A stretch of 64,000 bases of DNA from Woeseiaceae bacterium (GTDB lineage: Bacteria > Pseudomonadota > Gammaproteobacteria > Steroidobacterales > Woeseiaceae), in NCBI GenBank assembly GCA_028277185.1, contig JANQGQ010000044.1:248001-312000 (forward strand), given 5' to 3'. Position 1 is the first letter of the stretch. Each line of letters opens with the position of its first letter. Below are positions 1 through 64,000 of this stretch, piece after piece. The notes beneath the pieces were generated by a model. That model was given only the letters and a program-made list of their open reading frames with translations, was not told where the DNA came from and did not search any database. Made by a program: the position numbers and the translations under genes.

Positions 1-1
1 C

Positions 2-883
2 GGGCGCATGGCGACGCGCTATGCAGGCGACTTCGAGTTCGATCACGGTGCGCAGTTCTTCACTGCGCACAGCGCCGCGTTTCGCGAATTCCTGGCGCCG
101 TTGATCGCTGCCGGCACGGTCGCGCCCTGGCTCGCGCGTTTTGCCGAGTTCCACGGTCCGGAAATCAACGCGTCGCGCACGTGGACGCCCGACTATCCGC
201 ACTACGTCGGCGTTCCGCGGATGAATGCCGTCGGCCGGGCGCTCGCCGCCGGACTCGATATCCGCCTTTCGGCCCGGGTCCTTGCCGCCGAATTCGACAG
301 GGACCGCTGGAGCCTCGAAGTGGAGACGGACGGCGGCCGCGAAAGCCTTGACGGTTTCGACTGGTTGATCGTGACGGCGCCGCTCACGCAGAGCGTGGCG
401 CTGCTCGGGCACGTTGGCGGCCTGGCCGCTGCCGTCGGCTCCCGCGCGATGCTCGGGTGCTATGCGCTGATGCTGGGGTTTGCGGAGATGCCGCGGCCGG
501 GATTCGACGCGGCCCTGGTCCGGGAAGCCGACATCAGCTGGATCTCGGTCAACAGCAGCAAGCCGGGCCGCAAAGCGCCCGCCACGATGCTGATCCATGC
601 GACCAATCGCTGGGCGGACGCGAACATGGACAGCGATCAGGACCGGGTGCAGGCGCACATGCTGTCGGAAGTGTCCCGCGTTGCAGGGATCGATGCGAAT
701 GCCGCAGTGCACAAGTCGCTGCATCGCTGGCGCTTCGCGAATCTGCCGCAGCAATCCGGACCACCGTGCTATCTGTCGAGCGAACACCGGCTCGGCGTTG
801 CCGGAGACTGGTGGGTTCGCGGTCGGGTCGAAGCGGCGTTTCAGAGTGCGCGCGCGCTGACCGAACGCTTCCCCCGGGCTTGA
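2..883 (+). CDS. FAD-dependent amine-oxidase/renalase-like oxidoreductase, 5' truncated
   Basis: The reading frame is open from base 2 and enters with Gly-Arg-Met-Ala-Thr-Arg, the GRMATR segment that in renalase-like flavoproteins follows the N-terminal FAD-binding GxGxxG. That N-terminus therefore lies outside the window, and the ATG at 8 is internal. The C-terminal part (LGVAGDWW near residue 265, then an AAFQSARAL helix) matches the usual FAD-contacting end of this family. The protein probably oxidises an amine or a reduced nicotinamide, but the substrate is not readable from sequence. Stop is TGA at 881-883. No co-directional gene follows for over 600 bases. Confidence 0.8.
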   Translation, partial: GRMATRYAGDFEFDHGAQFFTAHSAAFREFLAPLIAAGTVAPWLARFAEFHGPEINASRTWTPDYPHYVGVPRMNAVGRALAAGLDIRLSARVLAAEFDRDRWSLEVETDGGRESLDGFDWLIVTAPLTQSVALLGHVGGLAAAVGSRAMLGCYALMLGFAEMPRPGFDAALVREADISWISVNSSKPGRKAPATMLIHATNRWADANMDSDQDRVQAHMLSEVSRVAGIDANAAVHKSLHRWRFANLPQQSGPPCYLSSEHRLGVAGDWWVRGRVEAAFQSARALTERFPRA

Positions 884-1057
884 ACGTTGTAGCGCCGAGG
901 GACGCGTTTGCGCAAATTCGCCGGGTGTATCGACGCTGCAACTACGACTTTACTTTAGCTTTTCTGAGCAAGTATCTATTCGTTGGTTTCGATGCGCGGC
1001 CGTTCGTCGTGCAAGAAAAAAAATTCTTGCAATCATAGTTGTCGAGTGTACCTTTGA

Positions 1058-1418
1058 TCGTGAGGCGCAAGCCTCGGCCGAAAGGGAAACCTTGAGGCAA
1101 CCGCCCTGCTGAAAGAGGTCCGAGCCTCTCCAAGTGTCGGGGGCGGTGGACGCTGAAAGCGCAACTGGCACGCTGGACGGGGTCGAAAGACACCGTACGA
1201 CGTCAAAGGCGAAACGCAGTGAACCTCGGAACAACGCTGCGAGGAACCGAGCCGGGAGCGTGGGGTAGCCCGATACCAAGAACGCTTTCGGGTCGAAGCA
1301 CGGAGAGCCTGTCGCGAGGCAGACGAACCGGGTCAAGAACGGAAAGCGCGACAAAAGCAGTTCTACCTGGGCGTCCTCTTTAATCAAGCGCAAAGCGGCC
1401 TTTGGCCGCTTTTTTTTT
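1058..1418 (+). ncRNA. Candidate structured non-coding RNA of unknown class
   Basis: This is a gene-free stretch with many local helices, several closed by GNRA loops. GAGGC/GCCTC closes GCAA (1062-1075). CGGGGTC/GACACCG closes GAAA with one mismatch (1178-1195). CGCT/AGCG lies at 1151-1161. AGAGG/CCTCT lies at 1114-1129. CCTCG/CGAGG lies at 1224-1244. AGCGT/ACGCT (1257-1286) encloses GGTA/TACC. A strong intrinsic terminator ends it. GAAA loops appear on the plus strand only, which sets the direction. A weak promoter (TTGCAA 1027-1032, TACCTT 1049-1054) and a small inverted repeat (1011-1030) precede it. I could not match it to RNase P, tmRNA, 6S, SRP or common riboswitches. It could instead be a long leader of the next gene. 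Confidence 0.5.
1392..1418 (+). terminator. Strong rho-independent terminator
   Basis: A nine-base-pair stem, AAAGCGGCC (1392-1400) with GGCCGCTTT (1404-1412), has a TTT loop and runs into a T-tract to 1418. It lies 110 bases before the next start codon, so it ends the upstream transcript or acts as an attenuator for the solute-binding protein gene. Confidence 0.85.
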
Positions 1419-1527
1419 GGCATCGCGACGCGGTTTTCCCCGCCCCCGGCATGCCTGGACATGCCCGGGCCATCCTGCGAGACTCCAGACCGGTCGCCGT
1501 TTCGGGGCGATGTCAGGGAGTTCTCGC

Positions 1528-2388
1528 ATGCGCCGTACTGCATCTGTCCTCGTCCTCGCGCTGCTGGCCGCCGTACCCGCGCTCGCCGCTTCGCCGACGC
1601 TCGAGCGCATCGCGGATTCCGGCGTCTTCCGTATCGGCTACGTCCCGGACGCGGCGCCGCTGTCGTTCACCGACCCTTCCGGCGAGGCGGCCGGCTATTC
1701 GATCGATCTCTGCCGCTACATCGCCAGAGCCGTCAAGGAAGCGCTCGATCTCGACACGCTGGACATCGAGTACGTGGCGCTGAATGCCATGGAGGAGCGG
1801 CTGGGGGCGGTCGAAACGGGCAAGGTAGACATCGAATGCGGTGCGACGACCGTCACCCTGTCGCGTCGGGAACGCGTCGATTTCACGCTCATGACGTTCA
1901 TCACCGGGGCGGCAATCCTCTCGCGTCGGTCGGATCCGATCGGCAGCATCGACGACCTCGGGCAAAAGGTGATCGCCGTGATTCGCGGCACGACGACCGA
2001 AGACGTGTTGCGCGAGTTCGCCGAGGTCAACGAAATGAACGTCAAAGTTACCTTCGTCGATACCCACGACGAAGGTGTCCGCCTGCTGGACGACGGCAAG
2101 GTGGAGGGCTATGCATCGGACCGCGCCATGCTGATAGGGCAGATCTTCCGGGATGCGGCCGCGGCCGACAGCTATCTGATGACGAAGCGCGCTCTGTCGT
2201 TCGAACCCTATGCGATGATGACGCTGCGCGGCGACACGGAGTTTCGGCTCGTCGCCGATCGCGCGCTGGCTTCCGTGTATCGCGGCGCGCAGATCAGGCG
2301 ACTGTATCAGACCTGGTTCGGCCGCTACGGCGAGCCGCTGTCGCCGGTGGTTGCCGCGATGTATCAGTTTCAGGCAGTCGGCGACTAG
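1528..2388 (+). CDS. Amino-acid-type ABC transporter substrate-binding protein (SBP family 3)
   Basis: A 286-residue periplasmic binding protein. It has a signal peptide (MRRTASVLVLALLAAVPALA) followed by the RIGYVPDAAPLSF opening typical of family 3 binding proteins. GATTVTLSRRE near residue 110 contains the Arg that normally holds the ligand alpha-carboxylate, so an amino acid or related acid is likely. The ATG at 1528 is chosen over the in-frame upstream start at 1402 because AGGGAG sits seven bases before it and the signal peptide starts there; the upstream start lies inside the terminator. No permease or ATPase gene is adjacent, so it is an orphan binding protein or a sensor-type one. 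Confidence 0.85.
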   Translation: MRRTASVLVLALLAAVPALAASPTLERIADSGVFRIGYVPDAAPLSFTDPSGEAAGYSIDLCRYIARAVKEALDLDTLDIEYVALNAMEERLGAVETGKVDIECGATTVTLSRRERVDFTLMTFITGAAILSRRSDPIGSIDDLGQKVIAVIRGTTTEDVLREFAEVNEMNVKVTFVDTHDEGVRLLDDGKVEGYASDRAMLIGQIFRDAAAADSYLMTKRALSFEPYAMMTLRGDTEFRLVADRALASVYRGAQIRRLYQTWFGRYGEPLSPVVAAMYQFQAVGD

Positions 2389-2429
2389 GGAGCTTCTGCA
2401 CAAGTCATGCCGAGGCTCCCTGGCGGCAC

Positions 2430-3638
2430 TCAGATGAAGATCGTCGCCGGATGCTCCAGCATCTCCCTGATGCGCTGAATCATCGCCGCCGCGTCGTAGC
2501 CGTCCACGAAGCGATGGTCGAACGACGATGAGAGATTCATCATCAGGCGTACCGCGATCTGACCGTTGACCACCATCGGCCGCTCTACGGCGCGATTGAC
2601 GCCGATGATGCCGACTTCCGGCGCGTTGATGACCGGCGTAGAGGCGATGCCGCCCAGCTTGCCGAGACTCGTAATCGTAATCGTCGAGCCCATGAGCTCG
2701 CTCTTTTTCGCGCTGTTGTCGCGCGCGGCCGCGGCCACGCGTTTCATTTCGCGCGCAAGTCCCTTGAGATCGAGGGTTTCGGCATGATGCACGACGGGCA
2801 CCTTGAGACCGTCGGGCGTCTGCGTCGCGACTCCCAGATTTACCGCGTCGTACTGCAGCACCACGTTGCGGTCCTTGTCGTAGGTTGCGTTGCACTGCGG
2901 GAACTCTCTCAAGGCGCGGATCAGCGCCAGCCCGAGAAACGGCAGCAGGGTAAGGCGGTCGTCCGGCGACTGTTCGTTGAGGTGCCGGCGCAGTGCCTCG
3001 AGTTCCGTGATATCGAGTTCTTCGACGTAGGCGAAATGCGGTATCTCGCGTTTCGCGGCCGACATCCGTTCCGCGATGATCCGCCGCAGACCGATCACTT
3101 TGATCTCGCGCACTTCATTAGAGGGTTTGACCGACGTCGGCTCGATCGCTCCGCCTCCCGCGACGAGTGCGTCGAAATCCGCACGCGTGATCCGGCCGCC
3201 CGGTCCGCTGCCCTGTACCGTCGACAGATCGATACCGGCCTCTTTGGCGCGCCGGCGGATCGCCGGAGAGGTGACGATACGCTGCCGCCCGGCGGCGCGC
3301 GGTCGGGCAGGTGTCTCCGGCGCGGCTACCGGCGCCGGAGTCGCCGCTACGGCATCGCTTTCCGCCGTCGCACCGTCGTCCGGTGCTACGGCCGTCGCGT
3401 CGGTCTCGAAGGTGACGAGCGCTGCGCCGACGGCGACGATGTCGCCGGGTTCGCCCGCGAGTTTCACAACGCGGCCCGAGACCGGCGAAGACAGCTCGAC
3501 GGCGGCCTTGTCGGTCATCATCGTACCGACGACGTCTTCTTCGTTCACCTGATCGCCGACCTTGATGAACCACTCGCCGATTTCGGACTCGACCGTTCCC
3601 TCGCCGAGGTCCGGCAGCTTGAATACGTATTCGCTCAT
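2430..3638 (-). CDS. bkdC: Branched-chain 2-oxoacid dehydrogenase E2 (lipoyl acyltransferase)
   Basis: 402 residues. The N-terminal lipoyl domain has the lipoylated Lys in MTDKAAVEL (near residue 44). An Ala/Pro-rich linker follows, then a peripheral-subunit-binding domain (VTSPAIRRRAKEAGIDL to GGRITRADF) and a catalytic domain ending in FDHRFVDG, the active-site His/Asp-Gly motif. It transfers the branched acyl group to CoA. The ATG at 3638 overlaps the E1beta stop as ATGA, so the two are translationally coupled; a longer in-frame ORF to 3845 only reads into E1beta. The E3 (lipoamide dehydrogenase) gene is not in the window. Branched-chain specificity is inferred from the E1 types and the adjacent leucine dehydrogenase. 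Confidence 0.9.
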   Translation of the reverse strand: MSEYVFKLPDLGEGTVESEIGEWFIKVGDQVNEEDVVGTMMTDKAAVELSSPVSGRVVKLAGEPGDIVAVGAALVTFETDATAVAPDDGATAESDAVAATPAPVAAPETPARPRAAGRQRIVTSPAIRRRAKEAGIDLSTVQGSGPGGRITRADFDALVAGGGAIEPTSVKPSNEVREIKVIGLRRIIAERMSAAKREIPHFAYVEELDITELEALRRHLNEQSPDDRLTLLPFLGLALIRALREFPQCNATYDKDRNVVLQYDAVNLGVATQTPDGLKVPVVHHAETLDLKGLAREMKRVAAAARDNSAKKSELMGSTITITSLGKLGGIASTPVINAPEVGIIGVNRAVERPMVVNGQIAVRLMMNLSSSFDHRFVDGYDAAAMIQRIREMLEHPATIFI

Positions 3639-4651
3639 TCTGCCTCCATCACTCTGCGGATGCCGGCCGCCATTCGTTGCTGTCCGGGAAAGTACTGCCA
3701 CTCGAAGGCATGCGGATAGGGTGTATCCCAACCGGCGACCCGTCCGATCGGTGCCTCCAGATGGTAGAAGCACTCCTTCTGCAGCGTGGCCGCGAGTTCG
3801 GCGCCGTAGCCGCTGAAGCGCGTTGCTTCGTGGGCGATCAGACACCGTCCCGTTCGTCTGACCGACTCGGCGAGGGTCGTAACGTCGAGCGGGGACATGG
3901 AACGGACGTCGATGACTTCGGCATCGACGCCTGTCAATTCTGCCGCCGCGATGGCGACGTGCACCAGCGTGCCGTAGGTGACGATCGTGAGCTCGTCGCC
4001 AGGCCGGGCGATTTCCGCCTCGCCCAGAGGGACCGTGTAGTAACCCTCGGGGACTTCGCCTTTCGGATGCGAACTCCAGGAAACCGCGGGTTTTTCGGGA
4101 TCGCCGTCGAAGGGACCATTGTAGATGCGCTTGGGCTCGAAGAAGACGACCGGGTCGTCCGACTCGATACTGCTGATCAACAGCCCCTTCGCGTCGTACG
4201 GATTCGACGGCATTACGACCTTGATGCCGCTCACGTGCGTGAAGATGCCTTCGGGCGACTGGGAGTGGGTCTGACCGCCGCGGATGCCGCCGCCGCAGGG
4301 CGTGCGAATCGTTACGGGCGAGAAAAACTCGCCGCAGGAACGGTAGCGCAGCCTGGCAAGCTCCGAGACGATCTGATCGAAGCCCGGATAAATGTAGTCA
4401 GCAAACTGGATTTCCGCGACCGGGCGTAGCCCGTTGACGCCCATGCCGATCGCCGCGCCGATGATGCCCCCTTCGGCAATCGGGGCATCGATGACGCGGT
4501 GCTCGCCGTACTTCCGCTGGAGGCCGTCCGTGCAGCGGAACACGCCGCCGAAGTAGCCGACGTCCTCGCCGATCACGACGACGCTGGGGTCGCGGTCCAT
4601 CACGACGTCGTGCGCCGAGCGGATAGCCTCGATCATGTTCATCTGCGCCAT
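3635..4651 (-). CDS. bkdA2: Branched-chain 2-oxoacid dehydrogenase E1 beta subunit
   Basis: 338 residues of transketolase-like pyrimidine-binding fold plus C-terminal domain. Recognisable features are VIGEDVGYFGGVFRCTDGL, IAEGGIIGAAIGMGVNGLRPVAEIQFADYIYPGFDQIVSE and the HSQSPE loop. It forms the alpha2beta2 thiamine-diphosphate decarboxylase with the gene just upstream. Its start overlaps the E1alpha stop by one base (TGATG), and its stop overlaps the E2 start (ATGA). The three genes therefore form one tightly coupled operon for oxidative decarboxylation of oxoacids from Val, Leu and Ile. Confidence 0.92.
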   Translation of the reverse strand: MAQMNMIEAIRSAHDVVMDRDPSVVVIGEDVGYFGGVFRCTDGLQRKYGEHRVIDAPIAEGGIIGAAIGMGVNGLRPVAEIQFADYIYPGFDQIVSELARLRYRSCGEFFSPVTIRTPCGGGIRGGQTHSQSPEGIFTHVSGIKVVMPSNPYDAKGLLISSIESDDPVVFFEPKRIYNGPFDGDPEKPAVSWSSHPKGEVPEGYYTVPLGEAEIARPGDELTIVTYGTLVHVAIAAAELTGVDAEVIDVRSMSPLDVTTLAESVRRTGRCLIAHEATRFSGYGAELAATLQKECFYHLEAPIGRVAGWDTPYPHAFEWQYFPGQQRMAAGIRRVMEAE

Positions 4652-5910
4652 CAGGATTCTCCGCCGTTAAAGCGCATGTTCTGGATCTCGAGCATGCGGC
4701 GCCGCTGCGATTCGAGGCGCGTCGGGGGATCCGCATAGACGTCGTCGAACATCGTGGCCGGATCCAGCCAGGGGCCTTCCGTCATCGTTCCGTAGGACTG
4801 CGCTTGTTTCCACGCAGCAAGCACTTCTGCCTTGAGTTCCTCGGTCAGCGCCGTGTGTTTCTTCTCGCTCCAGTGACCCTCCCGGATCAGGTGGTTCTTG
4901 AGGCGCTCGATGGGGTCGCCGAGCGGGAAGTCGTGCCACTCGTCCTTGGGCCGGTACTTCGACGGGTCGTCGCTCGTCGAGTGCGCGCCGCCGCGGTAGG
5001 TCACGTGCTCGATCAGCGTCGGTCCGCCGCCCCGGCGGGCGCGGTCGGCGGCCCAGAGCGTCGCCGAGTAGATGGCGAGCAGGTCGTTGCCGTCGACGCG
5101 AATGCCGGGGATACCGAGACCGAGGCCGCGCGCCGCGAACGGGCGCCGCTCACCGCCCGCCGTGCCCTGAAAAGTGGAAATCGCCCACTGATTGTTGACG
5201 ACGTTCAGAATGACGGGCGCCTGATACACCGCCGCAAAGGTCAGCGCATGGTGGAAATCCGCTTCCGCCGTGCTGCCGTCACCTATCCACGACGCCGCGA
5301 CGTGGTCCTCGCCTTTGATCGCCGAGGCCATGGCCCAGCCGACGGCATGCGGGTACTGCGTGCCGAGATTGCCGGATACCGAGAACACGTTGCCGCTCTT
5401 TGTGTGGTACATGATCGGCAACTGACGGCCCTGGCACATGTCGCGCGTGTTGGACAGACACTGGCACATCATGTCCACCAGCTTGACGCCGCGATACATG
5501 AACAGCCCCTGATTGCGATATGACGGAAAACACATGTCGCCGTGCCGGAGCGCCATTGCCTGACCGATCGACACGGCCTCTTCGCCGAGCGCTTCCATAT
5601 AAAAGGAGATGCGGCCCTGGCGCTGGATCTGCCACATGCGTTCGTCGAACACGCGATTGAGCAGCATCCAGCGCAGCCCCACCTGCAGGTCGGCCGGATC
5701 GAGGTTCGGGTTCCACGGCCCCGTCGCCCCGTCATCGTCGTCGAGCACGCGCACGAGCCCGGCGGCCAGATGTTCCATATCGCGAACTTTGGCGTCGGTC
5801 CCGGGCTTGTCCAGCGCACCGGCTGGGCTCAGCTCGAGATAGCTGAAGTCCGGTTCGTCGCCGGGCCTTGCCGTGGGACGCGGAATGTAGAGGCGTGACT
5901 CTTTGGCCAT
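4651..5910 (-). CDS. bkdA1: Branched-chain 2-oxoacid dehydrogenase E1 alpha subunit
   Basis: 419 residues, the usual length of bacterial BCKDH E1alpha, including the N-terminal extension these have over pyruvate E1alpha. The thiamine-diphosphate motif is GDGSTAEADFHHA...NNQWAIS, with GDG and NN in the correct spacing. The phosphorylation-loop equivalent is RGGAHSTSDDPSKYRPKDE. It decarboxylates the oxoacid and reductively acylates lipoyl-E2. It is the first gene of the E1alpha-E1beta-E2 operon, 87 bases downstream of the leucine dehydrogenase gene on the same strand, so all four may share a transcript. Confidence 0.93.
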   Translation of the reverse strand: MAKESRLYIPRPTARPGDEPDFSYLELSPAGALDKPGTDAKVRDMEHLAAGLVRVLDDDDGATGPWNPNLDPADLQVGLRWMLLNRVFDERMWQIQRQGRISFYMEALGEEAVSIGQAMALRHGDMCFPSYRNQGLFMYRGVKLVDMMCQCLSNTRDMCQGRQLPIMYHTKSGNVFSVSGNLGTQYPHAVGWAMASAIKGEDHVAASWIGDGSTAEADFHHALTFAAVYQAPVILNVVNNQWAISTFQGTAGGERRPFAARGLGLGIPGIRVDGNDLLAIYSATLWAADRARRGGGPTLIEHVTYRGGAHSTSDDPSKYRPKDEWHDFPLGDPIERLKNHLIREGHWSEKKHTALTEELKAEVLAAWKQAQSYGTMTEGPWLDPATMFDDVYADPPTRLESQRRRMLEIQNMRFNGGES

Positions 5911-5997
5911 GGTGTCGATTCCCTTTTATATCCGGCATCAACGGATGGTCGATGCTCGTCAATCCGGGCCCGCCGGTCGGCCCGTGCGCCTTCGCCG

Positions 5998-7068
5998 TCA
6001 GGCGATGCGGCGCGGTTCGCTGCGGCCCGCCGCGACGATCCGCCGCGCAAGCTCGTCGGCGATGCGGTTCGTTGCTTCGCCGTTCGCGCGGGACTCGGCG
6101 AAGATCCGGTTCAGGCGTTCCGGTATCCGGCCGATATCGTCGCGGACCTCGTCCGCGGAGCCCTTCTCGAAGTATTCGCGGGCGACTGAGATGATTCCGC
6201 CCGCATTGATCACGTAATCCGGCGCGTACAGTATGTTGCGCTCCATGAGCCGGTCGCCGTCGGCCTCGACGGCCAACTGGTTGTTCGCGGCACCCGCAAT
6301 GATGCTCGCGCGTATGCCGGGAATGGTCTCGGAGTTGATGACGTTGCCCAGCGCGCAGGGCGCCACTACGTCGACGTCCGTGTAGAGAACGTCGCGTGGT
6401 GCAACCTCAGTTGCGGTAAACGCGTCATGCGCGCGCGCGAGGTTCTCGCGGCTCACGTCGGCGATGAAGAGTTCCGCGCCGGCGTCCGCAAGCAGCTTTG
6501 CCAGATGGTGGCCGACGTGACCGACACCCTGGATTGCCACGCGGATTCCGGCCAGAGAGTCGCGTTCGAGACGATCGCGCACGGCTGCCTCGATGCCGAG
6601 GAAGACTCCGAGCGCCGTCCAGGGCGACGGGTCGCCGCCGGCGGCAGCGCCTTCCTGCGGAAGGCCGGATACGTATGGCGTTTCCAACCGCACGTTGCGC
6701 ATGTCTTCGACCGCGACGCCGACGTCTTCCGCCGTGACGTAGAGGCCGCCGAGCGAATCGACCGCGCGCCCGAACGCCCGGAACAGCTCGGGCGTCGATC
6801 TGCCGCCCGGTCCCTTGACGATGACGGCCTTGCCGCCGCCGAAAGGCAGACCGGCGACGGCGTTCTTGTAGGTCATGCCGCGCGAGAGCCTCAGGACGTC
6901 GGTAACGGCATCGTCGCTCTGTTCGTAATGCCAGAAACGGCAGCCGCCGGCCGCCGGTCCGAGCGCGGTCGAGTGGATTGCAATGATGGCCCTCAGGCCG
7001 CTGGCCGGCTCGTCGAAAAAGTGGACACCTTCGTGAAGATCGAATTCGGGATGATCGAATACGTTCAT
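5998..7068 (-). CDS. ldh: Leucine (Leu/Phe/Val) dehydrogenase
   Basis: 356 residues of the Glu/Leu/Phe/Val dehydrogenase family. GPAAGGCRFW and MTYKNAVAGLPFGGGKAVI carry the substrate-binding and catalytic lysines. The NAD-binding domain starts near residue 175 with IQGVGHVGHHLAKLL. It reversibly deaminates branched-chain amino acids to oxoacids, feeding the BCKDH complex encoded directly downstream. It is divergent from an Lrp/AsnC regulator across 141 bases, a classic arrangement for amino-acid-responsive control. ATG at 7068. Confidence 0.92.
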   Translation of the reverse strand: MNVFDHPEFDLHEGVHFFDEPASGLRAIIAIHSTALGPAAGGCRFWHYEQSDDAVTDVLRLSRGMTYKNAVAGLPFGGGKAVIVKGPGGRSTPELFRAFGRAVDSLGGLYVTAEDVGVAVEDMRNVRLETPYVSGLPQEGAAAGGDPSPWTALGVFLGIEAAVRDRLERDSLAGIRVAIQGVGHVGHHLAKLLADAGAELFIADVSRENLARAHDAFTATEVAPRDVLYTDVDVVAPCALGNVINSETIPGIRASIIAGAANNQLAVEADGDRLMERNILYAPDYVINAGGIISVAREYFEKGSADEVRDDIGRIPERLNRIFAESRANGEATNRIADELARRIVAAGRSEPRRIA

Positions 7069-7148
7069 GCTGGTCCTGAGGTAAGGGCTCGTGGCCGGCG
7101 CCGGCCGATACTATACGGCCTCCGGGCCGGTTTTGCGTTGCTATTGGA

Positions 7149-7176
7149 TTGCCAGAACGGCAGGATTCTGCATAAT
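7149..7176 (+). promoter_or_regulatory. Sigma70-type promoter of the Lrp/AsnC gene
   Basis: TTGCCA (7149-7154), a 16-base spacer and CATAAT (7171-7176) lie in the AT-rich gap between the divergent leucine dehydrogenase and Lrp genes. The gap is also the expected place for Lrp binding, but no clear repeat was defined. Confidence 0.6.
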
Positions 7177-7209
7177 CTATATCTACAAGGGCAAAATGTC
7201 GATATTTTC

Positions 7210-7689
7210 ATGCAATCAATCAAGCTAGATCACATAGATCGCCGGATTCTGGAAATGCTGCAGACCGAGCCGGGTGTCAATGCCACCCAGATCGGCGAGC
7301 GTATCGGGCTGTCCCAGTCGGCGTGCTGGCGCCGCATCCAGCATCTGCGTGAGCAGGGCGTCATCAAGGAGCAAACGGTGCGCCTCGACCGCGAAAAAGT
7401 GGGCTTGAACACGATGGTCTTCGCGCACGTCAAGCTGACGTCGCACGGCCGCAGTAACCTGACGGACTTCGTCGACTCGGTCGGCCGCTTTCCCGAAGTC
7501 CTCGACTGCTACGTGCTGCTCGGCAACGTCGACTTCCTGCTCCGCATCGTCACCGCGGACATCAAGGCCTACGAGCAGTTCTTCTTCGAGAAGCTCTCGC
7601 AACTACCGGGCATTCAGGAGGTAAACTCGAGCATCGTCCTGACCGAGGCCAAGCACACGAGCGTCCTGCCGCTGGCGGAGGCGTCGTGA
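7210..7689 (+). CDS. Lrp/AsnC family transcriptional regulator
   Basis: 159 residues. An N-terminal winged helix-turn-helix (LDHIDRRILEMLQ to SACWRRIQHLREQGVI) is followed by an RAM/AsnC ligand-binding domain ending in INS-type sequence (PGIQEVNSSIVLTE). It probably senses a branched-chain amino acid and controls the divergent leucine dehydrogenase/BCKDH operon. The frame is open far upstream, but that part is antisense to leucine dehydrogenase. ATG at 7210, 27 bases after the predicted start of transcription, is the most plausible start, although no good ribosome binding site precedes it. Confidence 0.88.
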   Translation: MQSIKLDHIDRRILEMLQTEPGVNATQIGERIGLSQSACWRRIQHLREQGVIKEQTVRLDREKVGLNTMVFAHVKLTSHGRSNLTDFVDSVGRFPEVLDCYVLLGNVDFLLRIVTADIKAYEQFFFEKLSQLPGIQEVNSSIVLTEAKHTSVLPLAEAS

Positions 7690-7720
7690 TCCGGAACGTC
7701 GGTCAGCAAGGAGGAGAACA

Positions 7721-8002
7721 ATGAAAGCGATCTGGAACGGTCACGTCATCGCCGAATCGGACGACACCGTCGTCGTCGAAGGCAATCACTATTTCCCGCG
7801 TGCCGCGGTGGATTCGTCGGTGCTCGTCGAGTCGTCACACTCGAGTGTCTGTCCGTGGAAGGGCACGGCAAGCTACTTCACGCTGAACGTCGGCGGCGAG
7901 ACCAACGAAAACGCCGCGTGGTATTACCCCGAGCCGAAGGAAGCGGCAAAGCAGATCAAGGATCGCGTCGCTTTCTGGAAGGGCGTCGAGATCGCGGCGT
8001 GA
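7721..8002 (+). CDS. DUF427 domain protein
   Basis: 93 residues, an entire DUF427 domain: MKAIWNGHVIAESDDTVVVEGNHYFP, the conserved SSHSSVCPWKGTASYF core and NAAWYYPEPKEAA near the end. The biochemical role of this family is unknown. A very strong ribosome binding site (AGGAGGAG) precedes the ATG. It lies 31 bases after the Lrp gene on the same strand and may be co-transcribed with it. Confidence 0.9.
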   Translation: MKAIWNGHVIAESDDTVVVEGNHYFPRAAVDSSVLVESSHSSVCPWKGTASYFTLNVGGETNENAAWYYPEPKEAAKQIKDRVAFWKGVEIAA

Positions 8003-8068
8003 AAACCGGAGTACCCGGCGCCGACCTCGGTCTTCAAGCGGACTAGTCCGTCGCCGATTGGATGACTG

Positions 8069-8962
8069 ATGGCGAATCGGCGTCAGGTTCTCGCGGGCAT
8101 AGCCGCAACCCTCGTTGTCGCGGGCAGTCGCGAGGCACGAGCCGGGTTCCGTTTCGACGTCGAGGCGCTCGAGGCTTCGGCAGGCGGGCGTATCGGCGCG
8201 GCAATCTGCGATGCGGACGGCCGCATCCTGGCCGACCATCGTGGCGACGAGCGCTTCGGCATGTGCTCGACGTTCAAGCTGCCGCTTGCCGCGCTGATCC
8301 TGAAGGCGATCGACGAGGGTACGCTGTCGGCGGAGCAGCGGATTCCGATTACGGACGACGACCTCGTTCCTTATGCCCCCGTGACGTCGAAGCACCTGGG
8401 GTCCGACGGCATGAGCGTTGTCGAACTGGCCGCCGCCGCGCAGCGCACGAGCGACAACGTCGCGGCGAATCTGTTGTTGCGTCTGCTCGGCGGACCCGAG
8501 GCCTTTACCCGCCGTTTGCGATCCCTTGGCGACGACGTGACGCGCCTCGACCGCTACGAGCCGGAGCTGAACCTCGTGGCGCCGGGGGAGCTTCGGGATA
8601 CGACGTCGCCGACCGCAATGGCCGCGACGATTGCGCGCATGCTCGACGACGCTTATCTGTCAGCCGCCGGACGACGGCAGCTCAAAACCTGGATGCTCGA
8701 AACCCGCACCGGGATGTCTCGTCTGCGCGCTGGCCTCGACGCCGAATGGAAGGTCGGCAACAAGACCGGCACGGGTATCGCCGCGATGATGCCGAACCGG
8801 ACCAACGATGTCGCCTGCGTGTGGTTCGGCGACAGACGGCGCTTCGTCATTACAGCCTACGTCGAAGCCGATGGTTACTACGAACGGATTCGCCGCGAGG
8901 ACGAGGCGGTCGTAGCACGAATCGGAGGTTTGGCTGCGCCGTCGATCGATCCGCGTGGTTGA
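8069..8962 (+). CDS. bla: Class A beta-lactamase with Tat-like signal
   Basis: 297 residues. All class A signatures are present: S-T-F-K at 67-70 (nucleophile Ser67), SDN at 128-130, EPELN with general base Glu164, and KTG at 232-234. Cys66 directly before the nucleophile is a residue seen in several carbapenem- or cephalosporin-hydrolysing class A enzymes; its usual disulfide partner is not obvious here. The N-terminus (ANRRQVLAG, then a hydrophobic stretch and AREARA-like cleavage site) resembles a twin-arginine signal. No ampR-type regulator is adjacent. It is most likely chromosomal and intrinsic; the substrate range cannot be predicted. Confidence 0.9.
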   Translation: MANRRQVLAGIAATLVVAGSREARAGFRFDVEALEASAGGRIGAAICDADGRILADHRGDERFGMCSTFKLPLAALILKAIDEGTLSAEQRIPITDDDLVPYAPVTSKHLGSDGMSVVELAAAAQRTSDNVAANLLLRLLGGPEAFTRRLRSLGDDVTRLDRYEPELNLVAPGELRDTTSPTAMAATIARMLDDAYLSAAGRRQLKTWMLETRTGMSRLRAGLDAEWKVGNKTGTGIAAMMPNRTNDVACVWFGDRRRFVITAYVEADGYYERIRREDEAVVARIGGLAAPSIDPRG

Positions 8963-9129
8963 CAGCTTGAGACTCCTCGTTTCCCGCTTACTGTCTTCGG
9001 TTTGCGTGCTCCGGCAATGGTGCGTTAGCCTCCGGGAGCAGCTCAAGTAACCACATCGACACCGGGCGGAAGCAGCGGAAGACTGAGATCGGGAACGCCG
9101 CCCGAGTCCACGGAACATTGGAGACTCAA

Positions 9130-9567
9130 GTGACCATCCAGCGCATTCTCGATTCCCGACCCGACGCGACGCCGATTTGCATTGCTCCCGATGCCGAGAT
9201 CGGCGATGCACTCGACCTGCTTGCCGAGAAGAACATCGGTGCATTGATCGTCAGCAGCGACGGCAGTGCCGTCGAAGGCATCATTTCCGAACGCGACATC
9301 GTGCGCAGCCTGCAAGTCGAGGGGCCGGACATGTACCGCAATCGCGTCAGCAACCTGATGACCGAAAAGGTCATCACCTGCGTTGCCGAGGACCGCGCGG
9401 CGTCGATCATGGCCGTGATGGTTTCGCGGCACGTCCGCCATGTGCCCGTCGTGCGGGACGACAGGATCGTCGGTATGGTCAGTATTCGTGACCTGCTGCA
9501 GCTACGCCTCGACGAGGTTCAGTCCGAGGCCGATGCGATGCGGACCTACATAGCCGGGCACGGTTAG
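9130..9567 (+). CDS. CBS-domain pair protein
   Basis: 145 residues consisting of two CBS motifs in tandem: a first repeat with APDAEIGDALDLLAEKNIGALIV...GIISERDIVR, and a second with VAEDRAASIMAVMVSRHVRHVPVV...GMVSIRDLL. Such stand-alone pairs bind adenosine nucleotides or other ligands and regulate partners. GTG at 9130 is chosen because GGAG lies six bases before it; an in-frame TTG at 9118 is less well placed. It has no obvious functional link to its neighbours. Confidence 0.88.
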   Translation: MTIQRILDSRPDATPICIAPDAEIGDALDLLAEKNIGALIVSSDGSAVEGIISERDIVRSLQVEGPDMYRNRVSNLMTEKVITCVAEDRAASIMAVMVSRHVRHVPVVRDDRIVGMVSIRDLLQLRLDEVQSEADAMRTYIAGHG

Positions 9568-9595
9568 ACGCGGCGCCGCCTGGACGATGCGTCGC

Positions 9596-9886
9596 TCAGG
9601 CGACGTGATCGAAGAACTCGAGCACCATCTCGCCGTCCAGGCATTCCATGATCGGCGGCACCAGCCGATCGTGAAACTCGGTTTCCATGTGCAGATTGAA
9701 CGCGGCCTCATCCTTGAAGCGCGCATAGACGACGTAGGTCCCGGGTTTCTCCCGGTGCTTGATGACGTCGTAGACGAACGTGTCCGGCTCGTGCTCGTGC
9801 GTGAGTTCCGAGAGCTCGGTCTGGAGTCGCTCGAAGTCGGCGGCTTTTTCCTGTTTGACGGTCAGCGTGGCGATGAATACGGTCAT
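9596..9886 (-). CDS. Antibiotic-biosynthesis-monooxygenase (ABM) fold protein
   Basis: 96 residues. MTVFIATLTVKQEKAADFERLQTEL, then an EPDTFVYDVIKH strand and KDEAAFNLHMET, are the pattern of dimeric ABM/YgiN-like alpha-beta barrels, which include cofactor-free monooxygenases. It is the last gene of the minus-strand unit with the acyl-CoA ligase and a second ABM gene, under the TetR-type site at 11944. A possible role is oxidation or sequestration of a reactive pathway intermediate. Confidence 0.82.
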   Translation of the reverse strand: MTVFIATLTVKQEKAADFERLQTELSELTHEHEPDTFVYDVIKHREKPGTYVVYARFKDEAAFNLHMETEFHDRLVPPIMECLDGEMVLEFFDHVA

Positions 9887-9924
9887 GGGGAAAGTCCTGT
9901 TGCTTGAGGTCGGTGGACGACAGG

Positions 9925-11577
9925 TCAGTCCAGCCCGAGTTCGGCGACGATTTGGTCGCGCAGTCTGAACTTCTGAATCTTCGTGGACGACTGCGGCCAC
10001 TCCGTGACCGTGCGTACGTGACGAGGTACCTTGAAGCCCGCGATCTTGCCCTTGCAGAACGCGATGAGTTCTTCCTCGGTCGCCTCGTGGCCTTCGTTGA
10101 ACTCGACGAACGCGGCCGGCACTTCCTGGAGTCGCGCGTCCGGTATGCCCACGACCTGGGCAAGCTTAACCGCTTCGTGCTTCTGCAGATGCGCTTCGAT
10201 CTCGACCGCCGCGACGTTTTCGCCGCCGACCTTGAGCATGTCCTTGATGCGGCCATGGAACATGACCTGGCCTTCCGGATCGATCGAGATCAGGTCGCCG
10301 GAGTGGAACCAGCCGTCGGCGTCGAGCGCCTCGGCGGTCTTGTCCGGAGCCTTGTAGTAGCGGTCGAACAGGCTGTAGCCGCGAATCCATGCTTCGCCGC
10401 GCTCACCAGTTGCGACGTCGTTGCCGTCCTCGCCGACCGCACGGATTTCGAGTCCCGCCAGCGGCCGGCCCAGCCGCGTGAAACGCTGCTCGCGGCTGTC
10501 GTCGAGCGCGCTGGTCGTCACCGTGCCCGCGGTTTCGGTCATGCCGAAGGTACCGACGTACACGGTGTCGGGCATCGCCTTTTCCATCGTCTCGCCGACG
10601 ACGGTCGGCTGCACGGCAAAATTCGCGTTCATCAGGCGGATTTTCGACAGGTCCGCCTTCTCGAAGTCTTCGTGATTGATCAGGTCGCCCATGATCGTCC
10701 AGAAGCACGGGTAGGTGCAGGTGACGTTCTCGGCTTCGAGCATCCGGAGCGCTTCGCCGGCTTTGAAGTGCGGCGTCGTGACGTAAGTGCTGCCGCGCGC
10801 GGTCGATGCCGCCAGCGGCAGGATCGCGGCGATGTGGAACATCGGCAGGGGCGACCAGAAGCTGTCGCTGGCGCCGAGTGCGTAGCGATTTGCCAACGCC
10901 ATACTGTTTCGCACCATGGCTTCGTGGCTGATCATGCAGCCTTTAGGATTGGCCGTCGTACCCGAGGTATAGAGGATCAGACAGGTACCGCCGAGCCGGG
11001 TCTGCAGGCGGCGCAGGTGCACTTCGTCCTCGTCGGTGTTCGCGGCCATCGCGTCGAACGCCGCCCCGGTCAGCGTGCCGTCGGCCTCGGTGTCGCCGAA
11101 CACGACGACATTGCGCAGCTTCGGCGCGGCGGTCAGCGCAAGCTGCGTCGGGTCGTCGGCCTTCTTAAGCTCCGGAAGGGCGGCGTGCAGCCGCTCGACG
11201 AAGTTGACAGCGTCGTCAAACTCATCCGTCGTTAGCACGGTCACGAGATCTGCATTGTCAATGACGTATGCCAGTTCGGGCGGCATGTAGCGGGCGTTGA
11301 TCGGGACCGTGACGGCGCCGAGCATCGCTATCCCGAACATCGTCTCGACGAAGTCCATGCTGGTCGGTAACAGCAGGCCGACATGGTCGCCGGGTTCGAC
11401 GCCGAGTGCGCGGAGCACCCGGGCCCTGTGTATGGCCCGCTCCGCCAGCTCGCGGTAGGTGATGCGCTTGTCGGGCAACACAACGGCCGCGGTGTCCGGG
11501 TAGCGGTCGGCTGCGATCAGCAGCAGATCGCCCAGCGTGGTTGCCTGGATACGGACCTTCGACAGATCGACGCTCAC
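9925..11577 (-). CDS. Acyl-CoA ligase (AMP-forming, class I adenylate-forming)
   Basis: 550 residues. The P-loop LILYTSGTTANPKGCMISHE, the FGMTETAG motif, GWFHSGDLISIDPEG and the hinge GRIKDMLKVGGENV are all intact. The C-terminal catalytic Lys lies in SSTKIQKF. It activates a carboxylic acid to its CoA thioester, probably an entry or mid-pathway step for the catabolic cluster. The start is GTG at 11577, 15 bases after the upstream ABM stop. The substrate is not inferable; the family spans fatty, cyclohexane-carboxylic and steroid-type acids. Confidence 0.9.
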   Translation of the reverse strand: MSVDLSKVRIQATTLGDLLLIAADRYPDTAAVVLPDKRITYRELAERAIHRARVLRALGVEPGDHVGLLLPTSMDFVETMFGIAMLGAVTVPINARYMPPELAYVIDNADLVTVLTTDEFDDAVNFVERLHAALPELKKADDPTQLALTAAPKLRNVVVFGDTEADGTLTGAAFDAMAANTDEDEVHLRRLQTRLGGTCLILYTSGTTANPKGCMISHEAMVRNSMALANRYALGASDSFWSPLPMFHIAAILPLAASTARGSTYVTTPHFKAGEALRMLEAENVTCTYPCFWTIMGDLINHEDFEKADLSKIRLMNANFAVQPTVVGETMEKAMPDTVYVGTFGMTETAGTVTTSALDDSREQRFTRLGRPLAGLEIRAVGEDGNDVATGERGEAWIRGYSLFDRYYKAPDKTAEALDADGWFHSGDLISIDPEGQVMFHGRIKDMLKVGGENVAAVEIEAHLQKHEAVKLAQVVGIPDARLQEVPAAFVEFNEGHEATEEELIAFCKGKIAGFKVPRHVRTVTEWPQSSTKIQKFRLRDQIVAELGLD

Positions 11578-11592
11578 GCGCTCAAGCCCTGA

Positions 11593-11883
11593 TCAGTCGA
11601 GGGGATCGAGATACGTGCGGACGTAAGTACCGTCCAGGCAGTCGATGAGATCCGGCGCGAGCTCGGCGAAGTACGGCGTGTTCTGATGAGCCTGCTCGGC
11701 TTCTTCCGACGAGAACTGCTCGTAGACGGCGTAGCCGCGCTCCTCGTCGCGAAGCTTGTAGAATTCGTAGGCTAGTGTGTCGGGTTCGTTCGCGCGGACT
11801 TTTTCGGTCAGAGCTTTCGCGAGGCGCACGAAGTCGTCTTCCCGGCCTTCTTTGACCTTCATCTTTGCGAGAAACGTCATCAT
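11593..11883 (-). CDS. ABM fold protein (second copy)
   Basis: 96 residues with the same architecture as the ABM protein at 9596: MMTFLAKMKVKEGREDDFVRLAKAL, EPDTLAYEFYKLRDE and an ASP-rich end with DLIDCLDGTYVRTYLDPLD. It starts at the first ATG of an ATGATG pair after a GGGAGGGG ribosome binding site; the longer ORF to 11949 would begin in the operator. It is the first gene of the unit that continues with the acyl-CoA ligase and ABM genes. Confidence 0.82.
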   Translation of the reverse strand: MMTFLAKMKVKEGREDDFVRLAKALTEKVRANEPDTLAYEFYKLRDEERGYAVYEQFSSEEAEQAHQNTPYFAELAPDLIDCLDGTYVRTYLDPLD

Positions 11884-11943
11884 GGCCAAGCCCCTCCCTT
11901 TCTCAATGGCCGCATTCGCATGGTAGCATCGGCCGCCAAAAAT

Positions 11944-11961
11944 AAACAAGCATGACTGTTT
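11944..11961. promoter_or_regulatory. TetR-type operator, site A
   Basis: AAACAAGCATGACTGTTT differs at two positions from the perfect palindrome found at sites C and F. It lies between the divergent ABM/ligase operon and the Rieske ferredoxin gene and could control both. T-tract and TATA sequence flank it on the right as at the other sites. Confidence 0.65.
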
Positions 11962-11998
11962 TTTTATACGCTGCTGCGCCGCAGCCGAGGATTGAGCA

Positions 11999-12334
11999 TT
12001 GAGCGAAACGAATCACGTCGATCTTGCGGGACTGGACGAGTTACCGGCCAAGGGGTTCATCGTGCGCAGCCACGGCGAGGTGCAGGTCGTGCTCGCGAAG
12101 TACAAAGACGAAGTGTATGCGGTCGAGAATCTTTGCTCGCATGCTTTCGCCCGCTTCGACGATGGGCGGCTACGCGGTCCGCGGCTGATGTGCCCGCTGC
12201 ACGGGGCGTGTTTCGACATTCGTGACGGCAGGGCGCTTGGCCGGCCGGCGACGGCGCCGATTCGGAGTTTTCCCGTGCGCGTCGACGCTGGCCGGGTGCT
12301 CGTCGCGGTCGGCGAACCGCTCACACCGGCATAG
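11999..12334 (+). CDS. Rieske [2Fe-2S] ferredoxin
   Basis: 111 residues. The two cluster-binding motifs are C-S-H (NLCSHAF) and C-P-L-H (LMCPLHGACFD), the spacing used by soluble Rieske ferredoxins of ring-hydroxylating oxygenases. It likely delivers electrons to one or more of the three oxygenase alpha subunits in the cluster. The start is TTG at 11999 with GAGG eight bases before it; no ATG is available upstream in frame. The gene stands alone downstream of operator site A. Confidence 0.9.
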   Translation: MSETNHVDLAGLDELPAKGFIVRSHGEVQVVLAKYKDEVYAVENLCSHAFARFDDGRLRGPRLMCPLHGACFDIRDGRALGRPATAPIRSFPVRVDAGRVLVAVGEPLTPA

Positions 12335-12350
12335 ATACCAACGAGGGCCC

Positions 12351-12863
12351 TCAGCCGCGAATCGGGTCTTTGCCGTCCCAGTTCCTCGCGGCATCCTTCA
12401 TGTAGTCGAACGCCTTCAACATGCCGGCGTCGGTTTCGACGATCTCGAGCATCGAGCCGTTGTGCAGCACCGTGTCGACGTAGGCGAAGCGCTGTCCGGC
12501 GGTCGTGACGCCGTCCTGCACGATCTTTTCGCGCAGCGCGTTGTCGTCGAGCGCACGATCGAGATCGTCGGTCAACGCGCCGACGTGCTGCAGACCCGGG
12601 GCGTTGCCCCGAAGGAAATCCTTATAAATGGACTCGGCGTCGTCGTGCTGCTGGACGAGTTCGATCTGCAGCGCCCCGGCGTAGGCGATCGCGACGCTCA
12701 TGTCGATCGACGTGGGCTTGCCCCGGTAGCGGAGCTCGGAGAACGCGACGTGTTCGACGACGAAAAACGGCCCGACACCGAGCTTTTCGGCCCAGTGCAG
12801 CGCGGCTTCGCGCCAGTCAGGCACGACGAAGCCGTTCTGCATGATGGGACCGACGGCGTGCAT
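12351..12863 (-). CDS. VOC/glyoxalase-fold protein
   Basis: 170 residues resembling vicinal-oxygen-chelate proteins: IMQNGFVVPDWREAALHWAEKLGVGPFFVVEH at the start, and GLQHVGALTDDLDRAL with the second-half metal-ligand-type His. Members act as epimerases, isomerases or dioxygenases on CoA esters or catechols. It follows the acyl-CoA dehydrogenase gene by 13 bases. ATG at 12863 is chosen because AGGA precedes it; the longer ORF reads back into the dehydrogenase. Confidence 0.8.
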   Translation of the reverse strand: MHAVGPIMQNGFVVPDWREAALHWAEKLGVGPFFVVEHVAFSELRYRGKPTSIDMSVAIAYAGALQIELVQQHDDAESIYKDFLRGNAPGLQHVGALTDDLDRALDDNALREKIVQDGVTTAGQRFAYVDTVLHNGSMLEIVETDAGMLKAFDYMKDAARNWDGKDPIRG

Positions 12864-12876
12864 CCAGTGTCCTGTT

Positions 12877-14040
12877 CTAGCCTGCGCGCTGGTTGAAGCG
12901 CCGCCCGACCAGCGCCGAGGCGATGTTGATCTTCTGGATGTCGATAGAGCCGCCGGCAATGCCCCAGCCCCAGCCATCGCGCATCCGGCGCTCCATCGGG
13001 TATTCCTTCGAGTAACCGTAGCCTCCGAGGAGCTGCACGGCGGTACCCGTTACGCTGCGGGCGATCTCGTTGGCGAAACACTTGGCTACTGACGAGTCGA
13101 GCATCGAGGGCATGCCTTGCTGTGCGTTGCTGGCGGCGCGATAGATCAACAGGCGCGCGGCCTCCACCTGCATCTGCATTTCCGCAAGTTTGAGCTGCAC
13201 GGCCTGAAAGTCGACGATCGGTTTGCCGAACTGCTTGCGCTCCTGCACGTAGTCGATCGCGTCTTCGAGGGCGCCGCTGGCCTGCGCGAGCGCCATCGTC
13301 GCGTTGCCGCAGCGCTCCAGGTCGAACGCCGTCATGAGTTTCTTGAAACCGCCGGCCGGCAGGACGACGTTCTTCTCCGGCACCGCGACGTTGTCGAAGT
13401 AGATGTCGGAGGAGGGCACGCCGCGAAAGCCCATGAGGCTCTCCTGTTCGCCGAACGACAGCCCGGGCGTTCCCTTCTCGACGTACACCGCGCCGATCCC
13501 TTTGGCGCCGGGCTCGTCCGACAGCCGCGTGTAGACGAGATACCCGTCGGCGTGGCCGCCACCCGAACACCAGCGCTTGCTGCCGTTGATGACGCACTGG
13601 CCGTCGCCGATCACGCCGCGGGTCGTGAGATCCGTCAGCGCCGAGCCGGCGTTCGGTTCGGACATTGCGATCGCGACGACCGCGTCGCCGCGACAGACGG
13701 CCGGCACGACGTCGTTGCGTAGATCGTCGCTGCCGAAGCGCTCGATGGCCCGAACCGGGCCGACGCAGGACTCGAAGATCGGAAAGGCGACGGCAGCCGA
13801 GATCTTGGCGACTTCCTCGACGACGATCAGCGCTTCGAGGTTGCCGAGCCCGAGGCCACCGAATTCCTCGGGTATGTTGACGCCGAGGAACCCCATCCCG
13901 GCGAATTCGCGGATCAACTCCTGGCTCGGCGGTTCGCCGGTCTTTTCTATGTTCTCGGCAATTGCCGGCAGCTTGTCCCGGGCATAGCGGCGGACGCTAT
14001 CCCTGAGTTCGAGCTGCTCGGGTGTCAGTTGAAAGTCCAT
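12877..14040 (-). CDS. Acyl-CoA dehydrogenase
   Basis: 387 residues, normal length. Start MDFQLTPEQLELRDSVRRYARDKL and the FAD-contacting AIAMSEPNAGSALTDLTT are typical. The family's usual catalytic Glu sits in a YEGT-type loop near the C-terminus; here that loop reads GWGIAGGSIDIQKI, with no Glu, so the base must come from elsewhere, as in other subgroups with an IAGG loop. It introduces a 2,3-double bond into a CoA ester in the cluster. It is divergent from the CoA-transferase gene, with operator site B between. ATG at 14040. Confidence 0.9.
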   Translation of the reverse strand: MDFQLTPEQLELRDSVRRYARDKLPAIAENIEKTGEPPSQELIREFAGMGFLGVNIPEEFGGLGLGNLEALIVVEEVAKISAAVAFPIFESCVGPVRAIERFGSDDLRNDVVPAVCRGDAVVAIAMSEPNAGSALTDLTTRGVIGDGQCVINGSKRWCSGGGHADGYLVYTRLSDEPGAKGIGAVYVEKGTPGLSFGEQESLMGFRGVPSSDIYFDNVAVPEKNVVLPAGGFKKLMTAFDLERCGNATMALAQASGALEDAIDYVQERKQFGKPIVDFQAVQLKLAEMQMQVEAARLLIYRAASNAQQGMPSMLDSSVAKCFANEIARSVTGTAVQLLGGYGYSKEYPMERRMRDGWGWGIAGGSIDIQKINIASALVGRRFNQRAG

Positions 14041-14131
14041 GGAAGTCCCACTCAAATCCCGCGACCAAACACCGCGACGCCTTTGTCGCACATGGAAGCT
14101 TACGCATATACTAGACTCAGAGCATTAAAAA

Positions 14132-14149
14132 AAACAGTCTGGACTGTTT
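14132..14149. promoter_or_regulatory. TetR-type operator, site B
   Basis: AAACAGTCTGGACTGTTT, a palindrome that differs from the consensus only in the central two bases. It lies between the divergent acyl-CoA dehydrogenase and CaiB-type genes. A TAGTAT/GTATAT -10-like sequence for the leftward gene is at 14106-14113. Confidence 0.75.
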
Positions 14150-14167
14150 TTTTGTTTCGGAGCCAGC

Positions 14168-15352
14168 ATGTCGCCCATTCTCGACGGAGTCCGCGTACTC
14201 GACTTCGGCCGCTATGTCGCCGGACCCTACTGCGCCACGCTGCTGGGCTACCTCGGTGCCGACGTGATTCGGGTCGAGCGCCCGGGCGGCGGCGAAGACC
14301 GCTACATCGCGCCGCTCGGCGACGATGCCGGCGGCAGCGTGATCATGCAGACCGGCTGCAATAAGCGGAGTCTGACGCTCAATCTGCGCGCAGCCGGAAG
14401 CCGCGAAATCGTCGACCGGCTTCTGGAAACGGCCGACGTCGTGGTCGCGAACCTGCCGCCGGCGGCGCTGGACCGGCTGGGACTCGGCTACGAGCGCATC
14501 GCCGGCATCAATCCCCGGATCGTCCTGACGTCGCTCACCGCGTTCGGTCCCGAGGGTCCGTTTGCCGAGCGCGGCGGTTTCGACGGCGTCGGTCAGGCCA
14601 TGTCGGGTGCGATGTTCATGACCGGCACGCCGGGTCGGCCGGTCAAGGCGGCGGCGCCCTACGTCGACTTTTCGACGGCGGTCCTCGCCGCGTTCGGAAC
14701 GGTCGCGGCGCTCTATGAACGGGAGCGTTCAGGCCGCGGCCAGCAGGTCGAAGGGTCCTTGCTCGGCACGGCGCTTGCCGTGTTCAACTCGCATCTGATC
14801 GAGGAGGGCGGCCTCGGCCTCGGGCGCATGCCGACGGGAAACCGTGTGCAGACGTCCGGACCGTCCGACGTGTTTGCCTGTCGGGACGGTCATATCCTCG
14901 TGCACGTCGTCGGCAACGGTCTGTTCCGCCGGATCGCCGCCGTCATAGGCGCCGACGACTGGCCCGACGACCCGGATCTCGCCACCGATATCCAGCGGGG
15001 CAACGCGCGCGATCGCCTGTGCGAGCGCGTTCAGGCATGGTGCGATACGCAGACCGTCGATACGGCGCTTGCCTCGCTTGCCGATGCGGGCGTACCGGCC
15101 GGCCCGGTTCTGTCGATCGCCGAGGCGCTTGCACACCCGCAGGCCGGCGCCCTCGGGGCGCTAAGACCCGTCGGGTATCCCGGCCGTGAGGGCAGCGCGC
15201 CAGTCGCCGACCTTCCACTGCGCTTTTCCCGGACACCGGGCGGCATCGACACGCCGCCGCCCGCCCCGGGGGAGCATAATCGGGAGATCCTCGAGGCTGC
15301 GGGCTACGACGCCGCGGCCATCGCAGGCTTCGAGCGCGACGGCGTGATCTGA
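14168..15352 (+). CDS. CaiB/BaiF-type (class III) CoA transferase
   Basis: 394 residues. LDGVRVLDFGRYVAGPYCATLLGYLGADVIRVE is the family opening, and the catalytic Asp is Asp139 in GGFDGVGQAMSG. It moves CoA between carboxylic acids, probably loading a pathway acid from an acyl-CoA end product. It is alone on its strand until the next operator site, so it is probably a monocistronic target of site B. Confidence 0.92.
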   Translation: MSPILDGVRVLDFGRYVAGPYCATLLGYLGADVIRVERPGGGEDRYIAPLGDDAGGSVIMQTGCNKRSLTLNLRAAGSREIVDRLLETADVVVANLPPAALDRLGLGYERIAGINPRIVLTSLTAFGPEGPFAERGGFDGVGQAMSGAMFMTGTPGRPVKAAAPYVDFSTAVLAAFGTVAALYERERSGRGQQVEGSLLGTALAVFNSHLIEEGGLGLGRMPTGNRVQTSGPSDVFACRDGHILVHVVGNGLFRRIAAVIGADDWPDDPDLATDIQRGNARDRLCERVQAWCDTQTVDTALASLADAGVPAGPVLSIAEALAHPQAGALGALRPVGYPGREGSAPVADLPLRFSRTPGGIDTPPPAPGEHNREILEAAGYDAAAIAGFERDGVI

Positions 15353-15386
15353 GGCGCTGAGCGAATGAGAATCAGTCGATAAAAAA

Positions 15387-15430
15387 AAACAGTCATGACT
15401 GTTTCTTTTATACCGGCGGCTGTCTATACT
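15387..15430 (+). promoter_or_regulatory. TetR-type operator, site C, with promoter
   Basis: A perfect 18-base palindrome AAACAGTCATGACTGTTT (15387-15404) is followed after exactly 20 bases by TATACT (15425-15430). The -35 hexamer would be TTTCTT, overlapping the right edge of the palindrome, so a bound repressor would block RNA polymerase. It drives the first Rieske oxygenase operon. Confidence 0.8.
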
Positions 15431-15461
15431 GCATGTGGCTTCGAAGAACCAGGCACTGGCA

Positions 15462-16679
15462 ATGGATGCGGCATTCATAGAGCGGGTCAAGGCGAATGTA
15501 GACTACCAGCGCGAGCGCAAGGCGCCGCCGGACGGTTTCCCGTCGTTTCCGCCGATCCCTGGCGGCCGCTACATCGATCCCGGATTTCTCGCGCTCGAAG
15601 ACGCCGCGCTCTGGAAGCGCGCCTGGCTGTACGCCTGCCACATCGACGAGCTGCCTGAACAGGGGAGCTACATCCTCTTCAAGAAGACCGGTTCGCCGGT
15701 CCTGATCGTTCGGGGTAAGGACGATCGGGTGCGCGCGTTCTACAACACCTGCCGGCACCGTGGCGGTCCGCTGGTCAAAGAGGCCGCAGGCAAGTCGCGG
15801 GGCGGCTTCGTTTGCGGCTATCACGGGTGGACTTACGATCTCGAAGGCAAGCTCGTCAATCTGCGCGACCGGCGCGACTTCGTCGATCTCGATTTCGACT
15901 GTCACGGTCTGGTCGGCGTGCGCTGCGAGCGTCTGGGTAACTGGGTTTTCATCAACGAGGATCCCGATGCCGAGGCGCTGCTCGAGCATCTCGGCCCGAT
16001 TCCTGCGCACTGGCAGCAGTTCGATCTCGAGACAATCCGCCACGTCGATTCGCGCAGCTACGACGTTGCGTGCAACGTCAAGGTTCTGCTCGATGCCTTC
16101 CTCGAGGTGTATCACCTGAAGTCGATCCACAAGGACACCGTGGACCGGTTTCTCGACCATCGCGGCACGGACATCGTTCTCTGGCCGAACGGACACTCGC
16201 TCATGATCACGCCGAACCGGCGCGACGGCTGGGTGGATCCCGGGACGATCGGCATGGCCGAGTTCCCGTCGGTAACCGAGTTGCCGCAGCGCTTCAATCT
16301 GTCCTACAACCTGTATCCCAATCTGGTCACGCCCGTCGCCCCGACCGGGCTGCCGTTTCTGGTGTTCTGGCCGGTGTCGGCCAATTCGATGCGCATCGAA
16401 TGCCACTGGTTCGCGCCGGACTGGGGCGACGGCGAGCGCGATCCGCTGTGGGAAACGCGCATCGACAACTTCGAGCGCATTCTCTACGAGGACACGCAGT
16501 TCGCGCCGCAGATTCAGGAGTCCGTCGAATCGCCGGGCTTCAAGGGCATCTCGCTCAACTATCAGGAACGGCGCATCTACCACTGGCACGAGGAACTGGA
16601 TCGCCGTATCGGCGAGGATGCGATCGATCCGGCCTATCGTGTGACACCGCGGCTCGACGGATTCGTGGAATCGGCGTGA
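15462..16679 (+). CDS. Rieske non-haem iron oxygenase, alpha subunit 1
   Basis: 405 residues from ATG 15462. The Rieske cluster ligands are C97-R-H99 (CRHRG) and C118-G-Y-H121 (CGYHGW). The mononuclear iron site is in DAFLEVYHLKSIH (His218, His223). A GTG at 15435 would add nine residues but lies at or before the predicted transcription start, so the ATG is preferred. It hydroxylates a cyclic or aliphatic substrate using electrons from a ferredoxin. No beta subunit or reductase gene is adjacent. It overlaps the next gene by four bases (GTGA). Confidence 0.9.
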   Translation: MDAAFIERVKANVDYQRERKAPPDGFPSFPPIPGGRYIDPGFLALEDAALWKRAWLYACHIDELPEQGSYILFKKTGSPVLIVRGKDDRVRAFYNTCRHRGGPLVKEAAGKSRGGFVCGYHGWTYDLEGKLVNLRDRRDFVDLDFDCHGLVGVRCERLGNWVFINEDPDAEALLEHLGPIPAHWQQFDLETIRHVDSRSYDVACNVKVLLDAFLEVYHLKSIHKDTVDRFLDHRGTDIVLWPNGHSLMITPNRRDGWVDPGTIGMAEFPSVTELPQRFNLSYNLYPNLVTPVAPTGLPFLVFWPVSANSMRIECHWFAPDWGDGERDPLWETRIDNFERILYEDTQFAPQIQESVESPGFKGISLNYQERRIYHWHEELDRRIGEDAIDPAYRVTPRLDGFVESA

Positions 16680-18130
16680 CCGACAGCGCGCACGGTATCC
16701 TCGCGGTCGGCGGCTTTTTGCCGCGTTCGCGCCTGCCGCGCCGTCTGGCCTATGAGGCGAATCGCTGGTTCGCGCCGGCGCTCAAACCGAAAGGCGATAC
16801 GCGGCGCAGCTTCTGCGACTGGGACGAAGACACGCTGACGATGGCCGTGGAGGCCGGGCGGGCCTGTCTTTCCGGGCATGACACGACGGCCGTTGCGGCT
16901 CTCGAGCTGGCGTCGACTTCGCTGCCGTTCGCCGATCGGTCGAACGCCGGCGTGGTGCGCGAAGCGCTCGACCTGTCCCCGGCGGCGGGTGTCGAGGACA
17001 AGACCGGCAGTCTGCGGGCTGCAAGCGCCGCGCTGGCGCGTGCACTGGCTGCGCCCGCCGCTAACGGCAACACTTTGCTCGTCGGGTCGGACTGCGTCGA
17101 TGCGAAGCCGGCGAGCACTCAGGAAATGAGCTTCGGTCACGGCGCCTGCGCGGTGCTCGTGGGCGAGGGCGAACCGATTGCGACGCTTGCCGGCGCCGCA
17201 AGCCTGCACCAGGACTTCGTCGATCACTACCGCGCATCCGGCGAGCGCTTCGAGTACGCCCTGGAGCCGCGCTGGGCGCGCGACGCGGGCTATCGCGAGC
17301 AGGTAGTCGCAACGGTTGGAGAGGCGCTGGAGGACGCGGGTTTGCAGGGGGAAGACGTTTCGGCCCTGGCGATCTCGGCGCCGGGAAGTCTGGCGGGCGC
17401 AGTTTCCAAAAGCCTGGCGAGGACAATGGGTATTTCTCCAGCGGAGAGCAGGCTGGAGTCCGAGGTCGGGTTCTGCGGCGCCGCTCAGCCGCTCCTTGCG
17501 CTCGTCGAGGCACTCGAATCGGTCGCGGCCGGCGACTCGATAGTTCTCGTTGCGCTGGGTCAGGGCGTGGACGTTCTGGTATTGGGCGTTGCGCATCCAC
17601 CAGCGACGAAGTCGCTGGCGGACGCCATTGCTGACGCAAGCAACGAAACCAACTACACGCGTTACCTGGCACTACGCGGTCTGCTGCCGCTCGAAACGGG
17701 TATTCGTTCGGAGCGCGACAACCGCACGGCGCTGTCGGCGTTCTGGCGCAAGCACGAGGCAGTCACGGCGTTCAAGGGTGGACTCTGCAGTGCCTGCAAC
17801 ACGCTGCAGTTTCCCGCTACGCGGATTTGCGTCAGCTGCGGCGCCGCGGACACGCAGGTGCCGACGCGGCTCGCCGACCGGGTCGGCACCGTCCGCTCGT
17901 TCACCGAGGACTGGCTGGCGTATACGCCAAAGCCGCCGCTCGTGTTCGGCAACGTCGGCTTCGGGGACGGTGCCAACGTGCTGATGGAGTTCGCGAACGT
18001 CGAACCCGGTCAGCTCGAAGTCGGCATGCCGCTGACGATGCGGTTTCGGATCAAGGACCTGGACGACCGCCGGCACTTCCGCCGCTACTTCTGGAAGCCG
18101 GTTCCGCTCGAGGGCTCCGCCGATGCCTGA
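16676..18130 (+). CDS. HMG-CoA-synthase-like protein fused to a DUF35 (OB-fold/zinc ribbon) domain
   Basis: 484 residues from GTG 16676, which overlaps the oxygenase stop. Residues 1 to about 330 resemble the thiolase-fold HMG-CoA synthase family (LAVGGFLPRSRLPRRLAYEANRW, FGHGACAVLVGEGE). The rest is a DUF35 unit: a zinc ribbon CSAC-x11-CVSC, then the OB fold (VGTVRSFTEDWLAY). The position where synthases carry the catalytic Cys reads KTGSLRAASAALA, with no Cys, so the domain may be structural or use other chemistry. Archaea use separate thiolase, HMG-CoA synthase and DUF35 proteins in one complex; here two are fused and the thiolase gene overlaps by eight bases, which suggests a similar assembly. 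Confidence 0.8.
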   Translation: MTDSAHGILAVGGFLPRSRLPRRLAYEANRWFAPALKPKGDTRRSFCDWDEDTLTMAVEAGRACLSGHDTTAVAALELASTSLPFADRSNAGVVREALDLSPAAGVEDKTGSLRAASAALARALAAPAANGNTLLVGSDCVDAKPASTQEMSFGHGACAVLVGEGEPIATLAGAASLHQDFVDHYRASGERFEYALEPRWARDAGYREQVVATVGEALEDAGLQGEDVSALAISAPGSLAGAVSKSLARTMGISPAESRLESEVGFCGAAQPLLALVEALESVAAGDSIVLVALGQGVDVLVLGVAHPPATKSLADAIADASNETNYTRYLALRGLLPLETGIRSERDNRTALSAFWRKHEAVTAFKGGLCSACNTLQFPATRICVSCGAADTQVPTRLADRVGTVRSFTEDWLAYTPKPPLVFGNVGFGDGANVLMEFANVEPGQLEVGMPLTMRFRIKDLDDRRHFRRYFWKPVPLEGSADA

Positions 18131-19331
18131 GGGGATTCGTGACAAGGTCGTCATTCTCGGCATGGGCTGCAGCCGCTTCGGCGAACGCTGGGAGTCTGGT
18201 CCGGAAGACCTGATGATCGAGGCGTTCGACGAGGCGCTCGCCGATGCCGGCATCGGGAAAGACGAGATCGACGCTGCGTGGCTGGGCGTGTTTTTCCAGG
18301 AGCAGAGCACGGGTAAGTCCGGCCTGCCGCTGTCGCAGGCGCTCAGGCTGCCGAACATTCCCGTCACGCGCGTCGAGAATCTCTGCGCAACCGGTACCGA
18401 GGCCCTGCGCGGCGCGACTTATGCCGTGGCGTCGGGCGCGGCGGACATCGCGCTGGCGATGGGGGTCGAAAAGCTGAAGGACACCGGTTTCGGCGGCCTC
18501 CCGGAGCGGACCAAGGGCACGGTCGAGGATCTCTGGCTGCCGAACAGCACGGCGCCCGGTTCGTTTGCGCAGCTGGCATCCGCCTATTGCGCGGTCCACA
18601 AGCGGGACATGGGCGATCTCAAGCGGGCGATGGCCCATATCTCGGTCAAGAGTCATCGCAACGCGCTCAACAACCCAAAGGCGCATTTGCGCCGGGAGAT
18701 CAGCGACGACGACGTACTGAACGCGCCGATGGTCGCGTATCCGCTCGGGGTTCTCGATTGCTGCGGCGTCAGCGACGGCGCCGCCTGCGCGATCGTCTGC
18801 ACGCCGGAAGTCGCGCGGCGGCTTGGGCGGACGGACGCCGTCGCGATCAAGGCGCTGCAGCTGGCGCCGAGCAATGGCGTCGAGTTCAGCAACGACGCGT
18901 GGGACGGCGGCCATACGCTGACGACGCGGATTGCCGCCGAGCGGGCGTACCGCGAGGCGGGCATCGAAGATCCGAAAAAGGCTATCGACGTCATGGAAGT
19001 CCACGACTGTTTTTCCGTGACGGAACTGGTACTCATGGAGGACCTGGGCCTGTCGGATCCGGGGCGGGCCATCGACGACGTGCTGGACGGCCGCTACGAC
19101 CACGACGGCGCGATACCGTGTCAGATCGACGGCGGACTGAAATGCTTCGGTCATCCGATCGGCGCGAGCGGGCTGCGCATGGCGTACGAAATCTACCTGC
19201 AGCTCAACGGACGCGCTGCCGACCGGCAGCTCGACGAGCCCAGCATCGGCCTGGCGCAGAATCTGGGCGGCGTCCCGAATCGCAACGTGGCAAGCGTTGC
19301 GATCTACGGGCTAAACAATCTTACGAGGTAA
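18123..19331 (+). CDS. Thiolase family protein (SCP-x type acetyl-CoA acyltransferase)
   Basis: 402 residues. The nucleophilic Cys is Cys88 in ENLCATGTEAL. HDCFSVTEL and KCFGHPIGASG provide the His and Cys/His motifs of the active site. It probably cleaves a 3-oxoacyl-CoA, or acts as a retro-aldolase-like partner with the fused DUF35 protein upstream, whose gene it overlaps by eight bases. DUF35 partners are required by related thiolase-fold aldolases in steroid side-chain breakdown. The presence of Cys88 favours true thiolytic cleavage. Confidence 0.9.
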   Translation: MPEGIRDKVVILGMGCSRFGERWESGPEDLMIEAFDEALADAGIGKDEIDAAWLGVFFQEQSTGKSGLPLSQALRLPNIPVTRVENLCATGTEALRGATYAVASGAADIALAMGVEKLKDTGFGGLPERTKGTVEDLWLPNSTAPGSFAQLASAYCAVHKRDMGDLKRAMAHISVKSHRNALNNPKAHLRREISDDDVLNAPMVAYPLGVLDCCGVSDGAACAIVCTPEVARRLGRTDAVAIKALQLAPSNGVEFSNDAWDGGHTLTTRIAAERAYREAGIEDPKKAIDVMEVHDCFSVTELVLMEDLGLSDPGRAIDDVLDGRYDHDGAIPCQIDGGLKCFGHPIGASGLRMAYEIYLQLNGRAADRQLDEPSIGLAQNLGGVPNRNVASVAIYGLNNLTR

Positions 19332-19334
19332 AAC

Positions 19335-20222
19335 ATGTCGGTTGCGAAATCCAGACCAGCGCTCAGGGAAGATGCCTACGGCATGTCCGACGAGACGCTC
19401 GCCACCGCGCCCACCGTCTATCGTGACGATCTCCTGAAAGATCAGGTCGTGATCATCTCGGGCGGCGGTTCGGGACTCGGTAAGGCGATGGCGTTCCTGA
19501 TGTCGCGCCTGGGAGCCCGCGTCATGATCTGCGGCCGGCGCGAGGAAAAGCTCAAGGCGACCAGCGACGCCATTCGCGAGCACGTGGGCGCCGAAGTGGC
19601 CTGGCACGCCATGACGATTCGCGATCCCGGCGCGGTCGAGGAACTCATGGAGCGAACGTGGACGGAACTCGGCCGCATCGACACGCTCGTCAACAACGGC
19701 GGCGGCCAGTTTCCGCAGGCCGCCATCGATTTCAGCGACAAGGGCTGGAACGCCGTGATCGACACCAATCTCAATGGCACGTGGTACATGATGCAGCGCG
19801 CCGCCCGGCTCTGGCGTAAGCACGCCACGGCGGGAAACATCGTCAACATCGTCGCCAACGTCGATCGCGGCATGCCGCAGGTAGCGCATACCTGCGCCGC
19901 GCGCGCCGGCGTCATCGGGCTGACGAAGTCGGTGTCCACCGAGTGGGCGCCACTCGGGGTTCGCGTCAACTGCGTGTCGCCCGGCAGCGTCGAGACCGAG
20001 GGCTTCAACGTATATCCGGAGGCGGCCGTGAAAGCATTCGCCTACAGTAATCCGATGAAGCGGCTCGGCGATGCCTTCGACATCGCCGAGGCCGTCGTCT
20101 ATCTGACGGCGCCGTCCGGCAAGTTCATCACCGGCGAGGTACTGACCGTCGACGGCGGCAACGCACAGTGGGGCGACGTCTGGCCGGCCGGCATTCCGGA
20201 GTATTTCGATATCGAGCGGTGA
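19335..20222 (+). CDS. SDR oxidoreductase, 2,4-dienoyl-CoA reductase-like
   Basis: 295 residues. The cofactor motif is VIISGGGSGLGKAMAF (near residue 39), with NNGGGQ in place of the usual NNAG. The usual YxxxK is replaced by HTCAARAG, the pattern of peroxisomal-type 2,4-dienoyl-CoA reductases, which place the catalytic Tyr elsewhere. It likely handles an unsaturated acyl-CoA in the same beta-oxidation-like route as the thiolase three bases upstream. An extra N-terminal stretch of about 35 residues precedes the Rossmann fold. Confidence 0.85.
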   Translation: MSVAKSRPALREDAYGMSDETLATAPTVYRDDLLKDQVVIISGGGSGLGKAMAFLMSRLGARVMICGRREEKLKATSDAIREHVGAEVAWHAMTIRDPGAVEELMERTWTELGRIDTLVNNGGGQFPQAAIDFSDKGWNAVIDTNLNGTWYMMQRAARLWRKHATAGNIVNIVANVDRGMPQVAHTCAARAGVIGLTKSVSTEWAPLGVRVNCVSPGSVETEGFNVYPEAAVKAFAYSNPMKRLGDAFDIAEAVVYLTAPSGKFITGEVLTVDGGNAQWGDVWPAGIPEYFDIER

Positions 20223-20272
20223 GCCGGCATCGGGGCGACGGCGTCGTCCTACAACAGAGTCAAGGAGGGGGT

Positions 20273-20830
20273 ATGAGCGACACACTGCTTAAACGCACGG
20301 CTTCTGAGGCGATGCCGGAAGAGTTGCGGCAGATTCGAGAAACACTCAACGAGCTCACGGGCGAACCCACCTTTGTGGATGTGTTCGCAGCGGCGCCCGA
20401 ACTGCTCGATTTCGTGATGCGGCAGTTTTACGGCAACATTTTCTTCGGCGGCCGCGTCGCCGAACGCTACAAACAGCTCGCACGCCTCAGACTGTCGCAG
20501 ATTCACGGCTGCCGGACCTGCAACAAGCAAAACGTGCCGGGGGCGAAGGCCTCGGGCTTCAGCGACGCGCAGATCGCGGCCATGGAGACGCCGACGGCCG
20601 AGCTGTTCGACGAGGCGGAGCTGGCCGTACTCGAGTACGCGGAGCAAATGGCGCTGACGAATCACGACGGGAAGCTGAGTGCGGATCTCCACGAGCGTCT
20701 CTCGCGGCACTTCAGCGATGCCGATATCTGCGAGCTCGGCACCGTCATGGCCGTCATAGGCGGCATGGCCAAGCTGTCGTTCGTGCTGGACCTCGTCGAG
20801 CGCGAGGACTACTGCGTGTTCGCTGCCTGA
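20273..20830 (+). CDS. Carboxymuconolactone decarboxylase/AhpD-like protein
   Basis: 185 residues, all helical by composition, with the core RLRLSQIHGCRTCNKQNVPGAKASGFSDAQI. The CxxC pair is present, but the His that usually follows it in AhpD-like peroxidases is Asn. It could be a thiol oxidoreductase, or a decarboxylase-like protein of the pathway. A strong ribosome binding site (AAGGAGGGGG) precedes ATG 20273. Its 3' end overlaps the convergent MaoC gene by 22 bases. Confidence 0.82.
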   Translation: MSDTLLKRTASEAMPEELRQIRETLNELTGEPTFVDVFAAAPELLDFVMRQFYGNIFFGGRVAERYKQLARLRLSQIHGCRTCNKQNVPGAKASGFSDAQIAAMETPTAELFDEAELAVLEYAEQMALTNHDGKLSADLHERLSRHFSDADICELGTVMAVIGGMAKLSFVLDLVEREDYCVFAA

Positions 20831-21297
20831 GCCGGACGGCGCTCTACGTAGTTCGTGCTCGTGCAGTAGAACAGCTCGTCGTCGTTCTGATTGACCAGCG
20901 AATAGCGGTACACGACCACGCCGCGTTCGGGCCGGCTGGCGGACGGACGCTTCTCCAGGAGCGTTGCGCGCGCGCGCACGCGGTCGCCCGCGCGTAGAGG
21001 CACGTTCCAGCGAAGGTCGTCCCAGCTGATGCCGCAGATCCAGCGGATGTCGCCGGTTATCTCGTGGTCGCGCTGGCGCCAGACCGCGAGAATGTGAATG
21101 CCGCTTGCGACGACTTCGCCGAACTGCGGGTGCGCCTTTGCGGCGGTAGGGTCCGTGTGGAAGTACTGCGGATCGTAGCGCTTCGCGAAATCCACGATTT
21201 CGGCTTCCGTGACGATCACGGCCGACGACTCGGCGTATTCGCCGATTGTCAGATCCTCGTAGTAGCGGCTCGGTTCGCTCATGGCGTCGGAAAGCAT
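20809..21297 (-). CDS. MaoC-like acyl-CoA hydratase
   Basis: 162 residues with a hot-dog fold. The hydratase motif is intact: FAKRYDPQYFHTDPTAAK, with Asp and His in the (R)-hydratase spacing, followed by GEVVASGIHILAVW. It hydrates an enoyl-CoA, the step after the acyl-CoA dehydrogenase. ATG 21297 starts five bases after the GST stop and has a GAGG upstream; a second ATG at 21282 would remove five residues. It is co-transcribed with the GST, and both are probably controlled by operator site D. Confidence 0.88.
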   Translation of the reverse strand: MLSDAMSEPSRYYEDLTIGEYAESSAVIVTEAEIVDFAKRYDPQYFHTDPTAAKAHPQFGEVVASGIHILAVWRQRDHEITGDIRWICGISWDDLRWNVPLRAGDRVRARATLLEKRPSASRPERGVVVYRYSLVNQNDDELFYCTSTNYVERRPAQAANTQ

Positions 21298-21301
21298 GAC
21301 G

Positions 21302-22222
21302 TCAGGACCTCCGGTCGACGCGGTAGCCGCTGCGCGGGAAATGCACGGCGACTGTCCCGAGTTCCGGCGTATCGCGTTCGATCGAGATTCGGCGGGTATC
21401 GAGCGCCGTGAGCCGGCCTTCCACGGGATCGAAACCGTAGTCGTCGGGCTGCACGCTGACGGCGTCGCCCGCGCCGAATTCGTGGAAGGGATTCGGCGCG
21501 ACACCGCCTGCCTGCAGCGGCTCGGCTTCGCGTGCAATGGCATGCGCCTCGGGCGCGTCGATATCGCGGCGGCGGCCGCGGCCCGTCGCCTCCATGCGCG
21601 CGCTCCAGCCGCGGATCGCCGAAAACGGTTCGAGCAGCTCGGCGGCCCGCGGGATATTGGTGTTCGCCATCCACACCGGGAAGTAGGCGAGGATGTCGAC
21701 CCACGCGGGGGCATCGCCAGTCAGGTAGTCGCTGCCCGTGGCGGCCAACTCGTCTTCGAGGAGCTGCGCCTGCGCCTGGAACTGGGCGTAGCAGTGCGGC
21801 ATCTCCGCCTCGATGTTGCCGAAGTCCATGAAGTTGAAGAACTTGAAGCGGTCTTCGAGGATCTCTTCGGGGATGCCCTCGTTTTCGCCCATCGACAATC
21901 CGGCGCCGGGTTCGAAGAAGGCCTTGTCGCTCCAGCGCGCGAGTGCGTAGGCGAGACCGGTGTGCCCGGACGGAAACAAGCCGGGCTCCGGATGGCGCGC
22001 TTCGAGCTCGCGCGCGATCAGCGACGTGTCGCAATAGACGTCGGCGCCGATCTGGAGCACCGGCGCCTTGCGGTAGCCACCCGTCAGAAGCGTCAGGTCC
22101 GGCTTGGGCATGACCATCGGCACCTGCACCGAGGCCCAGTCGAGTCCCTTGAGGCCGAAGACGAGTCGGATCTTCTCGGCAAACGGCGAGGGGTCGTGAT
22201 GATGCAGGATCAGCGTCGACAT
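21302..22222 (-). CDS. Glutathione S-transferase family protein (long form)
   Basis: 306 residues. The N-terminal thioredoxin-like domain is STLILHHHDPSPFAEKIRLVFGLKGLDW to GGYRKAPVLQIGADVYCDTSLIARELE. The helical domain follows, plus about 80 extra C-terminal residues beyond a usual GST. It may conjugate or isomerise a ring-cleavage product, or detoxify reactive intermediates. It starts 56 bases left of operator site D and lies upstream of the MaoC gene in a two-gene unit. Confidence 0.85.
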   Translation of the reverse strand: MSTLILHHHDPSPFAEKIRLVFGLKGLDWASVQVPMVMPKPDLTLLTGGYRKAPVLQIGADVYCDTSLIARELEARHPEPGLFPSGHTGLAYALARWSDKAFFEPGAGLSMGENEGIPEEILEDRFKFFNFMDFGNIEAEMPHCYAQFQAQAQLLEDELAATGSDYLTGDAPAWVDILAYFPVWMANTNIPRAAELLEPFSAIRGWSARMEATGRGRRRDIDAPEAHAIAREAEPLQAGGVAPNPFHEFGAGDAVSVQPDDYGFDPVEGRLTALDTRRISIERDTPELGTVAVHFPRSGYRVDRRS

Positions 22223-22277
22223 GCGGATGTTCCGTGCTTCCCGGCGGGCGCTTCATTAAGCCGCCGGGGATGGAAAA

Positions 22278-22321
22278 AAGCAAGCTGTCCTGTTTTTTTT
22301 AATGACACCAGGCGGTATAGT
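22278..22321 (+). promoter_or_regulatory. TetR-type operator, site D, with promoter
   Basis: AAGCAAGCTGTCCTGTTT (22278-22295) is a degenerate copy of the palindrome with a strong right half. TATAGT (22316-22321) follows after exactly 20 bases, the same phasing as sites C and F. It lies between the GST/MaoC unit and the second Rieske oxygenase gene. Confidence 0.65.
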
Positions 22322-22354
22322 CTTGCTGTTCGCAAAGGCTGGAGGGGGCTTTCG

Positions 22355-23716
22355 ATGGCAGCGAAGTTCGAATACACGGCGCCCGTCAATCCGGAGGCGC
22401 CGGACGATTCACTCGAAGCGAAGACGCCGTACATCGATCACGGCACGGGCCGGGTCGACGCGGAGCGCTACTACAGCAAAGAGTGGATGGACCGCGAGTG
22501 GGAGCAGCTTTGGACCAAAGCGTGGCTCATCGCCGGTCCCCGTTGCGATCTCGAGGAGCCGGGTGACTACTTTACGTTCGAGATCGGCCGCGAGTCGATC
22601 ATCGTCACGCTCAACGACGACAACGAACTCCGGGCCTTCTACAACGTGTGCCCGCACCGCGGCAATCGCCTCGTCCTCAACGAATCCGGTTCGACGCCGC
22701 GCTTCACCTGCGCGTTCCACTCCTGGTGTTTCGACCTCGACGGCCACTGCGAGCGCATCACCGACGAGGAGACCTTCAGACCAGGCGCGATTCCGGCGCG
22801 GCCGAAGCTCAAGACCGTGCACGTGGAAGAGAAGGGTGGCCTGATCTTCATCAACATGGACGAGAACGCGCCGCCGCTTGCGGAGCGCTTCGGGCTGCCC
22901 GACGGCTACCTCGAGGGCTATCAGCTCGACAAGATGAAAGTCGTGCGCCACGTCGTCAGCGAGTGGGGCGCGAACTGGAAGACCGGCGTCGACGCGTTTT
23001 ATGAGGTGTATCACCTCCACGCCGTGCACCCGCAAACGTCGACGGTCATGGACGACTACGGCACGCAGATCGACGTCTATCCGCACGGCTTCAGCCGAAT
23101 GATCGTGCCGCTGGCGAAGAAGAGCCCGCGCGAGGACGATCAGGCTTCTGTGGACCCGGGCCTTGCGTACATGCTGTCCGAGGCCGGCATGGATCCCGAA
23201 GCCTACAGCGGCGACGCGGTGACCGTTCGCCAGGACATTCAGCAGTTCAAGCGCCGCCGTGCGGACGAACTCGGCCTCGGCTGGGACAAGCTGGTCGACG
23301 GTCAGCTAACCGATAGCTGGGCGACAGGGGTATTCCCGAATGTACAGATAGGCCTGCACCCGGAGGGCGCTTTTCTGATGCGCTTCATGCCGCATCCGAC
23401 CGACCCCGAACGTTTCTACTACGACACGATTACGCTGTACCGCCCGGTCGACGACGAAAGCTGGAAGGTGCCCGACTGGATGGGGCTTCCGGAAGGGACG
23501 GACGTGTCCGGAGACGTGCGCGCCGAACGCGAGTTCGTGCCGTTCGGCGTCCAACCGGATCTCGGGCTCGTGCTCGATCAGGACTCCGAGCTGTTGCCCG
23601 TGGTGCAGAAGGGCATTCGCTCGCGCGGGTTCGAGGGCCCGCTGTGGTCCGAGCAGGAACTGCGACTCCGGCACTTCCATGCGGAGCTGGATCTGTACAT
23701 GGACGGTAAGAAGTAA
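22355..23716 (+). CDS. Rieske non-haem iron oxygenase, alpha subunit 2
   Basis: 453 residues from ATG 22355, seven bases after GGAGGGGG. Rieske ligands are C99-P-H101 and C119-A-F-H122. Iron ligands lie in DAFYEVYHLHAVH (His220, His225). It is more like alpha subunit 3 than alpha subunit 1: both have a roughly 60-residue insertion after the iron site and the HPTDPERFYYD-type strand. The open frame upstream of 22355 is antisense to the GST gene. It is the only gene of its unit. The substrate is unknown. Confidence 0.92.
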   Translation: MAAKFEYTAPVNPEAPDDSLEAKTPYIDHGTGRVDAERYYSKEWMDREWEQLWTKAWLIAGPRCDLEEPGDYFTFEIGRESIIVTLNDDNELRAFYNVCPHRGNRLVLNESGSTPRFTCAFHSWCFDLDGHCERITDEETFRPGAIPARPKLKTVHVEEKGGLIFINMDENAPPLAERFGLPDGYLEGYQLDKMKVVRHVVSEWGANWKTGVDAFYEVYHLHAVHPQTSTVMDDYGTQIDVYPHGFSRMIVPLAKKSPREDDQASVDPGLAYMLSEAGMDPEAYSGDAVTVRQDIQQFKRRRADELGLGWDKLVDGQLTDSWATGVFPNVQIGLHPEGAFLMRFMPHPTDPERFYYDTITLYRPVDDESWKVPDWMGLPEGTDVSGDVRAEREFVPFGVQPDLGLVLDQDSELLPVVQKGIRSRGFEGPLWSEQELRLRHFHAELDLYMDGKK

Positions 23717-23744
23717 CAGGTCCGGTCGGCGAGCTGACAGGCCA

Positions 23745-25115
23745 CTAGATATCCAGTGTTTCCTGCTTGTCGTTGGGGCGGCGTTGAGACGTCGCCTCCG
23801 ACATCGCGTACCAGTCGATGCGGCGCGTGAGGAACATGATCGTCGCCAACGTTGCCCATAGGCCGATCGCGCCGGCGAGCAACGCGTACGTCTCGGCTTG
23901 TAATGTCATGTAGAGAAAGCCGTACAGAAACAGCAGCACGCCGCCCACGATTCCGGCACGGCCTCGATTGCCGAGAATGGCGTGGCTGTAGCCGACTACG
24001 AGCGCGCTGGACCCCACCGTGCTCACGACGTATGCCCAGCCGAAGCCGATGTGCTCCGCCAGCGAGATCAGCAGCAGGAAGAACATGGTGTTCGCGAGCC
24101 CGACCATCAGGTACTGCAGCGGGTGTAAGCGCAGACCGGCGACCGTCTCGAACAGAAAGTAGCTGACGAAGGTCAACACAACGAACAGCGCTCCGTACTT
24201 GACCGCCCGTAGGGTCAGCCTGTAGATGCCGATCGGCATGTAGAGGTCCACGCCAAATGCCGATGAGGTTGCTGAGGCCGCCGCCGTGGAGTGTTTGGTC
24301 CAGCGCGACGGCAGGGTCCGGCCGATGCTGGGTACGCTCCAGTCGGCCGTGAAGCCGCTGTCGGCAACTTCACGCGTGTGCGGCAGGTAGCGGCCCGCGA
24401 AGCTCGGCGACGGCCAGGTCGAGGTCACGGACACCTGTGTCGAATCCCCGAACGGCAGGAAGTACAACGATTCGCTGCCGTTGAATTTCAGCTCGATCTC
24501 GAAGCTCAACGGGGTCGACAAGTCGCTCGCTGCGCCTGCTCCGAGAGGCGCCTGGATTTGCGGGGGAAGCCCGTCGATCAACTGGCCGCCCGGTGCGAAC
24601 GGTATGGATCGGTCCTCGAGAGACAGGCTGGGCGTCTCGGTGATCGCGCGGCCGTCGCTGATGCCAATGGCGACGAAGGCATCCGCCCAGTGAATACGGT
24701 TGCTGTCGATCCCGAGCTCGGCGGCATCGACGCTTGCGAAGCGGCCCTTGAGCGACGCCGTCGCCGAGTAGACCGGTACTTCGTGAATACCGCGGTAGCG
24801 GATCTCGGAGTCGATGCTGGAATCGATTTGCAGGGCATCCGGAAGTATGTAGACCTCGGTGGTTCTGGTGGAAAGATCGCCGCGGTCGTTTGTATGGATG
24901 GCGTCGTAGGGCAGAACGAGGACCGGACCCGCGATCATCTGCGAATGCCCCCACGTGCGTTGGATGTCCATGCGTGCGGTCTCGTGAATCTGACTTCGGT
25001 CGTCGATCGTCCCGCGCACCATCTGCAGTGGAATCAGCAGGATTAGAATGAGGAATCCGATCGTGAATGCTTTGATCGACGCGGATTGACGCAGTCGCGA
25101 TGCCAGGCTTTGCAT
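23745..25115 (-). CDS. creD: Inner membrane protein CreD
   Basis: 456 residues, usual CreD length. It has one N-terminal transmembrane segment (IKAFTIGFLILILLIPLQMV), a large periplasmic domain with the family's WGHSQMIAGPVLVLPY, and a C-terminal bundle of about five membrane helices. Its role is unclear; it is linked to envelope stress and, in some species, beta-lactam tolerance under CreBC. No creBC genes are adjacent. The ATG at 25115 has GGGAG before it; a GTG at 25139 is less likely. Confidence 0.92.
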   Translation of the reverse strand: MQSLASRLRQSASIKAFTIGFLILILLIPLQMVRGTIDDRSQIHETARMDIQRTWGHSQMIAGPVLVLPYDAIHTNDRGDLSTRTTEVYILPDALQIDSSIDSEIRYRGIHEVPVYSATASLKGRFASVDAAELGIDSNRIHWADAFVAIGISDGRAITETPSLSLEDRSIPFAPGGQLIDGLPPQIQAPLGAGAASDLSTPLSFEIELKFNGSESLYFLPFGDSTQVSVTSTWPSPSFAGRYLPHTREVADSGFTADWSVPSIGRTLPSRWTKHSTAAASATSSAFGVDLYMPIGIYRLTLRAVKYGALFVVLTFVSYFLFETVAGLRLHPLQYLMVGLANTMFFLLLISLAEHIGFGWAYVVSTVGSSALVVGYSHAILGNRGRAGIVGGVLLFLYGFLYMTLQAETYALLAGAIGLWATLATIMFLTRRIDWYAMSEATSQRRPNDKQETLDI

Positions 25116-25211
25116 GAGTTTTCTCCCGCAGGCTTCCACGGGAGTTGAACCGCGAATTGTGCGGATCGCGTGCGGGGCCGCCGGCCAATCGTGGCGATCG
25201 ACGGGATAGGG

Positions 25212-25850
25212 CTACCGAATCTCCGCGGGCGCCAGCGCGCGCAGCTGATCCTCGAGATAATCCTTGAGTCTGTCGTGGTCGGACGGGCGGCTGTGGGTCA
25301 TCGTGCTGATCGCGATGCCTTCCATGAGGTTTTGCACGAGACTCAGCGCGAGATCGAACGCTTCCGGGTCCGACTGCCACTCGGGGAATACTTCCTGCGC
25401 CGTCCGGTACCACTCTTCGTCGAAGGCCTTCTGAGCAGGCCTCAGAATCTTGCGCAGCTCCTTGTCGGTGCGCGCGGCGACCGACAGCTCGAAGAAGGCA
25501 ACGAAGATCGGGTGCGTGGCGTGCGCCCAGTAGGCATCGGTGGCCGCCTTGATCCGGTCGGTGCCTTCGGGAATGGCGTTGACCTCGTTGCGAAACGCCC
25601 GCAGGCGGCGCTCGTGCAGATAGTCGACCGCGGCCCGGATGATGTCGAGCTTGGACGGGAAGTGATGCAGCGTGGCGCCGCGCGACAGGCCGGCGCGTTC
25701 GGCAATCTTCATCGTCGTCGTTTGGGAGTAGCCGAGATCGACGATGCAGCGGACGGCCGCGCTCAGGATCTGATCGCGAGTCGCGGCGCTCTTTTGTGCC
25801 TGCCAGCCCTGCTCACCGGGCCCGCTGGGTTTTTCTTTGCGCTTGGCCAA
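25212..25850 (-). CDS. TetR/AcrR family regulator, likely master repressor of the catabolic cluster
   Basis: 212 residues from TTG 25850, with GGGGAG upstream. The N-terminal helix-turn-helix spans roughly residues 24-70 (ILSAAVRCIVDLGYSQTTTMKIAERAGLSRGATLHHFPSK). The C-terminal domain binds an unknown ligand. It is the only TetR gene in the region, and two palindromes of the recurring type lie between it and the divergent SDR, so it is probably autoregulated. I infer that it binds sites A to G and is released by a pathway intermediate, perhaps a CoA ester. Confidence 0.9.
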   Translation of the reverse strand: MAKRKEKPSGPGEQGWQAQKSAATRDQILSAAVRCIVDLGYSQTTTMKIAERAGLSRGATLHHFPSKLDIIRAAVDYLHERRLRAFRNEVNAIPEGTDRIKAATDAYWAHATHPIFVAFFELSVAARTDKELRKILRPAQKAFDEEWYRTAQEVFPEWQSDPEAFDLALSLVQNLMEGIAISTMTHSRPSDHDRLKDYLEDQLRALAPAEIR

Positions 25851-25900
25851 GCCGGTCTCCCCTTCCCACGGCGTTTACAGGGTATCGTACCTGTTACAAA

Positions 25901-25937
25901 AAACAATCACGCGTGATTGAAACAGTCAAGACTGATT
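25901..25937. promoter_or_regulatory. Double TetR-type operator, site E
   Basis: Two adjoining palindromes lie between the TetR gene and the divergent SDR. The first is CAATCACGCGTGATTG (25904-25919), two bases longer in its centre than the consensus. The second is AAACAGTCAAGACTGATT (25920-25937), with a perfect CAGTC..GACTG core. This is the expected place for autoregulation. Confidence 0.75.
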
Positions 25938-25974
25938 GTTAGCATCCGCCGACCTCAACCAACGGGAGACGGGC

Positions 25975-26739
25975 ATGGCTGGCAGGGTAGCGGGTAAGGT
26001 CGCCATCGTGACCGGCGGCGCGAAAGGCTTAGGATCGGCGGACGCCGAAGCGCTTGCCCGCGAGGGAGCCGTCGTAGTGCTGACCGATATCGACGAGTCG
26101 GGAGCCGACGTGGCCGCCGCGATCGCCGACGACACCGGCGGCACGGTCGTCTTCAAGCATCAGGACGTTTCCAGCGAAGCGCGCTGGACCGAGATCGCGG
26201 CGGAAGTGGAGAAAGAGTTCGGCGGCATCGACGTGCTGGTCAACAACGCCGGTATCGTCATCATGGCTACCCCGGAGCAGTGCACGCTCGAGCAGTTCCG
26301 CAAGCACAACGCGATCATGAACGAAGGCGTGTTCCTCGGCTGCAAGGCCGTGATTCCGGTCATGCGGCGGCGCGGCGGTGGCTCGATCATCAACATGTCG
26401 TCGATCGCCACGCATCTGGGTTTTCCGATCTTCTTCGCATACACGGCCGCGAAAGGGGCCGTACGGGCGATGACGAAGTCGCTGGCCGTGAGTTGTCAGA
26501 TGAGCGGTGACAATATCCGCGTCAACTCCGTTCACGCGGGCGCGATCGATACGCCGATGGTGCAGGCGGTGAACAAAGAACTCGGGCTGCCGGCGCCCGA
26601 TCCCGATTCCACGGAGGACCCGGTCGGTATCGGTCGTCCGGAGGACGTCGCTAACATGATCGTCTACCTCGCCAGTGACGAGTCGCGCTTCGTGAACGGC
26701 GCTGAACTGGTGATCGATAACGCGCTGACGGTTCAGTAG
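25975..26739 (+). CDS. SDR family oxidoreductase
   Basis: 254 residues. TGGAKGLGSADAEA is the NAD(P) motif, VLVNNAGIV the NNAG motif, and Ser/YTAAK the catalytic Ser-Tyr-Lys set. Asp follows the second strand (VVVLTDID), which favours NAD. It probably oxidises an alcohol formed by the oxygenases or the hydratase. ATG 25975 follows a GGGAG ribosome binding site. It is divergent from the TetR gene and under operator site E. Confidence 0.9.
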   Translation: MAGRVAGKVAIVTGGAKGLGSADAEALAREGAVVVLTDIDESGADVAAAIADDTGGTVVFKHQDVSSEARWTEIAAEVEKEFGGIDVLVNNAGIVIMATPEQCTLEQFRKHNAIMNEGVFLGCKAVIPVMRRRGGGSIINMSSIATHLGFPIFFAYTAAKGAVRAMTKSLAVSCQMSGDNIRVNSVHAGAIDTPMVQAVNKELGLPAPDPDSTEDPVGIGRPEDVANMIVYLASDESRFVNGAELVIDNALTVQ

Positions 26740-26758
26740 TGCAGGGTGCGGTTTCGGG

Positions 26759-27070
26759 TCACTCCTCGGGGCCGACCGTGACCGCGATCCCGTCGAGACC
26801 GCCGTTCAGCTCGATCTGACAGCTCAGCCGCGAGTTCGGCTGCCGGTGTTCGAGCGCGTCGAGCAGCTCTTCCTCGTCGTCTTCGATCGGCGGCAACTTG
26901 CCGAACCACCCGGCGGCGACGTAAACGTGGCAGGTCGCGCAGGAGCACAGGCCGCCGCAGATCGCCTCGACGCTGTCGTCGAGATCGCGGATGGCCTCCA
27001 TCAGCTTGTCGCCGTCTGTCCCTTCCGTTTCCTGAAGATTGCCGGACCGATCGGTCACCGAGATTTTCAT
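26759..27070 (-). CDS. [2Fe-2S] ferredoxin, adrenodoxin/putidaredoxin type
   Basis: 103 residues. Cluster ligands follow the C-x5-C-x2-C pattern in AICGGLCSCATCHVYV, with the fourth Cys in SRLSCQIEL. Such ferredoxins serve bacterial P450s and Rieske oxygenases. No ferredoxin reductase gene is in the window, so it must be reduced by one encoded elsewhere. It is monocistronic and divergent from the SDR at 27192, with operator site F overlapping its promoter (TATAGT at 27105-27100). Confidence 0.92.
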   Translation of the reverse strand: MKISVTDRSGNLQETEGTDGDKLMEAIRDLDDSVEAICGGLCSCATCHVYVAAGWFGKLPPIEDDEEELLDALEHRQPNSRLSCQIELNGGLDGIAVTVGPEE

Positions 27071-27115
27071 GGCACGCTTTCCTTCTGTTTGCGCAGCGGA
27101 CTATACCGTAAAAAC

Positions 27116-27159
27116 AAACAGTCATGACTGTTTCTTTTATTCAGGCTGCCGCGTATAAT
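27116..27159 (+). promoter_or_regulatory. TetR-type operator, site F, with promoter
   Basis: A perfect copy of AAACAGTCATGACTGTTT (27116-27133), identical to site C. It is followed after exactly 20 bases by a consensus TATAAT (27154-27159). The flanking TTTCTTTTAT is shared with site C as well. It controls the long operon that starts with the SDR at 27192, and probably the divergent ferredoxin. Confidence 0.85.
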
Positions 27160-27191
27160 TACTGTATTAGCGGATTCCGGGGAGCAACAAT

Positions 27192-27953
27192 ATGGATCTG
27201 GGCCTCAAGGGCAAGCGCGCCATCGTAACCGGGGCTTCCCGTGGCATCGGGCGCGCCATTGCCGAGACGCTGGCAGCCGAAGGAGTTACCGTTGCGATCT
27301 GTGCGCGCGATGGCGATGCGGTCAAGGAGGCGGTCGACGCGATCAACGAGGCCGGCGGCAAAGCCTTCGGCGGTGCCTGCAACGTCAAGGATGCCGAGGA
27401 GTACAAGGCGTGGCTCGAGAAGACCGTGGAGGATCTCGGCGGTTGCGACATCTTCGTGCCGAACGTGAGCGGCGGCGGCGGCATGGATTCCGAAAAGAAC
27501 TGGTGGCGCTGCTTCGAGATCGACGTGCTGCACACGGTTCGGGGCTCCGAGACTCTGCTGCCGGCGCTCAAGGAATCCGGAGACGGGGCGATCATCATCA
27601 TCGGCTCGACGAATGCGGTCGACTACTTCGGCGGACCGATGGCGTACAACGCCATGAAAGCCGCGCTGATCAACTACGGCAGCCAGCTCTCGCAGTTCGT
27701 GCGCGGCGACGGCGTTCGGGTCAACACGGTGTCGCCCGGTCCGATCTACTTCGAAGGCGGCGCATGGGAAATGATCAAGGGTACGATGCCGAAGTTCTAC
27801 GACAGCACGGTCCGCAAGATTCCCGCCGGCCGAATGGGCACGCCGGAAGAAGTGGCGAAGGTCGTTACCTTCCTCGCGAGTCCGGCTGCAAGCCTCGTTA
27901 CCGGCACTAACCTGATTGCCGACAACGGCTACACGAAACGCGTCCAGCTCTGA
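27192..27953 (+). CDS. SDR family oxidoreductase
   Basis: 253 residues. TGASRGIGRAIAETL is the cofactor motif, and YNAMK holds the catalytic Tyr and Lys with Ser in IIGSTNAV. PNVSGGG stands where NNAG is usual, an odd variant. A GGGGAG ribosome binding site precedes ATG 27192. It is the first gene of an operon running to the haem-PQQ dehydrogenase at 33196-35028. It is likely an alcohol or dihydrodiol dehydrogenase acting after the third oxygenase. Confidence 0.9.
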   Translation: MDLGLKGKRAIVTGASRGIGRAIAETLAAEGVTVAICARDGDAVKEAVDAINEAGGKAFGGACNVKDAEEYKAWLEKTVEDLGGCDIFVPNVSGGGGMDSEKNWWRCFEIDVLHTVRGSETLLPALKESGDGAIIIIGSTNAVDYFGGPMAYNAMKAALINYGSQLSQFVRGDGVRVNTVSPGPIYFEGGAWEMIKGTMPKFYDSTVRKIPAGRMGTPEEVAKVVTFLASPAASLVTGTNLIADNGYTKRVQL

Positions 27954-27958
27954 GTCGC

Positions 27959-28714
27959 ATGTCCGCGCGCCGCGACATTCTCCTGATTTGCGGTGGGAAG
28001 TACCACGACATCGACTTTGCGCGCCTGGAACTTCTTAAGCTGCTTGCCGAGGACGAGACGCACCGCGTCACGGTGCGCGAAGACTATGCGGATCGTGCAG
28101 CGATCGAACGCGCGGACGCGCTCATTACCTACACCTGCGAGATCCAGCCCGATGCCGCCGGCGAAGATGTGCTCGAACGCTTTCTCGCGGACGGCAAGCG
28201 CTGGTTTGCCTTGCACGGAACGAACTCGCGCCTCAAATTCGTCAAAGGCGAGGGTTGGACCGCACCGAACGACGCGCCGCGCTTCATGGCGATGCTGGGC
28301 AGTCAGTTCGTCGCGCATCCGCCGATTCAGCCGTTCACCGTAACCCGATCGTCCGAACACCCGCTGGTGGCGGGAATCGAACCCTTCGAGGCCGACGACG
28401 AGATCTATCTCTGCCGCTTTTTCGGCGACCACGAGCGCCTGCTCGAAACGAGCTATTCCGGCATGGCCGAGGGTTTCGCGGAGGACGACTGGCGCGGCAA
28501 CGACGTCGTGCCGGTCATGTACCTCAAAGCGCACGGGCCCGGTGAGGTTCTGTATTTGAATCTCGGCCACGCGCGGGGACGCTACGATATGCAACCTCTG
28601 ATGGACGAGTATCCGTCCGTCGAGCGCGGGAGCTGGAAAACGCCGGCGTTCTACGAACTGCTGAGGCGCGGCATCCGCTGGTCGCTGGACCAACCTCTGG
28701 AGCGTGCGGCATGA
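27959..28714 (+). CDS. ThuA-domain protein
   Basis: 251 residues with a class I glutamine-amidotransferase-like fold: DILLICGGKYHDIDFARLELLKLL, ADALITYTCEIQPD, KRWFALHGTNSRLK and a late LNLGHARGRYD. The family is named for trehalose utilisation but its catalysis is undefined, and the nucleophile of true amidotransferases is not evident. It sits five bases after the SDR and overlaps the oxygenase start as ATGA, so it is likely a dedicated part of this oxygenase module. Confidence 0.85.
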   Translation: MSARRDILLICGGKYHDIDFARLELLKLLAEDETHRVTVREDYADRAAIERADALITYTCEIQPDAAGEDVLERFLADGKRWFALHGTNSRLKFVKGEGWTAPNDAPRFMAMLGSQFVAHPPIQPFTVTRSSEHPLVAGIEPFEADDEIYLCRFFGDHERLLETSYSGMAEGFAEDDWRGNDVVPVMYLKAHGPGEVLYLNLGHARGRYDMQPLMDEYPSVERGSWKTPAFYELLRRGIRWSLDQPLERAA

Positions 28715-30015
28715 GCGAAAAGGCGGAACGCATCGAGTCGCGGGGCACGCCGCTCGACAAGGCGCCGGACCCGGATCTCGGCAACGACATCATTGCCAAG
28801 GAGCGCTACACGGACGCGGGGTTCATGCAGCGCGAGTGGGAAACGATCTGGACGCAGGTTTGGCTGGTCGGCTGCCTCGAGCGCGATCTCGACGAGCCGG
28901 GCGCCTACTGCGCAACGGAGATCGGGCCGGAATCGATACTGCTCGTGCGGCAGAAGGACGGCGGCATCCGCGCGTTCTACAACGTCTGTCAGCACCGCGG
29001 CAACCGCTTACGCGACCGCGGTCTCGGGCACGCGGATACCTTCAAGTGCGCTTATCACCATTGGGAATACAAGCTGGACGGTTCCTTCGAGAACATCCCG
29101 GACCTCGATACCTTCCCGCAGGGCGCGCCCTGCACGGGGCTTCAGGAAATACCCTGCGAGGTCTGGAACGGCTGGGTCTGGTTCAGCCTGAATCCCGACG
29201 TCGAACCGCTGGCGGAGTACCTCAACGTCATCCCGGAGCATCTCGAGCCGTACAACATGTCGCGCATGGCGATGACGCGCGACATAACGGTCGAGTGGGA
29301 CTGCAACTGGAAGACGTCCGTCGATGCCTTCAACGAGTCCTACCACGTGCAGGGCATTCACCCGCAGCTTCTCTGGCATCTCGACGATCTCAACCTGCAG
29401 ATCGACTGCTACGACAAGCACAACCGTTACCTGATCAAGTTCGCGACGTTGAGCCCGCGCGTCAAAGTCCCCCCGGCGATCCCCGAAGGCATCAAAGCCG
29501 TGATGAAGCAGGCAGGGATGGACCCCGCGGACTACGACGGCCGGGTCAACGAGATCCGCGAGGACGTGCAGCGCTACAAGCGGGAGCACGGTGACGAGCA
29601 GGGCCGGGACTATTCCGATCTGCACGACGCCCAGCTCACGGACGACTATCACTATCTGATCTTTCCGAACGTTACGCTCAACGTGCACGCCGACGACTAC
29701 TGGCTGTTCCGCCAGCGCCCGCACCCGACGGATCCGAACAAGATGTTCTTCGACATCTGGACCTTCGAGCTGGTCGCGGAAGGCGAGGAATGGCCGGAAC
29801 GTCCGGAGCACAAGCAGTTTCGTCATGGCGAGAAGAGCATCGGCCTGGTTCTCGACCAGGACGCGCACAACCTGCCGGGCGTACAGGCGGGCATGAACAG
29901 CCGTGGTTACCGCGGCCTCTGGCTCGGCAATCAGGAGCTTCGCATCCGCCACTTTCACAAGACGATCGACGACTACGTCTACGGTCCGGGCAAGAAGCCT
30001 GCCGATGCGATATAG
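28711..30015 (+). CDS. Rieske non-haem iron oxygenase, alpha subunit 3
   Basis: 434 residues. Rieske ligands are C93-Q-H95 and C113-A-Y-H116. Iron ligands lie in DAFNESYHVQGIH (His212, His217). It shares the long insertion and the HPTDPNKMFFDIW strand with alpha subunit 2. It is translationally coupled to the ThuA gene (ATGA) and followed after nine bases by a 2-oxoacid dehydrogenase E1alpha gene. A product containing a 2-oxoacid or diketone may therefore be passed to that complex. Confidence 0.92.
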   Translation: MSEKAERIESRGTPLDKAPDPDLGNDIIAKERYTDAGFMQREWETIWTQVWLVGCLERDLDEPGAYCATEIGPESILLVRQKDGGIRAFYNVCQHRGNRLRDRGLGHADTFKCAYHHWEYKLDGSFENIPDLDTFPQGAPCTGLQEIPCEVWNGWVWFSLNPDVEPLAEYLNVIPEHLEPYNMSRMAMTRDITVEWDCNWKTSVDAFNESYHVQGIHPQLLWHLDDLNLQIDCYDKHNRYLIKFATLSPRVKVPPAIPEGIKAVMKQAGMDPADYDGRVNEIREDVQRYKREHGDEQGRDYSDLHDAQLTDDYHYLIFPNVTLNVHADDYWLFRQRPHPTDPNKMFFDIWTFELVAEGEEWPERPEHKQFRHGEKSIGLVLDQDAHNLPGVQAGMNSRGYRGLWLGNQELRIRHFHKTIDDYVYGPGKKPADAI

Positions 30016-30024
30016 AGGAAGCGT

Positions 30025-30996
30025 ATGACCGGGTTCGACAAAGGCGCGCTCGAGCGCGCGTACCGGCGGATGAAGACGATCCGCGAGTTCGAGGAGCGCC
30101 TGCACCTCGAAATCCAGCAGGGGCAAATCGCGGGCTTCACGCATCTCTACTCCGGACAGGAAGCCGTCGCGGTCGGCGTATGCGAACACCTGTCGGATCA
30201 GGACCTGATCGCCAGCACGCATCGCGGCCACGGCCACTGCATCGCGAAGGGCTGCGACGTGATCGGCATGATGAAGGAGATCTACGGGCGCGCCGACGGC
30301 CTGTGTAAGGGCAAGGGCGGCTCCATGCACATCGCGGATTTCGACAAGGGCATGCTCGGCGCGAACGCGATCGTCGGCGGCGGGCCGCCGCTTGCGACCG
30401 GCGCCGCAATCGCGACGAAAAACGCCGGCAACGGCAACATCACGGTGTCCTTCGGCGGCGACGGCAGCTGCAATCAGGGCACCGTGTTCGAAGCGATGAA
30501 CCTTGCCGTCGTTCTGAAACTTCCGACGGTCTTCGTCTTCGAAGACAACGGCTACAGCGAACACACGGGTACGTCCTACGCGGTCGGCAGCAACGACATC
30601 GCGGGCCGCTGCCGCGGCTTCGGCATGCCGGCGGACAAAGTCGACGGCGACGACTTCTTCGCCGTCCATGCCGCGATGGGCGAGGCGGCAGCCCGCGCGC
30701 GCGCCGGCGAGGGCCCGAGCGCGCTCGAGTGCACGACGACGCGTTTCTTCGGTCACTTCGAGGGCGATCCGCAGCGCTACCGCGCGAAAGGCGAGGTCGA
30801 GCAGCACCGGGCCGAGCGCGACTGTCTGAAGAACTTCGCGGCGCGCGTCACGTCCGAAGGCTGGCTGAGCGCCGCCGATATCGACGCCATCGACACGGAG
30901 GTCCTCGCGCTGATCGACCGGGCCGTGAACGAGGCGCAGGCGTCGCCGCCGCCGGCGGCGGGCGAGTTGACCACCGACGTTTACGTTTCCTATTAG
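30025..30996 (+). CDS. acoA: Thiamine-diphosphate-dependent dehydrogenase E1 alpha (acetoin/pyruvate type)
   Basis: 323 residues. GDGSCNQGTVFEAMNLAVVLKLPTVFVFEDN is the thiamine diphosphate motif, and STHRGHGHCIAKG and KGKGGSMHI are characteristic of pyruvate/acetoin E1alpha. It is shorter and clearly different from the branched-chain E1alpha at 4651. In the TetR-type regulon it probably cleaves or decarboxylates a specific pathway intermediate rather than pyruvate. It forms an operon with E1beta and E2 directly downstream. Confidence 0.88.
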   Translation: MTGFDKGALERAYRRMKTIREFEERLHLEIQQGQIAGFTHLYSGQEAVAVGVCEHLSDQDLIASTHRGHGHCIAKGCDVIGMMKEIYGRADGLCKGKGGSMHIADFDKGMLGANAIVGGGPPLATGAAIATKNAGNGNITVSFGGDGSCNQGTVFEAMNLAVVLKLPTVFVFEDNGYSEHTGTSYAVGSNDIAGRCRGFGMPADKVDGDDFFAVHAAMGEAAARARAGEGPSALECTTTRFFGHFEGDPQRYRAKGEVEQHRAERDCLKNFAARVTSEGWLSAADIDAIDTEVLALIDRAVNEAQASPPPAAGELTTDVYVSY

Positions 30997-31008
30997 GGCT
31001 CGTTGAGA

Positions 31009-32019
31009 ATGGCAGAGACCACGTTTCGGCAAGCGCTCAACGACGCGCTGTTCGAGGAAATGCGCCGCGACGAGCGCGTCATCATCCTGGGCGAGGACGT
31101 GTCCGGCGGCGCCGGCGGCAGCTCGGGCGAGCGGGACGCCTCGGGCGGTATATTCGGCGTCAGCAAGGGGCTGATCTTCGAGTTCGGCGAGGACCGCGTC
31201 ATCGATACGCCGATTTCGGAGTCGGCGATCATTGGCGCCGGCGCCGGAGCGGCGCTGGCGGGCTTGAGGCCGATCTCCGAAATCATGTTCGCCGACTTCG
31301 TCGGCGTGTGCATGGATCAGATCTACAATCAGGCGGCGAAGTTTCGCTACATGTTCGGCGGCAAAGCCAGCTGTCCGCTCGTCATCCGCACGGCGATGGG
31401 CGCCGGTATGAACATGGGCGCGCAGCACTCGCAGACGATTTACCCGATACTCACGGGTGTTCCCGGTCTCAAGATCGTCGTGCCGTCGAACGCGGCCGAC
31501 GCGAAGGGCCTGCTCAAAACCGCGATCCGTGACGACGACCCGGTCGTATTCTTCGAACACAAAGCACTCTACAACCGCAAAGCCGACGTACCCGAGGGCG
31601 AGCACCTGGTGCCGTTCGGCGAGGCGGCGATGCCGCGCGAAGGCGACGACTGCACGGTCGTGGCAATCGGCCGCATGGTCGTGTTCGCCGAGAAGGCGAT
31701 CGACGGCCTGAAGGAAAGCGGCATCACCTGCGATCTGATCGATCCGCGTACGCTGTCGCCGCTCGACACGGAAACCATCTTCGAAAGCCTCGAGCACACC
31801 GGGCGCCTCGTGCTCGTCGACGAGTCGCCGCCGCGCTGCAGCGCCGCCTCCGATATTGCGGGGATCGTCGCGTCCGAGGCTTTCGACAGCCTGCGCGCGC
31901 CGATCAAGCTCGTGACGGCGCCGCATGCGCCGGTGCCGTTCGCCCGCGAGCTCGAGCGTGCCTACATGCCGGGGCCGGGCGACATTGCTGCCGCCATTCA
32001 GGAGCTGGTCCGTGGCTGA
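31009..32019 (+). CDS. acoB: 2-oxoacid/acetoin dehydrogenase E1 beta
   Basis: 336 residues. EDVSGGAGGSSGERDASGGIFGVSKGL, FGEDRVIDTPISESAIIGAGAGAALAGLRPISEIMFADF and HSQTIYPILTGVPGLKIVVPS are family landmarks. It pairs with the E1alpha gene 12 bases upstream. ATG 31009 is used; a TTG two codons earlier is possible. The last eight bases overlap the start of the E2 gene. Confidence 0.9.
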   Translation: MAETTFRQALNDALFEEMRRDERVIILGEDVSGGAGGSSGERDASGGIFGVSKGLIFEFGEDRVIDTPISESAIIGAGAGAALAGLRPISEIMFADFVGVCMDQIYNQAAKFRYMFGGKASCPLVIRTAMGAGMNMGAQHSQTIYPILTGVPGLKIVVPSNAADAKGLLKTAIRDDDPVVFFEHKALYNRKADVPEGEHLVPFGEAAMPREGDDCTVVAIGRMVVFAEKAIDGLKESGITCDLIDPRTLSPLDTETIFESLEHTGRLVLVDESPPRCSAASDIAGIVASEAFDSLRAPIKLVTAPHAPVPFARELERAYMPGPGDIAAAIQELVRG

Positions 32020-33181
32020 CGCGCTGTACCCGATTACGGTGCCGAAGTGGGGCATCGAGATGCAGGAAGGCACGATCACGGGCTGGCAGGTCGCGTTGGG
32101 CGCCGAGGTTGCGAAGGGCGACGAACTGATCGACATCGAGACCGACAAAATCGTCAACACGATGGAGGCGCCCGTAGCCGGCACGGTTTGCCGCCAGCTC
32201 GTGGACGAAGGCGAGACGCTCAAAGTCGGTGAACTGCTGGGCGTCATCGCGACCGGCGAGGCCAGCGACGCGGACATCGATGCCTTCGTCGCGAACTTCA
32301 CGCCTGCGGACGCGAGTTTCGGTATCGACGAGAGCGAGGATACAGCCGCAGCGACGGCAACGTCGGTCGCGGAAGCGCCTGACGCATCCCCGCCGTCCGG
32401 TGAAGTCCGCGTGAGTCCCGTCGCGCGCCGGCTTGCAAAGAAGCTCGGCGTCGACCTCGCGGAAGTTACGGGCACCGGACGCAACGGCCGCATTTCGAAA
32501 GAGGATGTCGAGCGCGCGGCAGCGGCCGCGCCTGCGGCCGGTCCCGCCGCGACGCCTCTGACGAGCCGCCGGCAGACGATCGCGAGACGCCTCGTCGCCG
32601 CGAAACAGGATGTGCCTCACTACTATGTGAGTCGTCGCATCGACATGCAGGCAGCGCTTGCCGCGAAGCGCGACGGCGTTTCGGTCAACGCGATCATCAT
32701 GCGCGCCGTGGCAACGGCCATGGAAGCGGAGCCCTTACTGAACAGCCATCTGAGCGACGAGGGACTTACTGCGCGCGACTCGGTCGACATCAACATGGCT
32801 GTCGACACCGAACAGGGACTCGTGGCGCCGCTCCTCCGCGGGGTTCAGGCCATGGATCTGGAAGCGCTCACGGCGGCGTCGCGCGATCTGGCCGAACGTG
32901 CCCGCGGCAATGCGCTCGACAAGGCCGATCTCGAAATCGGCGGGTTTACCGTGTCGAACCTCGGCATTCTTGGCGCTACGGAATTCACGGCGATCATCAC
33001 GCCGCCGCAAACCGGCATTCTCGCCGTGGGCGCGGTCGTGGAGACGCCCGTCGCGATAAACGGCGACGTTGCGGTACGTCCGCAAATGGCGGTGACGCTG
33101 TCCGCGGATCATCGCGTCGTGGACGGCGCGGATGCCGCGCGCTTCCTCGCGTCGTTGGCCGATGCGCTCGAGCATATCTAG
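32012..33181 (+). CDS. acoC: Dihydrolipoamide acyltransferase E2 of the second oxoacid dehydrogenase
   Basis: 389 residues from GTG 32012, preceded by AGGAG inside the E1beta gene. One lipoyl domain carries its Lys in ETDKIVNTM. A peripheral-subunit-binding domain follows (VSPVARRLAKKLGVDL to GRISKEDVERA), then the catalytic domain ending in SADHRVVDGADAARF with the active His and Asp-Gly. It completes an E1alpha-E1beta-E2 set; E3 is again missing from the window and presumably shared. Confidence 0.9.
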   Translation: MADALYPITVPKWGIEMQEGTITGWQVALGAEVAKGDELIDIETDKIVNTMEAPVAGTVCRQLVDEGETLKVGELLGVIATGEASDADIDAFVANFTPADASFGIDESEDTAAATATSVAEAPDASPPSGEVRVSPVARRLAKKLGVDLAEVTGTGRNGRISKEDVERAAAAAPAAGPAATPLTSRRQTIARRLVAAKQDVPHYYVSRRIDMQAALAAKRDGVSVNAIIMRAVATAMEAEPLLNSHLSDEGLTARDSVDINMAVDTEQGLVAPLLRGVQAMDLEALTAASRDLAERARGNALDKADLEIGGFTVSNLGILGATEFTAIITPPQTGILAVGAVVETPVAINGDVAVRPQMAVTLSADHRVVDGADAARFLASLADALEHI

Positions 33182-33195
33182 CGAGGGAGGCAACC

Positions 33196-35028
33196 ATGCG
33201 CCTGATAGTGATGCTTTGCCTTCTGTCATCGGCGGTCGCCGCGGCCGGAGAACAGAATGCCGGCCAGCGCGTGTACCTCGAGCACTGCGCGCAGTGCCAC
33301 GAAGGCGGAGTCGCCAAGGCACCGCACAAGATGTTTCTCGAAATGATGGCGCCGGACGCGATTCACGCATCGCTGACCGACGGCATCATGCAGGTACAGG
33401 CGGCGATGCTCGACGACGAAGAGCGCGTTCTGGTCGCGGAGTATCTCGCCAAGGCGACGCTTGCCGACTACGAGGCTCCGGCCTTGCCTCCGGCATGCAG
33501 TGCCGGGGAGGCAGCCTTCGACTTCGCGAATCCGCCGCCGAGCCTCGGTTGGGGCAAGGCGCTGGACAACAACCGCTACGTGGACGCGGAGACGGCGGGT
33601 CTCGATCGCGAGGCCGTGCGTTCGCTCGAGCTCAAGTGGGCCGTCGCGTTTCCGAACGCGCTTAGGGCGCGGTCGCAACCGGGTATCGGTGGCGGCGGTC
33701 TCTACGTCGGCAGTCAGGACGGTACCGTCTATGCGCTCAACGCGAAGAGCGGCTGCCTGCGCTGGACGTTCCGTGCAAGCGCCGAGGTTCGTACGGCGAT
33801 TACCGTTTCGCCGTGGCAGGCCGGCGACGACGACGCCGAGCCGACGCTGTATTTCGGCGACCTGCTTGCCCGTGCCTACGCTGTCGATGCCGTCACCGGC
33901 GAGCTCAAGTGGACGGTCAAGGTCGACGAGCACCCGAACGCGACGATAACGGGCTCGCCCGTGCTTGCCGGCGATCGCGTGCTGGTACCGATCTCGTCGC
34001 TCGAAGTGACGTCGGCGGCCGACCCCGCCTACGCGTGCTGTACGTTCCGCGGTGCCGTGATGGCTATCGACGCGGCAAGCGGTGATGTTCTGTGGAAGCA
34101 GCACACGATCGAGACGGCGCCCGGCAAGGTCGGCGAGACGGCCGTTGGCACGGACATACTCGCGCCGTCCGGCGCGCCGATCTGGAACACGCCGAGCGTC
34201 GATATCGAAGCCAGCCTCGTGTTCGTCGGAACCGGCGAGAACTACTCGAGTCCCGCCGAAGGCAACAGCGACGCCATCATGGCGATGGACCTCGAGACGG
34301 GCAGAAAGCAGTGGGTGTGGCAGGCGACGGCGGGCGACGCGTGGAACGTTGCGTGCATGCTCGAGGACGCGCGCTACAACTGTCCGGAAGAAGACGGTCC
34401 GGACTTCGATTTCGGCGCCAGCACGATGCTGGTCGGAACGAAAGACGGAACCATGCTCATCGCCGGTCAGAAATCGGGGGAAGCATTCGGTATCGATCCG
34501 GAAACGGGCGAACTCAAGTGGCGCAACCGGCTCGGGCGCGGCGGCATTCAGGCGGGCATCCACTTCGGCATGGCCGCGATGAACGGGGTCGTATTCGTGC
34601 CCATATCGGATTTCGACGACGGTCAGGAGCATGAGCTGCCCGCGCGGCCCGGGATGTTCGCGCTGGATGCGGTCAGCGGCGAGGTACTCTGGCACTACGC
34701 GCATGAGGATCTCTGCGGCGACCGCGAGTTTTGCGACCCGGGCATCTCGGCGCCGGCCAGCGTCACCGACGCCGCCGTGTTCGCGGGCGGCATGGACGGC
34801 CTGCTGCGTGCCTACGACCCGGCCACGGGCGAAGTGTTGTGGCAATTCGACAGCAGCCGGGAGTTCGCTGCGCTCGGCGGTGCGCGCGGGCAGGGCGGTT
34901 CGGTGGGCGGCAGCGCCGGGCCCGTGATTCACGACGGCATGGTGTATCAGACTTCCGGCTACGGCATCTATTTTCATATGCCAGGCAATGTCTTACTGGC
35001 GTTCGGGCCAGCCGGCCCCAAAGACTGA
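33196..35028 (+). CDS. Periplasmic cytochrome c / PQQ-type quinohaemoprotein dehydrogenase
   Basis: 610 residues. A signal peptide (MRLIVMLCLLSSAVAAA) is followed by a small cytochrome c domain with CAQCH (near residue 32), then a beta-propeller of repeated tryptophan-docking blades (GTVYALNAKSGCLRWTFR, GELKWTV, GEVLWHYAHED, GEVLWQFDSS). The cytochrome-first layout is that of polyvinyl-alcohol-dehydrogenase-like quinohaemoproteins. It likely oxidises an alcohol in the periplasm and feeds electrons to the respiratory chain. It follows the E2 gene by 14 bases and so belongs to the site F operon. No PQQ biosynthesis genes are in the window. Confidence 0.85.
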   Translation: MRLIVMLCLLSSAVAAAGEQNAGQRVYLEHCAQCHEGGVAKAPHKMFLEMMAPDAIHASLTDGIMQVQAAMLDDEERVLVAEYLAKATLADYEAPALPPACSAGEAAFDFANPPPSLGWGKALDNNRYVDAETAGLDREAVRSLELKWAVAFPNALRARSQPGIGGGGLYVGSQDGTVYALNAKSGCLRWTFRASAEVRTAITVSPWQAGDDDAEPTLYFGDLLARAYAVDAVTGELKWTVKVDEHPNATITGSPVLAGDRVLVPISSLEVTSAADPAYACCTFRGAVMAIDAASGDVLWKQHTIETAPGKVGETAVGTDILAPSGAPIWNTPSVDIEASLVFVGTGENYSSPAEGNSDAIMAMDLETGRKQWVWQATAGDAWNVACMLEDARYNCPEEDGPDFDFGASTMLVGTKDGTMLIAGQKSGEAFGIDPETGELKWRNRLGRGGIQAGIHFGMAAMNGVVFVPISDFDDGQEHELPARPGMFALDAVSGEVLWHYAHEDLCGDREFCDPGISAPASVTDAAVFAGGMDGLLRAYDPATGEVLWQFDSSREFAALGGARGQGGSVGGSAGPVIHDGMVYQTSGYGIYFHMPGNVLLAFGPAGPKD

Positions 35029-35069
35029 AAACCTCACGAAAACGCCCATTGCCGCGGCGCACACAAAAA

Positions 35070-35087
35070 AAACAGGCATGCTTGACT
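35070..35087. promoter_or_regulatory. Degenerate TetR-type operator, site G
   Basis: AAACAGGCATGCTTGACT matches the consensus at 13 of 18 positions, almost all in the left half and centre. It is flanked by A- and T-tracts like the other sites. It lies between the quinohaemoprotein gene and the TonB receptor. Without the other sites I would not have called it. Confidence 0.5.
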
Positions 35088-35149
35088 TTTTTTTGGTAAT
35101 CGCGGAGCATGCCGGTGTATTCCGAAAACCACAGCGTAGGAGGGGGTCC

Positions 35150-37525
35150 ATGCGCATACGCGATTTGGCTGGTTTGGTGGGCGGTGCGACAACGGGCGGT
35201 CTGGTGCTGGCCGCGGTTGCGACGCTCGGTGTTTCGCTTCCCGGGGTCGCCAGCGCCCAACTCGAAGAGATCGTCGTCACCGCGAGTCGTCGCGGAGAAA
35301 CCGACCTGCAGACGACGCCCGTAACGATTTCCGTCGTCGGCGAGGAAGACTTCAGCAAGCTCTACGCATTCGATATCGGCGAGATCTCGCAGTTCGTGCC
35401 GAACTTCTCGGCGGCAACGGTCACCGGCTTCAACGCAGCATCGTTTGCCATGCGCGGCGCGGGCGAGACCGACATCATCGTCTACTTCGATCCCAAGGTC
35501 GGCGTGTTGATCGACGATTTCGTCGTGCCGCACGTGCAGACTCAGTTGCTCGAGCCGTTCGACATCGAGTCGATTGAAGTGCTGCGCGGACCACAAGGCA
35601 CGCTGTTCGGGCGCAACACGACGGCCGGTGCGGTCGTCCTGCGCACAAAGCGGCCGGATCTCGAACAGGCCGGCTTCGACGCCAGCCTCCAATACGGCTC
35701 GTTCAATCAGTCGATCGCACGCGTTTCCTTCGACCTCCCGTTCTCTGAGACGCTGGGTTTTCGCTTCGCCGGTCTCTACCAGCAGAGCGACGGCTACTAC
35801 AAAAACGGCAAGGTCGACACACCGATCCTGACCGGTGAGACCGTTGCCGGCGACGGCCGTGATCTCGGCGGCAAGGACGTGCTGTCGGCGCGCGCCAAGT
35901 TACTCTGGCAGCCGAGCGAAACGTTTTCGCTGTTGGGCCAGCTCGAAATCATCCGTGACGACAGCGAGCCCACGCCGGTCATTAATGACACGCTGAACGT
36001 CGACGGCGGCCAGTTCGCGCCGGTGTTCGGCTTCCCGGGCGTAGAGGGCGGCGATCCGCTCGACCAGGCCGGTATCCACACCAGTTCGATCGTCGGCCTC
36101 GACGGCAATCAGACGGTCGACGTGGACGGCATCTATCTGAACGCCGAGTGGGCGGTGAACGACACGCACACGGTTTACGCCAACCTCGGACGGCGCGAAC
36201 AGGAATCGCGCCTGCCGAACGAGTATCTCGGAACGCCGTTTAACAGTTTCTTCGCCGCGTCGCGCGACGACGATCGCGAAACGACGCAGTTCGAGGTACG
36301 CGTGGCCTCGCAGAACGACGGGCCGCTGAACTATGTTGTCGGCGGTTTCTATCAGCAGAATGACGCGGCGTTTTGCGTACTGCAGCAGCTCGGCCTGCTC
36401 GAGTTCTTCGGCACGGCCGTGCCGGGCGTGCTCGACAACGACAACCCTCTCCTGCTCTGCAACCGGCAGGACGCCGAGGCGGCCGCGGTATTTGCCGACT
36501 TCACCTACGACGTCAGCGATCGCTTCTCGCTGTCGATCGGCGGCCGCTACACGGACGAGAGCAAGGACTACATCGCGCGCGAAGGCACGCCGACCGTGGT
36601 GCTGTTCCCGAACGGCTTCAACGAGCCGCTCGACGGCCAGGACTTTGCGGGGCTGCCCGGCCGCGTCGAGACGGATTCGCAGTCCTGGCAGGAGCCGACC
36701 TACCGCTTCACGGCGTCCTACGGCTTTACCGACGACGTTTTCGGCTACTTCACCTTCACGCGCGGCTTCAAGTCCGGCGGCTACAACGACCAGGCAGGCT
36801 CCGGCGGCTTCGACTTCTTTCCGGTGGAGGCCTACGACCCGGAGTTTGCCGATAGCTACGAAATCGGGGTCAAGTCGAGTTTCGCCGACGATCGTGTCCG
36901 CCTGAACGCGACCTACTTCTTCGTTACCTACGAAGACTTCCAGCGCAGCACCGTCGTGTCGCTGCCGGGAGGTATTCAGGAGACGCGGACCTTCAACGCC
37001 GCCGAAGTGGATGCATCGGGCCTGGAGGCCGAGCTGACCTGGCTCGTCAACGAGAACTTCATAGTCCGCGCGCATCTGGGCACGCTGGATGCCGAGTACA
37101 ACGAGTTCCTGCTCGATCGTGACGGCGACCCGAATACGCCGCCCAGCGATTTCTCGGGCCGCGACGTCACCCGCGCCCCGGATTTCAACGGTGGCGTCGA
37201 CGCGACTTATACGATGGACCTCACCGGCGGCTCTGTCCTGCGCTTCAATCTCAACTACAAGCACGAAGCCGAGAACACTTACTACTACGCAGACGACCTG
37301 ACGCCGGAGTTCGACACGATCCTGGAGCAGCGCGATCTCGTGAACGCGAGCATCGCCTGGGAAAGCGCCGACGCGACATGGCACGCGGCGCTGTTCGGTA
37401 AGAACCTGACGGACGACCGCTACAAGACCGCTTCGCAGTCGGTCGGCGTTCTCTGGACGTTCTCGAACTACGGGCCGCCGCGTTCCTACGGAGTCGAGAT
37501 CGGCTACCGTTTCGGCGGTCGATAG
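35150..37525 (+). CDS. TonB-dependent outer membrane receptor
   Basis: 791 residues from ATG 35150, eight bases after a strong AGGAGG. A signal peptide ends near AQLEEIVVTASRR, which also carries the TonB-box-like EIVVTA. The plug domain (IGEISQFVPNF, IESIEVLRGPQGTLFGRNTTAGAVVLRTKRP) and a 22-strand barrel follow, ending in an aromatic strand (YGVEIGYRFGGR). It imports a large or scarce compound across the outer membrane, most simply the substrate of this catabolic cluster. Confidence 0.93.
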   Translation: MRIRDLAGLVGGATTGGLVLAAVATLGVSLPGVASAQLEEIVVTASRRGETDLQTTPVTISVVGEEDFSKLYAFDIGEISQFVPNFSAATVTGFNAASFAMRGAGETDIIVYFDPKVGVLIDDFVVPHVQTQLLEPFDIESIEVLRGPQGTLFGRNTTAGAVVLRTKRPDLEQAGFDASLQYGSFNQSIARVSFDLPFSETLGFRFAGLYQQSDGYYKNGKVDTPILTGETVAGDGRDLGGKDVLSARAKLLWQPSETFSLLGQLEIIRDDSEPTPVINDTLNVDGGQFAPVFGFPGVEGGDPLDQAGIHTSSIVGLDGNQTVDVDGIYLNAEWAVNDTHTVYANLGRREQESRLPNEYLGTPFNSFFAASRDDDRETTQFEVRVASQNDGPLNYVVGGFYQQNDAAFCVLQQLGLLEFFGTAVPGVLDNDNPLLLCNRQDAEAAAVFADFTYDVSDRFSLSIGGRYTDESKDYIAREGTPTVVLFPNGFNEPLDGQDFAGLPGRVETDSQSWQEPTYRFTASYGFTDDVFGYFTFTRGFKSGGYNDQAGSGGFDFFPVEAYDPEFADSYEIGVKSSFADDRVRLNATYFFVTYEDFQRSTVVSLPGGIQETRTFNAAEVDASGLEAELTWLVNENFIVRAHLGTLDAEYNEFLLDRDGDPNTPPSDFSGRDVTRAPDFNGGVDATYTMDLTGGSVLRFNLNYKHEAENTYYYADDLTPEFDTILEQRDLVNASIAWESADATWHAALFGKNLTDDRYKTASQSVGVLWTFSNYGPPRSYGVEIGYRFGGR

Positions 37526-37554
37526 AAGCAGAGCTCCGGCAAAGGCGTCCGCCG

Positions 37555-38298
37555 TTGGCGAAGCTCTCCGGCAAGCGCGCCGTCGTGACCGGTGCCGGCA
37601 ACGGCATCGGTCTCGCTATTGCCAGAGTCTTCGCTGACGAGGGCGCCCGCGTCCTTACGGTCGACGTCTCCGCCGCCGATCTGGACGCGGCCTTCGGCGG
37701 CGATGAGCGCTTCGCGACGCTGGTGGAGGACGTTGCCGCGGACGATGCACCTTCGAGCATCGTCGGCGCGGCGATAGACCAATTCGGCGGCATCGACATT
37801 CTCGTCAACAACGCCGGCATCGTCGTCGCAGGACCGTTCGATACGCTGACGGACGAGCAGTTCGACTCGATCATGGGCGTCAACGTCCGCGCTATTTTCC
37901 GGATCTCGCGCGAGGCGGTGCCTCACCTCAAGGCAAGCGGCGCAGGCCGCATCATCAATCTCGGTTCGATCATGTCGGATCTCGCGGGCCCGGCGCTCGC
38001 CATCTACGGCACGTCGAAGCACGCGGTCGCCGGTCTGAGCAAGGGCATGGCGGTCGATCTCGGTTCGTACGGCATCACCGTCAACTACCTGCAGCCGGGC
38101 TCGATTGTCACGAAGATGTCCGAGCCCTTCATGGACGATCCGGAGTTCAAGGCCTACTGGGAGGCCAAGGCGCCGATCGGCCGGCTCGGGCAGCCAGACG
38201 AAGTCGCCGCGGCGGCGCTGTTTCTGGCGAGCGCGGAGGCGCAGTTCGTTTCCGGCGTCGGGTTCAACGTCGACGGCGGCGCCATAGTACAGTTCTAA
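37555..38298 (+). CDS. SDR family oxidoreductase
   Basis: 247 residues from TTG 37555. TGAGNGIGLAIARVF, ILVNNAGIV, Ser in LGSIMS and YGTSK make a complete catalytic set. The loss of spacing to the TonB receptor (29 bases) suggests co-transcription. It is the fourth SDR of the cluster. The substrate is unknown. Confidence 0.9.
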   Translation: MAKLSGKRAVVTGAGNGIGLAIARVFADEGARVLTVDVSAADLDAAFGGDERFATLVEDVAADDAPSSIVGAAIDQFGGIDILVNNAGIVVAGPFDTLTDEQFDSIMGVNVRAIFRISREAVPHLKASGAGRIINLGSIMSDLAGPALAIYGTSKHAVAGLSKGMAVDLGSYGITVNYLQPGSIVTKMSEPFMDDPEFKAYWEAKAPIGRLGQPDEVAAAALFLASAEAQFVSGVGFNVDGGAIVQF

Positions 38299-38301
38299 TC
38301 C

Positions 38302-38919
38302 ATGCGAACGCTCTACACGGTTCCCACAGCCAACGGCCAGCGCGCAAGCGTAGCGCTCGAAGAGTGCGGTATCGACTACGCCGTTCGCCAGATCGACTTT
38401 GCGAAGGGTGAGCACCGCAGCGACGAAGTTCTTGCGCTGAACCCCATCGGCCGCCTGCCGATACTCAGCGATCCCGACAGCGATCTCGTCGTCTATGGCA
38501 GTCTCGCGATAACGCGCTGGGCGGCGATGGCGTCCGGAGAGCTGCTGCCGCCGCCGGGCAAAGAGGCCGACGCCGAGTTGTGGGCGGGCATCATCATGAC
38601 CGACCTGTCGCCCGCCTTCGCGAGTCAGTTCCATCTGAGCGTGCTGGCTCCGGAGCCGCACGCGTGGGGCCTCGATTACTACGCCGAAGTGATTCAGCGC
38701 GTGCTGGGCGTCATCGACGGCCACCTCGCGGACAACGAGTACTTTTTGGGCGATGCCTATTCCTTCGTCGACGTGCTCATGTACCCGTCGGCGACCAGCT
38801 CAACGGGGCGCCTCGAGGGCGGTCTCGAGCCGTACCCCGCGCTCTGCCGCTGGCGTGACAGGGTGGCTGCACGTCCGGCTGTCGTTCGGGGCATGGAGGC
38901 CTCGGGGAGCCTCTATTGA
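38302..38919 (+). CDS. Glutathione S-transferase
   Basis: 205 residues, standard GST length. MRTLYTVPTANGQRASVALEECGIDYAVRQIDF, NPIGRLPILSD (cis-Pro region) and a C-terminal helical domain. It follows the SDR by three bases and is the last gene of the TetR-type cluster. Broken relatives of this gene recur at 43427 and 46580, where the accessory island ends, so this locus is a recombination hot spot. Confidence 0.9.
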   Translation: MRTLYTVPTANGQRASVALEECGIDYAVRQIDFAKGEHRSDEVLALNPIGRLPILSDPDSDLVVYGSLAITRWAAMASGELLPPPGKEADAELWAGIIMTDLSPAFASQFHLSVLAPEPHAWGLDYYAEVIQRVLGVIDGHLADNEYFLGDAYSFVDVLMYPSATSSTGRLEGGLEPYPALCRWRDRVAARPAVVRGMEASGSLY

Positions 38920-39047
38920 TTGGAAGTCCAGCGGATGCGGTGCTCATGTAAGCCACTCTGACGATTAGCTCGGCACAGGCTGCCTCTGGTCATGCACAGC
39001 CAGCTGCGATAGGTTCTCACTAACCGCCAACGCGTATCACATATCCC

Positions 39048-39299
39048 CTAGCTGTCGGGATAGAGTTTCTCGATACGAACTCCCAAGGCCTTTGCCATAA
39101 AGATGGTCTCCTCGTCGGTTACCTGCCGCCGGCAAGACTCAATCTTCGCGAGCGTAGATCGGCTCAGACTCCAGCCGATGACGTTGCATTTTGTGGCCAG
39201 CTCTTCCTGTGTGAGATCTTGGTCCATGCGGATTTTCCGGACTTGAGGGCCAATAACGTTCAATTGCTTTGCTCCGTCAGCGGAGCTTGATCTTGGCAT
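39048..39299 (-). CDS. XRE-family DNA-binding regulator
   Basis: 83 residues, essentially one helix-turn-helix: IGPQVRKIRMDQDLTQEELATKCNVIGWSLSRSTLAKIESCRRQVTDEETIFMAKALGV. ATG 39299 gives a start inside which an operator-like palindrome lies. A TTG at 39263 with GGAG eight bases upstream would begin the protein at LNVIGPQVRK and place the palindrome over the ribosome binding site, which makes more regulatory sense. It is divergent from a small ORF and the helicase gene. Confidence 0.8.
   Translation of the reverse strand: MPRSSSADGAKQLNVIGPQVRKIRMDQDLTQEELATKCNVIGWSLSRSTLAKIESCRRQVTDEETIFMAKALGVRIEKLYPDS
39271..39286. promoter_or_regulatory. XRE operator, left copy
   Basis: GCTCCGTCAGCGGAGC has six-base arms that pair perfectly (GCTCCG/CGGAGC). 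It overlaps the annotated 5' end of the XRE gene and matches the right copy at 39317 in 14 of 16 bases. Confidence 0.7.
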
Positions 39300-39316
39300 A
39301 CGGTCGTGTCAGAATT

Positions 39317-39332
39317 GCTCCGTCTACGGAGC
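39317..39332. promoter_or_regulatory. XRE operator, right copy
   Basis: GCTCCGTCTACGGAGC, centred 46 bases from the left copy and ending eight bases before the ATG of the small ORF at 39340. A bound XRE dimer here would block that gene's promoter or ribosome binding site. Confidence 0.7.
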
Positions 39333-39339
39333 AGATAGC

Positions 39340-39573
39340 ATGAGCGGATATAAGGAAGTACCTAAACAGAGTACAAATCTTTTGGACCTGTACGATGGTT
39401 TTGTCGATTTTCAGGAGCGAGCGACGTTTTTCTTCGAAGCCATCGGTAGCCTCGCGCTTGGCATCGACGGACTAGACCCGGATGCTGCTTCGGGCATCGT
39501 CCGGGAATCGGAGGTTCTCAAGAGCGAAGCGTCTCAGCTTCGGAAGGAGCTTAACCGCATCGTTTGCGGTTAA
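39340..39573 (+). CDS. Small helical protein of unknown function
   Basis: 77 residues: NLLDLYDGFVDFQERATFFFEAIGSLALGIDGLDPDAASGIVRESEVLKSEASQ pattern suggests two or three helices and no membrane span. I do not recognise the family. It is divergent from the XRE gene, shares its operators and precedes the helicase by 177 bases. Small XRE-controlled partners are common in toxin-antitoxin and defence loci, but nothing in the sequence proves that here. Confidence 0.6.
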   Translation: MSGYKEVPKQSTNLLDLYDGFVDFQERATFFFEAIGSLALGIDGLDPDAASGIVRESEVLKSEASQLRKELNRIVCG

Positions 39574-39698
39574 CCGAAAGAGCATTGTGGCTATGCACTG
39601 AGCTTCAATTGGGTTGGTTATGCCCGGGTCGACTCTGCCTTAGAGTACATCGGTAGCGAGATCGCAGTTGCCGGATTCGGCTCGATAATTGAGCCCAT

Positions 39699-39728
39699 TT
39701 GGTATCGTAAGGTCACTTTTGGTATAAG
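39699..39728 (+). promoter_or_regulatory. Possible promoter of the helicase gene
   Basis: TTGGTA (39699-39704), an 18-base spacer and TATAAG (39723-39728), 22 bases before the helicase ATG. The surrounding 177-base gap is visibly richer in A and T than the cluster to the left, and I see no palindromic operator in it. Confidence 0.45.
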
Positions 39729-39750
39729 TGGGCAATATCAAACCAAGGCC

Positions 39751-42700
39751 ATGAACCGACCCCATTTCAAGAAGTCCATTGCCGATCTGGAGCAATTGGC
39801 ATCCGAATCGACGGATTCCGAGGCGTTGCATGCCTTGCTGCACGAACTTTCTCATCGGACGTCACGTCGTGCACGGAAGCTGGCGTCGGACATCCATGCG
39901 CGCGTCGCACAGATCGGGGGGCGTGCGCAAGGATCACAGGATTCTGTTGTAACACCCAACGAGCTTCGGCTTTCACCGGCGGAAACATCGAGTGGGTCTG
40001 AGTGCGATACGGTCCCGTTCGAGCCGCCGTTGCTCGATCTCGATGCATTGTATCGATCCTTCACGCCGAACCCCGACGACGATGTGGCTCAGCGTATCGC
40101 TTGCTGGACCGCTCTCGAGACGTTGTCGACGAAGACGTTCCGCAAGCCGGAGGATCTGGCTGGGCGCGACCGGCGGCGAGTCGCCTCACTAGGCACAACG
40201 TTGCCTTGGGAGGTGGGAGAGTCATCCCGCCGCGGCTATCAGCTGTACTACGAAGTGATCGTCGGTACGGTCGACATGGACCGTGCTACGGCAGCACTGG
40301 TCGACGCATTCGGCCGCGACGAGGGTCGGGAGCGCCCGCAACGGACCCAAGGGTGCCTGGCGAGTCTGATGCTGGATCGAAACGGCCGGTTGTTGGAAGA
40401 GGACGGTGTCGTCGTGTCCAGTTTCGGTTGGGCCCTGCCACGAGTGCTCGAGCAGCGCCTGGACGTGTTGCACGCCTGGCCCAGCGTCGAAGCGAAAGTA
40501 GTTCAGACACTGCAAGCCGAACTCGTTGCCCAAGAGGCGGACGGCGATGTGCTCCCACTCACGATGGACCGCATAGTCGAAGTGTTCGATTGGCTGGTCG
40601 TCCAGTTCAAGTTGCCGTCGACGTTGGTAACGGTTCCCCGTTTCGCGATCCGACACTACCACTATTACAAAGCTCCCAAGCCGCCGTCGGGATTGTTGCT
40701 CAACTCGTTCTTCGTCGATGATCTCACTGAGGCCGCTCAGCGACTCGAGCGTGGCCAGCTGGGCCATGCCGCATTGCAATATCTGGGTAAGCGGCGTCCG
40801 GAAACGTCGATCGACCTGTTACGTGACAATACCGAGTTGGAAAAGGTGCTGGCACCGTCCAACATGCCGCTTGGGCGATGGCCCTCCGGGGCTGACCGCT
40901 CGTTGGTGTTGCTGCAACAGGCGGCCGTCAACGTTGCTGCGCAGATCGAGCCTGATGGAGGTTTGGCGGCGGTCAACGGGCCACCTGGCACGGGCAAGAC
41001 GACACTCTTGCGGGACGTGATCGCGAACGTCGTCGTCGACCGTGCGGAAAATCTCGCCGATTTCGAGGACCCGAACGAGGCCTTTCGCCCCAGCGGTACT
41101 AAGGTGCGCGCCGGGGACAAGGGCTTCTGGCAAGTCTACGACCTCGACGCATCCATCCAGGGGTTTGAGGTGCTGGTCGCTTCCGAGAACAATGGCGCGG
41201 TTGAGAACGTTTCTCGTGAGCTGCCGGGCGTTAAAGCCGTTGCGGACGACTCGATTGCTTACTTTCGGACCGTGAGCGATGCCCTCGCGAGCGCGTCCGT
41301 CGAGGGCGGCACGAGCGTCGCAACTTGGGGCCTGATGGCTGCCGTGCTTGGCAACATGAAGAACCGTGCGGACTTTCAGAGCGCGTTCTGGTGGGACGAG
41401 GATGCGGCATTGCGCCTTTATCTCAAGGCGGCAAAGGGTGACGAGGTCGTCCGGGAGATCAAGGACGACAAGGGCGACGTGATCGAACGCAAAACGCCGG
41501 CGGTCGTCGTCAACGAACAGGCGCCGGGCAGCAAGGCTGAGGCGAGGAAGCGCTATGCTCGGGCGCGTCGTGCGTTCGTTACTTTAAAGGATCAGGTGGC
41601 CGCCGAACTGGCGACGGTCGAAGAGTACCGGCGGAACTGTCTGCGATTAGCCGAAGCACGCCGCCGGGAGTCTGAGATGTATGCTGAAGTCCGGCGACTT
41701 GGCGACGCACTGGCGTCGCGCACCCCAGCCGATCACGTCTTCTGTCGATACTGGGCGGGCTGGGACCATTCGGCACAATCGATCCAGGCACTCGTGGACA
41801 ATCCGTCCGCGCGCCCGCATTGGATCCATCTACTATTGTGGTTGCCGCGCGGACGTGCGTGGCGCGCGCTGATCCGCCAGCATCGCAGGCTTTCGGCGCA
41901 ACAGCAGCGAATCGCCGCCCGACGACAGCGAATGTCGAGTATGGCGACCCATTGCGGGACCGATCTCATTGACGAAGACTTCTTTGAACGCAGTCACGAC
42001 GAGCAACAGATCGCGACTCCGTGGTTGTCGGGAGCGTTGCAGGCGCGTCGAGAAGAACTATTCGTCGCTGCTATGGCGTTGCACAAAGCCTTTGTCGATG
42101 TCGCGGCGCAGAAGCTATTGCACAATCTGTCAGTGCTGACGGGGGTGATGAATGCCGGCAGCTTTGGCGATCCCGCGAAGGACCGCCACTTGTCGGCACT
42201 TTGGTCATCGCTGTTCCTGGTAGTGCCCGTAGTGTCCACGACTTTTGCCTCTGTCCAGCGGATGCTCGGCAAGTTGCCGCCGGAGTCGATCGGTTGGCTG
42301 TTGGTCGACGAGGCTGGACAAGCCACCCCCTCGCATGCCGTGGGTGCGGTCATGCGCGCCCGGCGGGCGGTGTTTGTCGGGGATCCGATCCAGATTCCGC
42401 CGGTCGAGACGCTCCCGGAACGACTGATCGTCGAACTCTGCGCGCACTATCGACAGGACCGGGATGCGTGGGCCGCACCGGTCGCCTCGGCACAGACGCT
42501 TGCCGATCGCGCCTCACGATTTCGTTCCTCGTTCACTACGGACTCGGGTGATCGGGCTGTCGGTGTGCCGCTGCTCGTCCACCGCCGCTGCGAGAATCCC
42601 ATGTTCTCAATCAGCAATGAGCTTGCCTACAACAATCTTATGGTGCAGCGGGTCACACCGACCGACGGCGGTGAAATTCGGTTGCAACTCGGTCCGGCGC

Positions 42701-43197
42701 GCTGGTTTTCAGTGGACGGTCGAGCCTCCGGTCACTGGTGCGAGCGGGAGGGCGAACGGCTGGTGGCCCTGCTCCAAACGCTGGCTGGCGCAGGCGTCCA
42801 AGCGCCGGACCTGTTTATAGTCACGCCGTTTCGTCAGGTTCGTATCCAGATGCAGGCGCGCTTGCGACGCGAAGTGGCCTTGTTTCAGACCTTGGGTTTA
42901 GATCTCGAGCCCTTCGTCCGAGAGCACGTCGGGACCGTACACACGGTTCAGGGGCGCGACGCGGATACAGTAATTTTCCTGCTCGGTGCGCCGGAGAGCA
43001 ACCAGGCTGGCGCCCGTCGCTGGGCAGGCTCGCCCGAGAACTTGGTCAACGTCGCGGTCTCACGCGCCAAACGGAACTTCTACGTCATCGGCTCGCATGG
43101 CGCTTGGTCGGGTGTTGGCAGCTTTACCACTTTGGCGAACTACCTGCCCGTCGACACCAGCGAAAGACGCGATGGCACCGCGACTGGATTGCGATGA
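39751..43197 (+). CDS. Large superfamily 1 (UPF1/DNA2-like) helicase, AAA_11/AAA_12 type
   Basis: 1148 residues. An N-terminal helical region of roughly 400 residues (SIADLEQLASESTDSEALHALLHELSHRTSRRARKLA at the start) has no assigned function. Walker A is GPPGTGKTTLLRDVI (near residue 412). Walker B is WLLVDEAGQATPSHAVG (near 850), with VGDPIQIPPV as motif III. Motifs V and VI are VGTVHTVQGRDADTVIF and NVAVSRAKRNFYVIG near the end. About 430 residues separate Walker A and B, including a long helical insertion. No nuclease motif is evident. Large stand-alone helicases of this type occur often in defence islands; that role is an inference from context. Confidence 0.85.
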   Translation: MNRPHFKKSIADLEQLASESTDSEALHALLHELSHRTSRRARKLASDIHARVAQIGGRAQGSQDSVVTPNELRLSPAETSSGSECDTVPFEPPLLDLDALYRSFTPNPDDDVAQRIACWTALETLSTKTFRKPEDLAGRDRRRVASLGTTLPWEVGESSRRGYQLYYEVIVGTVDMDRATAALVDAFGRDEGRERPQRTQGCLASLMLDRNGRLLEEDGVVVSSFGWALPRVLEQRLDVLHAWPSVEAKVVQTLQAELVAQEADGDVLPLTMDRIVEVFDWLVVQFKLPSTLVTVPRFAIRHYHYYKAPKPPSGLLLNSFFVDDLTEAAQRLERGQLGHAALQYLGKRRPETSIDLLRDNTELEKVLAPSNMPLGRWPSGADRSLVLLQQAAVNVAAQIEPDGGLAAVNGPPGTGKTTLLRDVIANVVVDRAENLADFEDPNEAFRPSGTKVRAGDKGFWQVYDLDASIQGFEVLVASENNGAVENVSRELPGVKAVADDSIAYFRTVSDALASASVEGGTSVATWGLMAAVLGNMKNRADFQSAFWWDEDAALRLYLKAAKGDEVVREIKDDKGDVIERKTPAVVVNEQAPGSKAEARKRYARARRAFVTLKDQVAAELATVEEYRRNCLRLAEARRRESEMYAEVRRLGDALASRTPADHVFCRYWAGWDHSAQSIQALVDNPSARPHWIHLLLWLPRGRAWRALIRQHRRLSAQQQRIAARRQRMSSMATHCGTDLIDEDFFERSHDEQQIATPWLSGALQARREELFVAAMALHKAFVDVAAQKLLHNLSVLTGVMNAGSFGDPAKDRHLSALWSSLFLVVPVVSTTFASVQRMLGKLPPESIGWLLVDEAGQATPSHAVGAVMRARRAVFVGDPIQIPPVETLPERLIVELCAHYRQDRDAWAAPVASAQTLADRASRFRSSFTTDSGDRAVGVPLLVHRRCENPMFSISNELAYNNLMVQRVTPTDGGEIRLQLGPARWFSVDGRASGHWCEREGERLVALLQTLAGAGVQAPDLFIVTPFRQVRIQMQARLRREVALFQTLGLDLEPFVREHVGTVHTVQGRDADTVIFLLGAPESNQAGARRWAGSPENLVNVAVSRAKRNFYVIGSHGAWSGVGSFTTLANYLPVDTSERRDGTATGLR

Positions 43198-43353
43198 CCG
43201 GGTTACCGCGTTGCTGCTTTCTCTTGGGGAGCGAAACGAAGTGTGTCTGACCCCTTCTCCCAATGGCTGGAGGCCGCGAGCGACAAATGAGCCGGGCCCC
43301 GACAGCAAGCGGCCGGACATCCGGCGTGAAAAGCGACCGCTTGTACCCTGCGA

Positions 43354-43430
43354 CGGCAATCCCTCCGCGGTAACTTTTCTTGAATGAAACTCATTCTCGG
43401 GTAGGAGAGGGGAAAGGTGTCTGACACCTT
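43354..43430. repeat. Direct repeat ending in a REP-like palindrome, copy 1
   Basis: This 77-base segment matches 47002-47078 closely, sharing CGGCAATCCCTCCGCGGTAA, a small inverted repeat GAATGAAACTCATTC and the terminal palindrome AAGGTGTCTGACACCTT (43414-43430). A damaged relative of the palindrome is at 43239-43261 just after the helicase. The palindrome merges at its right end with the start of the GST remnant, so it marks a recombination junction. Confidence 0.8.
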
Positions 43431-43516
43431 ATCCCGCGCTCTGCCGCTGGCGTGACCGCGTCGCTGCGCGTCCGGTCGTCGTTCGCGGCATGGAAGCTTC
43501 GGGGAGTCTGTACTAG
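43427..43516 (+). pseudogene. 3' remnant of a glutathione S-transferase gene
   Basis: The translation PYPALCRWRDRVAARPVVVRGMEASGSLY reaches a TAG stop and matches the last residues of the GST at 38302. Only about 30 codons remain. The DNA differs from the intact gene at many positions, so it derives from a diverged paralogue or another strain, not from a recent local copy. Confidence 0.8.
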
Positions 43517-43690
43517 CCTCCCGAATCAGCCGATACTCGGCCTTGCGGACCGTCAGTATGCACGCCGGCTGCGCAGGATCCGCGTCCAGCTTTCGCCGAA
43601 GCTCGGCAATGTGCGTGTCCATGGTCCGGCTGATCACGGCCGACGCGTGACCCCACACTTCCTTCATCAGTTCGAGACGCCGGGCTAGCC
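43517..43690 (-). pseudogene. 3' remnant of an OmpR-type response regulator gene
   Basis: The minus strand encodes MKEVWGHASAVISRTMDTHI and AELRRKLDADPAQPACILTV, then RKAEYRLIRE. This is the C-terminal winged helix of the response regulator at 47068, with several substitutions. It stops abruptly at about 43690. Together with the GST remnant it reproduces the convergent GST/response-regulator junction found at 46.6-47.3 kb. Confidence 0.8.
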
Positions 43691-43780
43691 CACTGCCAGA
43701 AGCGCTTGCGTGACATTGCCGCTATGGATCGAGTAACAGCGACCAAGCCGCTTCTTTCAGATTTTGATCGGCATGTGTTG

Positions 43781-44152
43781 TCATCGTGAGGCGGCGTTTT
43801 CTCCAATCAGGTTTTCAAGAGGGATGTTGAGCCCGACGTGGAGGTTGCGGATCATGTCGATCGACAGACCGCGCTTTCGGTTGAGGATTTCGGAGACGCG
43901 GTGCCGTGAGCCGAGAAAGACCTCAAGGTCCTTTCGGTTGAGACCCAGCTGCTCCATGCGAAACTGGATGGCGGCGACTGGATCGGCGGGCTCGATAGGG
44001 AAGTGCCTGTCTTCGAACGCTTCAACCAAAGTGGCAAGTACGTCCAGCTCATCACCTTCGGCCGTACCTGGCGTGGCATTCATCAGGCTAACGATCCTCG
44101 CAAGGGCCTGTTCGTAGTCTTGCTCCGTTTTGATTGGGCGGATCTCCATCAC
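43781..44152 (-). CDS. higA: HigA-type antitoxin
   Basis: 123 residues. The N-terminal MMEIRPIKTEQDYEQALARIVSLMNA and the C-terminal XRE domain (AIQFRMEQLGLNRKDLEVFLGSRHRVSEILNRKRGLSIDMIRNLHVGLNIPLENL) are classic HigA. It neutralises HigB and represses the operon. The start overlaps the toxin stop by four bases (ATGA), so translation is coupled; the toxin-first order is the usual one for higBA. Confidence 0.92.
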   Translation of the reverse strand: MMEIRPIKTEQDYEQALARIVSLMNATPGTAEGDELDVLATLVEAFEDRHFPIEPADPVAAIQFRMEQLGLNRKDLEVFLGSRHRVSEILNRKRGLSIDMIRNLHVGLNIPLENLIGENAASR

Positions 44153-44442
44153 ACGGTCTCCGGGTCAATCTTGTCGTACTCTGAGTGAGTGCCAATGAAC
44201 TTGATGTACACAATGCCAAAGTCGTAGTTGATGTGTGTGACCAATCGATAGTGATTGCCGCCAATGTTGAAGATCACGCGATTGTCACCGACGAAACTCG
44301 CATGCCGGTACATGTTCTTGATGTCCTGCGGTGTCAACCAAGTCGATCGGCTGGCTTCCGTGAACCACGCTTTGAGCGGCTGTTCGGCCGATGCGTATCT
44401 TTCCCAGAACTCTCGCAAGGTCCGGCGCGCGATGATTCTCAC
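44149..44442 (-). CDS. higB: HigB-type mRNA interferase toxin
   Basis: 97 residues, start GTG 44442. MRIIARRTLREFWERYASAEQPLKAWF and the IFNIGGNHYRLV core followed by FGIVYIKFIGTHSEYDKID are typical HigB_toxin features; the family cleaves mRNA on the ribosome. An in-frame stop a few codons upstream leaves the GTG as the first start. It is first in the operon, with an operator-like palindrome 17 bases upstream. Confidence 0.92.
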   Translation of the reverse strand: MRIIARRTLREFWERYASAEQPLKAWFTEASRSTWLTPQDIKNMYRHASFVGDNRVIFNIGGNHYRLVTHINYDFGIVYIKFIGTHSEYDKIDPETV

Positions 44443-44458
44443 GGTGGGAAAGTATCAT

Positions 44459-44475
44459 GTTCCCAAAATGGGAAC
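44459..44475. promoter_or_regulatory. HigBA operator
   Basis: GTTCCCAAAATGGGAAC, a palindrome with perfect six-base arms around a five-base centre, 17 bases upstream of the higB start. It fits binding of the HigA XRE domain for autorepression. Confidence 0.7.
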
Positions 44476-44628
44476 AAGTAGAAAGTTTAGCTTCCCACTT
44501 ATGGCCGTGTCTCAACTACCGGAACCGCCTCTCTCCGCCTCTACAGTAGCCAAATCTCACCGAAACAAACACTACGTAGCCCGGGGTGATAAGAGTTCGA
44601 TCGCCAGTGATCGAACGTAAGGGTGAGC

Positions 44629-45378
44629 ATGTCGATGGACAACACTAAGGCGCTGCACGATCGTGGCGCCGGAGATATCCAGATTCGGATCGATGATCTC
44701 AATCTGGAGATGGATTTGTTGCTGCGTTATCTCAAGGACTGCAATCAACGAAAGCTGCAGTTGTTCAAGCTGGCATTGACGGTGGTGGCGGTGCTCTCTG
44801 GCGCGTGCTTCTCCATCTACGCCGTTTACAACGAGCCGGCGGCAGCCGGAATTCAATCGCCGTTCGATCTGATTTTCGGTTTGCTGCTGATACTTATCGG
44901 TGCGATTACGCTGACCATCATCACCGAGCTCATGTCGATACACGCCAGTCGCGTGATCACGCTGCGGCAATCGAATTGTATTCGACAAGCCCTCGATTGC
45001 TTACGGTTTCAGCGCATTGAAGGCTACTATCCGGCATGCTTGGAGCAACTCCGAGACCAGAATACAACCTACTGGCAGTGTTTCGGCCAACATCGCAAGC
45101 TCCCTCTGGAGAACTCGGGGCTGCGCGCGAGTGAGGCGAGTTGGTTGCTATCGCCGGACTACATGATGATCGGCACGCTGACGTTCCTGTCGGTGATCGT
45201 TTTGATGACGCCGCTACTCTTTGTTGGACTCTCGGACACCGTGGGGTATCGAGACGGCGTCTTCAGCGGTGTAGTCGGCATGCTATTTCTTGCAGGAATC
45301 TTCGTGAGGTGGTGGATCGCCCGGCAGCAGCTGCAGAAGCAGCTAGGACCATCGCAAGAAGACGGTAAAACACCGTAG
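44629..45378 (+). CDS. Membrane protein of unknown function, four predicted helices
   Basis: 249 residues from ATG 44629, with AAGGG five bases upstream; GTG 44623 is also possible. An N-terminal soluble helix (LNLEMDLLLRYLKDCNQRKLQ) is followed by two membrane segments (near 47-68 and 80-103), a cytosolic middle region of about 80 residues and two more segments (near 177-199 and 208-230). It ends in a Gln/Lys-rich tail. I do not recognise the family. It is alone between higBA and a gene-poor stretch, in an island where such proteins may be effectors; no direct evidence supports that. Confidence 0.7.
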   Translation: MSMDNTKALHDRGAGDIQIRIDDLNLEMDLLLRYLKDCNQRKLQLFKLALTVVAVLSGACFSIYAVYNEPAAAGIQSPFDLIFGLLLILIGAITLTIITELMSIHASRVITLRQSNCIRQALDCLRFQRIEGYYPACLEQLRDQNTTYWQCFGQHRKLPLENSGLRASEASWLLSPDYMMIGTLTFLSVIVLMTPLLFVGLSDTVGYRDGVFSGVVGMLFLAGIFVRWWIARQQLQKQLGPSQEDGKTP

Positions 45379-45383
45379 CAGGA

Positions 45384-45400
45384 AACGTGTCTGACACCTT
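45384..45400. repeat. REP-like palindrome, solitary copy
   Basis: AACGTGTCTGACACCTT, which matches the palindromes at 43414 and 47062 in all but one or two bases, here without the longer direct repeat. It lies right after the stop codon of the membrane protein gene. Confidence 0.7.
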
Positions 45401-45456
45401 TTCCCCAGTAAATGTCGGGTCCTTCCAAGACCAGGCGTCAAACGGGCCCTCGATTC

Positions 45457-45566
45457 GCGTTATCTGGACGTGATTCGTGATGTAGAGAGGTAAGTGCGCG
45501 GCTGAAACTCCGTACCGGCGGAAATGGAAATGAGAGCTTTTGTGATGAAACACGTCCAGATAACGC
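45457..45566. repeat. Long-range inverted repeat, possible large hairpin
   Basis: GCGTTATCTGGACGTG (45457-45472) is perfectly complementary to CACGTCCAGATAACGC (45551-45566), and pairing continues imperfectly for about eight more bases inward. The loop is about 78 bases. It lacks the GTTRRRY/RYYYAAC cores of integron attC sites. It could be an RNA hairpin, a recombination site or the ends of a dead element. Confidence 0.75.
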
Positions 45567-45738
45567 CATCCACCAGCTCGTCGCAGGCTATAGAAGGCCC
45601 CTACATTGGAAACCGTTTCTGGCCAACGTTTAGCCCGCATCGTGTCGATTGCAGCTAGTTATCGTCGAGCAAATACGCTGGTATTGCCATAGTTAACTTA
45701 CTGCTGCCGGATGTGAGCACCAACAAAGAGGTAGAACA

Positions 45739-46248
45739 GTGACTGAGTACATTCCCGTTTTGTCGTTGATCGTCGCCGCCCTAGCGATATTCGTCGGACC
45801 AATTATCGGCTATGTCGCGAACAAGAGACAAATTGCGAGTGCCCAAAACATCGCAAACAAACAAGTTATAGCCCCCATGCGACAAGAATGGATAAATGAC
45901 GTGAGAGAGATCGTATCCGAAATTGTCAGTACCGCTCACTGGTGGTATGTCGCCAACGATTCTGGCGATTTAGGTAGTTTTGAAAGTGCTCGAAATGCTG
46001 AAGAAGAGTTTGATAGACAATTCGCACGAACCGAACTTCGATTGATCCAACTTTCTCGAAAGCTTGAGTTAATGCTTAATCCGAAAGAGTCGGACCACAA
46101 CGAATTGGTCGAACTCGTAGATATAGTTGTTAAATCTGCGTTTGGCGCCAAAGAGATTCCCTTTGGTCCCAATGAAGTTGGTGCAGCAATGTCGAAGTGC
46201 AAAGAAGTCTTGAAGCGAGAGTGGGAAGTAGTCAAGTCTGGCGGGTGA
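45739..46248 (+). CDS. AT-rich single-span membrane protein of unknown function
   Basis: 169 residues from GTG 45739, seven bases after GAGG. One N-terminal membrane segment (IPVLSLIVAALAIFVGPIIGYVANK) is followed by a soluble helical domain: IAPMRQEWINDVREIVSEIVS, HWWYVAND, then LRLIQLSRKLELMLNPKESDH. It resembles a widespread family of uncharacterised membrane-anchored proteins. Its base composition is clearly AT-rich, and codons ending in A or T are common, unlike every neighbour, so recent transfer is likely. Confidence 0.75.
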   Translation: MTEYIPVLSLIVAALAIFVGPIIGYVANKRQIASAQNIANKQVIAPMRQEWINDVREIVSEIVSTAHWWYVANDSGDLGSFESARNAEEEFDRQFARTELRLIQLSRKLELMLNPKESDHNELVELVDIVVKSAFGAKEIPFGPNEVGAAMSKCKEVLKREWEVVKSGG

Positions 46249-46579
46249 GCGACGCTTCTATAGAGATTACATAGCCGTGCAAACATAGACGGGGCCGCTA
46301 GAACCTCTCGTTGCTCCGGTAGTTCCGTGCCAGTCGAGTTGGAATGCTGGATGCTCGCTCTAGATCTTCAACAAGTGTTGAGTATCTCACCGTAACTGAT
46401 CTACCTACCTACTAAATATGCGGCAATAGCAGGCGATGACCAGCCAACGAGACAAAGCACGATGGGAGGGTATGCTGGAGAAGTGGCGATTTGCCGTTCG
46501 TGGTTTGTATGAGAGGAACTCGGCCAAGTGGCATGAATTGGGCCTTCCACATCGATTCATGAGTTTCGCACTTCACGTT
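46249..46579. other. 331-base gap, no gene seen
   Basis: AT-rich in its left half, like the preceding gene. A short ORF from 46436 (ARWEGMLEKWRFAVRGLYERN) has no ribosome binding site and runs out of frame into GST-derived sequence, so I do not call it. No terminator or repeat was found. Confidence 0.6.
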
Positions 46580-46963
46580 CCGCGAAGCTTCTGCCGCCGC
46601 CGGGCAGGAAGCCCGACGCCGAAGTGTGGGCGGGCATCGTCATGACGGACCTGTCGCCGGCCTTCGCCAGTCAGTTTCACGTGAGCGTTCTGTCGCCGGA
46701 GCCGCACGCGTGGGGACTGGACTACTACGCCGAAGTAATCCAGTGCGTACTTGGCGTCATCGACAGTCACCTCGCGGATAGAGACTATTTCCTCGGGGAT
46801 GGTTTCTCGTTCGTCGACGCGCTCATGTACCCTTCGGCGACCAGTTCCACAACGCGGCTCGAATGCGGGCTGGACCCTTATCCCGCGCTGTGCCGCTGGC
46901 GCGACCGGGTCGGCGCGTCCGGCCGTCGTTCGCGGCTTGGAAGCCTCGGGAAGCCTGTACTGA
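46580..46963 (+). pseudogene. Glutathione S-transferase pseudogene, 5' truncated and frameshifted
   Basis: From about 46580 the DNA is homologous to the GST at 38302, beginning near codon 82 (LLPPPGRKPDAEVWAGIVM). It reads well through SFVDALMYPSATSSTTRLECGLDPYPALCRWRDRV. A two-base deletion near 46917, relative to the remnant at 43427, shifts the frame; the true end RPAVVRGLEASGSLY continues in another frame to TGA 46961-46963. The N-terminal thioredoxin-like third is missing, so it cannot be active. Confidence 0.85.
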
Positions 46964-47001
46964 CGCCGCGCTCACCAAATGAACCGCGTTCTGGTGGACG
47001 G

Positions 47002-47078
47002 CGGCAATCCCTCCGCGGTAACGTTTCTTGAATGAAACTCATTCCCGGGTAGAGAAGAGGAAAGGTGTCAGACACCTT
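47002..47078. repeat. Direct repeat ending in a REP-like palindrome, copy 2
   Basis: Second copy of the 43354-43430 segment. The palindrome AAGGTGTCAGACACCTT is at 47062-47078 and carries the stop codon of the response regulator. Here the order is GST end, repeat, response-regulator end; in copy 1 the repeat precedes the GST end. Confidence 0.8.
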
Positions 47079-47787
47079 TTTTGCTGCTCTGGCAGCCTCG
47101 TATTAGTCGATATCCCGCCTTGCGGACCGTAAGGATGTATGCGGGATGCGCCGGATCCGCTTCCAGCTTGCGCCGAAGCTCGGCGATGTGGGTGTCCACA
47201 GTGCGGCTGATGACGGCTGAGGCGTGGCCCCAGACTTCCTTCATCAACTCGATGCGCGATGCGACTGCGCCGTCCCGCTCGAGCAGCGCGATCAGCAAAC
47301 CGAGTTCTTTCGGCGTGAGCTCCACCGGCGTTTCGTCCCGCAGCACCTGACGGGTGTCGGCATCCACCCGGACGTCGCCGAACTCGTAGACCGTCGCATC
47401 GACGGCGGAACGGATACCCGCACGCCGCAGCAAGGCTTCCACTCTGGCCATCAATTCCATCAGTGCGAAGGGCTTGGTGACGTAGTCGTCGGCCCCCAGA
47501 CGCAGCCCCGATACCTTGTCGACCTCATTGCCTTTTGCGGTCAACAGCAGGACCGGCGTCACCTGGTCGCTGCGGCGAAAGCGTCGCAGCACGTCGAAAC
47601 CGTTCAGCTCGGGCAGCATGACGTCGAGGATGATCATATCGGGCCCGTCGTTGAGCGCCTTTTTCAAGCCTTCCACGCCGTTGCTGGCAAGCGACACGCG
47701 ATAGCCCTGAACTTCGAGATTGGTTTGCAGACCGAACGCGAGGTCCTCGTTGTCTTCGACCACCAGAATGTTCGCGGTACCGGTCAT
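47068..47787 (-). CDS. OmpR/PhoB-family response regulator
   Basis: 239 residues. The receiver domain has the acidic pocket (VVEDNED), the phosphoryl-acceptor Asp in DMIILDVMLPELNG (near residue 55) and the conserved Lys in DDYVTKPF. A C-terminal winged helix (LTPKELGLLIALLERDG to SRTVDTHIAELRRKLEADPAHPAYILTVRKAGYRLI) binds DNA. The last residues, SSKKGV, and the TGA stop are encoded by the REP-like palindrome, so the tail has been altered by the repeat. It starts one base after the histidine kinase stop. Confidence 0.92.
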   Translation of the reverse strand: MTGTANILVVEDNEDLAFGLQTNLEVQGYRVSLASNGVEGLKKALNDGPDMIILDVMLPELNGFDVLRRFRRSDQVTPVLLLTAKGNEVDKVSGLRLGADDYVTKPFALMELMARVEALLRRAGIRSAVDATVYEFGDVRVDADTRQVLRDETPVELTPKELGLLIALLERDGAVASRIELMKEVWGHASAVISRTVDTHIAELRRKLEADPAHPAYILTVRKAGYRLIRGCQSSKKGV

Positions 47788-47788
47788 C

Positions 47789-49384
47789 TCATTCCGCCTG
47801 CGGAAGCTCGACGACGACCCGGGTGCCGATGCCCGATTCGGGCGTCTCGATCCTGCAGGTTCCGTGCATCGCGGTCACGAGCTGCCGGACCACGGCGAGA
47901 CCAATTCCGGTGCCGCCAATCGCTCTGCCTCGCTCCCGGCCGAGCCGGTAGAAGCTGTCCCACACCCGCTCGTGCTCTGCCTCCGGGATTCCCGGCCCCT
48001 GATCCTCGATGCTCAGTTTGCAGACGCCATCATCGGCCTGCGCGGTGACGACAATGCTTTGTCCGTCTGGTCCGTACTTGATGGCGTTGTCGAGGAGATT
48101 GATCACTATCTGTCGCAGAGCGTTTTTGTCGACTCGGGCTTTCGGTTTGCCGCTCACGTCGATCCGTATGCTCACCGACGGATAGATGGACTGCACCGTG
48201 CCGCAGATGTCCCGGAGCAGCGGCTCGAGTGCCGCCTCCGCGCATTCCAGTTGTACTTCGTCGGATACCTTCGAGATTCGCAGTACGTTTTCGACCAGGT
48301 GCGAAAGGCGGCGCGACTCCCGATCGATGATGGCGAGCGAACGCTTCTCCTCTTCCTCGGTCCGGGTCCGGTCGAACAACAGCGTTTCCGCGAACATACG
48401 GATCTGGGTGAGCGGTGTCCTGAGCTCGTGGGATACCTGGGAGACGAACTCCTCACGCAGCTTCATGACAGCCGTCTCGCGGATGAACAGCCAGATGGCC
48501 GATACGAGCAGCATTACCGCGGCCACCAAAGCCGCGAGCAGGAGCGGCAGGCGGGATTCGGGCAAGCCGCCAATGATCAGCTTCGACGCTGCGTGCGGGT
48601 CGAGTGCGACGCGCACGGCGTAGCCGTCCGGGATGCCTGCTCTCGGATTCGGCGCGAATTGTTTCGTCGCCGCGAGTTCGTGTTCGAACCTTTCGTTCGC
48701 GCGAAACACGGGGCGCTTTAGCGGATCCAGCACTTCCACAAAGAGCATGTCGTTGTTCACGAGCCCGCCGGCCAGCGACGCTGGCAGCAGCGGCTTCTTT
48801 CCTAGAGCGCGCTCGATGAAGCCACGCATCCCCGACGGATCGAGCACGTAGCCGAACAGGGTGTGCGTGCCGTCGTCTTCGGCGCGAAAAAGATAAACGA
48901 TCCGTTGGCCGGAACTGGGCGTGTGTGCGAGCTGAAACGGTGCGAAGAGGTCTTCGGTATTGCGGTACAGATCGGCAATCAGCCCGGTGAGTTCGGCGGA
49001 CGGCGGCGGTCCCGATATGTCGAGCTGGGTTCCGTCATGAATGAAGAATGCCGCGCTGAGCTCCGCGGCCGATCGCACCCAGCGGCCCGCGTCATCGCCG
49101 ACCGCGACGAGCATCTCATCGGTGCTGCTGGCAGTTTCGATCGCGTTGATGAGTGTGTTGTGCCCGTAGCTGCCCAGTGCGGTCGTGAACCGGCGTTCGA
49201 ACTCGTCGGCAGCCAGCGCGCTGTAGTCGTGAATCAGGTTGGCGGCTACCGTGGCGTTCGAGCGCTGCGTTTGCCACGCCTGCCAGCCCAGGGTTCCGAT
49301 GAACGCAAGGCAAGCAAACAGCAGCGTGAGTATCGCGACCTGGCGCCGGTTAATCGCGCTGGAGTTCGGGCGTAGCGGAACCAT
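47789..49384 (-). CDS. Membrane sensor histidine kinase
   Basis: 531 residues. A membrane segment near 14-34 (QVAILTLLFACLAFIGTLGW), a periplasmic sensor domain of about 240 residues and a second segment near 280-302 (LPLLLAALVAAVMLLVSAIWLF). The phospho-acceptor His is in SQVSHELRTPLTQIRMF. N box NLLDNAIKYG, G1 DQGPGIP and G2 GGTGIGLAVV follow. It phosphorylates the response regulator encoded directly downstream. The signal is unknown; the periplasmic domain shows no family I recognise. Confidence 0.92.
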   Translation of the reverse strand: MVPLRPNSSAINRRQVAILTLLFACLAFIGTLGWQAWQTQRSNATVAANLIHDYSALAADEFERRFTTALGSYGHNTLINAIETASSTDEMLVAVGDDAGRWVRSAAELSAAFFIHDGTQLDISGPPPSAELTGLIADLYRNTEDLFAPFQLAHTPSSGQRIVYLFRAEDDGTHTLFGYVLDPSGMRGFIERALGKKPLLPASLAGGLVNNDMLFVEVLDPLKRPVFRANERFEHELAATKQFAPNPRAGIPDGYAVRVALDPHAASKLIIGGLPESRLPLLLAALVAAVMLLVSAIWLFIRETAVMKLREEFVSQVSHELRTPLTQIRMFAETLLFDRTRTEEEEKRSLAIIDRESRRLSHLVENVLRISKVSDEVQLECAEAALEPLLRDICGTVQSIYPSVSIRIDVSGKPKARVDKNALRQIVINLLDNAIKYGPDGQSIVVTAQADDGVCKLSIEDQGPGIPEAEHERVWDSFYRLGRERGRAIGGTGIGLAVVRQLVTAMHGTCRIETPESGIGTRVVVELPQAE

Positions 49385-49533
49385 AGCCCAGTGTAACCGG
49401 TGCCGGCGTCCGGATATGAGCGTGGCGGCCGCCGCCGGCGGTTTTCCTGACAGTTCTCTGACATTCCCCCGACCCTTCCGGTACTGGGCTCGCTTCCAAT
49501 GCAGTTTCCAGGCCGCTCACGGGGGAGTCGACG

Positions 49534-49794
49534 ATGACGAGGATCGAGCACGCGATATGTATCGCGGTGATGGGCGTCTGTTGCGGAATGAGTGCGGGTT
49601 GTGCGACGACGTCGACGCTGGACCCGGAAACGCGGCGCTACGAACGCATGGACTATCAGGCCCGGTTCGTCGCCTTTCGGTCCGCGTGTCTCGAGCAGGG
49701 CGGGCTCGTGCACATCGACGCGAGGAAACGCCCGCTGCGTCCCGGCATGCCGGAGCCCGGGGATCGCTACTATTGTCGCGCCGCGCGACGGTGA
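49534..49794 (+). CDS. Small putative lipoprotein
   Basis: 86 residues. The start MTRIEHAICIAVMGVCCGMSAGCATT gives a signal peptide with a lipobox ending at Cys (SAGC). The mature part is short and basic with two or three Cys (CLEQGG, YYCRAARR). A GGGGGAG ribosome binding site precedes the ATG. It is divergent from the histidine kinase across 149 bases. Function unknown. Confidence 0.75.
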   Translation: MTRIEHAICIAVMGVCCGMSAGCATTSTLDPETRRYERMDYQARFVAFRSACLEQGGLVHIDARKRPLRPGMPEPGDRYYCRAARR

Positions 49795-50128
49795 GCCGCT
49801 CCTGCACGGGCCAAACCATATCCGATCAAGTGACACGCGCTGTCGCCAATAGGTGACACAACGCGGTGCGAGCAGAAGCACGGCGTCCGCCGATACGCCC
49901 GGAAACGGTTTGGTTCCAGTCCATCCTGTAGCCGAATACAGACAGAATCGCGCGCTCCTTCCCGCTCGCCACCAGCGACTTTGGATACGCTGCGATAGCG
50001 TGCTCGCCAAGTGCCTGAACACGATGAATTTGCGTCGCGCTGGCACGGCTCTTGCTGTTTCCTTCCCGAGCTTTGCAAAAAAGCTCTCTGGCGTACTCAA
50101 CCACGTAATAGATACGAAGGAGCGAAGC
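49795..50128. other. 334-base gap, no gene seen
   Basis: An in-frame extension of the EF-hand ORF covers the right part but lacks a ribosome binding site and has no coding character. AGCTTTGCAAAAAAGCT (50071-50087) is a small inverted repeat near the EF-hand gene promoter region. Nothing else is supported. Confidence 0.55.
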
Positions 50129-50356
50129 ATGAGTAAGAGCGTAGTATCCGCAGCCATCGGTGTATTGCTCGTCGCGGGCGCAGCCCAGGCGGGCGACGCC
50201 TCATTCGACCAACTGGACGTCGATCGCGACGGCATGATCAGCGCGTTCGAGGCCGAGGCCGATCCGAAGCTTCTCGAGCGGTTCCGGCAGCTCGACGTCA
50301 ACGGCGATGGCCGCCTGAGCGCCGAGGAGTATGCGGCGTACAAAAAGGGCGAATAG
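50129..50356 (+). CDS. Small periplasmic EF-hand protein
   Basis: 75 residues from ATG 50129 with AAGGAG upstream. A signal peptide (MSKSVVSAAIGVLLVAGAAQA) is followed by two EF-hand loops, DVDRDGMISAFE and DVNGDGRLSAEE, each with Asp at 1, 3 and 5 (Asn at 3 in the second) and Glu at 12. It probably binds calcium in the periplasm as a buffer or signal. It is monocistronic, with a strong terminator right after it. Confidence 0.9.
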   Translation: MSKSVVSAAIGVLLVAGAAQAGDASFDQLDVDRDGMISAFEAEADPKLLERFRQLDVNGDGRLSAEEYAAYKKGE

Positions 50357-50381
50357 CTGAGCCAGAAGATGTGGAACGGCG

Positions 50382-50413
50382 CCGGCCGGGCGATTTCGCC
50401 CGGCCGGTCTTTT
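50382..50413 (+). terminator. Rho-independent terminator after the EF-hand gene
   Basis: A twelve-base-pair stem CCGGCCGGGCGA / TCGCCCGGCCGG with a two-base loop is followed by TCTTTT. It lies 26 bases after the EF-hand stop and separates it from the convergent frdB. Confidence 0.9.
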
Positions 50414-50423
50414 CACCGGTCGG

Positions 50424-51167
50424 CTAAACGGAACGTGCGGCAGAGAGCATCTTCCGGCGCAGAAACGCGATCTGCTCGGCGAGCGGCAGGTCCTTCGGGC
50501 ACGTGTCGGCACAACCCAGAAGCGTCATGCAGCCGAACACGCCGTCTTCGTCCCCGATCAGTTCGTACAGCGATCGGTCGTCACGTTCGTCGCGCGGATC
50601 GACCCGAAACCTTGCGATCTTGTTGAGTCCGACGGCGCCGACGAAATCGGGCCGCATGTGCGCGGTGCCGCAGGCAGCGATGCAGCAGCCGCATTCGATG
50701 CAGCGCTCCAGCTCGTAGATCTCTTCTGCGCGGTCGGGGTCCATCGGCGCCTCCAGCGCGTCGACATCCGGATCCATGTCGCTGCCGTGCACCCAGGTTT
50801 CCAGGCGCTCGGCCATGTCGCGCATCCAGCGTCCGGTGTTTACGGACAAGTCGGCAATCAGCTCGAAGACGGGCAGCGGGAGGAGCGTGATGTCTTCCGG
50901 CAGATCTTTTGTCAACGTCCTGCACGCAAGCGCCGGCCGGCCGTTGATCATCATGCCGCAGCTTCCGCAGATGCCGGCGCGGCAGACGAAGTCGAAGTTG
51001 AGCGACGGGTCCTGTGTTTCGCGGATCTCGGTCAGCGCGACGAACAGCGTCATGCCGGCTGCTTCCGCGACCTCGAAGGTTTGCATGCGCGCTTTGCTCG
51101 TCGTGTCCTGCGGGTTGTAGCGCAGGATGTGGATACGCAGCGTGCGCGTTGCGCCGGTCTCGCTCAT
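50424..51167 (-). CDS. frdB: Fumarate reductase/succinate dehydrogenase iron-sulfur subunit
   Basis: 247 residues. The [2Fe-2S] ligands are in CRAGICGSCGMMINGRPALAC. The [4Fe-4S] motif is CIECGCCIAACG, and the [3Fe-4S] site follows in CMTLLGCADTCPKDLP. It carries electrons between FrdA flavin and the cytochrome b. It is last in the frdCAB operon, and its ATG overlaps the frdA stop as ATGA. Confidence 0.92.
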   Translation of the reverse strand: MSETGATRTLRIHILRYNPQDTTSKARMQTFEVAEAAGMTLFVALTEIRETQDPSLNFDFVCRAGICGSCGMMINGRPALACRTLTKDLPEDITLLPLPVFELIADLSVNTGRWMRDMAERLETWVHGSDMDPDVDALEAPMDPDRAEEIYELERCIECGCCIAACGTAHMRPDFVGAVGLNKIARFRVDPRDERDDRSLYELIGDEDGVFGCMTLLGCADTCPKDLPLAEQIAFLRRKMLSAARSV

Positions 51168-53146
51168 TGCTTGCCGTCCTCGATTCTCTCGTTGCGCCCG
51201 CGGTAGCGCTCGGGCAGAAGATGCGTATAGGGCATCAGTGCGTCCTGAACGGCGAAGCGGTCGTTGTGCTCCGTGCCTGCCGTTACCGCCTCGACCTTCG
51301 CCGTGCGATCCGGCGTGTCGGGATGCTCGATGTGATCGCGCGCCCCGTAGCCGCGCCAGCCGGGCGGTAGCTCCATGCTGTGGACGTCCAGCGTCTCGTC
51401 GCTGAGCTCCGGGGCAGTCGCGGCGGCATTCGGCCAAACCGCGAGCGTCCGGGACAGCCAGACACGGTCGTTGCGCTGCGGATAGTCTTCCCGGTAGTGG
51501 GCACCGCGGCTCTCGGTGCGGCGGAGCGCGCCGGTTGCGACGCACAGCGCCAGCTTGCTCATCATCTGCACGCGGTAGGCGGCGTCGAGTTCAGGGTTTG
51601 CGCCGCGGGCCTGGCTACTGAGTCCGATCTTGAGGCTGCGCCGGTGGATGGCAGTGAGTTCGGCAACGGCGGCCTCGAGGTCGGCGCCGTTGCGGAATAT
51701 GCCGACCTTGTCCGTCATCACCTGCTGCATGGCTGCTGTCACCTCGAACGCGTTCTCGCTGCCCTCGTTGCCGGCGATCGCCCGCAGGCGGTCTGCGGCG
51801 GACCTGAGCGTATCGTCGACGAGAGCGGTCGGAACCGCGATTCGATTGTCCGGTTCGTCGCAGAAATCCGCGATGAACTCGCCCACGAGCATGCCGGCGA
51901 CGACGGTTTCGGCTACCGAGTTGCCGCCAAGGCGATTGAAGCCGTGCATGTCCCAGCACGCGGCTTCGCCAGCCGCAAACAGACCCGCAAGCGTCCGGCT
52001 TTCGCCGCGGTGATCCGTGCGGATACCGCCCATCGAATAGTGCTGGGCCGGCCTGACGGGAATGAGTTCTTTGGCCGGATCCACGCCAAGGAAGAAGCGG
52101 CAAATCTCCATGACTTCGCGCAGCTTGCTTTCGATATGCCGCCGTCCCAGCAGGCGGATGTCGAGCCACAGGTGCTCGCCAAAGCGCGTGCGTGCCCCGA
52201 AGCCTTTGGCGATGTGCTCCTCCATGCGCCGCGACACGACGTCGCGTGAGGCGAGTTCCTTTTTCTCCGGCTCATAGTCCGGCATGAAGCGGTGCTCGTT
52301 GCCGTCGAGCAGGAGGCCGCCGTCGCCGCGGCAGCCTTCCGTGACGAGGATGCCGGCGGGGAAGATACCCGTGGGGTGGAACTGCACGGCTTCCATGTTG
52401 CCTAGTTCTGCGACGCCCGTTTCGAGCGCGATCGCGGCGCCGATGCCCTGGTTGATCACGGCGTTCGTCGTGACGCGATACAGCCGGCCGAAACCTCCCG
52501 TGGCGATGCAGGTGGCGCGGGCGACGTAGGCTTTGAGCTCGCCGGTCGCGAGATCGCGCGCGACGGCGCCGTAGCAGCGGCCGTCCGCGTGGATCAGTTG
52601 GATGGCCTCCATGCGATCGTGAACCGGTATTCGCTCCGCGAGCGCCTGGTCGCTCATCGTGTACAGCATCGAGTGGCCGGTGCCGTCGGAGACATAGCTC
52701 GTCCGCCACTTCTTCGTGCCGCCGAAGTCGCGGGCGTCGATGAGGCCGTGCGCGGCTTCCCGTTCCTCGAGCGTCACGCGTTCGCCGTTGATGATCGCGT
52801 CGCGCGGCCCGCTCCGAACCCGGTTCCACGGCACGCCCCAGGCGGCCAGCTCGCGGACGGCCTTCGGGGCCGTGTTGACGAACATGCGCACGACCGCCTG
52901 GTCGGCGCCCCAGTCGCTGCCGCGCACGGTATCCTCGAAATGAACGTCCTCGTTGTCGCCGGCGCCCCTGACCGCGTTCGCAAGCGACGCCTGCATGCCG
53001 CCCTGGGCCGCGGCCGAGTGCGAGCGCTTCTCCGGCACGAGGCTCAGCACGAGCACGTCGTGGCCGCGGCGCTTTGCGCCGATGCCGACGCGCAGGCCCG
53101 CCAGCCCGCCGCCGACGATCAGTACGTCGGTGTAGACGATTTCCAT
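51164..53146 (-). CDS. frdA: Fumarate reductase/succinate dehydrogenase flavoprotein subunit
   Basis: 660 residues, longer than the usual 580-600 of E. coli-type enzymes and close to the Wolinella type. FAD motif VLIVGGGLAGLRVGIGAK, covalent-FAD His in RSHSAAAQGGMQA, and HPTGIFPAG and RPAQHYSMGG in the active site. It interconverts fumarate and succinate; the direction in vivo cannot be told from sequence. It overlaps the frdC 3' end by 28 bases. Confidence 0.93.
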   Translation of the reverse strand: MEIVYTDVLIVGGGLAGLRVGIGAKRRGHDVLVLSLVPEKRSHSAAAQGGMQASLANAVRGAGDNEDVHFEDTVRGSDWGADQAVVRMFVNTAPKAVRELAAWGVPWNRVRSGPRDAIINGERVTLEEREAAHGLIDARDFGGTKKWRTSYVSDGTGHSMLYTMSDQALAERIPVHDRMEAIQLIHADGRCYGAVARDLATGELKAYVARATCIATGGFGRLYRVTTNAVINQGIGAAIALETGVAELGNMEAVQFHPTGIFPAGILVTEGCRGDGGLLLDGNEHRFMPDYEPEKKELASRDVVSRRMEEHIAKGFGARTRFGEHLWLDIRLLGRRHIESKLREVMEICRFFLGVDPAKELIPVRPAQHYSMGGIRTDHRGESRTLAGLFAAGEAACWDMHGFNRLGGNSVAETVVAGMLVGEFIADFCDEPDNRIAVPTALVDDTLRSAADRLRAIAGNEGSENAFEVTAAMQQVMTDKVGIFRNGADLEAAVAELTAIHRRSLKIGLSSQARGANPELDAAYRVQMMSKLALCVATGALRRTESRGAHYREDYPQRNDRVWLSRTLAVWPNAAATAPELSDETLDVHSMELPPGWRGYGARDHIEHPDTPDRTAKVEAVTAGTEHNDRFAVQDALMPYTHLLPERYRGRNERIEDGKQ

Positions 53147-53808
53147 GTCGGGTGTCTCGCCTCGTGGCTAGCCGCGGCAGCGCTCGGTACGTAGCGCTCG
53201 CCGGCGTCGTGGCGGTGCTCGTAGCCGAGCTTCATGTACGCACCGAGCGTCAGGAGGCCGAGCACGAGAAAAAACGTCGTGAGCGCCCACTTCGCCCGGA
53301 CGAGCCGCTTGCGGGGAATACGGCCGTGCCTGTCGGTGAACCAGCCCCACTTGACGGCCAGCCGGTAGACGCCGATGCCGCCGTGCAGCTCGACCGCGAA
53401 CAGGAGGATGAGGTATAGAGGCCACCAGCGTCCGCTCCACACGCGGTCCGCCGACGCATACGGGCCGATGTCCGCCGGGTTGAGCAGCATCTGATAGAGG
53501 TGGGCGACCGCGAGCAGCATGAGCACGAAGCCCGTCACGACCTGCAGGAGCCACAGCAGGGTGTCGGGATGGCTGAATACACGGACATGACCGTGCATTG
53601 CCCGGTATTCCGCAAAGCTTGCGGGTGCCTTGCGCAGGGCCGTTACGGCATGGACGACGAACAGCAGCAGCACGGCCGCGGCGATCAGCGATACGATCAG
53701 CGGGACGCGCCGGCCGAAGATCGGCTCGCCCTCGAACAGCCGCGTCACGAAGTACATGGCGTCGGGCCCGAGCAGGATGCTGGACACCATGAACATGTGC
53801 ACCCACAT
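53119..53808 (-). CDS. frdC: Fumarate reductase cytochrome b subunit, di-haem Wolinella type
   Basis: 229 residues from ATG 53808, but homology clearly continues upstream: the same frame reads LDLIQGATGLALVLF directly before MWVHMFMVSSILLG, the first membrane helix with a haem-ligand His. That frame is open to 53925 and contains no ATG, GTG or TTG. GGAGAG lies just before ATC (53913) and CTG (53910), so a non-AUG start or a sequence error is likely. Further helices with VELHGGIGVYRLAVKWGWF match Wolinella FrdC. It anchors FrdAB and exchanges electrons with quinone. It is first in the operon. Confidence 0.88.
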   Translation of the reverse strand: MWVHMFMVSSILLGPDAMYFVTRLFEGEPIFGRRVPLIVSLIAAAVLLLFVVHAVTALRKAPASFAEYRAMHGHVRVFSHPDTLLWLLQVVTGFVLMLLAVAHLYQMLLNPADIGPYASADRVWSGRWWPLYLILLFAVELHGGIGVYRLAVKWGWFTDRHGRIPRKRLVRAKWALTTFFLVLGLLTLGAYMKLGYEHRHDAGERYVPSAAAASHEARHPTWKSSTPTY

Positions 53809-54008
53809 GAACAGGACCAGCGCGAGACCCGTGGCGCCCTGGATGAGGTCCAGCCATGCAGGCCACGCGCTCTGCCGGGGGTGCGAACGCCCGAGGGGGA
53901 GCGGTCTCAGGATGGCGGTCTCTCCGGTTGCCCGTCAGCACGAACTCGACCATTTGCCGCCGGTCTCTGTCTATACGCGCGAACCGAGAGCCCGCGATAA
54001 TACCGCCC

Positions 54009-54434
54009 ATGGACAACGCCGCCTGGTACATCTTCGCCGCCGATCTCGTGCTGCTGCTGCACGTCCTCTTCGTGGCCTTCGTCGTGTTCGGACTCGTGCT
54101 GGTCGTCGCCGGTAAGCTCCTGGGCTGGTCGTGGGTCCGCAATCCGTGGTTTCGCATGGCGCATCTCGCCGCGATCGTCGTCGTGGCGACCCAGGCCTGG
54201 TTCGGCGTCGTCTGCCCGCTGACGAACTGGGAAATGGCGCTGCGCCAGCGCGGCGGCGATGCAACCTACAGCGGCGCGTTCGTCGCGCACTGGCTCGAAG
54301 CGATCCTCTACTATCAGGCGCCGAACTGGGTCTTCGCCGTTTGCTACACGTTGTTCGGTCTGGCCGTGCTTGCGAGCTGGTTCTGGGTGCGGCCGCGGCG
54401 CTTCACGGAGGGGCGGGTCCGGCGAAGTGTCTGA
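54009..54434 (+). CDS. DUF2784 membrane protein
   Basis: 141 residues with four predicted membrane helices: YIFAADLVLLLHVLFVAFVVFGL, HLAAIVVVATQAWFGVVCPL, a region with WEMALRQRGG and HWLEAILYYQAP, and FAVCYTLFGLAVLASWFWV. This is the DUF2784 pattern; the function is unknown. ATG 54009 is the first good start, divergent from frdC. Confidence 0.85.
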   Translation: MDNAAWYIFAADLVLLLHVLFVAFVVFGLVLVVAGKLLGWSWVRNPWFRMAHLAAIVVVATQAWFGVVCPLTNWEMALRQRGGDATYSGAFVAHWLEAILYYQAPNWVFAVCYTLFGLAVLASWFWVRPRRFTEGRVRRSV

Positions 54435-54820
54435 CGGGGGGCGGCAGGTTTCCGTCGTGCGATGTAATCGTTTTCTGTTTTTCCTTCGCATTCGCCAATA
54501 GCCGGCAGCCCGACGGCTTCCTGAGAATGCGTCCTCCGGGCCGGATGTATCGACATAAGCCACTGTTATATAATGGTTATACAGTAATCCGGAAGCGCCG
54601 GTTGACAACGCTGCCCAATACGACGATTATATGAAAACGTTTACATCACGTTTCGAGGTGTGACGTTTGCCTGGTTGGGGGGATTCAGGTCGTATCCGAC
54701 GCTTTCGCGTAGCGCCATGGCGGGTCTCGTAGTCGAGGCCGCGAAGCCTTCAGCGCTGACCACGGGGTACATCGAGCCAAACAACCGCACGGCGCCTCGG
54801 CAGCTGCAGGAGTTTTATCG
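54435..54820. other. 386-base regulatory gap before the glycan locus
   Basis: The stretch is AT-richer than its surroundings. It holds a TATAAT (54569-54574) without a clear -35, and the operator-bearing promoter described separately. The GTGTCTGAC at 54427-54435 is simply the end of the DUF2784 gene. No ORF with coding character was seen. Confidence 0.6.
54602..54646 (+). promoter_or_regulatory. Promoter with LacI-type operator for the TonB receptor operon
   Basis: A consensus TTGACA (54602-54607) and an ATTATAT -10 region (54626-54632) are followed by the operator ATGAAAACGTTTACAT (54631-54646), which overlaps the -10. It differs by one base from the perfect palindrome at 61227. Binding here would block transcription of the receptor, glycosidase and transporter genes. 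Confidence 0.8.
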
Positions 54821-57730
54821 ATGAGACCGATCCCATGGGGCCCCGCTTCCACGCACTTCCGAACAGCATTCATCCTCCTGCCAGCGCTGGTTCTGAGTGA
54901 CGTCGCGTTCGCTCAGTCGGCGGCGACGAACGATCAGGTGCTCGACGAAATCGTCGTCACGGGTATTCGCAGCTCGCTCACCCGCTCGATCGACATCAAG
55001 CGGCGCGAATCCGGCGTCGTCGACGCGATCACGGCCGAGGACATCGGCAAGTTTCCCGATGCCAACCTTGCGGAGTCGCTGCAGCGGGTAACCGGCGTAT
55101 CGATCGACAGGCAGAACAACGAGGGCAATCAGATATCGGTGCGGGGTCTCGGGCCGAGCTTCAATCTGGTCACGCTGAACGGCCGGCAGATGCCCGTAGC
55201 CTCGTCGCCGGAGCAGGAGACGATTTCGAGCGCGACACAGAGCCGTGCCTTCAACTTTGCCGAGATCGCGTCGGAGTCGGTATCGGGCGTCAGCGTCTAC
55301 AAGACGTCGCGGGCGGACCTGCCGACCGGAGGTATCGGCGCGACGGTCGACATTCAGACGGCCCGTCCCTTCGACTTCGCTGAACAGAAGGCAGTATTGA
55401 GCGTTGCCGGTGTGCACGATCTGTCGGTCGAGGAGGGCGATTCCGTCACTCCGGAGATCGGCGGGCTCTTCACGACCCGTCTGTCGGACGCGTTCGCGGT
55501 ACTCGTCAACGGCTCGTACTCCCGCCGGGACTTCACGGACAAGGAAGAGCACCACGACGGCTGGCAGCGGCTCACGCCCGACGCCAACGGGAACGAGTTC
55601 GCGATACTGTCCGCCGGGGCGGACCTGACCGGGGTGGAGCAGCTCTACCGGCCGATCACGAACATCTCCGAGGTCTCGGAGAACGAACGCGAGCGGACCA
55701 ACGCCCAGTTCGTCGTTCAGCTCCAGCCGAACGACCGGTTCACGGCGACGGTCGACTATACGCTGTCGCGCTTCGAGCGTGTGGAGCGACGCTACCAGAC
55801 CGGTGTGTTTGGCGATCCGGTCAACCACGGCGTCCAGAGCCTGGCTTTCGACGACAACGGCACGTTCACGAGCTACTCGTTCACCGGCGCGGCCGATTTC
55901 CTGTCCTACGAGAACGAACTGAAGATCGAAAACGACTCGATCGGCCTCAATCTCGACTGGCAGGTCAACGACCGGTTGACCCTGAACTTCGACGCGCACA
56001 GTTCGGAATCCGAGAGCCAGCCGGGCGGGGAGCTCAACGATCTGCTGTTCCTGATGCAGGGCGCTCAAAACGTCGGCTTCAGCTTCGGCTACGGCGGCAG
56101 CCCCTTTACCGTCGCAGTCGACGAGACGAACGCGGGCACGCTGATCTTCGACAACGTCCCCGGTGGGTTGACTTTCCTGGCCGGCGACGCGCAGCCTTTG
56201 CCCTTGTCGGGCTTTCTCGACATCCAGGGTCTTGCGCCGCTGGGGACGTTCGTCCGCAACATCGGTATTCTCAACGAAGTGGATCAGGCGCAACTGAAAG
56301 GATCGTGGGAATTCGAGTCGGACACGGGTCTTAAGTCCGTCGACTTCGGCGCGTCCTACACCGACTACCAGGTCGATACGAGCTCGATCAGCAGCCAGTT
56401 CGTGTTCCAGGGCCTTGGGATCGACCCGGCGACCTTCAGCGCCGTGTGTACGTCGGCTATCTGTCCAATCGACTCCCCGCTGCGCGACCAGATCAGCGCC
56501 GGCGGCGGCAGCGGCGTCGGCGGTTTCGACCGGATTCTGCGCGCACCGAGCCCGGCCACGCTCGCCGGCGGCTTCCCGTTCCAGACGGGCGACATCGTGC
56601 CGGCGACGGAGCGGTCAGTCATCGGCGAAGAGTCGATCGCCCTGTATGTGAACTTCAACTTCGACTGGGAGATCGGCGGTCTGCCGGCCAGGCTCGCGCT
56701 CGGCGTCCGCTACGAGGAAACGGACGTCGCCGGCACGTCCGTGCAGAACCTGCCGGTGGCGCTGCAGACGTCGAGCCCGACCGAACAGGAAGTCCTGCAG
56801 TCGGCGGAGGAGGTCGACTTCACGCTCAACGGCGACTACCGGGAAGTCCTGCCGGCCGTCGACTTTCAGATATCGCCGACCGACTCGACGATCGCCCGAC
56901 TGTCTTATGGCCGCACGCTCGCGCGCCCCGACCTGAACGCGCTCCGCCCGTCGCTGACGATTGCGGACACGCGTCCGTTCGGTCCGTTCAACGCCGTGCA
57001 GGGCAATCCCGACCTCACGCCATATCTCGCGGACAACATCGATCTGGCCTTCGAGTGGTACTACGACGAGTTCAGCTACGCCGCGATCAACTTCTTCTAC
57101 AAGGACATCGACAACTACATCGGCACGACGACCGTCGTTCAGCCGATCCTCAACGTCGACGGCGAACCGTTGACGGATCCGAGCGCGCGCTTCATGGGTA
57201 CGCCCGTGGTCGGCAACGCGGACGATCCCGTCGCGGAGTTCAACGTGTTGTCGCCGTTCAATTCGGGGAGCGCCGAGATCGACGGTTTCGAGTTCGCGCT
57301 TCAGCACATCTTTGGCGACACGGGTTTCGGCGTTCAGGCGAACTACACGATCGTCGACAGCGACGCGGAGTTCGATCCGAACGCGATCGAACAAACCGTG
57401 AACCTGATAGGACTCAGCGACTCGGCGAACTTTGTAGCTTTCTATGAGAATGCAACATTCCAGGTGCGGGCCGCGCTGAATTGGCGGGACGAGTTCCTGT
57501 TCTCCGAGAATCAGCTACGCGTGCAGAACGAACCGGTCTTCTTCGACGCCTATACACAGATCGATCTGAGCGTCTCCTGGCGGGCGACCGAAGTACTGAC
57601 CGTCTTCGGCGAGGTCCTCAATGTCACCGGCGAGGACCAGGAGCAGCGCGGACGTTTCGAAAACCAGTTCCTGTTCGGCAACGATCAGGAGCCGCGCCTG
57701 ACATTCGGGGTTCGTGCGGATTTCAACTAG
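54821..57730 (+). CDS. TonB-dependent receptor, carbohydrate type
   Basis: 969 residues from ATG 54821, eight bases after AGGAG. A signal peptide ends near FAQSAATND. The TonB box is VLDEIVVTGIR, and the plug opens with SIDIKRRESGVVDAITAEDIGKFPDANLAESLQRVTGVSIDR, a hallmark of receptors in proteobacterial glycan-utilisation loci. The barrel ends in LTFGVRADFN. It imports oligosaccharides across the outer membrane. It overlaps the glycosidase gene and is regulated by the operator upstream. Confidence 0.94.
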   Translation: MRPIPWGPASTHFRTAFILLPALVLSDVAFAQSAATNDQVLDEIVVTGIRSSLTRSIDIKRRESGVVDAITAEDIGKFPDANLAESLQRVTGVSIDRQNNEGNQISVRGLGPSFNLVTLNGRQMPVASSPEQETISSATQSRAFNFAEIASESVSGVSVYKTSRADLPTGGIGATVDIQTARPFDFAEQKAVLSVAGVHDLSVEEGDSVTPEIGGLFTTRLSDAFAVLVNGSYSRRDFTDKEEHHDGWQRLTPDANGNEFAILSAGADLTGVEQLYRPITNISEVSENERERTNAQFVVQLQPNDRFTATVDYTLSRFERVERRYQTGVFGDPVNHGVQSLAFDDNGTFTSYSFTGAADFLSYENELKIENDSIGLNLDWQVNDRLTLNFDAHSSESESQPGGELNDLLFLMQGAQNVGFSFGYGGSPFTVAVDETNAGTLIFDNVPGGLTFLAGDAQPLPLSGFLDIQGLAPLGTFVRNIGILNEVDQAQLKGSWEFESDTGLKSVDFGASYTDYQVDTSSISSQFVFQGLGIDPATFSAVCTSAICPIDSPLRDQISAGGGSGVGGFDRILRAPSPATLAGGFPFQTGDIVPATERSVIGEESIALYVNFNFDWEIGGLPARLALGVRYEETDVAGTSVQNLPVALQTSSPTEQEVLQSAEEVDFTLNGDYREVLPAVDFQISPTDSTIARLSYGRTLARPDLNALRPSLTIADTRPFGPFNAVQGNPDLTPYLADNIDLAFEWYYDEFSYAAINFFYKDIDNYIGTTTVVQPILNVDGEPLTDPSARFMGTPVVGNADDPVAEFNVLSPFNSGSAEIDGFEFALQHIFGDTGFGVQANYTIVDSDAEFDPNAIEQTVNLIGLSDSANFVAFYENATFQVRAALNWRDEFLFSENQLRVQNEPVFFDAYTQIDLSVSWRATEVLTVFGEVLNVTGEDQEQRGRFENQFLFGNDQEPRLTFGVRADFN

Positions 57731-58904
57731 CCGACGGGTCCGCGGCGTGTCCCGGCGTTCGCGGACTGTACTCGCCACGGCAATGCTGGCGGCAGCAGCC
57801 TGTGCGTCGCCGGTCCCGGACCCGACGACAAATGAATCGTCCGGCGATCGGCGACTGTTTCTCATCGGTCAGGATCTCGGCGCGATTCGCGGCTACATCG
57901 ACAGCGCTTGCTGCACGGCTGCGGACGGCGGGACGGCGTATGTAGGCTTCTTCGAAATGCTGTTAGCGGACGCCGCGTACGGCGGCCTCGGAATCGACCC
58001 CGACGGCCGTCCTCTGGACATCGAAGCGGATTGGGGCGCCGGACCCGGAAGCGCCTACAAGACGGCAACCGAGTTCGGTTTCGACTACCTGGCGCTGGGC
58101 TTGTCGATGACCGAGAACTTTCACCCGGGTGGTCTCGATCAGATCGTCGCCGGCGAGCGCGACCGCGAGATCGGCCAGCTCGCGCGGTTCGCGAAGGCAG
58201 TCGATACGACGATCCTGCTGCGGATAGGCTATGAGTTCGACGGCGCGTGGAACGAGGGCTATGCCGACGCGGCTCGTTACGTCCTGGCCTATCGGCGCAT
58301 CGTCGACGGTCTGCGGGAGCGCGGCGTCAGCAACGTGCTCTACGTCTGGCAGGGAGCGGCGTCGACCACCGACGTCGTTCTCGATGGTGGACGTCTCGAC
58401 GTCATTCGCGACTGGTATCCCGGCGATGCGTACGTGGACTGGCTCGGCTTCTCCTGGTTCATGCACCCCGACGAGCAGCCGATTGTCGAGCTGCCGTTTT
58501 CCGTACCGCCGCCGCGCGATCTGGCAGATGAGATCGTCGAGCTCGCCAGGGAAGTTGGAAAACCCGTGCTGATCGCGGAGGCAGCTCCCCAAGGCTATGA
58601 TCTGCGCGACAAGACCGTCGCGCACCATACACCGTTGTGGGACGGAGACGCCGGCAGCGGCGTTCGGAGCGTCAGCAGCGAAACGATATGGGCCGACTGG
58701 TTTCAGCCCATGTTCGACTACATGGAGGCGAACGCCGACGTGATCCGGGGACTCGCGTACATCAACGTCCGCTGGGACGACCAGGATATGTGGGACGCAC
58801 CCTATGAGGCGGGCTATTGGGGCGACACACGCGTCGAAGTCGATGCGACGATAGCCGACCGGTTCAGCGAGTCGATAGACCGGTGGCGCTCGGGACGTGA
58901 CTGA
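57714..58904 (+). CDS. GH26-like glycoside hydrolase lipoprotein
   Basis: 396 residues from GTG 57714, overlapping the receptor stop; a GTG at 57747 is an alternative. The N-terminus ends in AMLAAAACAS, a lipobox-like sequence at Cys30. LRIGYEFDGAWN holds the likely acid/base Glu of GH26, in the form seen in beta-1,3-xylanases rather than the HEMNG form of mannanases. VLIAEAAPQG near residue 293 supplies the likely nucleophile Glu. It probably cuts a polysaccharide at the cell surface or in the periplasm. Confidence 0.75.
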   Translation: MRISTSRRVRGVSRRSRTVLATAMLAAAACASPVPDPTTNESSGDRRLFLIGQDLGAIRGYIDSACCTAADGGTAYVGFFEMLLADAAYGGLGIDPDGRPLDIEADWGAGPGSAYKTATEFGFDYLALGLSMTENFHPGGLDQIVAGERDREIGQLARFAKAVDTTILLRIGYEFDGAWNEGYADAARYVLAYRRIVDGLRERGVSNVLYVWQGAASTTDVVLDGGRLDVIRDWYPGDAYVDWLGFSWFMHPDEQPIVELPFSVPPPRDLADEIVELAREVGKPVLIAEAAPQGYDLRDKTVAHHTPLWDGDAGSGVRSVSSETIWADWFQPMFDYMEANADVIRGLAYINVRWDDQDMWDAPYEAGYWGDTRVEVDATIADRFSESIDRWRSGRD

Positions 58905-60459
58905 CGCCTACCGGCCTCGGAGAACGGTATACATCGCGTCGCTGGTGGCGCTCGGCGGGTTTCTCTTCGGCTTCGACGCTTCCGTCATATCGGGCGTCAT
59001 CCGCTTCATCGTCCCCGAGTTCTCGCTAAACGAGTTTCAGGTCGGGCTGGTCGTGGGGGCGCCGACGCTGGCCGGCATCGTCGCCGGCCTCACGGCGGGC
59101 CCGATCGCCGACTTCGTCGGGCGCAAGAAGGTGCTGCTGTTTCTGGCGGCGCTCTATACGGTGTCAGCCGTACTGTCGGCGCTGTCGCCCAACTACGAGA
59201 CGCTCGTGCTGGCGCGGGCGCTCGGCGGCTTCGCGTTCGCCTCGCTGGGCATCGCGCCCATGTACATCGCCGAAATCGCACCGCACGAACGGCGCGGTCA
59301 GCTCGTGTCGTTCAATCAGTTCAACATCATGTTGGGCTTCTCCGCCGCCTACTTCGCGAACTACTTCCTCCTCGAGCTGAGTCAGTCGAACCTCGAGTGG
59401 GTGCAGCGCATCGACATGGAACGCCAGGCCTGGCGCTGGATGCTGGGGCTCGAGATCGTCCCCGCACTCGTGTGGCTGTTCGCGCTCTGGTTCGTGCCGG
59501 AAACGCCCCGCTGGCTGGTGATGAAAGGGCGGATCGACGAGGCGCGTCGCGTCCTGAGTCTCGTCCGGCCGCGCGAGCGCGTCGAGAAAACGCTGGGCGA
59601 GATCGTCGCGAGCGGCAGCAGCAGCGGGCAGTCTCTGCTTCGCCGGCTTCGTGAGGTGCTCTCACCGCGGCTGAGGCTTCCAATCGTCATCGGCATCATC
59701 GTCGGCGTCGTGCAGCAGGTTACCGGCATCAATGCCGTTTACTTCTATGCACCGACGATCTTCGAGCAGAGCGGCGTCGGCACCAACGCAGCCTTCGCGC
59801 AGGCAACGCTGATCGGCCTGACGAACATCGTGTTCACGATTCTCGCGATGGTGCTGATCGACAGGCTCGGCAGAAAGCCGCTGCTGGTCATCGGTCTGCT
59901 CGGGATCATCGTCAGCATGAGCGTGGCCGGCTACGGCTTTCAGCGCGCGACGTACGAGCTGGACAGAGCAGAGGTGGCGGCGCTCGATCCGGCGATCGAC
60001 CGGGGCGCGATCGAGACGCTCGTCGGCGTGCGCTACGACAACGATCTGGACTTCAAACGGGCGGCCGAAGCCGCGCTCGGCCGGCAAATGGCGCGCAACC
60101 ATCAGGCAGAGCTCGTGGCGGCGGCGATCGAGGTAAATCCGCATATCGTTCTGGCCGGCATTCTGGGTTTCGTCGCCTCGTTCGCGGTGTCGCTCGGTCC
60201 CGTGATGTGGGTGCTGTTCTCGGAGATCTTCCCCAACCGCGTTCGCGGGGTAGCGCTCGGCATAACGAGCGTCTTCAACAGCGTGTCGAGTTTCGCCGTT
60301 CAGTTCCTGTTTCCATGGGAGCTCGCCTATCTCGGCAACGCGCTCAGCTTCTATGTGTTCGCGGCGCTGGGCGTCGTCGGTCTGATCGCCATCGTGCGTC
60401 TTCTGCCTGAAACGAAGGGGCTATCGCTGGAGGAGCTCGAGCGATTGCTGGCGCGGTGA
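58897..60459 (+). CDS. MFS sugar porter
   Basis: 520 residues with twelve predicted membrane helices. GGFLFGFDASVISG, the loop motif GPIADFVGRKK, VPETPRWLV at the end of helix 6 and PETKGLSLEELE at the C-terminus are sugar-porter signatures. An additional soluble stretch of about 60 residues (ELDRAEVAALDPAIDRGAIETLVG) separates helices 9 and 10. It takes up a monosaccharide or short oligosaccharide released by the glycosidases. GTG start, overlapping the GH26 gene by eight bases. Confidence 0.9.
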   Translation: MTDAYRPRRTVYIASLVALGGFLFGFDASVISGVIRFIVPEFSLNEFQVGLVVGAPTLAGIVAGLTAGPIADFVGRKKVLLFLAALYTVSAVLSALSPNYETLVLARALGGFAFASLGIAPMYIAEIAPHERRGQLVSFNQFNIMLGFSAAYFANYFLLELSQSNLEWVQRIDMERQAWRWMLGLEIVPALVWLFALWFVPETPRWLVMKGRIDEARRVLSLVRPRERVEKTLGEIVASGSSSGQSLLRRLREVLSPRLRLPIVIGIIVGVVQQVTGINAVYFYAPTIFEQSGVGTNAAFAQATLIGLTNIVFTILAMVLIDRLGRKPLLVIGLLGIIVSMSVAGYGFQRATYELDRAEVAALDPAIDRGAIETLVGVRYDNDLDFKRAAEAALGRQMARNHQAELVAAAIEVNPHIVLAGILGFVASFAVSLGPVMWVLFSEIFPNRVRGVALGITSVFNSVSSFAVQFLFPWELAYLGNALSFYVFAALGVVGLIAIVRLLPETKGLSLEELERLLAR

Positions 60460-60479
60460 ACCGCCGCGTTGCTCCGCCG

Positions 60480-61184
60480 TCAGCTACGGTGTTCCACGAT
60501 GCTCGACGTGGAGAAGCGATAGCGCATGTTGCGGTAGACGCAGACGTCCGTGATGTCTTTGGGCGTGCCGCTGGGGACAGCGCGGTAGTTGGTCGAATAC
60601 CGGAAGCGGCCGCGAACGGGCAGGACGCGGTGCCACGTATGGCCGTGAAGGAGAACCAGAGTGCCCTTTCGCGGCGCCAGTATCGTCTCTCCCGGGAAGT
60701 GCCCATGCGGGTCGCCGGCCGGCAGCAGTCCTTTCTTGTGCGAGCCGGGCACGACGACGGTCTGTCCTCCGACGGCGTCGTCGATGTCGCTCGTGTAGAC
60801 CAGCCGGTTCAGGTTGTGCTGCGACGGAGAATCCGGGGAACAGTCCTGGTGCCAGGCCTGACCGGCGGTCCCGCGCCTCGAGAACATGACCATGCAATAG
60901 TCCGGTCGCCAGCCGGGACCGAGTATGGCCTCGGTCAGTGCACCGAGACCGGCATCGTTCGCCAGCGCGTCGAATTCGTGGATGCCTTCGTTCTGGGGAA
61001 ACCAGGGTATCACCTCGGTCTGAGCGGCCGAAATGAACTCGTCGGTATGGGAGAAATCCGGATGGTCGCCGTAGTGTTGCCGTATCCGCTCGTCGATACG
61101 TCCGACCTGCACGGGATCGAAGAAGTCATCGATGGCGAGAAACCCATCACGCCAGAATGTCCGGGCGAGTTCATCAAGTTTCAT
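60480..61184 (-). CDS. Phytanoyl-CoA dioxygenase family protein
   Basis: 234 residues from ATG 61184. The 2-oxoglutarate/iron site is visible: His-Gln-Asp in GQAWHQDCSPDS, the distal His in HGHTWHRVLP, and Arg in RFRYSTNYR. The longer ORF would start inside the operator, so 61184 is preferred. It is convergent with the porter and divergent from the GH43 gene, and so shares the LacI-type operator. What it hydroxylates in a sugar regulon is unclear. Confidence 0.88.
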   Translation of the reverse strand: MKLDELARTFWRDGFLAIDDFFDPVQVGRIDERIRQHYGDHPDFSHTDEFISAAQTEVIPWFPQNEGIHEFDALANDAGLGALTEAILGPGWRPDYCMVMFSRRGTAGQAWHQDCSPDSPSQHNLNRLVYTSDIDDAVGGQTVVVPGSHKKGLLPAGDPHGHFPGETILAPRKGTLVLLHGHTWHRVLPVRGRFRYSTNYRAVPSGTPKDITDVCVYRNMRYRFSTSSIVEHRS

Positions 61185-61226
61185 CGCTGCGGCGCCGCTT
61201 TCGGAAGATGCGCTTGCAAGAGTATG

Positions 61227-61242
61227 ATGTAAACGTTTACAT
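61227..61242. promoter_or_regulatory. LacI-type operator between phyH-like and GH43 genes
   Basis: ATGTAAACGTTTACAT, a perfect 16-base palindrome with the central CG typical of LacI/GalR-family operators. It lies 42 bases from the PhyH ATG and 65 from the GH43 start, so one bound repressor can control both. The near-identical copy is at 54631. Confidence 0.85.
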
Positions 61243-61307
61243 TTCAAGATCTGTCCCGGCCGTTAGCGCTACGGGATGGTCCGGTTACGGGAGAGGAGGA
61301 GACCGGC

Positions 61308-62924
61308 TTGAACGGACGCGTCGAAAACCCGGTGCTGCGGGGCTTCAATCCGGACCCGTCGATTTGCCGGGTCGACGACGACTTCTACGTCGCCACGTCG
61401 ACCTTCGAGTGGTACCCGGGCGTTCAGATCCACCATTCGCGCGACCTTTGCAACTGGCGGCTAGTCACCCGACCGCTTGCCGGGAAACGTCTTCTGGACA
61501 TGCTCGGGGTTCCGGATTCCTGCGGCGTATGGGCGCCGTGCCTGTCGTGGGCGGATGGCCGATTCTGGCTTGCTTACACGGTGGTCAGGCGCTTCGACGG
61601 CAATTTCAAGGACACGCACAATTACCTGACGACGGCTACCGACATTGGCGGGCCCTGGAGCGATCCGGTGTATCTGAACTCGTCCGGTTTCGACCCGTCG
61701 TTGTTTCACGACGCCGACGGCCGGAAGTGGTTTCTCAACATGATTTGGGACCACCGCCCCGACCGGAGCTTCTTCGGCGGTATCGTGATGCAGGAATTCG
61801 ATGCCGACCGACGAGCGCTGATCGGCGCTCCGGTAAAGATCTTCGAGGGCACGGAACTCGGTTACACGGAGGGGCCGCACCTGTATCGCTTCGACGGTCG
61901 CTACTACCTGCTCACTGCCGAGGGCGGGACCGGATATGGGCACGCCGTGAGCGTCGCGCGATCGTCGTCGCTGACCGGGCCGTACGAGCCGGATCCGGCC
62001 GGGCCCCTGATTACGGCGCGGGATACGCCCGACTGGCCGCTGCAGCGAGCGGGGCACGGGGACCTCGCCGAGCTCGACGACGGCAGCTATTGCGCCGTTT
62101 ACCTGTGCAGCCGGAGGTCGGAGCGGCTGCCCCACAGTCCGATGGGCCGGGAGACCGCGATTCAGCGAATCCGGATGAGCGAAGACGGCTGGCTGCGGAC
62201 GGAAGGGGGCAGCCCACTGCCTGAACTCACGGCCGGGATTGCGTTGGACAACTCGTTCGATGCAGGAGCGACGATCGAGCATGACGACTTCGACGAGCCG
62301 CGCCTCGATATCGTCTATCAGTGGTTGCGGACGCCGACCCTGGACGAGTGCTTCAGTCTGGTGGCGCGTCCCGGCTACCTGCGTCTCTACGGTATGGAAT
62401 CGCCGGGCAGTCTTTATCGACAGACCCTGATCGCAAGACGTCAGACCGAGTACGTGTGCACGGCGACGACGCTGGTCGAGTTCGAGCCCGTGAGCCCGCA
62501 GCAGATGGCCGGACTGATCCTGTACTACAACTCCAGCAAGTTTCACTATCTCTACGTTTCCTGGGACGAAGAACTCGGCAGGCACCTGGGTATCATGAGC
62601 TGCGAGGCCGAGTTCGACCTCACAAGCACCTATCCCATTCAGGCAAACAGGATTTCCCTGCCGGAGACGGGTGCGATCCGTCTGCGCATGGCGATCGATC
62701 ACGCCAGCGTGCGCTGCGAGTGGTCGCTTGCCCGGAGAGACGAAACGGCCTGGCGGCCGATTTCCACCGTGCTCGACGCGCGGTTCCTGACCGATCAGGC
62801 CGGGAAGCCGGAGGGCGAGCAGTTCACCGGGACGTTCATCGGTGTCTGTGCCCACGACGTCAGCGGGCAGCGTGCTCACGCGGACTTCGACTACCTGACG
62901 GTCGAGTCTTCGCGCAATCTTTAA
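61308..62924 (+). CDS. Glycoside hydrolase family 43 (beta-xylosidase-like)
   Basis: 538 residues from TTG 61308, after a GGAGAGGAGGAG ribosome binding site. The catalytic domain starts at NPVLRGFNPDPSICRVDDDFYVATSTFEWYPG (Asp base), with GFDPSLFHDADG and YTEGPHLYR (acid Glu). A C-terminal beta-sandwich from about residue 320 is typical of XynB-type beta-xylosidases. No signal peptide, so it acts in the cytoplasm on imported oligosaccharides. Confidence 0.92.
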   Translation: MNGRVENPVLRGFNPDPSICRVDDDFYVATSTFEWYPGVQIHHSRDLCNWRLVTRPLAGKRLLDMLGVPDSCGVWAPCLSWADGRFWLAYTVVRRFDGNFKDTHNYLTTATDIGGPWSDPVYLNSSGFDPSLFHDADGRKWFLNMIWDHRPDRSFFGGIVMQEFDADRRALIGAPVKIFEGTELGYTEGPHLYRFDGRYYLLTAEGGTGYGHAVSVARSSSLTGPYEPDPAGPLITARDTPDWPLQRAGHGDLAELDDGSYCAVYLCSRRSERLPHSPMGRETAIQRIRMSEDGWLRTEGGSPLPELTAGIALDNSFDAGATIEHDDFDEPRLDIVYQWLRTPTLDECFSLVARPGYLRLYGMESPGSLYRQTLIARRQTEYVCTATTLVEFEPVSPQQMAGLILYYNSSKFHYLYVSWDEELGRHLGIMSCEAEFDLTSTYPIQANRISLPETGAIRLRMAIDHASVRCEWSLARRDETAWRPISTVLDARFLTDQAGKPEGEQFTGTFIGVCAHDVSGQRAHADFDYLTVESSRNL

Positions 62925-62926
62925 GT

Positions 62927-63964
62927 CTATTCCGCGGCCGGTTCGGCGACCGACTCGCGAACGATGAGTCGGTGCGCGACGAGTTCCGGACGATTGTCTC
63001 CCGAACTGCTCTGGCGACCCTGCTCGATCTCCCGGCACAGCCGGTACATCACGCGTTCGCCGATCTCCGTCGCCGGCTGGCTGATCGTGGTCAGGGGCGG
63101 ATCGGTAACGGCGGCGTAGCGGGTGTCGTCGAAGCCCATGACGGACAGGTCGGCGGGAACCCGCATGCCGACGGATTTCGCGCTGTGCAGACAGCCGATC
63201 GCCATCTCGTCGGTCGTGCAGAACACCGCGGTCGGGCGATGGCTGTGGTTGAGAAGGCTGCGGGTTGCGCGTATCGCGCCTTCGATGGTGAGGTCGCCGT
63301 TCACGACCCAGCCGTCCTCGATGCCGAGCTCCGCCTCGTGCATGGCCGCCCGATAGCCGAACTCGCGATCTTTGGTCAGGAGCGAGTTTGCGGCCCCACA
63401 GATGAGGCCGATGCGCGTGTGGCCGCGCGAGATGAGGTAGTTCGTCGCCTCCTTCGCCGCGGCGACATTGTCGATGTGAACGCTGGGGAACACCGTCAGT
63501 TCGGGCGCCACCGTTTCGCAGCCGACGACGATCGGCAGCGCCCGGTGACTCTTGGCCGAGAGCACCTCCGTGCCGAACGGCGACATACTGGCGAGGAGAA
63601 TGATGCCGTCCGTCTGCCGTGAGACGACCATCGCCGCTATCTCGTCGGCGGTCATGGTGTTGAACTGCGTTTCGTTGATGATGATGGAATAACCCTTGGC
63701 GTCCGCGGCGTTGCGGATGCCGCGCATCACGTCCGTGAAGAACGGATCGCCGATCGACGGCAGCACGACCATGACGACGTTCGTCCGGCCGCGCCGAAAG
63801 CTCTGCGCCAGCGTGTTCGGCGTGTAGCCCGTCTTGAGGATGGCGTCCTGGACCTTGATCCGGGTCTTCTCGGAGACCTTGTCCGGGCTGTTCATGCAGC
63901 GCGAGACCGTGGCGATCGATACGCCGGCGATCCTGGCGACCTCTTTGATGGATGCGGTTGTCAA
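62927..63964 (-). CDS. LacI-family transcriptional regulator
   Basis: 345 residues from TTG 63964. The N-terminal helix-turn-helix and hinge are SIKEVARIAGVSIATVSRCMN and YTPNTLAQSFRRGRTN. The periplasmic-binding-like domain follows (VVLPSIGDPFFTDVMRGI to GFDDTRYAAVTDPPLTTISQP). It ends three bases from the convergent GH43 stop. It is the natural binder of the two palindromes at 54631 and 61227. The inducer is probably a sugar from the polysaccharide. Confidence 0.93.
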   Translation of the reverse strand: MTTASIKEVARIAGVSIATVSRCMNSPDKVSEKTRIKVQDAILKTGYTPNTLAQSFRRGRTNVVMVVLPSIGDPFFTDVMRGIRNAADAKGYSIIINETQFNTMTADEIAAMVVSRQTDGIILLASMSPFGTEVLSAKSHRALPIVVGCETVAPELTVFPSVHIDNVAAAKEATNYLISRGHTRIGLICGAANSLLTKDREFGYRAAMHEAELGIEDGWVVNGDLTIEGAIRATRSLLNHSHRPTAVFCTTDEMAIGCLHSAKSVGMRVPADLSVMGFDDTRYAAVTDPPLTTISQPATEIGERVMYRLCREIEQGRQSSSGDNRPELVAHRLIVRESVAEPAAE

Positions 63965-64000
63965 TGCACTGCTCGTCTCAAGGCTTCGCGCGTCATTCCC

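Follow-up and report, generated by a model that had tools for sequence, protein, structure and literature searches.

A conserved stand-alone structured RNA gene in the order Woeseiales

The RNA gene and its signals

In the 64-kb stretch of Woeseiaceae DNA analysed here (the window), a stand-alone noncoding RNA gene of about 350 nt occupies positions 1060-1415 of the plus strand. An amine oxidase gene lies upstream of it, and the genes for a family-3 solute-binding protein and a branched-chain 2-oxoacid dehydrogenase set lie downstream. The gene and its signals are arranged as follows.

907-914, plus strand: U1, TTTGCGCA, conserved, about 153 bp before the 5' end of the RNA
946-958, plus strand: U2, GACTTTACTTTAG (family consensus GAAATTACTTNAA), 39-40 bp downstream of U1
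1027-1054, plus strand: sigma-70-like promoter, with a -35 box TTGCAA (1027-1032), 16 bp and a -10 box TACCTT (1049-1054)
1060-1415, plus strand: noncoding RNA gene, its 5' end placed from the -10 box and its 3' end in the U-run of the terminator
1392-1418, plus strand: intrinsic terminator, AAAGCGGCC-UUU-GGCCGCUUU followed by a U-run

A first-pass annotation of this DNA had proposed a structured RNA of about 360 bases at 1058-1418 that closes with a strong intrinsic terminator. Both proposals were borne out and the coordinates are almost exact, as the promoter-derived 5' end falls at about 1060, the last U of the terminator at about 1418, and the terminator hairpin was called at 1392-1412. 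The plus strand of 1058-1418 has a folding energy of -147.9 kcal/mol, against -134.8±5.3 kcal/mol in dinucleotide shuffles (z -2.5, with 0 of 100 shuffles as good), and the minus strand folds like its own shuffles (z -0.1). The body of the RNA, from the first hairpin to GCGUCCUC, measures 306-319 nt across all complete copies. A short A/U-rich spacer follows on the 3' side of GCGUCCUC, and then the terminator, whose hairpin and U-run recur at the same place in those homologues whose contig extends far enough.

Assignment of the promoter rests on comparison, because a generic promoter scanner run on the window did not call the sigma-70-like site. Most homologues carry TTGACA or TTGCAA, 16-18 bp and a TAAATT-like box just upstream of the RNA (family consensus TTGACA ... 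TAAATT), in a position that is fixed relative to it. Most copies also possess a rigidly spaced upstream module consisting of TTTGCGCA, 40 bp, and then TTACTTNAA. With at most one mismatch, U1 stands at -155 to -158 (in one case at -167) upstream of 30 of the 36 homologues, and U2 begins between -116 and -118 in almost every one of them. Both the spacing between U1 and U2 (about 40 bp) and their distance to the RNA are fixed over divergent genomes, and in the homologues no conservation was found further upstream than U1; from U1 to the terminator, the conserved unit spans about 510 bp. Within the family, the RNA gene is the only place where U1 and U2 both match exactly and the full TTACTTNAA-type context is present; the exact U1-U2 pattern by itself occurs there and at a few places that lack the U2 context, which we take as chance matches. 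A shared regulon marked by U1 and U2 was rejected, since the family has the module at the RNA gene only. We infer that U1 and U2 form a dedicated activator site.

The first-pass annotation had also described the region as free of any coding frame. Small ORFs do cross the RNA gene in the window, and a 197-codon ORF at 950-1543 on the minus strand runs antisense through it; this ORF is not kept in the homologues. What stands is the statement for the family, as no conserved reading frame was found on either strand across the 36 homologues. A stop-free plus frame is absent in 35 of the 36, a minority have open minus frames, in line with their composition, and the spacings between anchors fall into every class modulo 3. 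Coding on either strand was therefore rejected.

None of the 4227 families of Rfam 15 matched the 64-kb window at the gathering threshold. At relaxed thresholds, the locus and 12 homologues gave nothing credible, the best weak matches reaching 10-20 bits, far under the cut-offs. In agreement with the earlier remark that it matched no known class, the RNA family is held by no known family and was undescribed before; its general kind, the stand-alone structured bacterial RNA, is already known. No paper on a comparable Woeseiaceae RNA was found in the open-licence literature.

Distribution among Woeseiales genomes

The Woeseiaceae are a mostly marine-sediment family of bacteria and are widespread in that habitat. 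The RNA is present in 35 of the 107 Woeseiaceae genomes sampled and in two genomes of another Woeseiales family, always in single copy, and no homologue was found in the sampled genomes of other orders. In a blastn comparison with 60 relatives, homologues from the same genus were as much as 95% identical across a 60-nt core. Covariance model R1, which covers the 5' domain, detected the RNA in 34 of the 107 Woeseiaceae genomes and in the two of the second family, and nothing else across 369 genomes drawn over the class. A second model (R2) yielded nothing credible outside the order in 349 genomes drawn over the phylum; one match there, in G1055 (E 0.005 over 349 genomes), lacks the core in its sequence and was judged a chance match. 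Model R3, built independently on the 3' domain, agreed with R1 on 33 genomes and added one in which the RNA is cut off at a contig edge, and the total of 35 is thus made up of R1's 34 and this truncated case. In G121 (L074, G121:C101:1-400), which R3 missed, the contig reverses direction within the RNA and repeats the 5' region in inverted orientation, probably through an assembly error. The patchy presence of the RNA shows that it is dispensable.

The carriers are mainly Woeseiaceae and Gammaproteobacteria of the order Woeseiales. A contig titled Phycisphaerae (L093) carries the RNA as well and is probably misbinned Woeseiaceae DNA, because a neighbouring protein is 79% identical to Woeseiaceae proteins. 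The RNA is also found on a contig titled Deltaproteobacteria (L119). Altogether, 36 full or near-full homologues made up the alignment set.

Secondary structure and long-range pairings

The elements of the predicted fold, with the two putative pseudoknots, lie in the window as listed here.

1062-1075, plus strand: P1, hairpin GAGGC-GCAA-GCCUC; pairs kept 95%, loop GNRA in 21 of 36 sequences
1079-1096, plus strand: P2, hairpin, with a UUCG cap in most homologues and GAAA in the window
1100-1147, plus strand: P3/P3a/P3b, ACCGCC(CU).../...(GG)GGCGGU, the most conserved domain, with the inner hairpin P3b at 1115-1128
1119-1124, plus strand: putative PK1, 5' side UCCGAG in the P3b loop, pairing with 1225-1230
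1134-1141, plus strand: putative PK2, 5' side GUGUCGGG, pairing with 1269-1276
1148-1153, plus strand: P4, 5' strand GGACGC, pairing with 1371-1376
1158-1260, plus strand: middle domain, closed by P5 (1158-1161 with 1257-1260) and holding the GNRA hairpin P6b
1225-1230, plus strand: putative PK1, 3' side CUCGGA, conserved
1264-1367, plus strand: 3' domain, closed by P8 (GGUAG 1264-1268 with CUACC 1363-1367)
1269-1273 with 1288-1292, plus strand: P9, within the 3' domain
1269-1276, plus strand: putative PK2, 3' side CCCGAUAC; the same bases make P9 in the alternative fold
1314-1317, plus strand: GNRA loop of hairpin P10, within the 3' domain
1371-1376, plus strand: P4, 3' strand GCGUCC, closing the whole multi-helix body

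The fold was derived from 13 sequences of the 36-sequence alignment and tested on the 23 others, against a null that keeps the tree and the number of substitutions per column (200 simulations). This held-out, rate-preserving test was used because an all-pairs (R-scape-like) covariation scan has little power with 36 related sequences, in which it gave one pair at E<0.05. The held-out sequences contain 39 compensated pairs against 21±3.1 in the null, a number never reached in the 200 simulations, and 87.8% of their cells are canonical against 79.6±1.1%; the reverse test gave 37 compensated pairs against 15.4±2.8. Sixty-three pairs were predicted identically from both halves of the alignment, and when the helix partners were slid by 1-3 columns, canonical pairing fell to 33-46%. 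The first-pass annotation had suggested a new class of structured RNA and had named homologues without compensatory changes in the stems as the observation that would speak against it. Compensation is present, in sequences outside the derivation of the structure, and the suggestion is supported.

Taken helix by helix, P2, P5, and P9 lie above the null on both measures and P3b and P4 on pairing, and P1, the P3 core, and P8 are too invariant to be informative. P2 is 98.8% canonical with 6 compensated pairs (null 2.5), and P5 is 96.5% canonical with 3 (null 0.5). P4 is 100% canonical in the 36 sequences, and in three of them GGACGC/GCGUCC has become GGAUGC/GCAUCC. Identity in the P3/P3a/P3b domain reaches 95% over about 60 nt. 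A separate count for the 3' domain gave 8 pairs changed on both sides, and 0 of 500 shuffles reached its covariation score. In L081, from position 5001, a 3'-domain hairpin (ACGGGAAGCCAACCGAAAGGAAGGCAGACCG-like) is found in several tandem repeats.

The density of GNRA loops, to which the earlier reading had appealed, proves nothing by itself because composition alone accounts for their raw number (23 against 22.4±3.2 in shuffles), whereas two particular loops are well kept. The loop of P6b (1185-1188, GAAA in the window) is GNRA in 35 of 36 sequences and that of P10 (GCGA in the window) in all 36, and the variation at the N and R positions within them is what selection for the motif would produce. 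It is therefore the comparative evidence, rather than the GNRA word count, that carries the case for a structured RNA. Invariant bases cluster in the loops and junctions of the RNA, as is usual for RNAs that act through their shape.

Searching for additional stems gave two long-range pairings, PK1 and PK2. PK1 is 97.6% canonical, with a nominal compensation P of about 0.03, and both of its sides are changed in L071 (CUGAG/CUCAG) and in L082 (G..C for U..A). PK2 is 99.3% canonical and compensated at two pairs, with a compensation P of about 0.075. The data contain three stems (P2, PK1, and PK2) that reach 6 bp or more and have at least 2 compensated pairs, against 0.18 in simulated alignments. 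These results suggest that both pairings exist as pseudoknots, each with moderate support of its own. PK2 is incompatible with P9 and with two pairs of P3, and therefore, unless the RNA switches between folds, one of the pairings must be wrong.

Possible roles of the RNA

Comparison shows this locus to be a gene for a structured, noncoding RNA that is conserved and independently organised in Woeseiales. From the genome sequences, we infer that the gene is transcribed and that its product acts in trans and functions through its fold. The explanation that we favour, with reasonable though far from full confidence, is a trans-acting RNA that works through its three-dimensional shape, most likely together with a protein partner; its role is probably regulatory or in an RNA-protein particle. 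An activator at U1/U2 would control transcription, and the RNA would fold with long-range contacts (the closing stem P4, PK1, and possibly PK2 alternating with P9). The folded RNA would then bind its partner as the core or a titrating part of a ribonucleoprotein, acting via its shape rather than via a short antisense seed. A shape-based, stand-alone RNA is favoured because the body has a constant length, held-out covariation is far above the null in both directions, two models of opposite ends find the same 33 genomes, the GNRA loops are kept, P2, P5, and P4 covary, invariant bases cluster in loops and junctions, the fixed-spacing module is private to the gene, and no reading frame is kept.

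Nearest in kind, not by homology, are OLE, GOLLD, ROOL, and raiA/ModT, which are large structured bacterial RNAs (PMC12286853, PMC11706538). These RNAs are likewise stand-alone and ornate, with conserved multi-helix folds, and their roles are or long were unknown. However, the Woeseiales RNA has no Rfam match, resides in gammaproteobacterial hosts, shows no linked partner gene, and at about 350 nt is shorter than OLE (about 600 nt). A bolder version of the favoured explanation, which we put forward tentatively and would not expect to hold in full, is that it forms a pseudoknotted particle private to Woeseiales, a lineage-specific counterpart of OLE or raiA/ModT, which switches between the P9 and PK2 long-range folds under its dedicated upstream module.

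The main rival is a trans-acting antisense sRNA of the Hfq/ProQ type that pairs with mRNAs via exposed conserved segments. Strong structural conservation alone leaves base pairing with targets possible, and the RNA's own promoter and U-rich terminator, its single copy, its independence of any one gene, and the conserved bases left unpaired in the model would all suit such an sRNA. However, the segments with the highest conservation belong to helices, junctions, or putative pseudoknots and not to one open seed, and a constant length with a multi-domain fold over divergent species is unusual for seed-type sRNAs; we consider this explanation rather unlikely, though worth keeping in view.

Less probable still is a ribozyme or ligand-sensing RNA in which the mutually exclusive P9 and PK2 act as a conformational switch. 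The segment CCCGAU(AC) has two alternative partners, UCGGG at 1288-1292 (P9) and GUGUCGGG at 1134-1141 (PK2), both pairings show compensations, and the invariant core is dense. On the other hand, no known self-cleavage motif and no downstream gene to switch are found, and P9 is lost in several members that keep PK2, so that PK2 alone might be real.

CsrA/RsmA-sequestering sRNAs such as CsrB and RsmZ resemble this RNA in their gammaproteobacterial hosts, their length of about 350 nt, and their own promoter, distal activator site, and terminator, and several GGA triplets are present. Yet GGA is mostly not above dinucleotide expectation (8 against 9.8±2.4 in the window, with some members up to 15 against 10.4), ANGGA is at that expectation in 13 homologues, and no Csr/Rsm family of Rfam matches. 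The hairpins are capped by GNRA or UUCG rather than GGA loops, and the long-range closing stem and putative pseudoknots are further differences. As the motif count fails in most members, this candidate was rejected, and we give it a small chance.

The genomic context bears on whether the RNA is part of some mobile or defence-type cassette, such as an RNA antitoxin or a small selfish unit. Flanking genes differ by clade, and the downstream gene may face either way. In a near relative, G021 (L125, G021:C23), the same oxidase and solute-binding genes enclose a clean empty site. From the varying neighbours and this empty site, the RNA is judged to be trans-acting and patchily held. Patchy presence, several chromosomal sites, the empty site, and a conserved unit of about 510 bp would fit a cassette. 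However, no protein gene is associated, the RNA is always single-copy, and viral contigs, phages, and plasmids gave no matches, for which reason phage or plasmid origin was rejected. Moreover, the site is kept within subclades, as the window and five other homologues, the latter with divergent RNAs, share the solute-binding-protein neighbour; this fits vertical descent with loss and suggests old residence rather than frequent movement. A cassette is slightly less probable even than a CsrA sponge.

A cis-acting leader or riboswitch of the solute-binding protein gene, which in the window begins about 110 bp beyond the terminator, can be set aside, because a strong terminator intervenes and synteny is not conserved, the downstream genes of other clades being unrelated and often on the opposite strand. 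A divergent RNase P, 6S, tmRNA, or SRP RNA is just as improbable: the size range and ornate fold would fit, and class A RNase P RNA shares conserved junction bases and long-range pairing and 6S RNA the single-copy, stand-alone, structured state, but the genome has its true RNase P RNA on another contig (RF00010, G000:C8, E 1e-105, 320 bits) and a 6S gene of other architecture on contig C35 (RF00013), ARAGORN found no tRNA/tmRNA-like match in the window, and Rfam gave no match.

A trans-acting RNA that works through its shape thus remains our preferred explanation. Large, well-folded classes of bacterial RNA are rare, and several have proved to be unusual particles or regulators. Because its ends are defined, statistics support its structure, and 36 full or near-full homologues are available, the Woeseiales RNA is directly testable.
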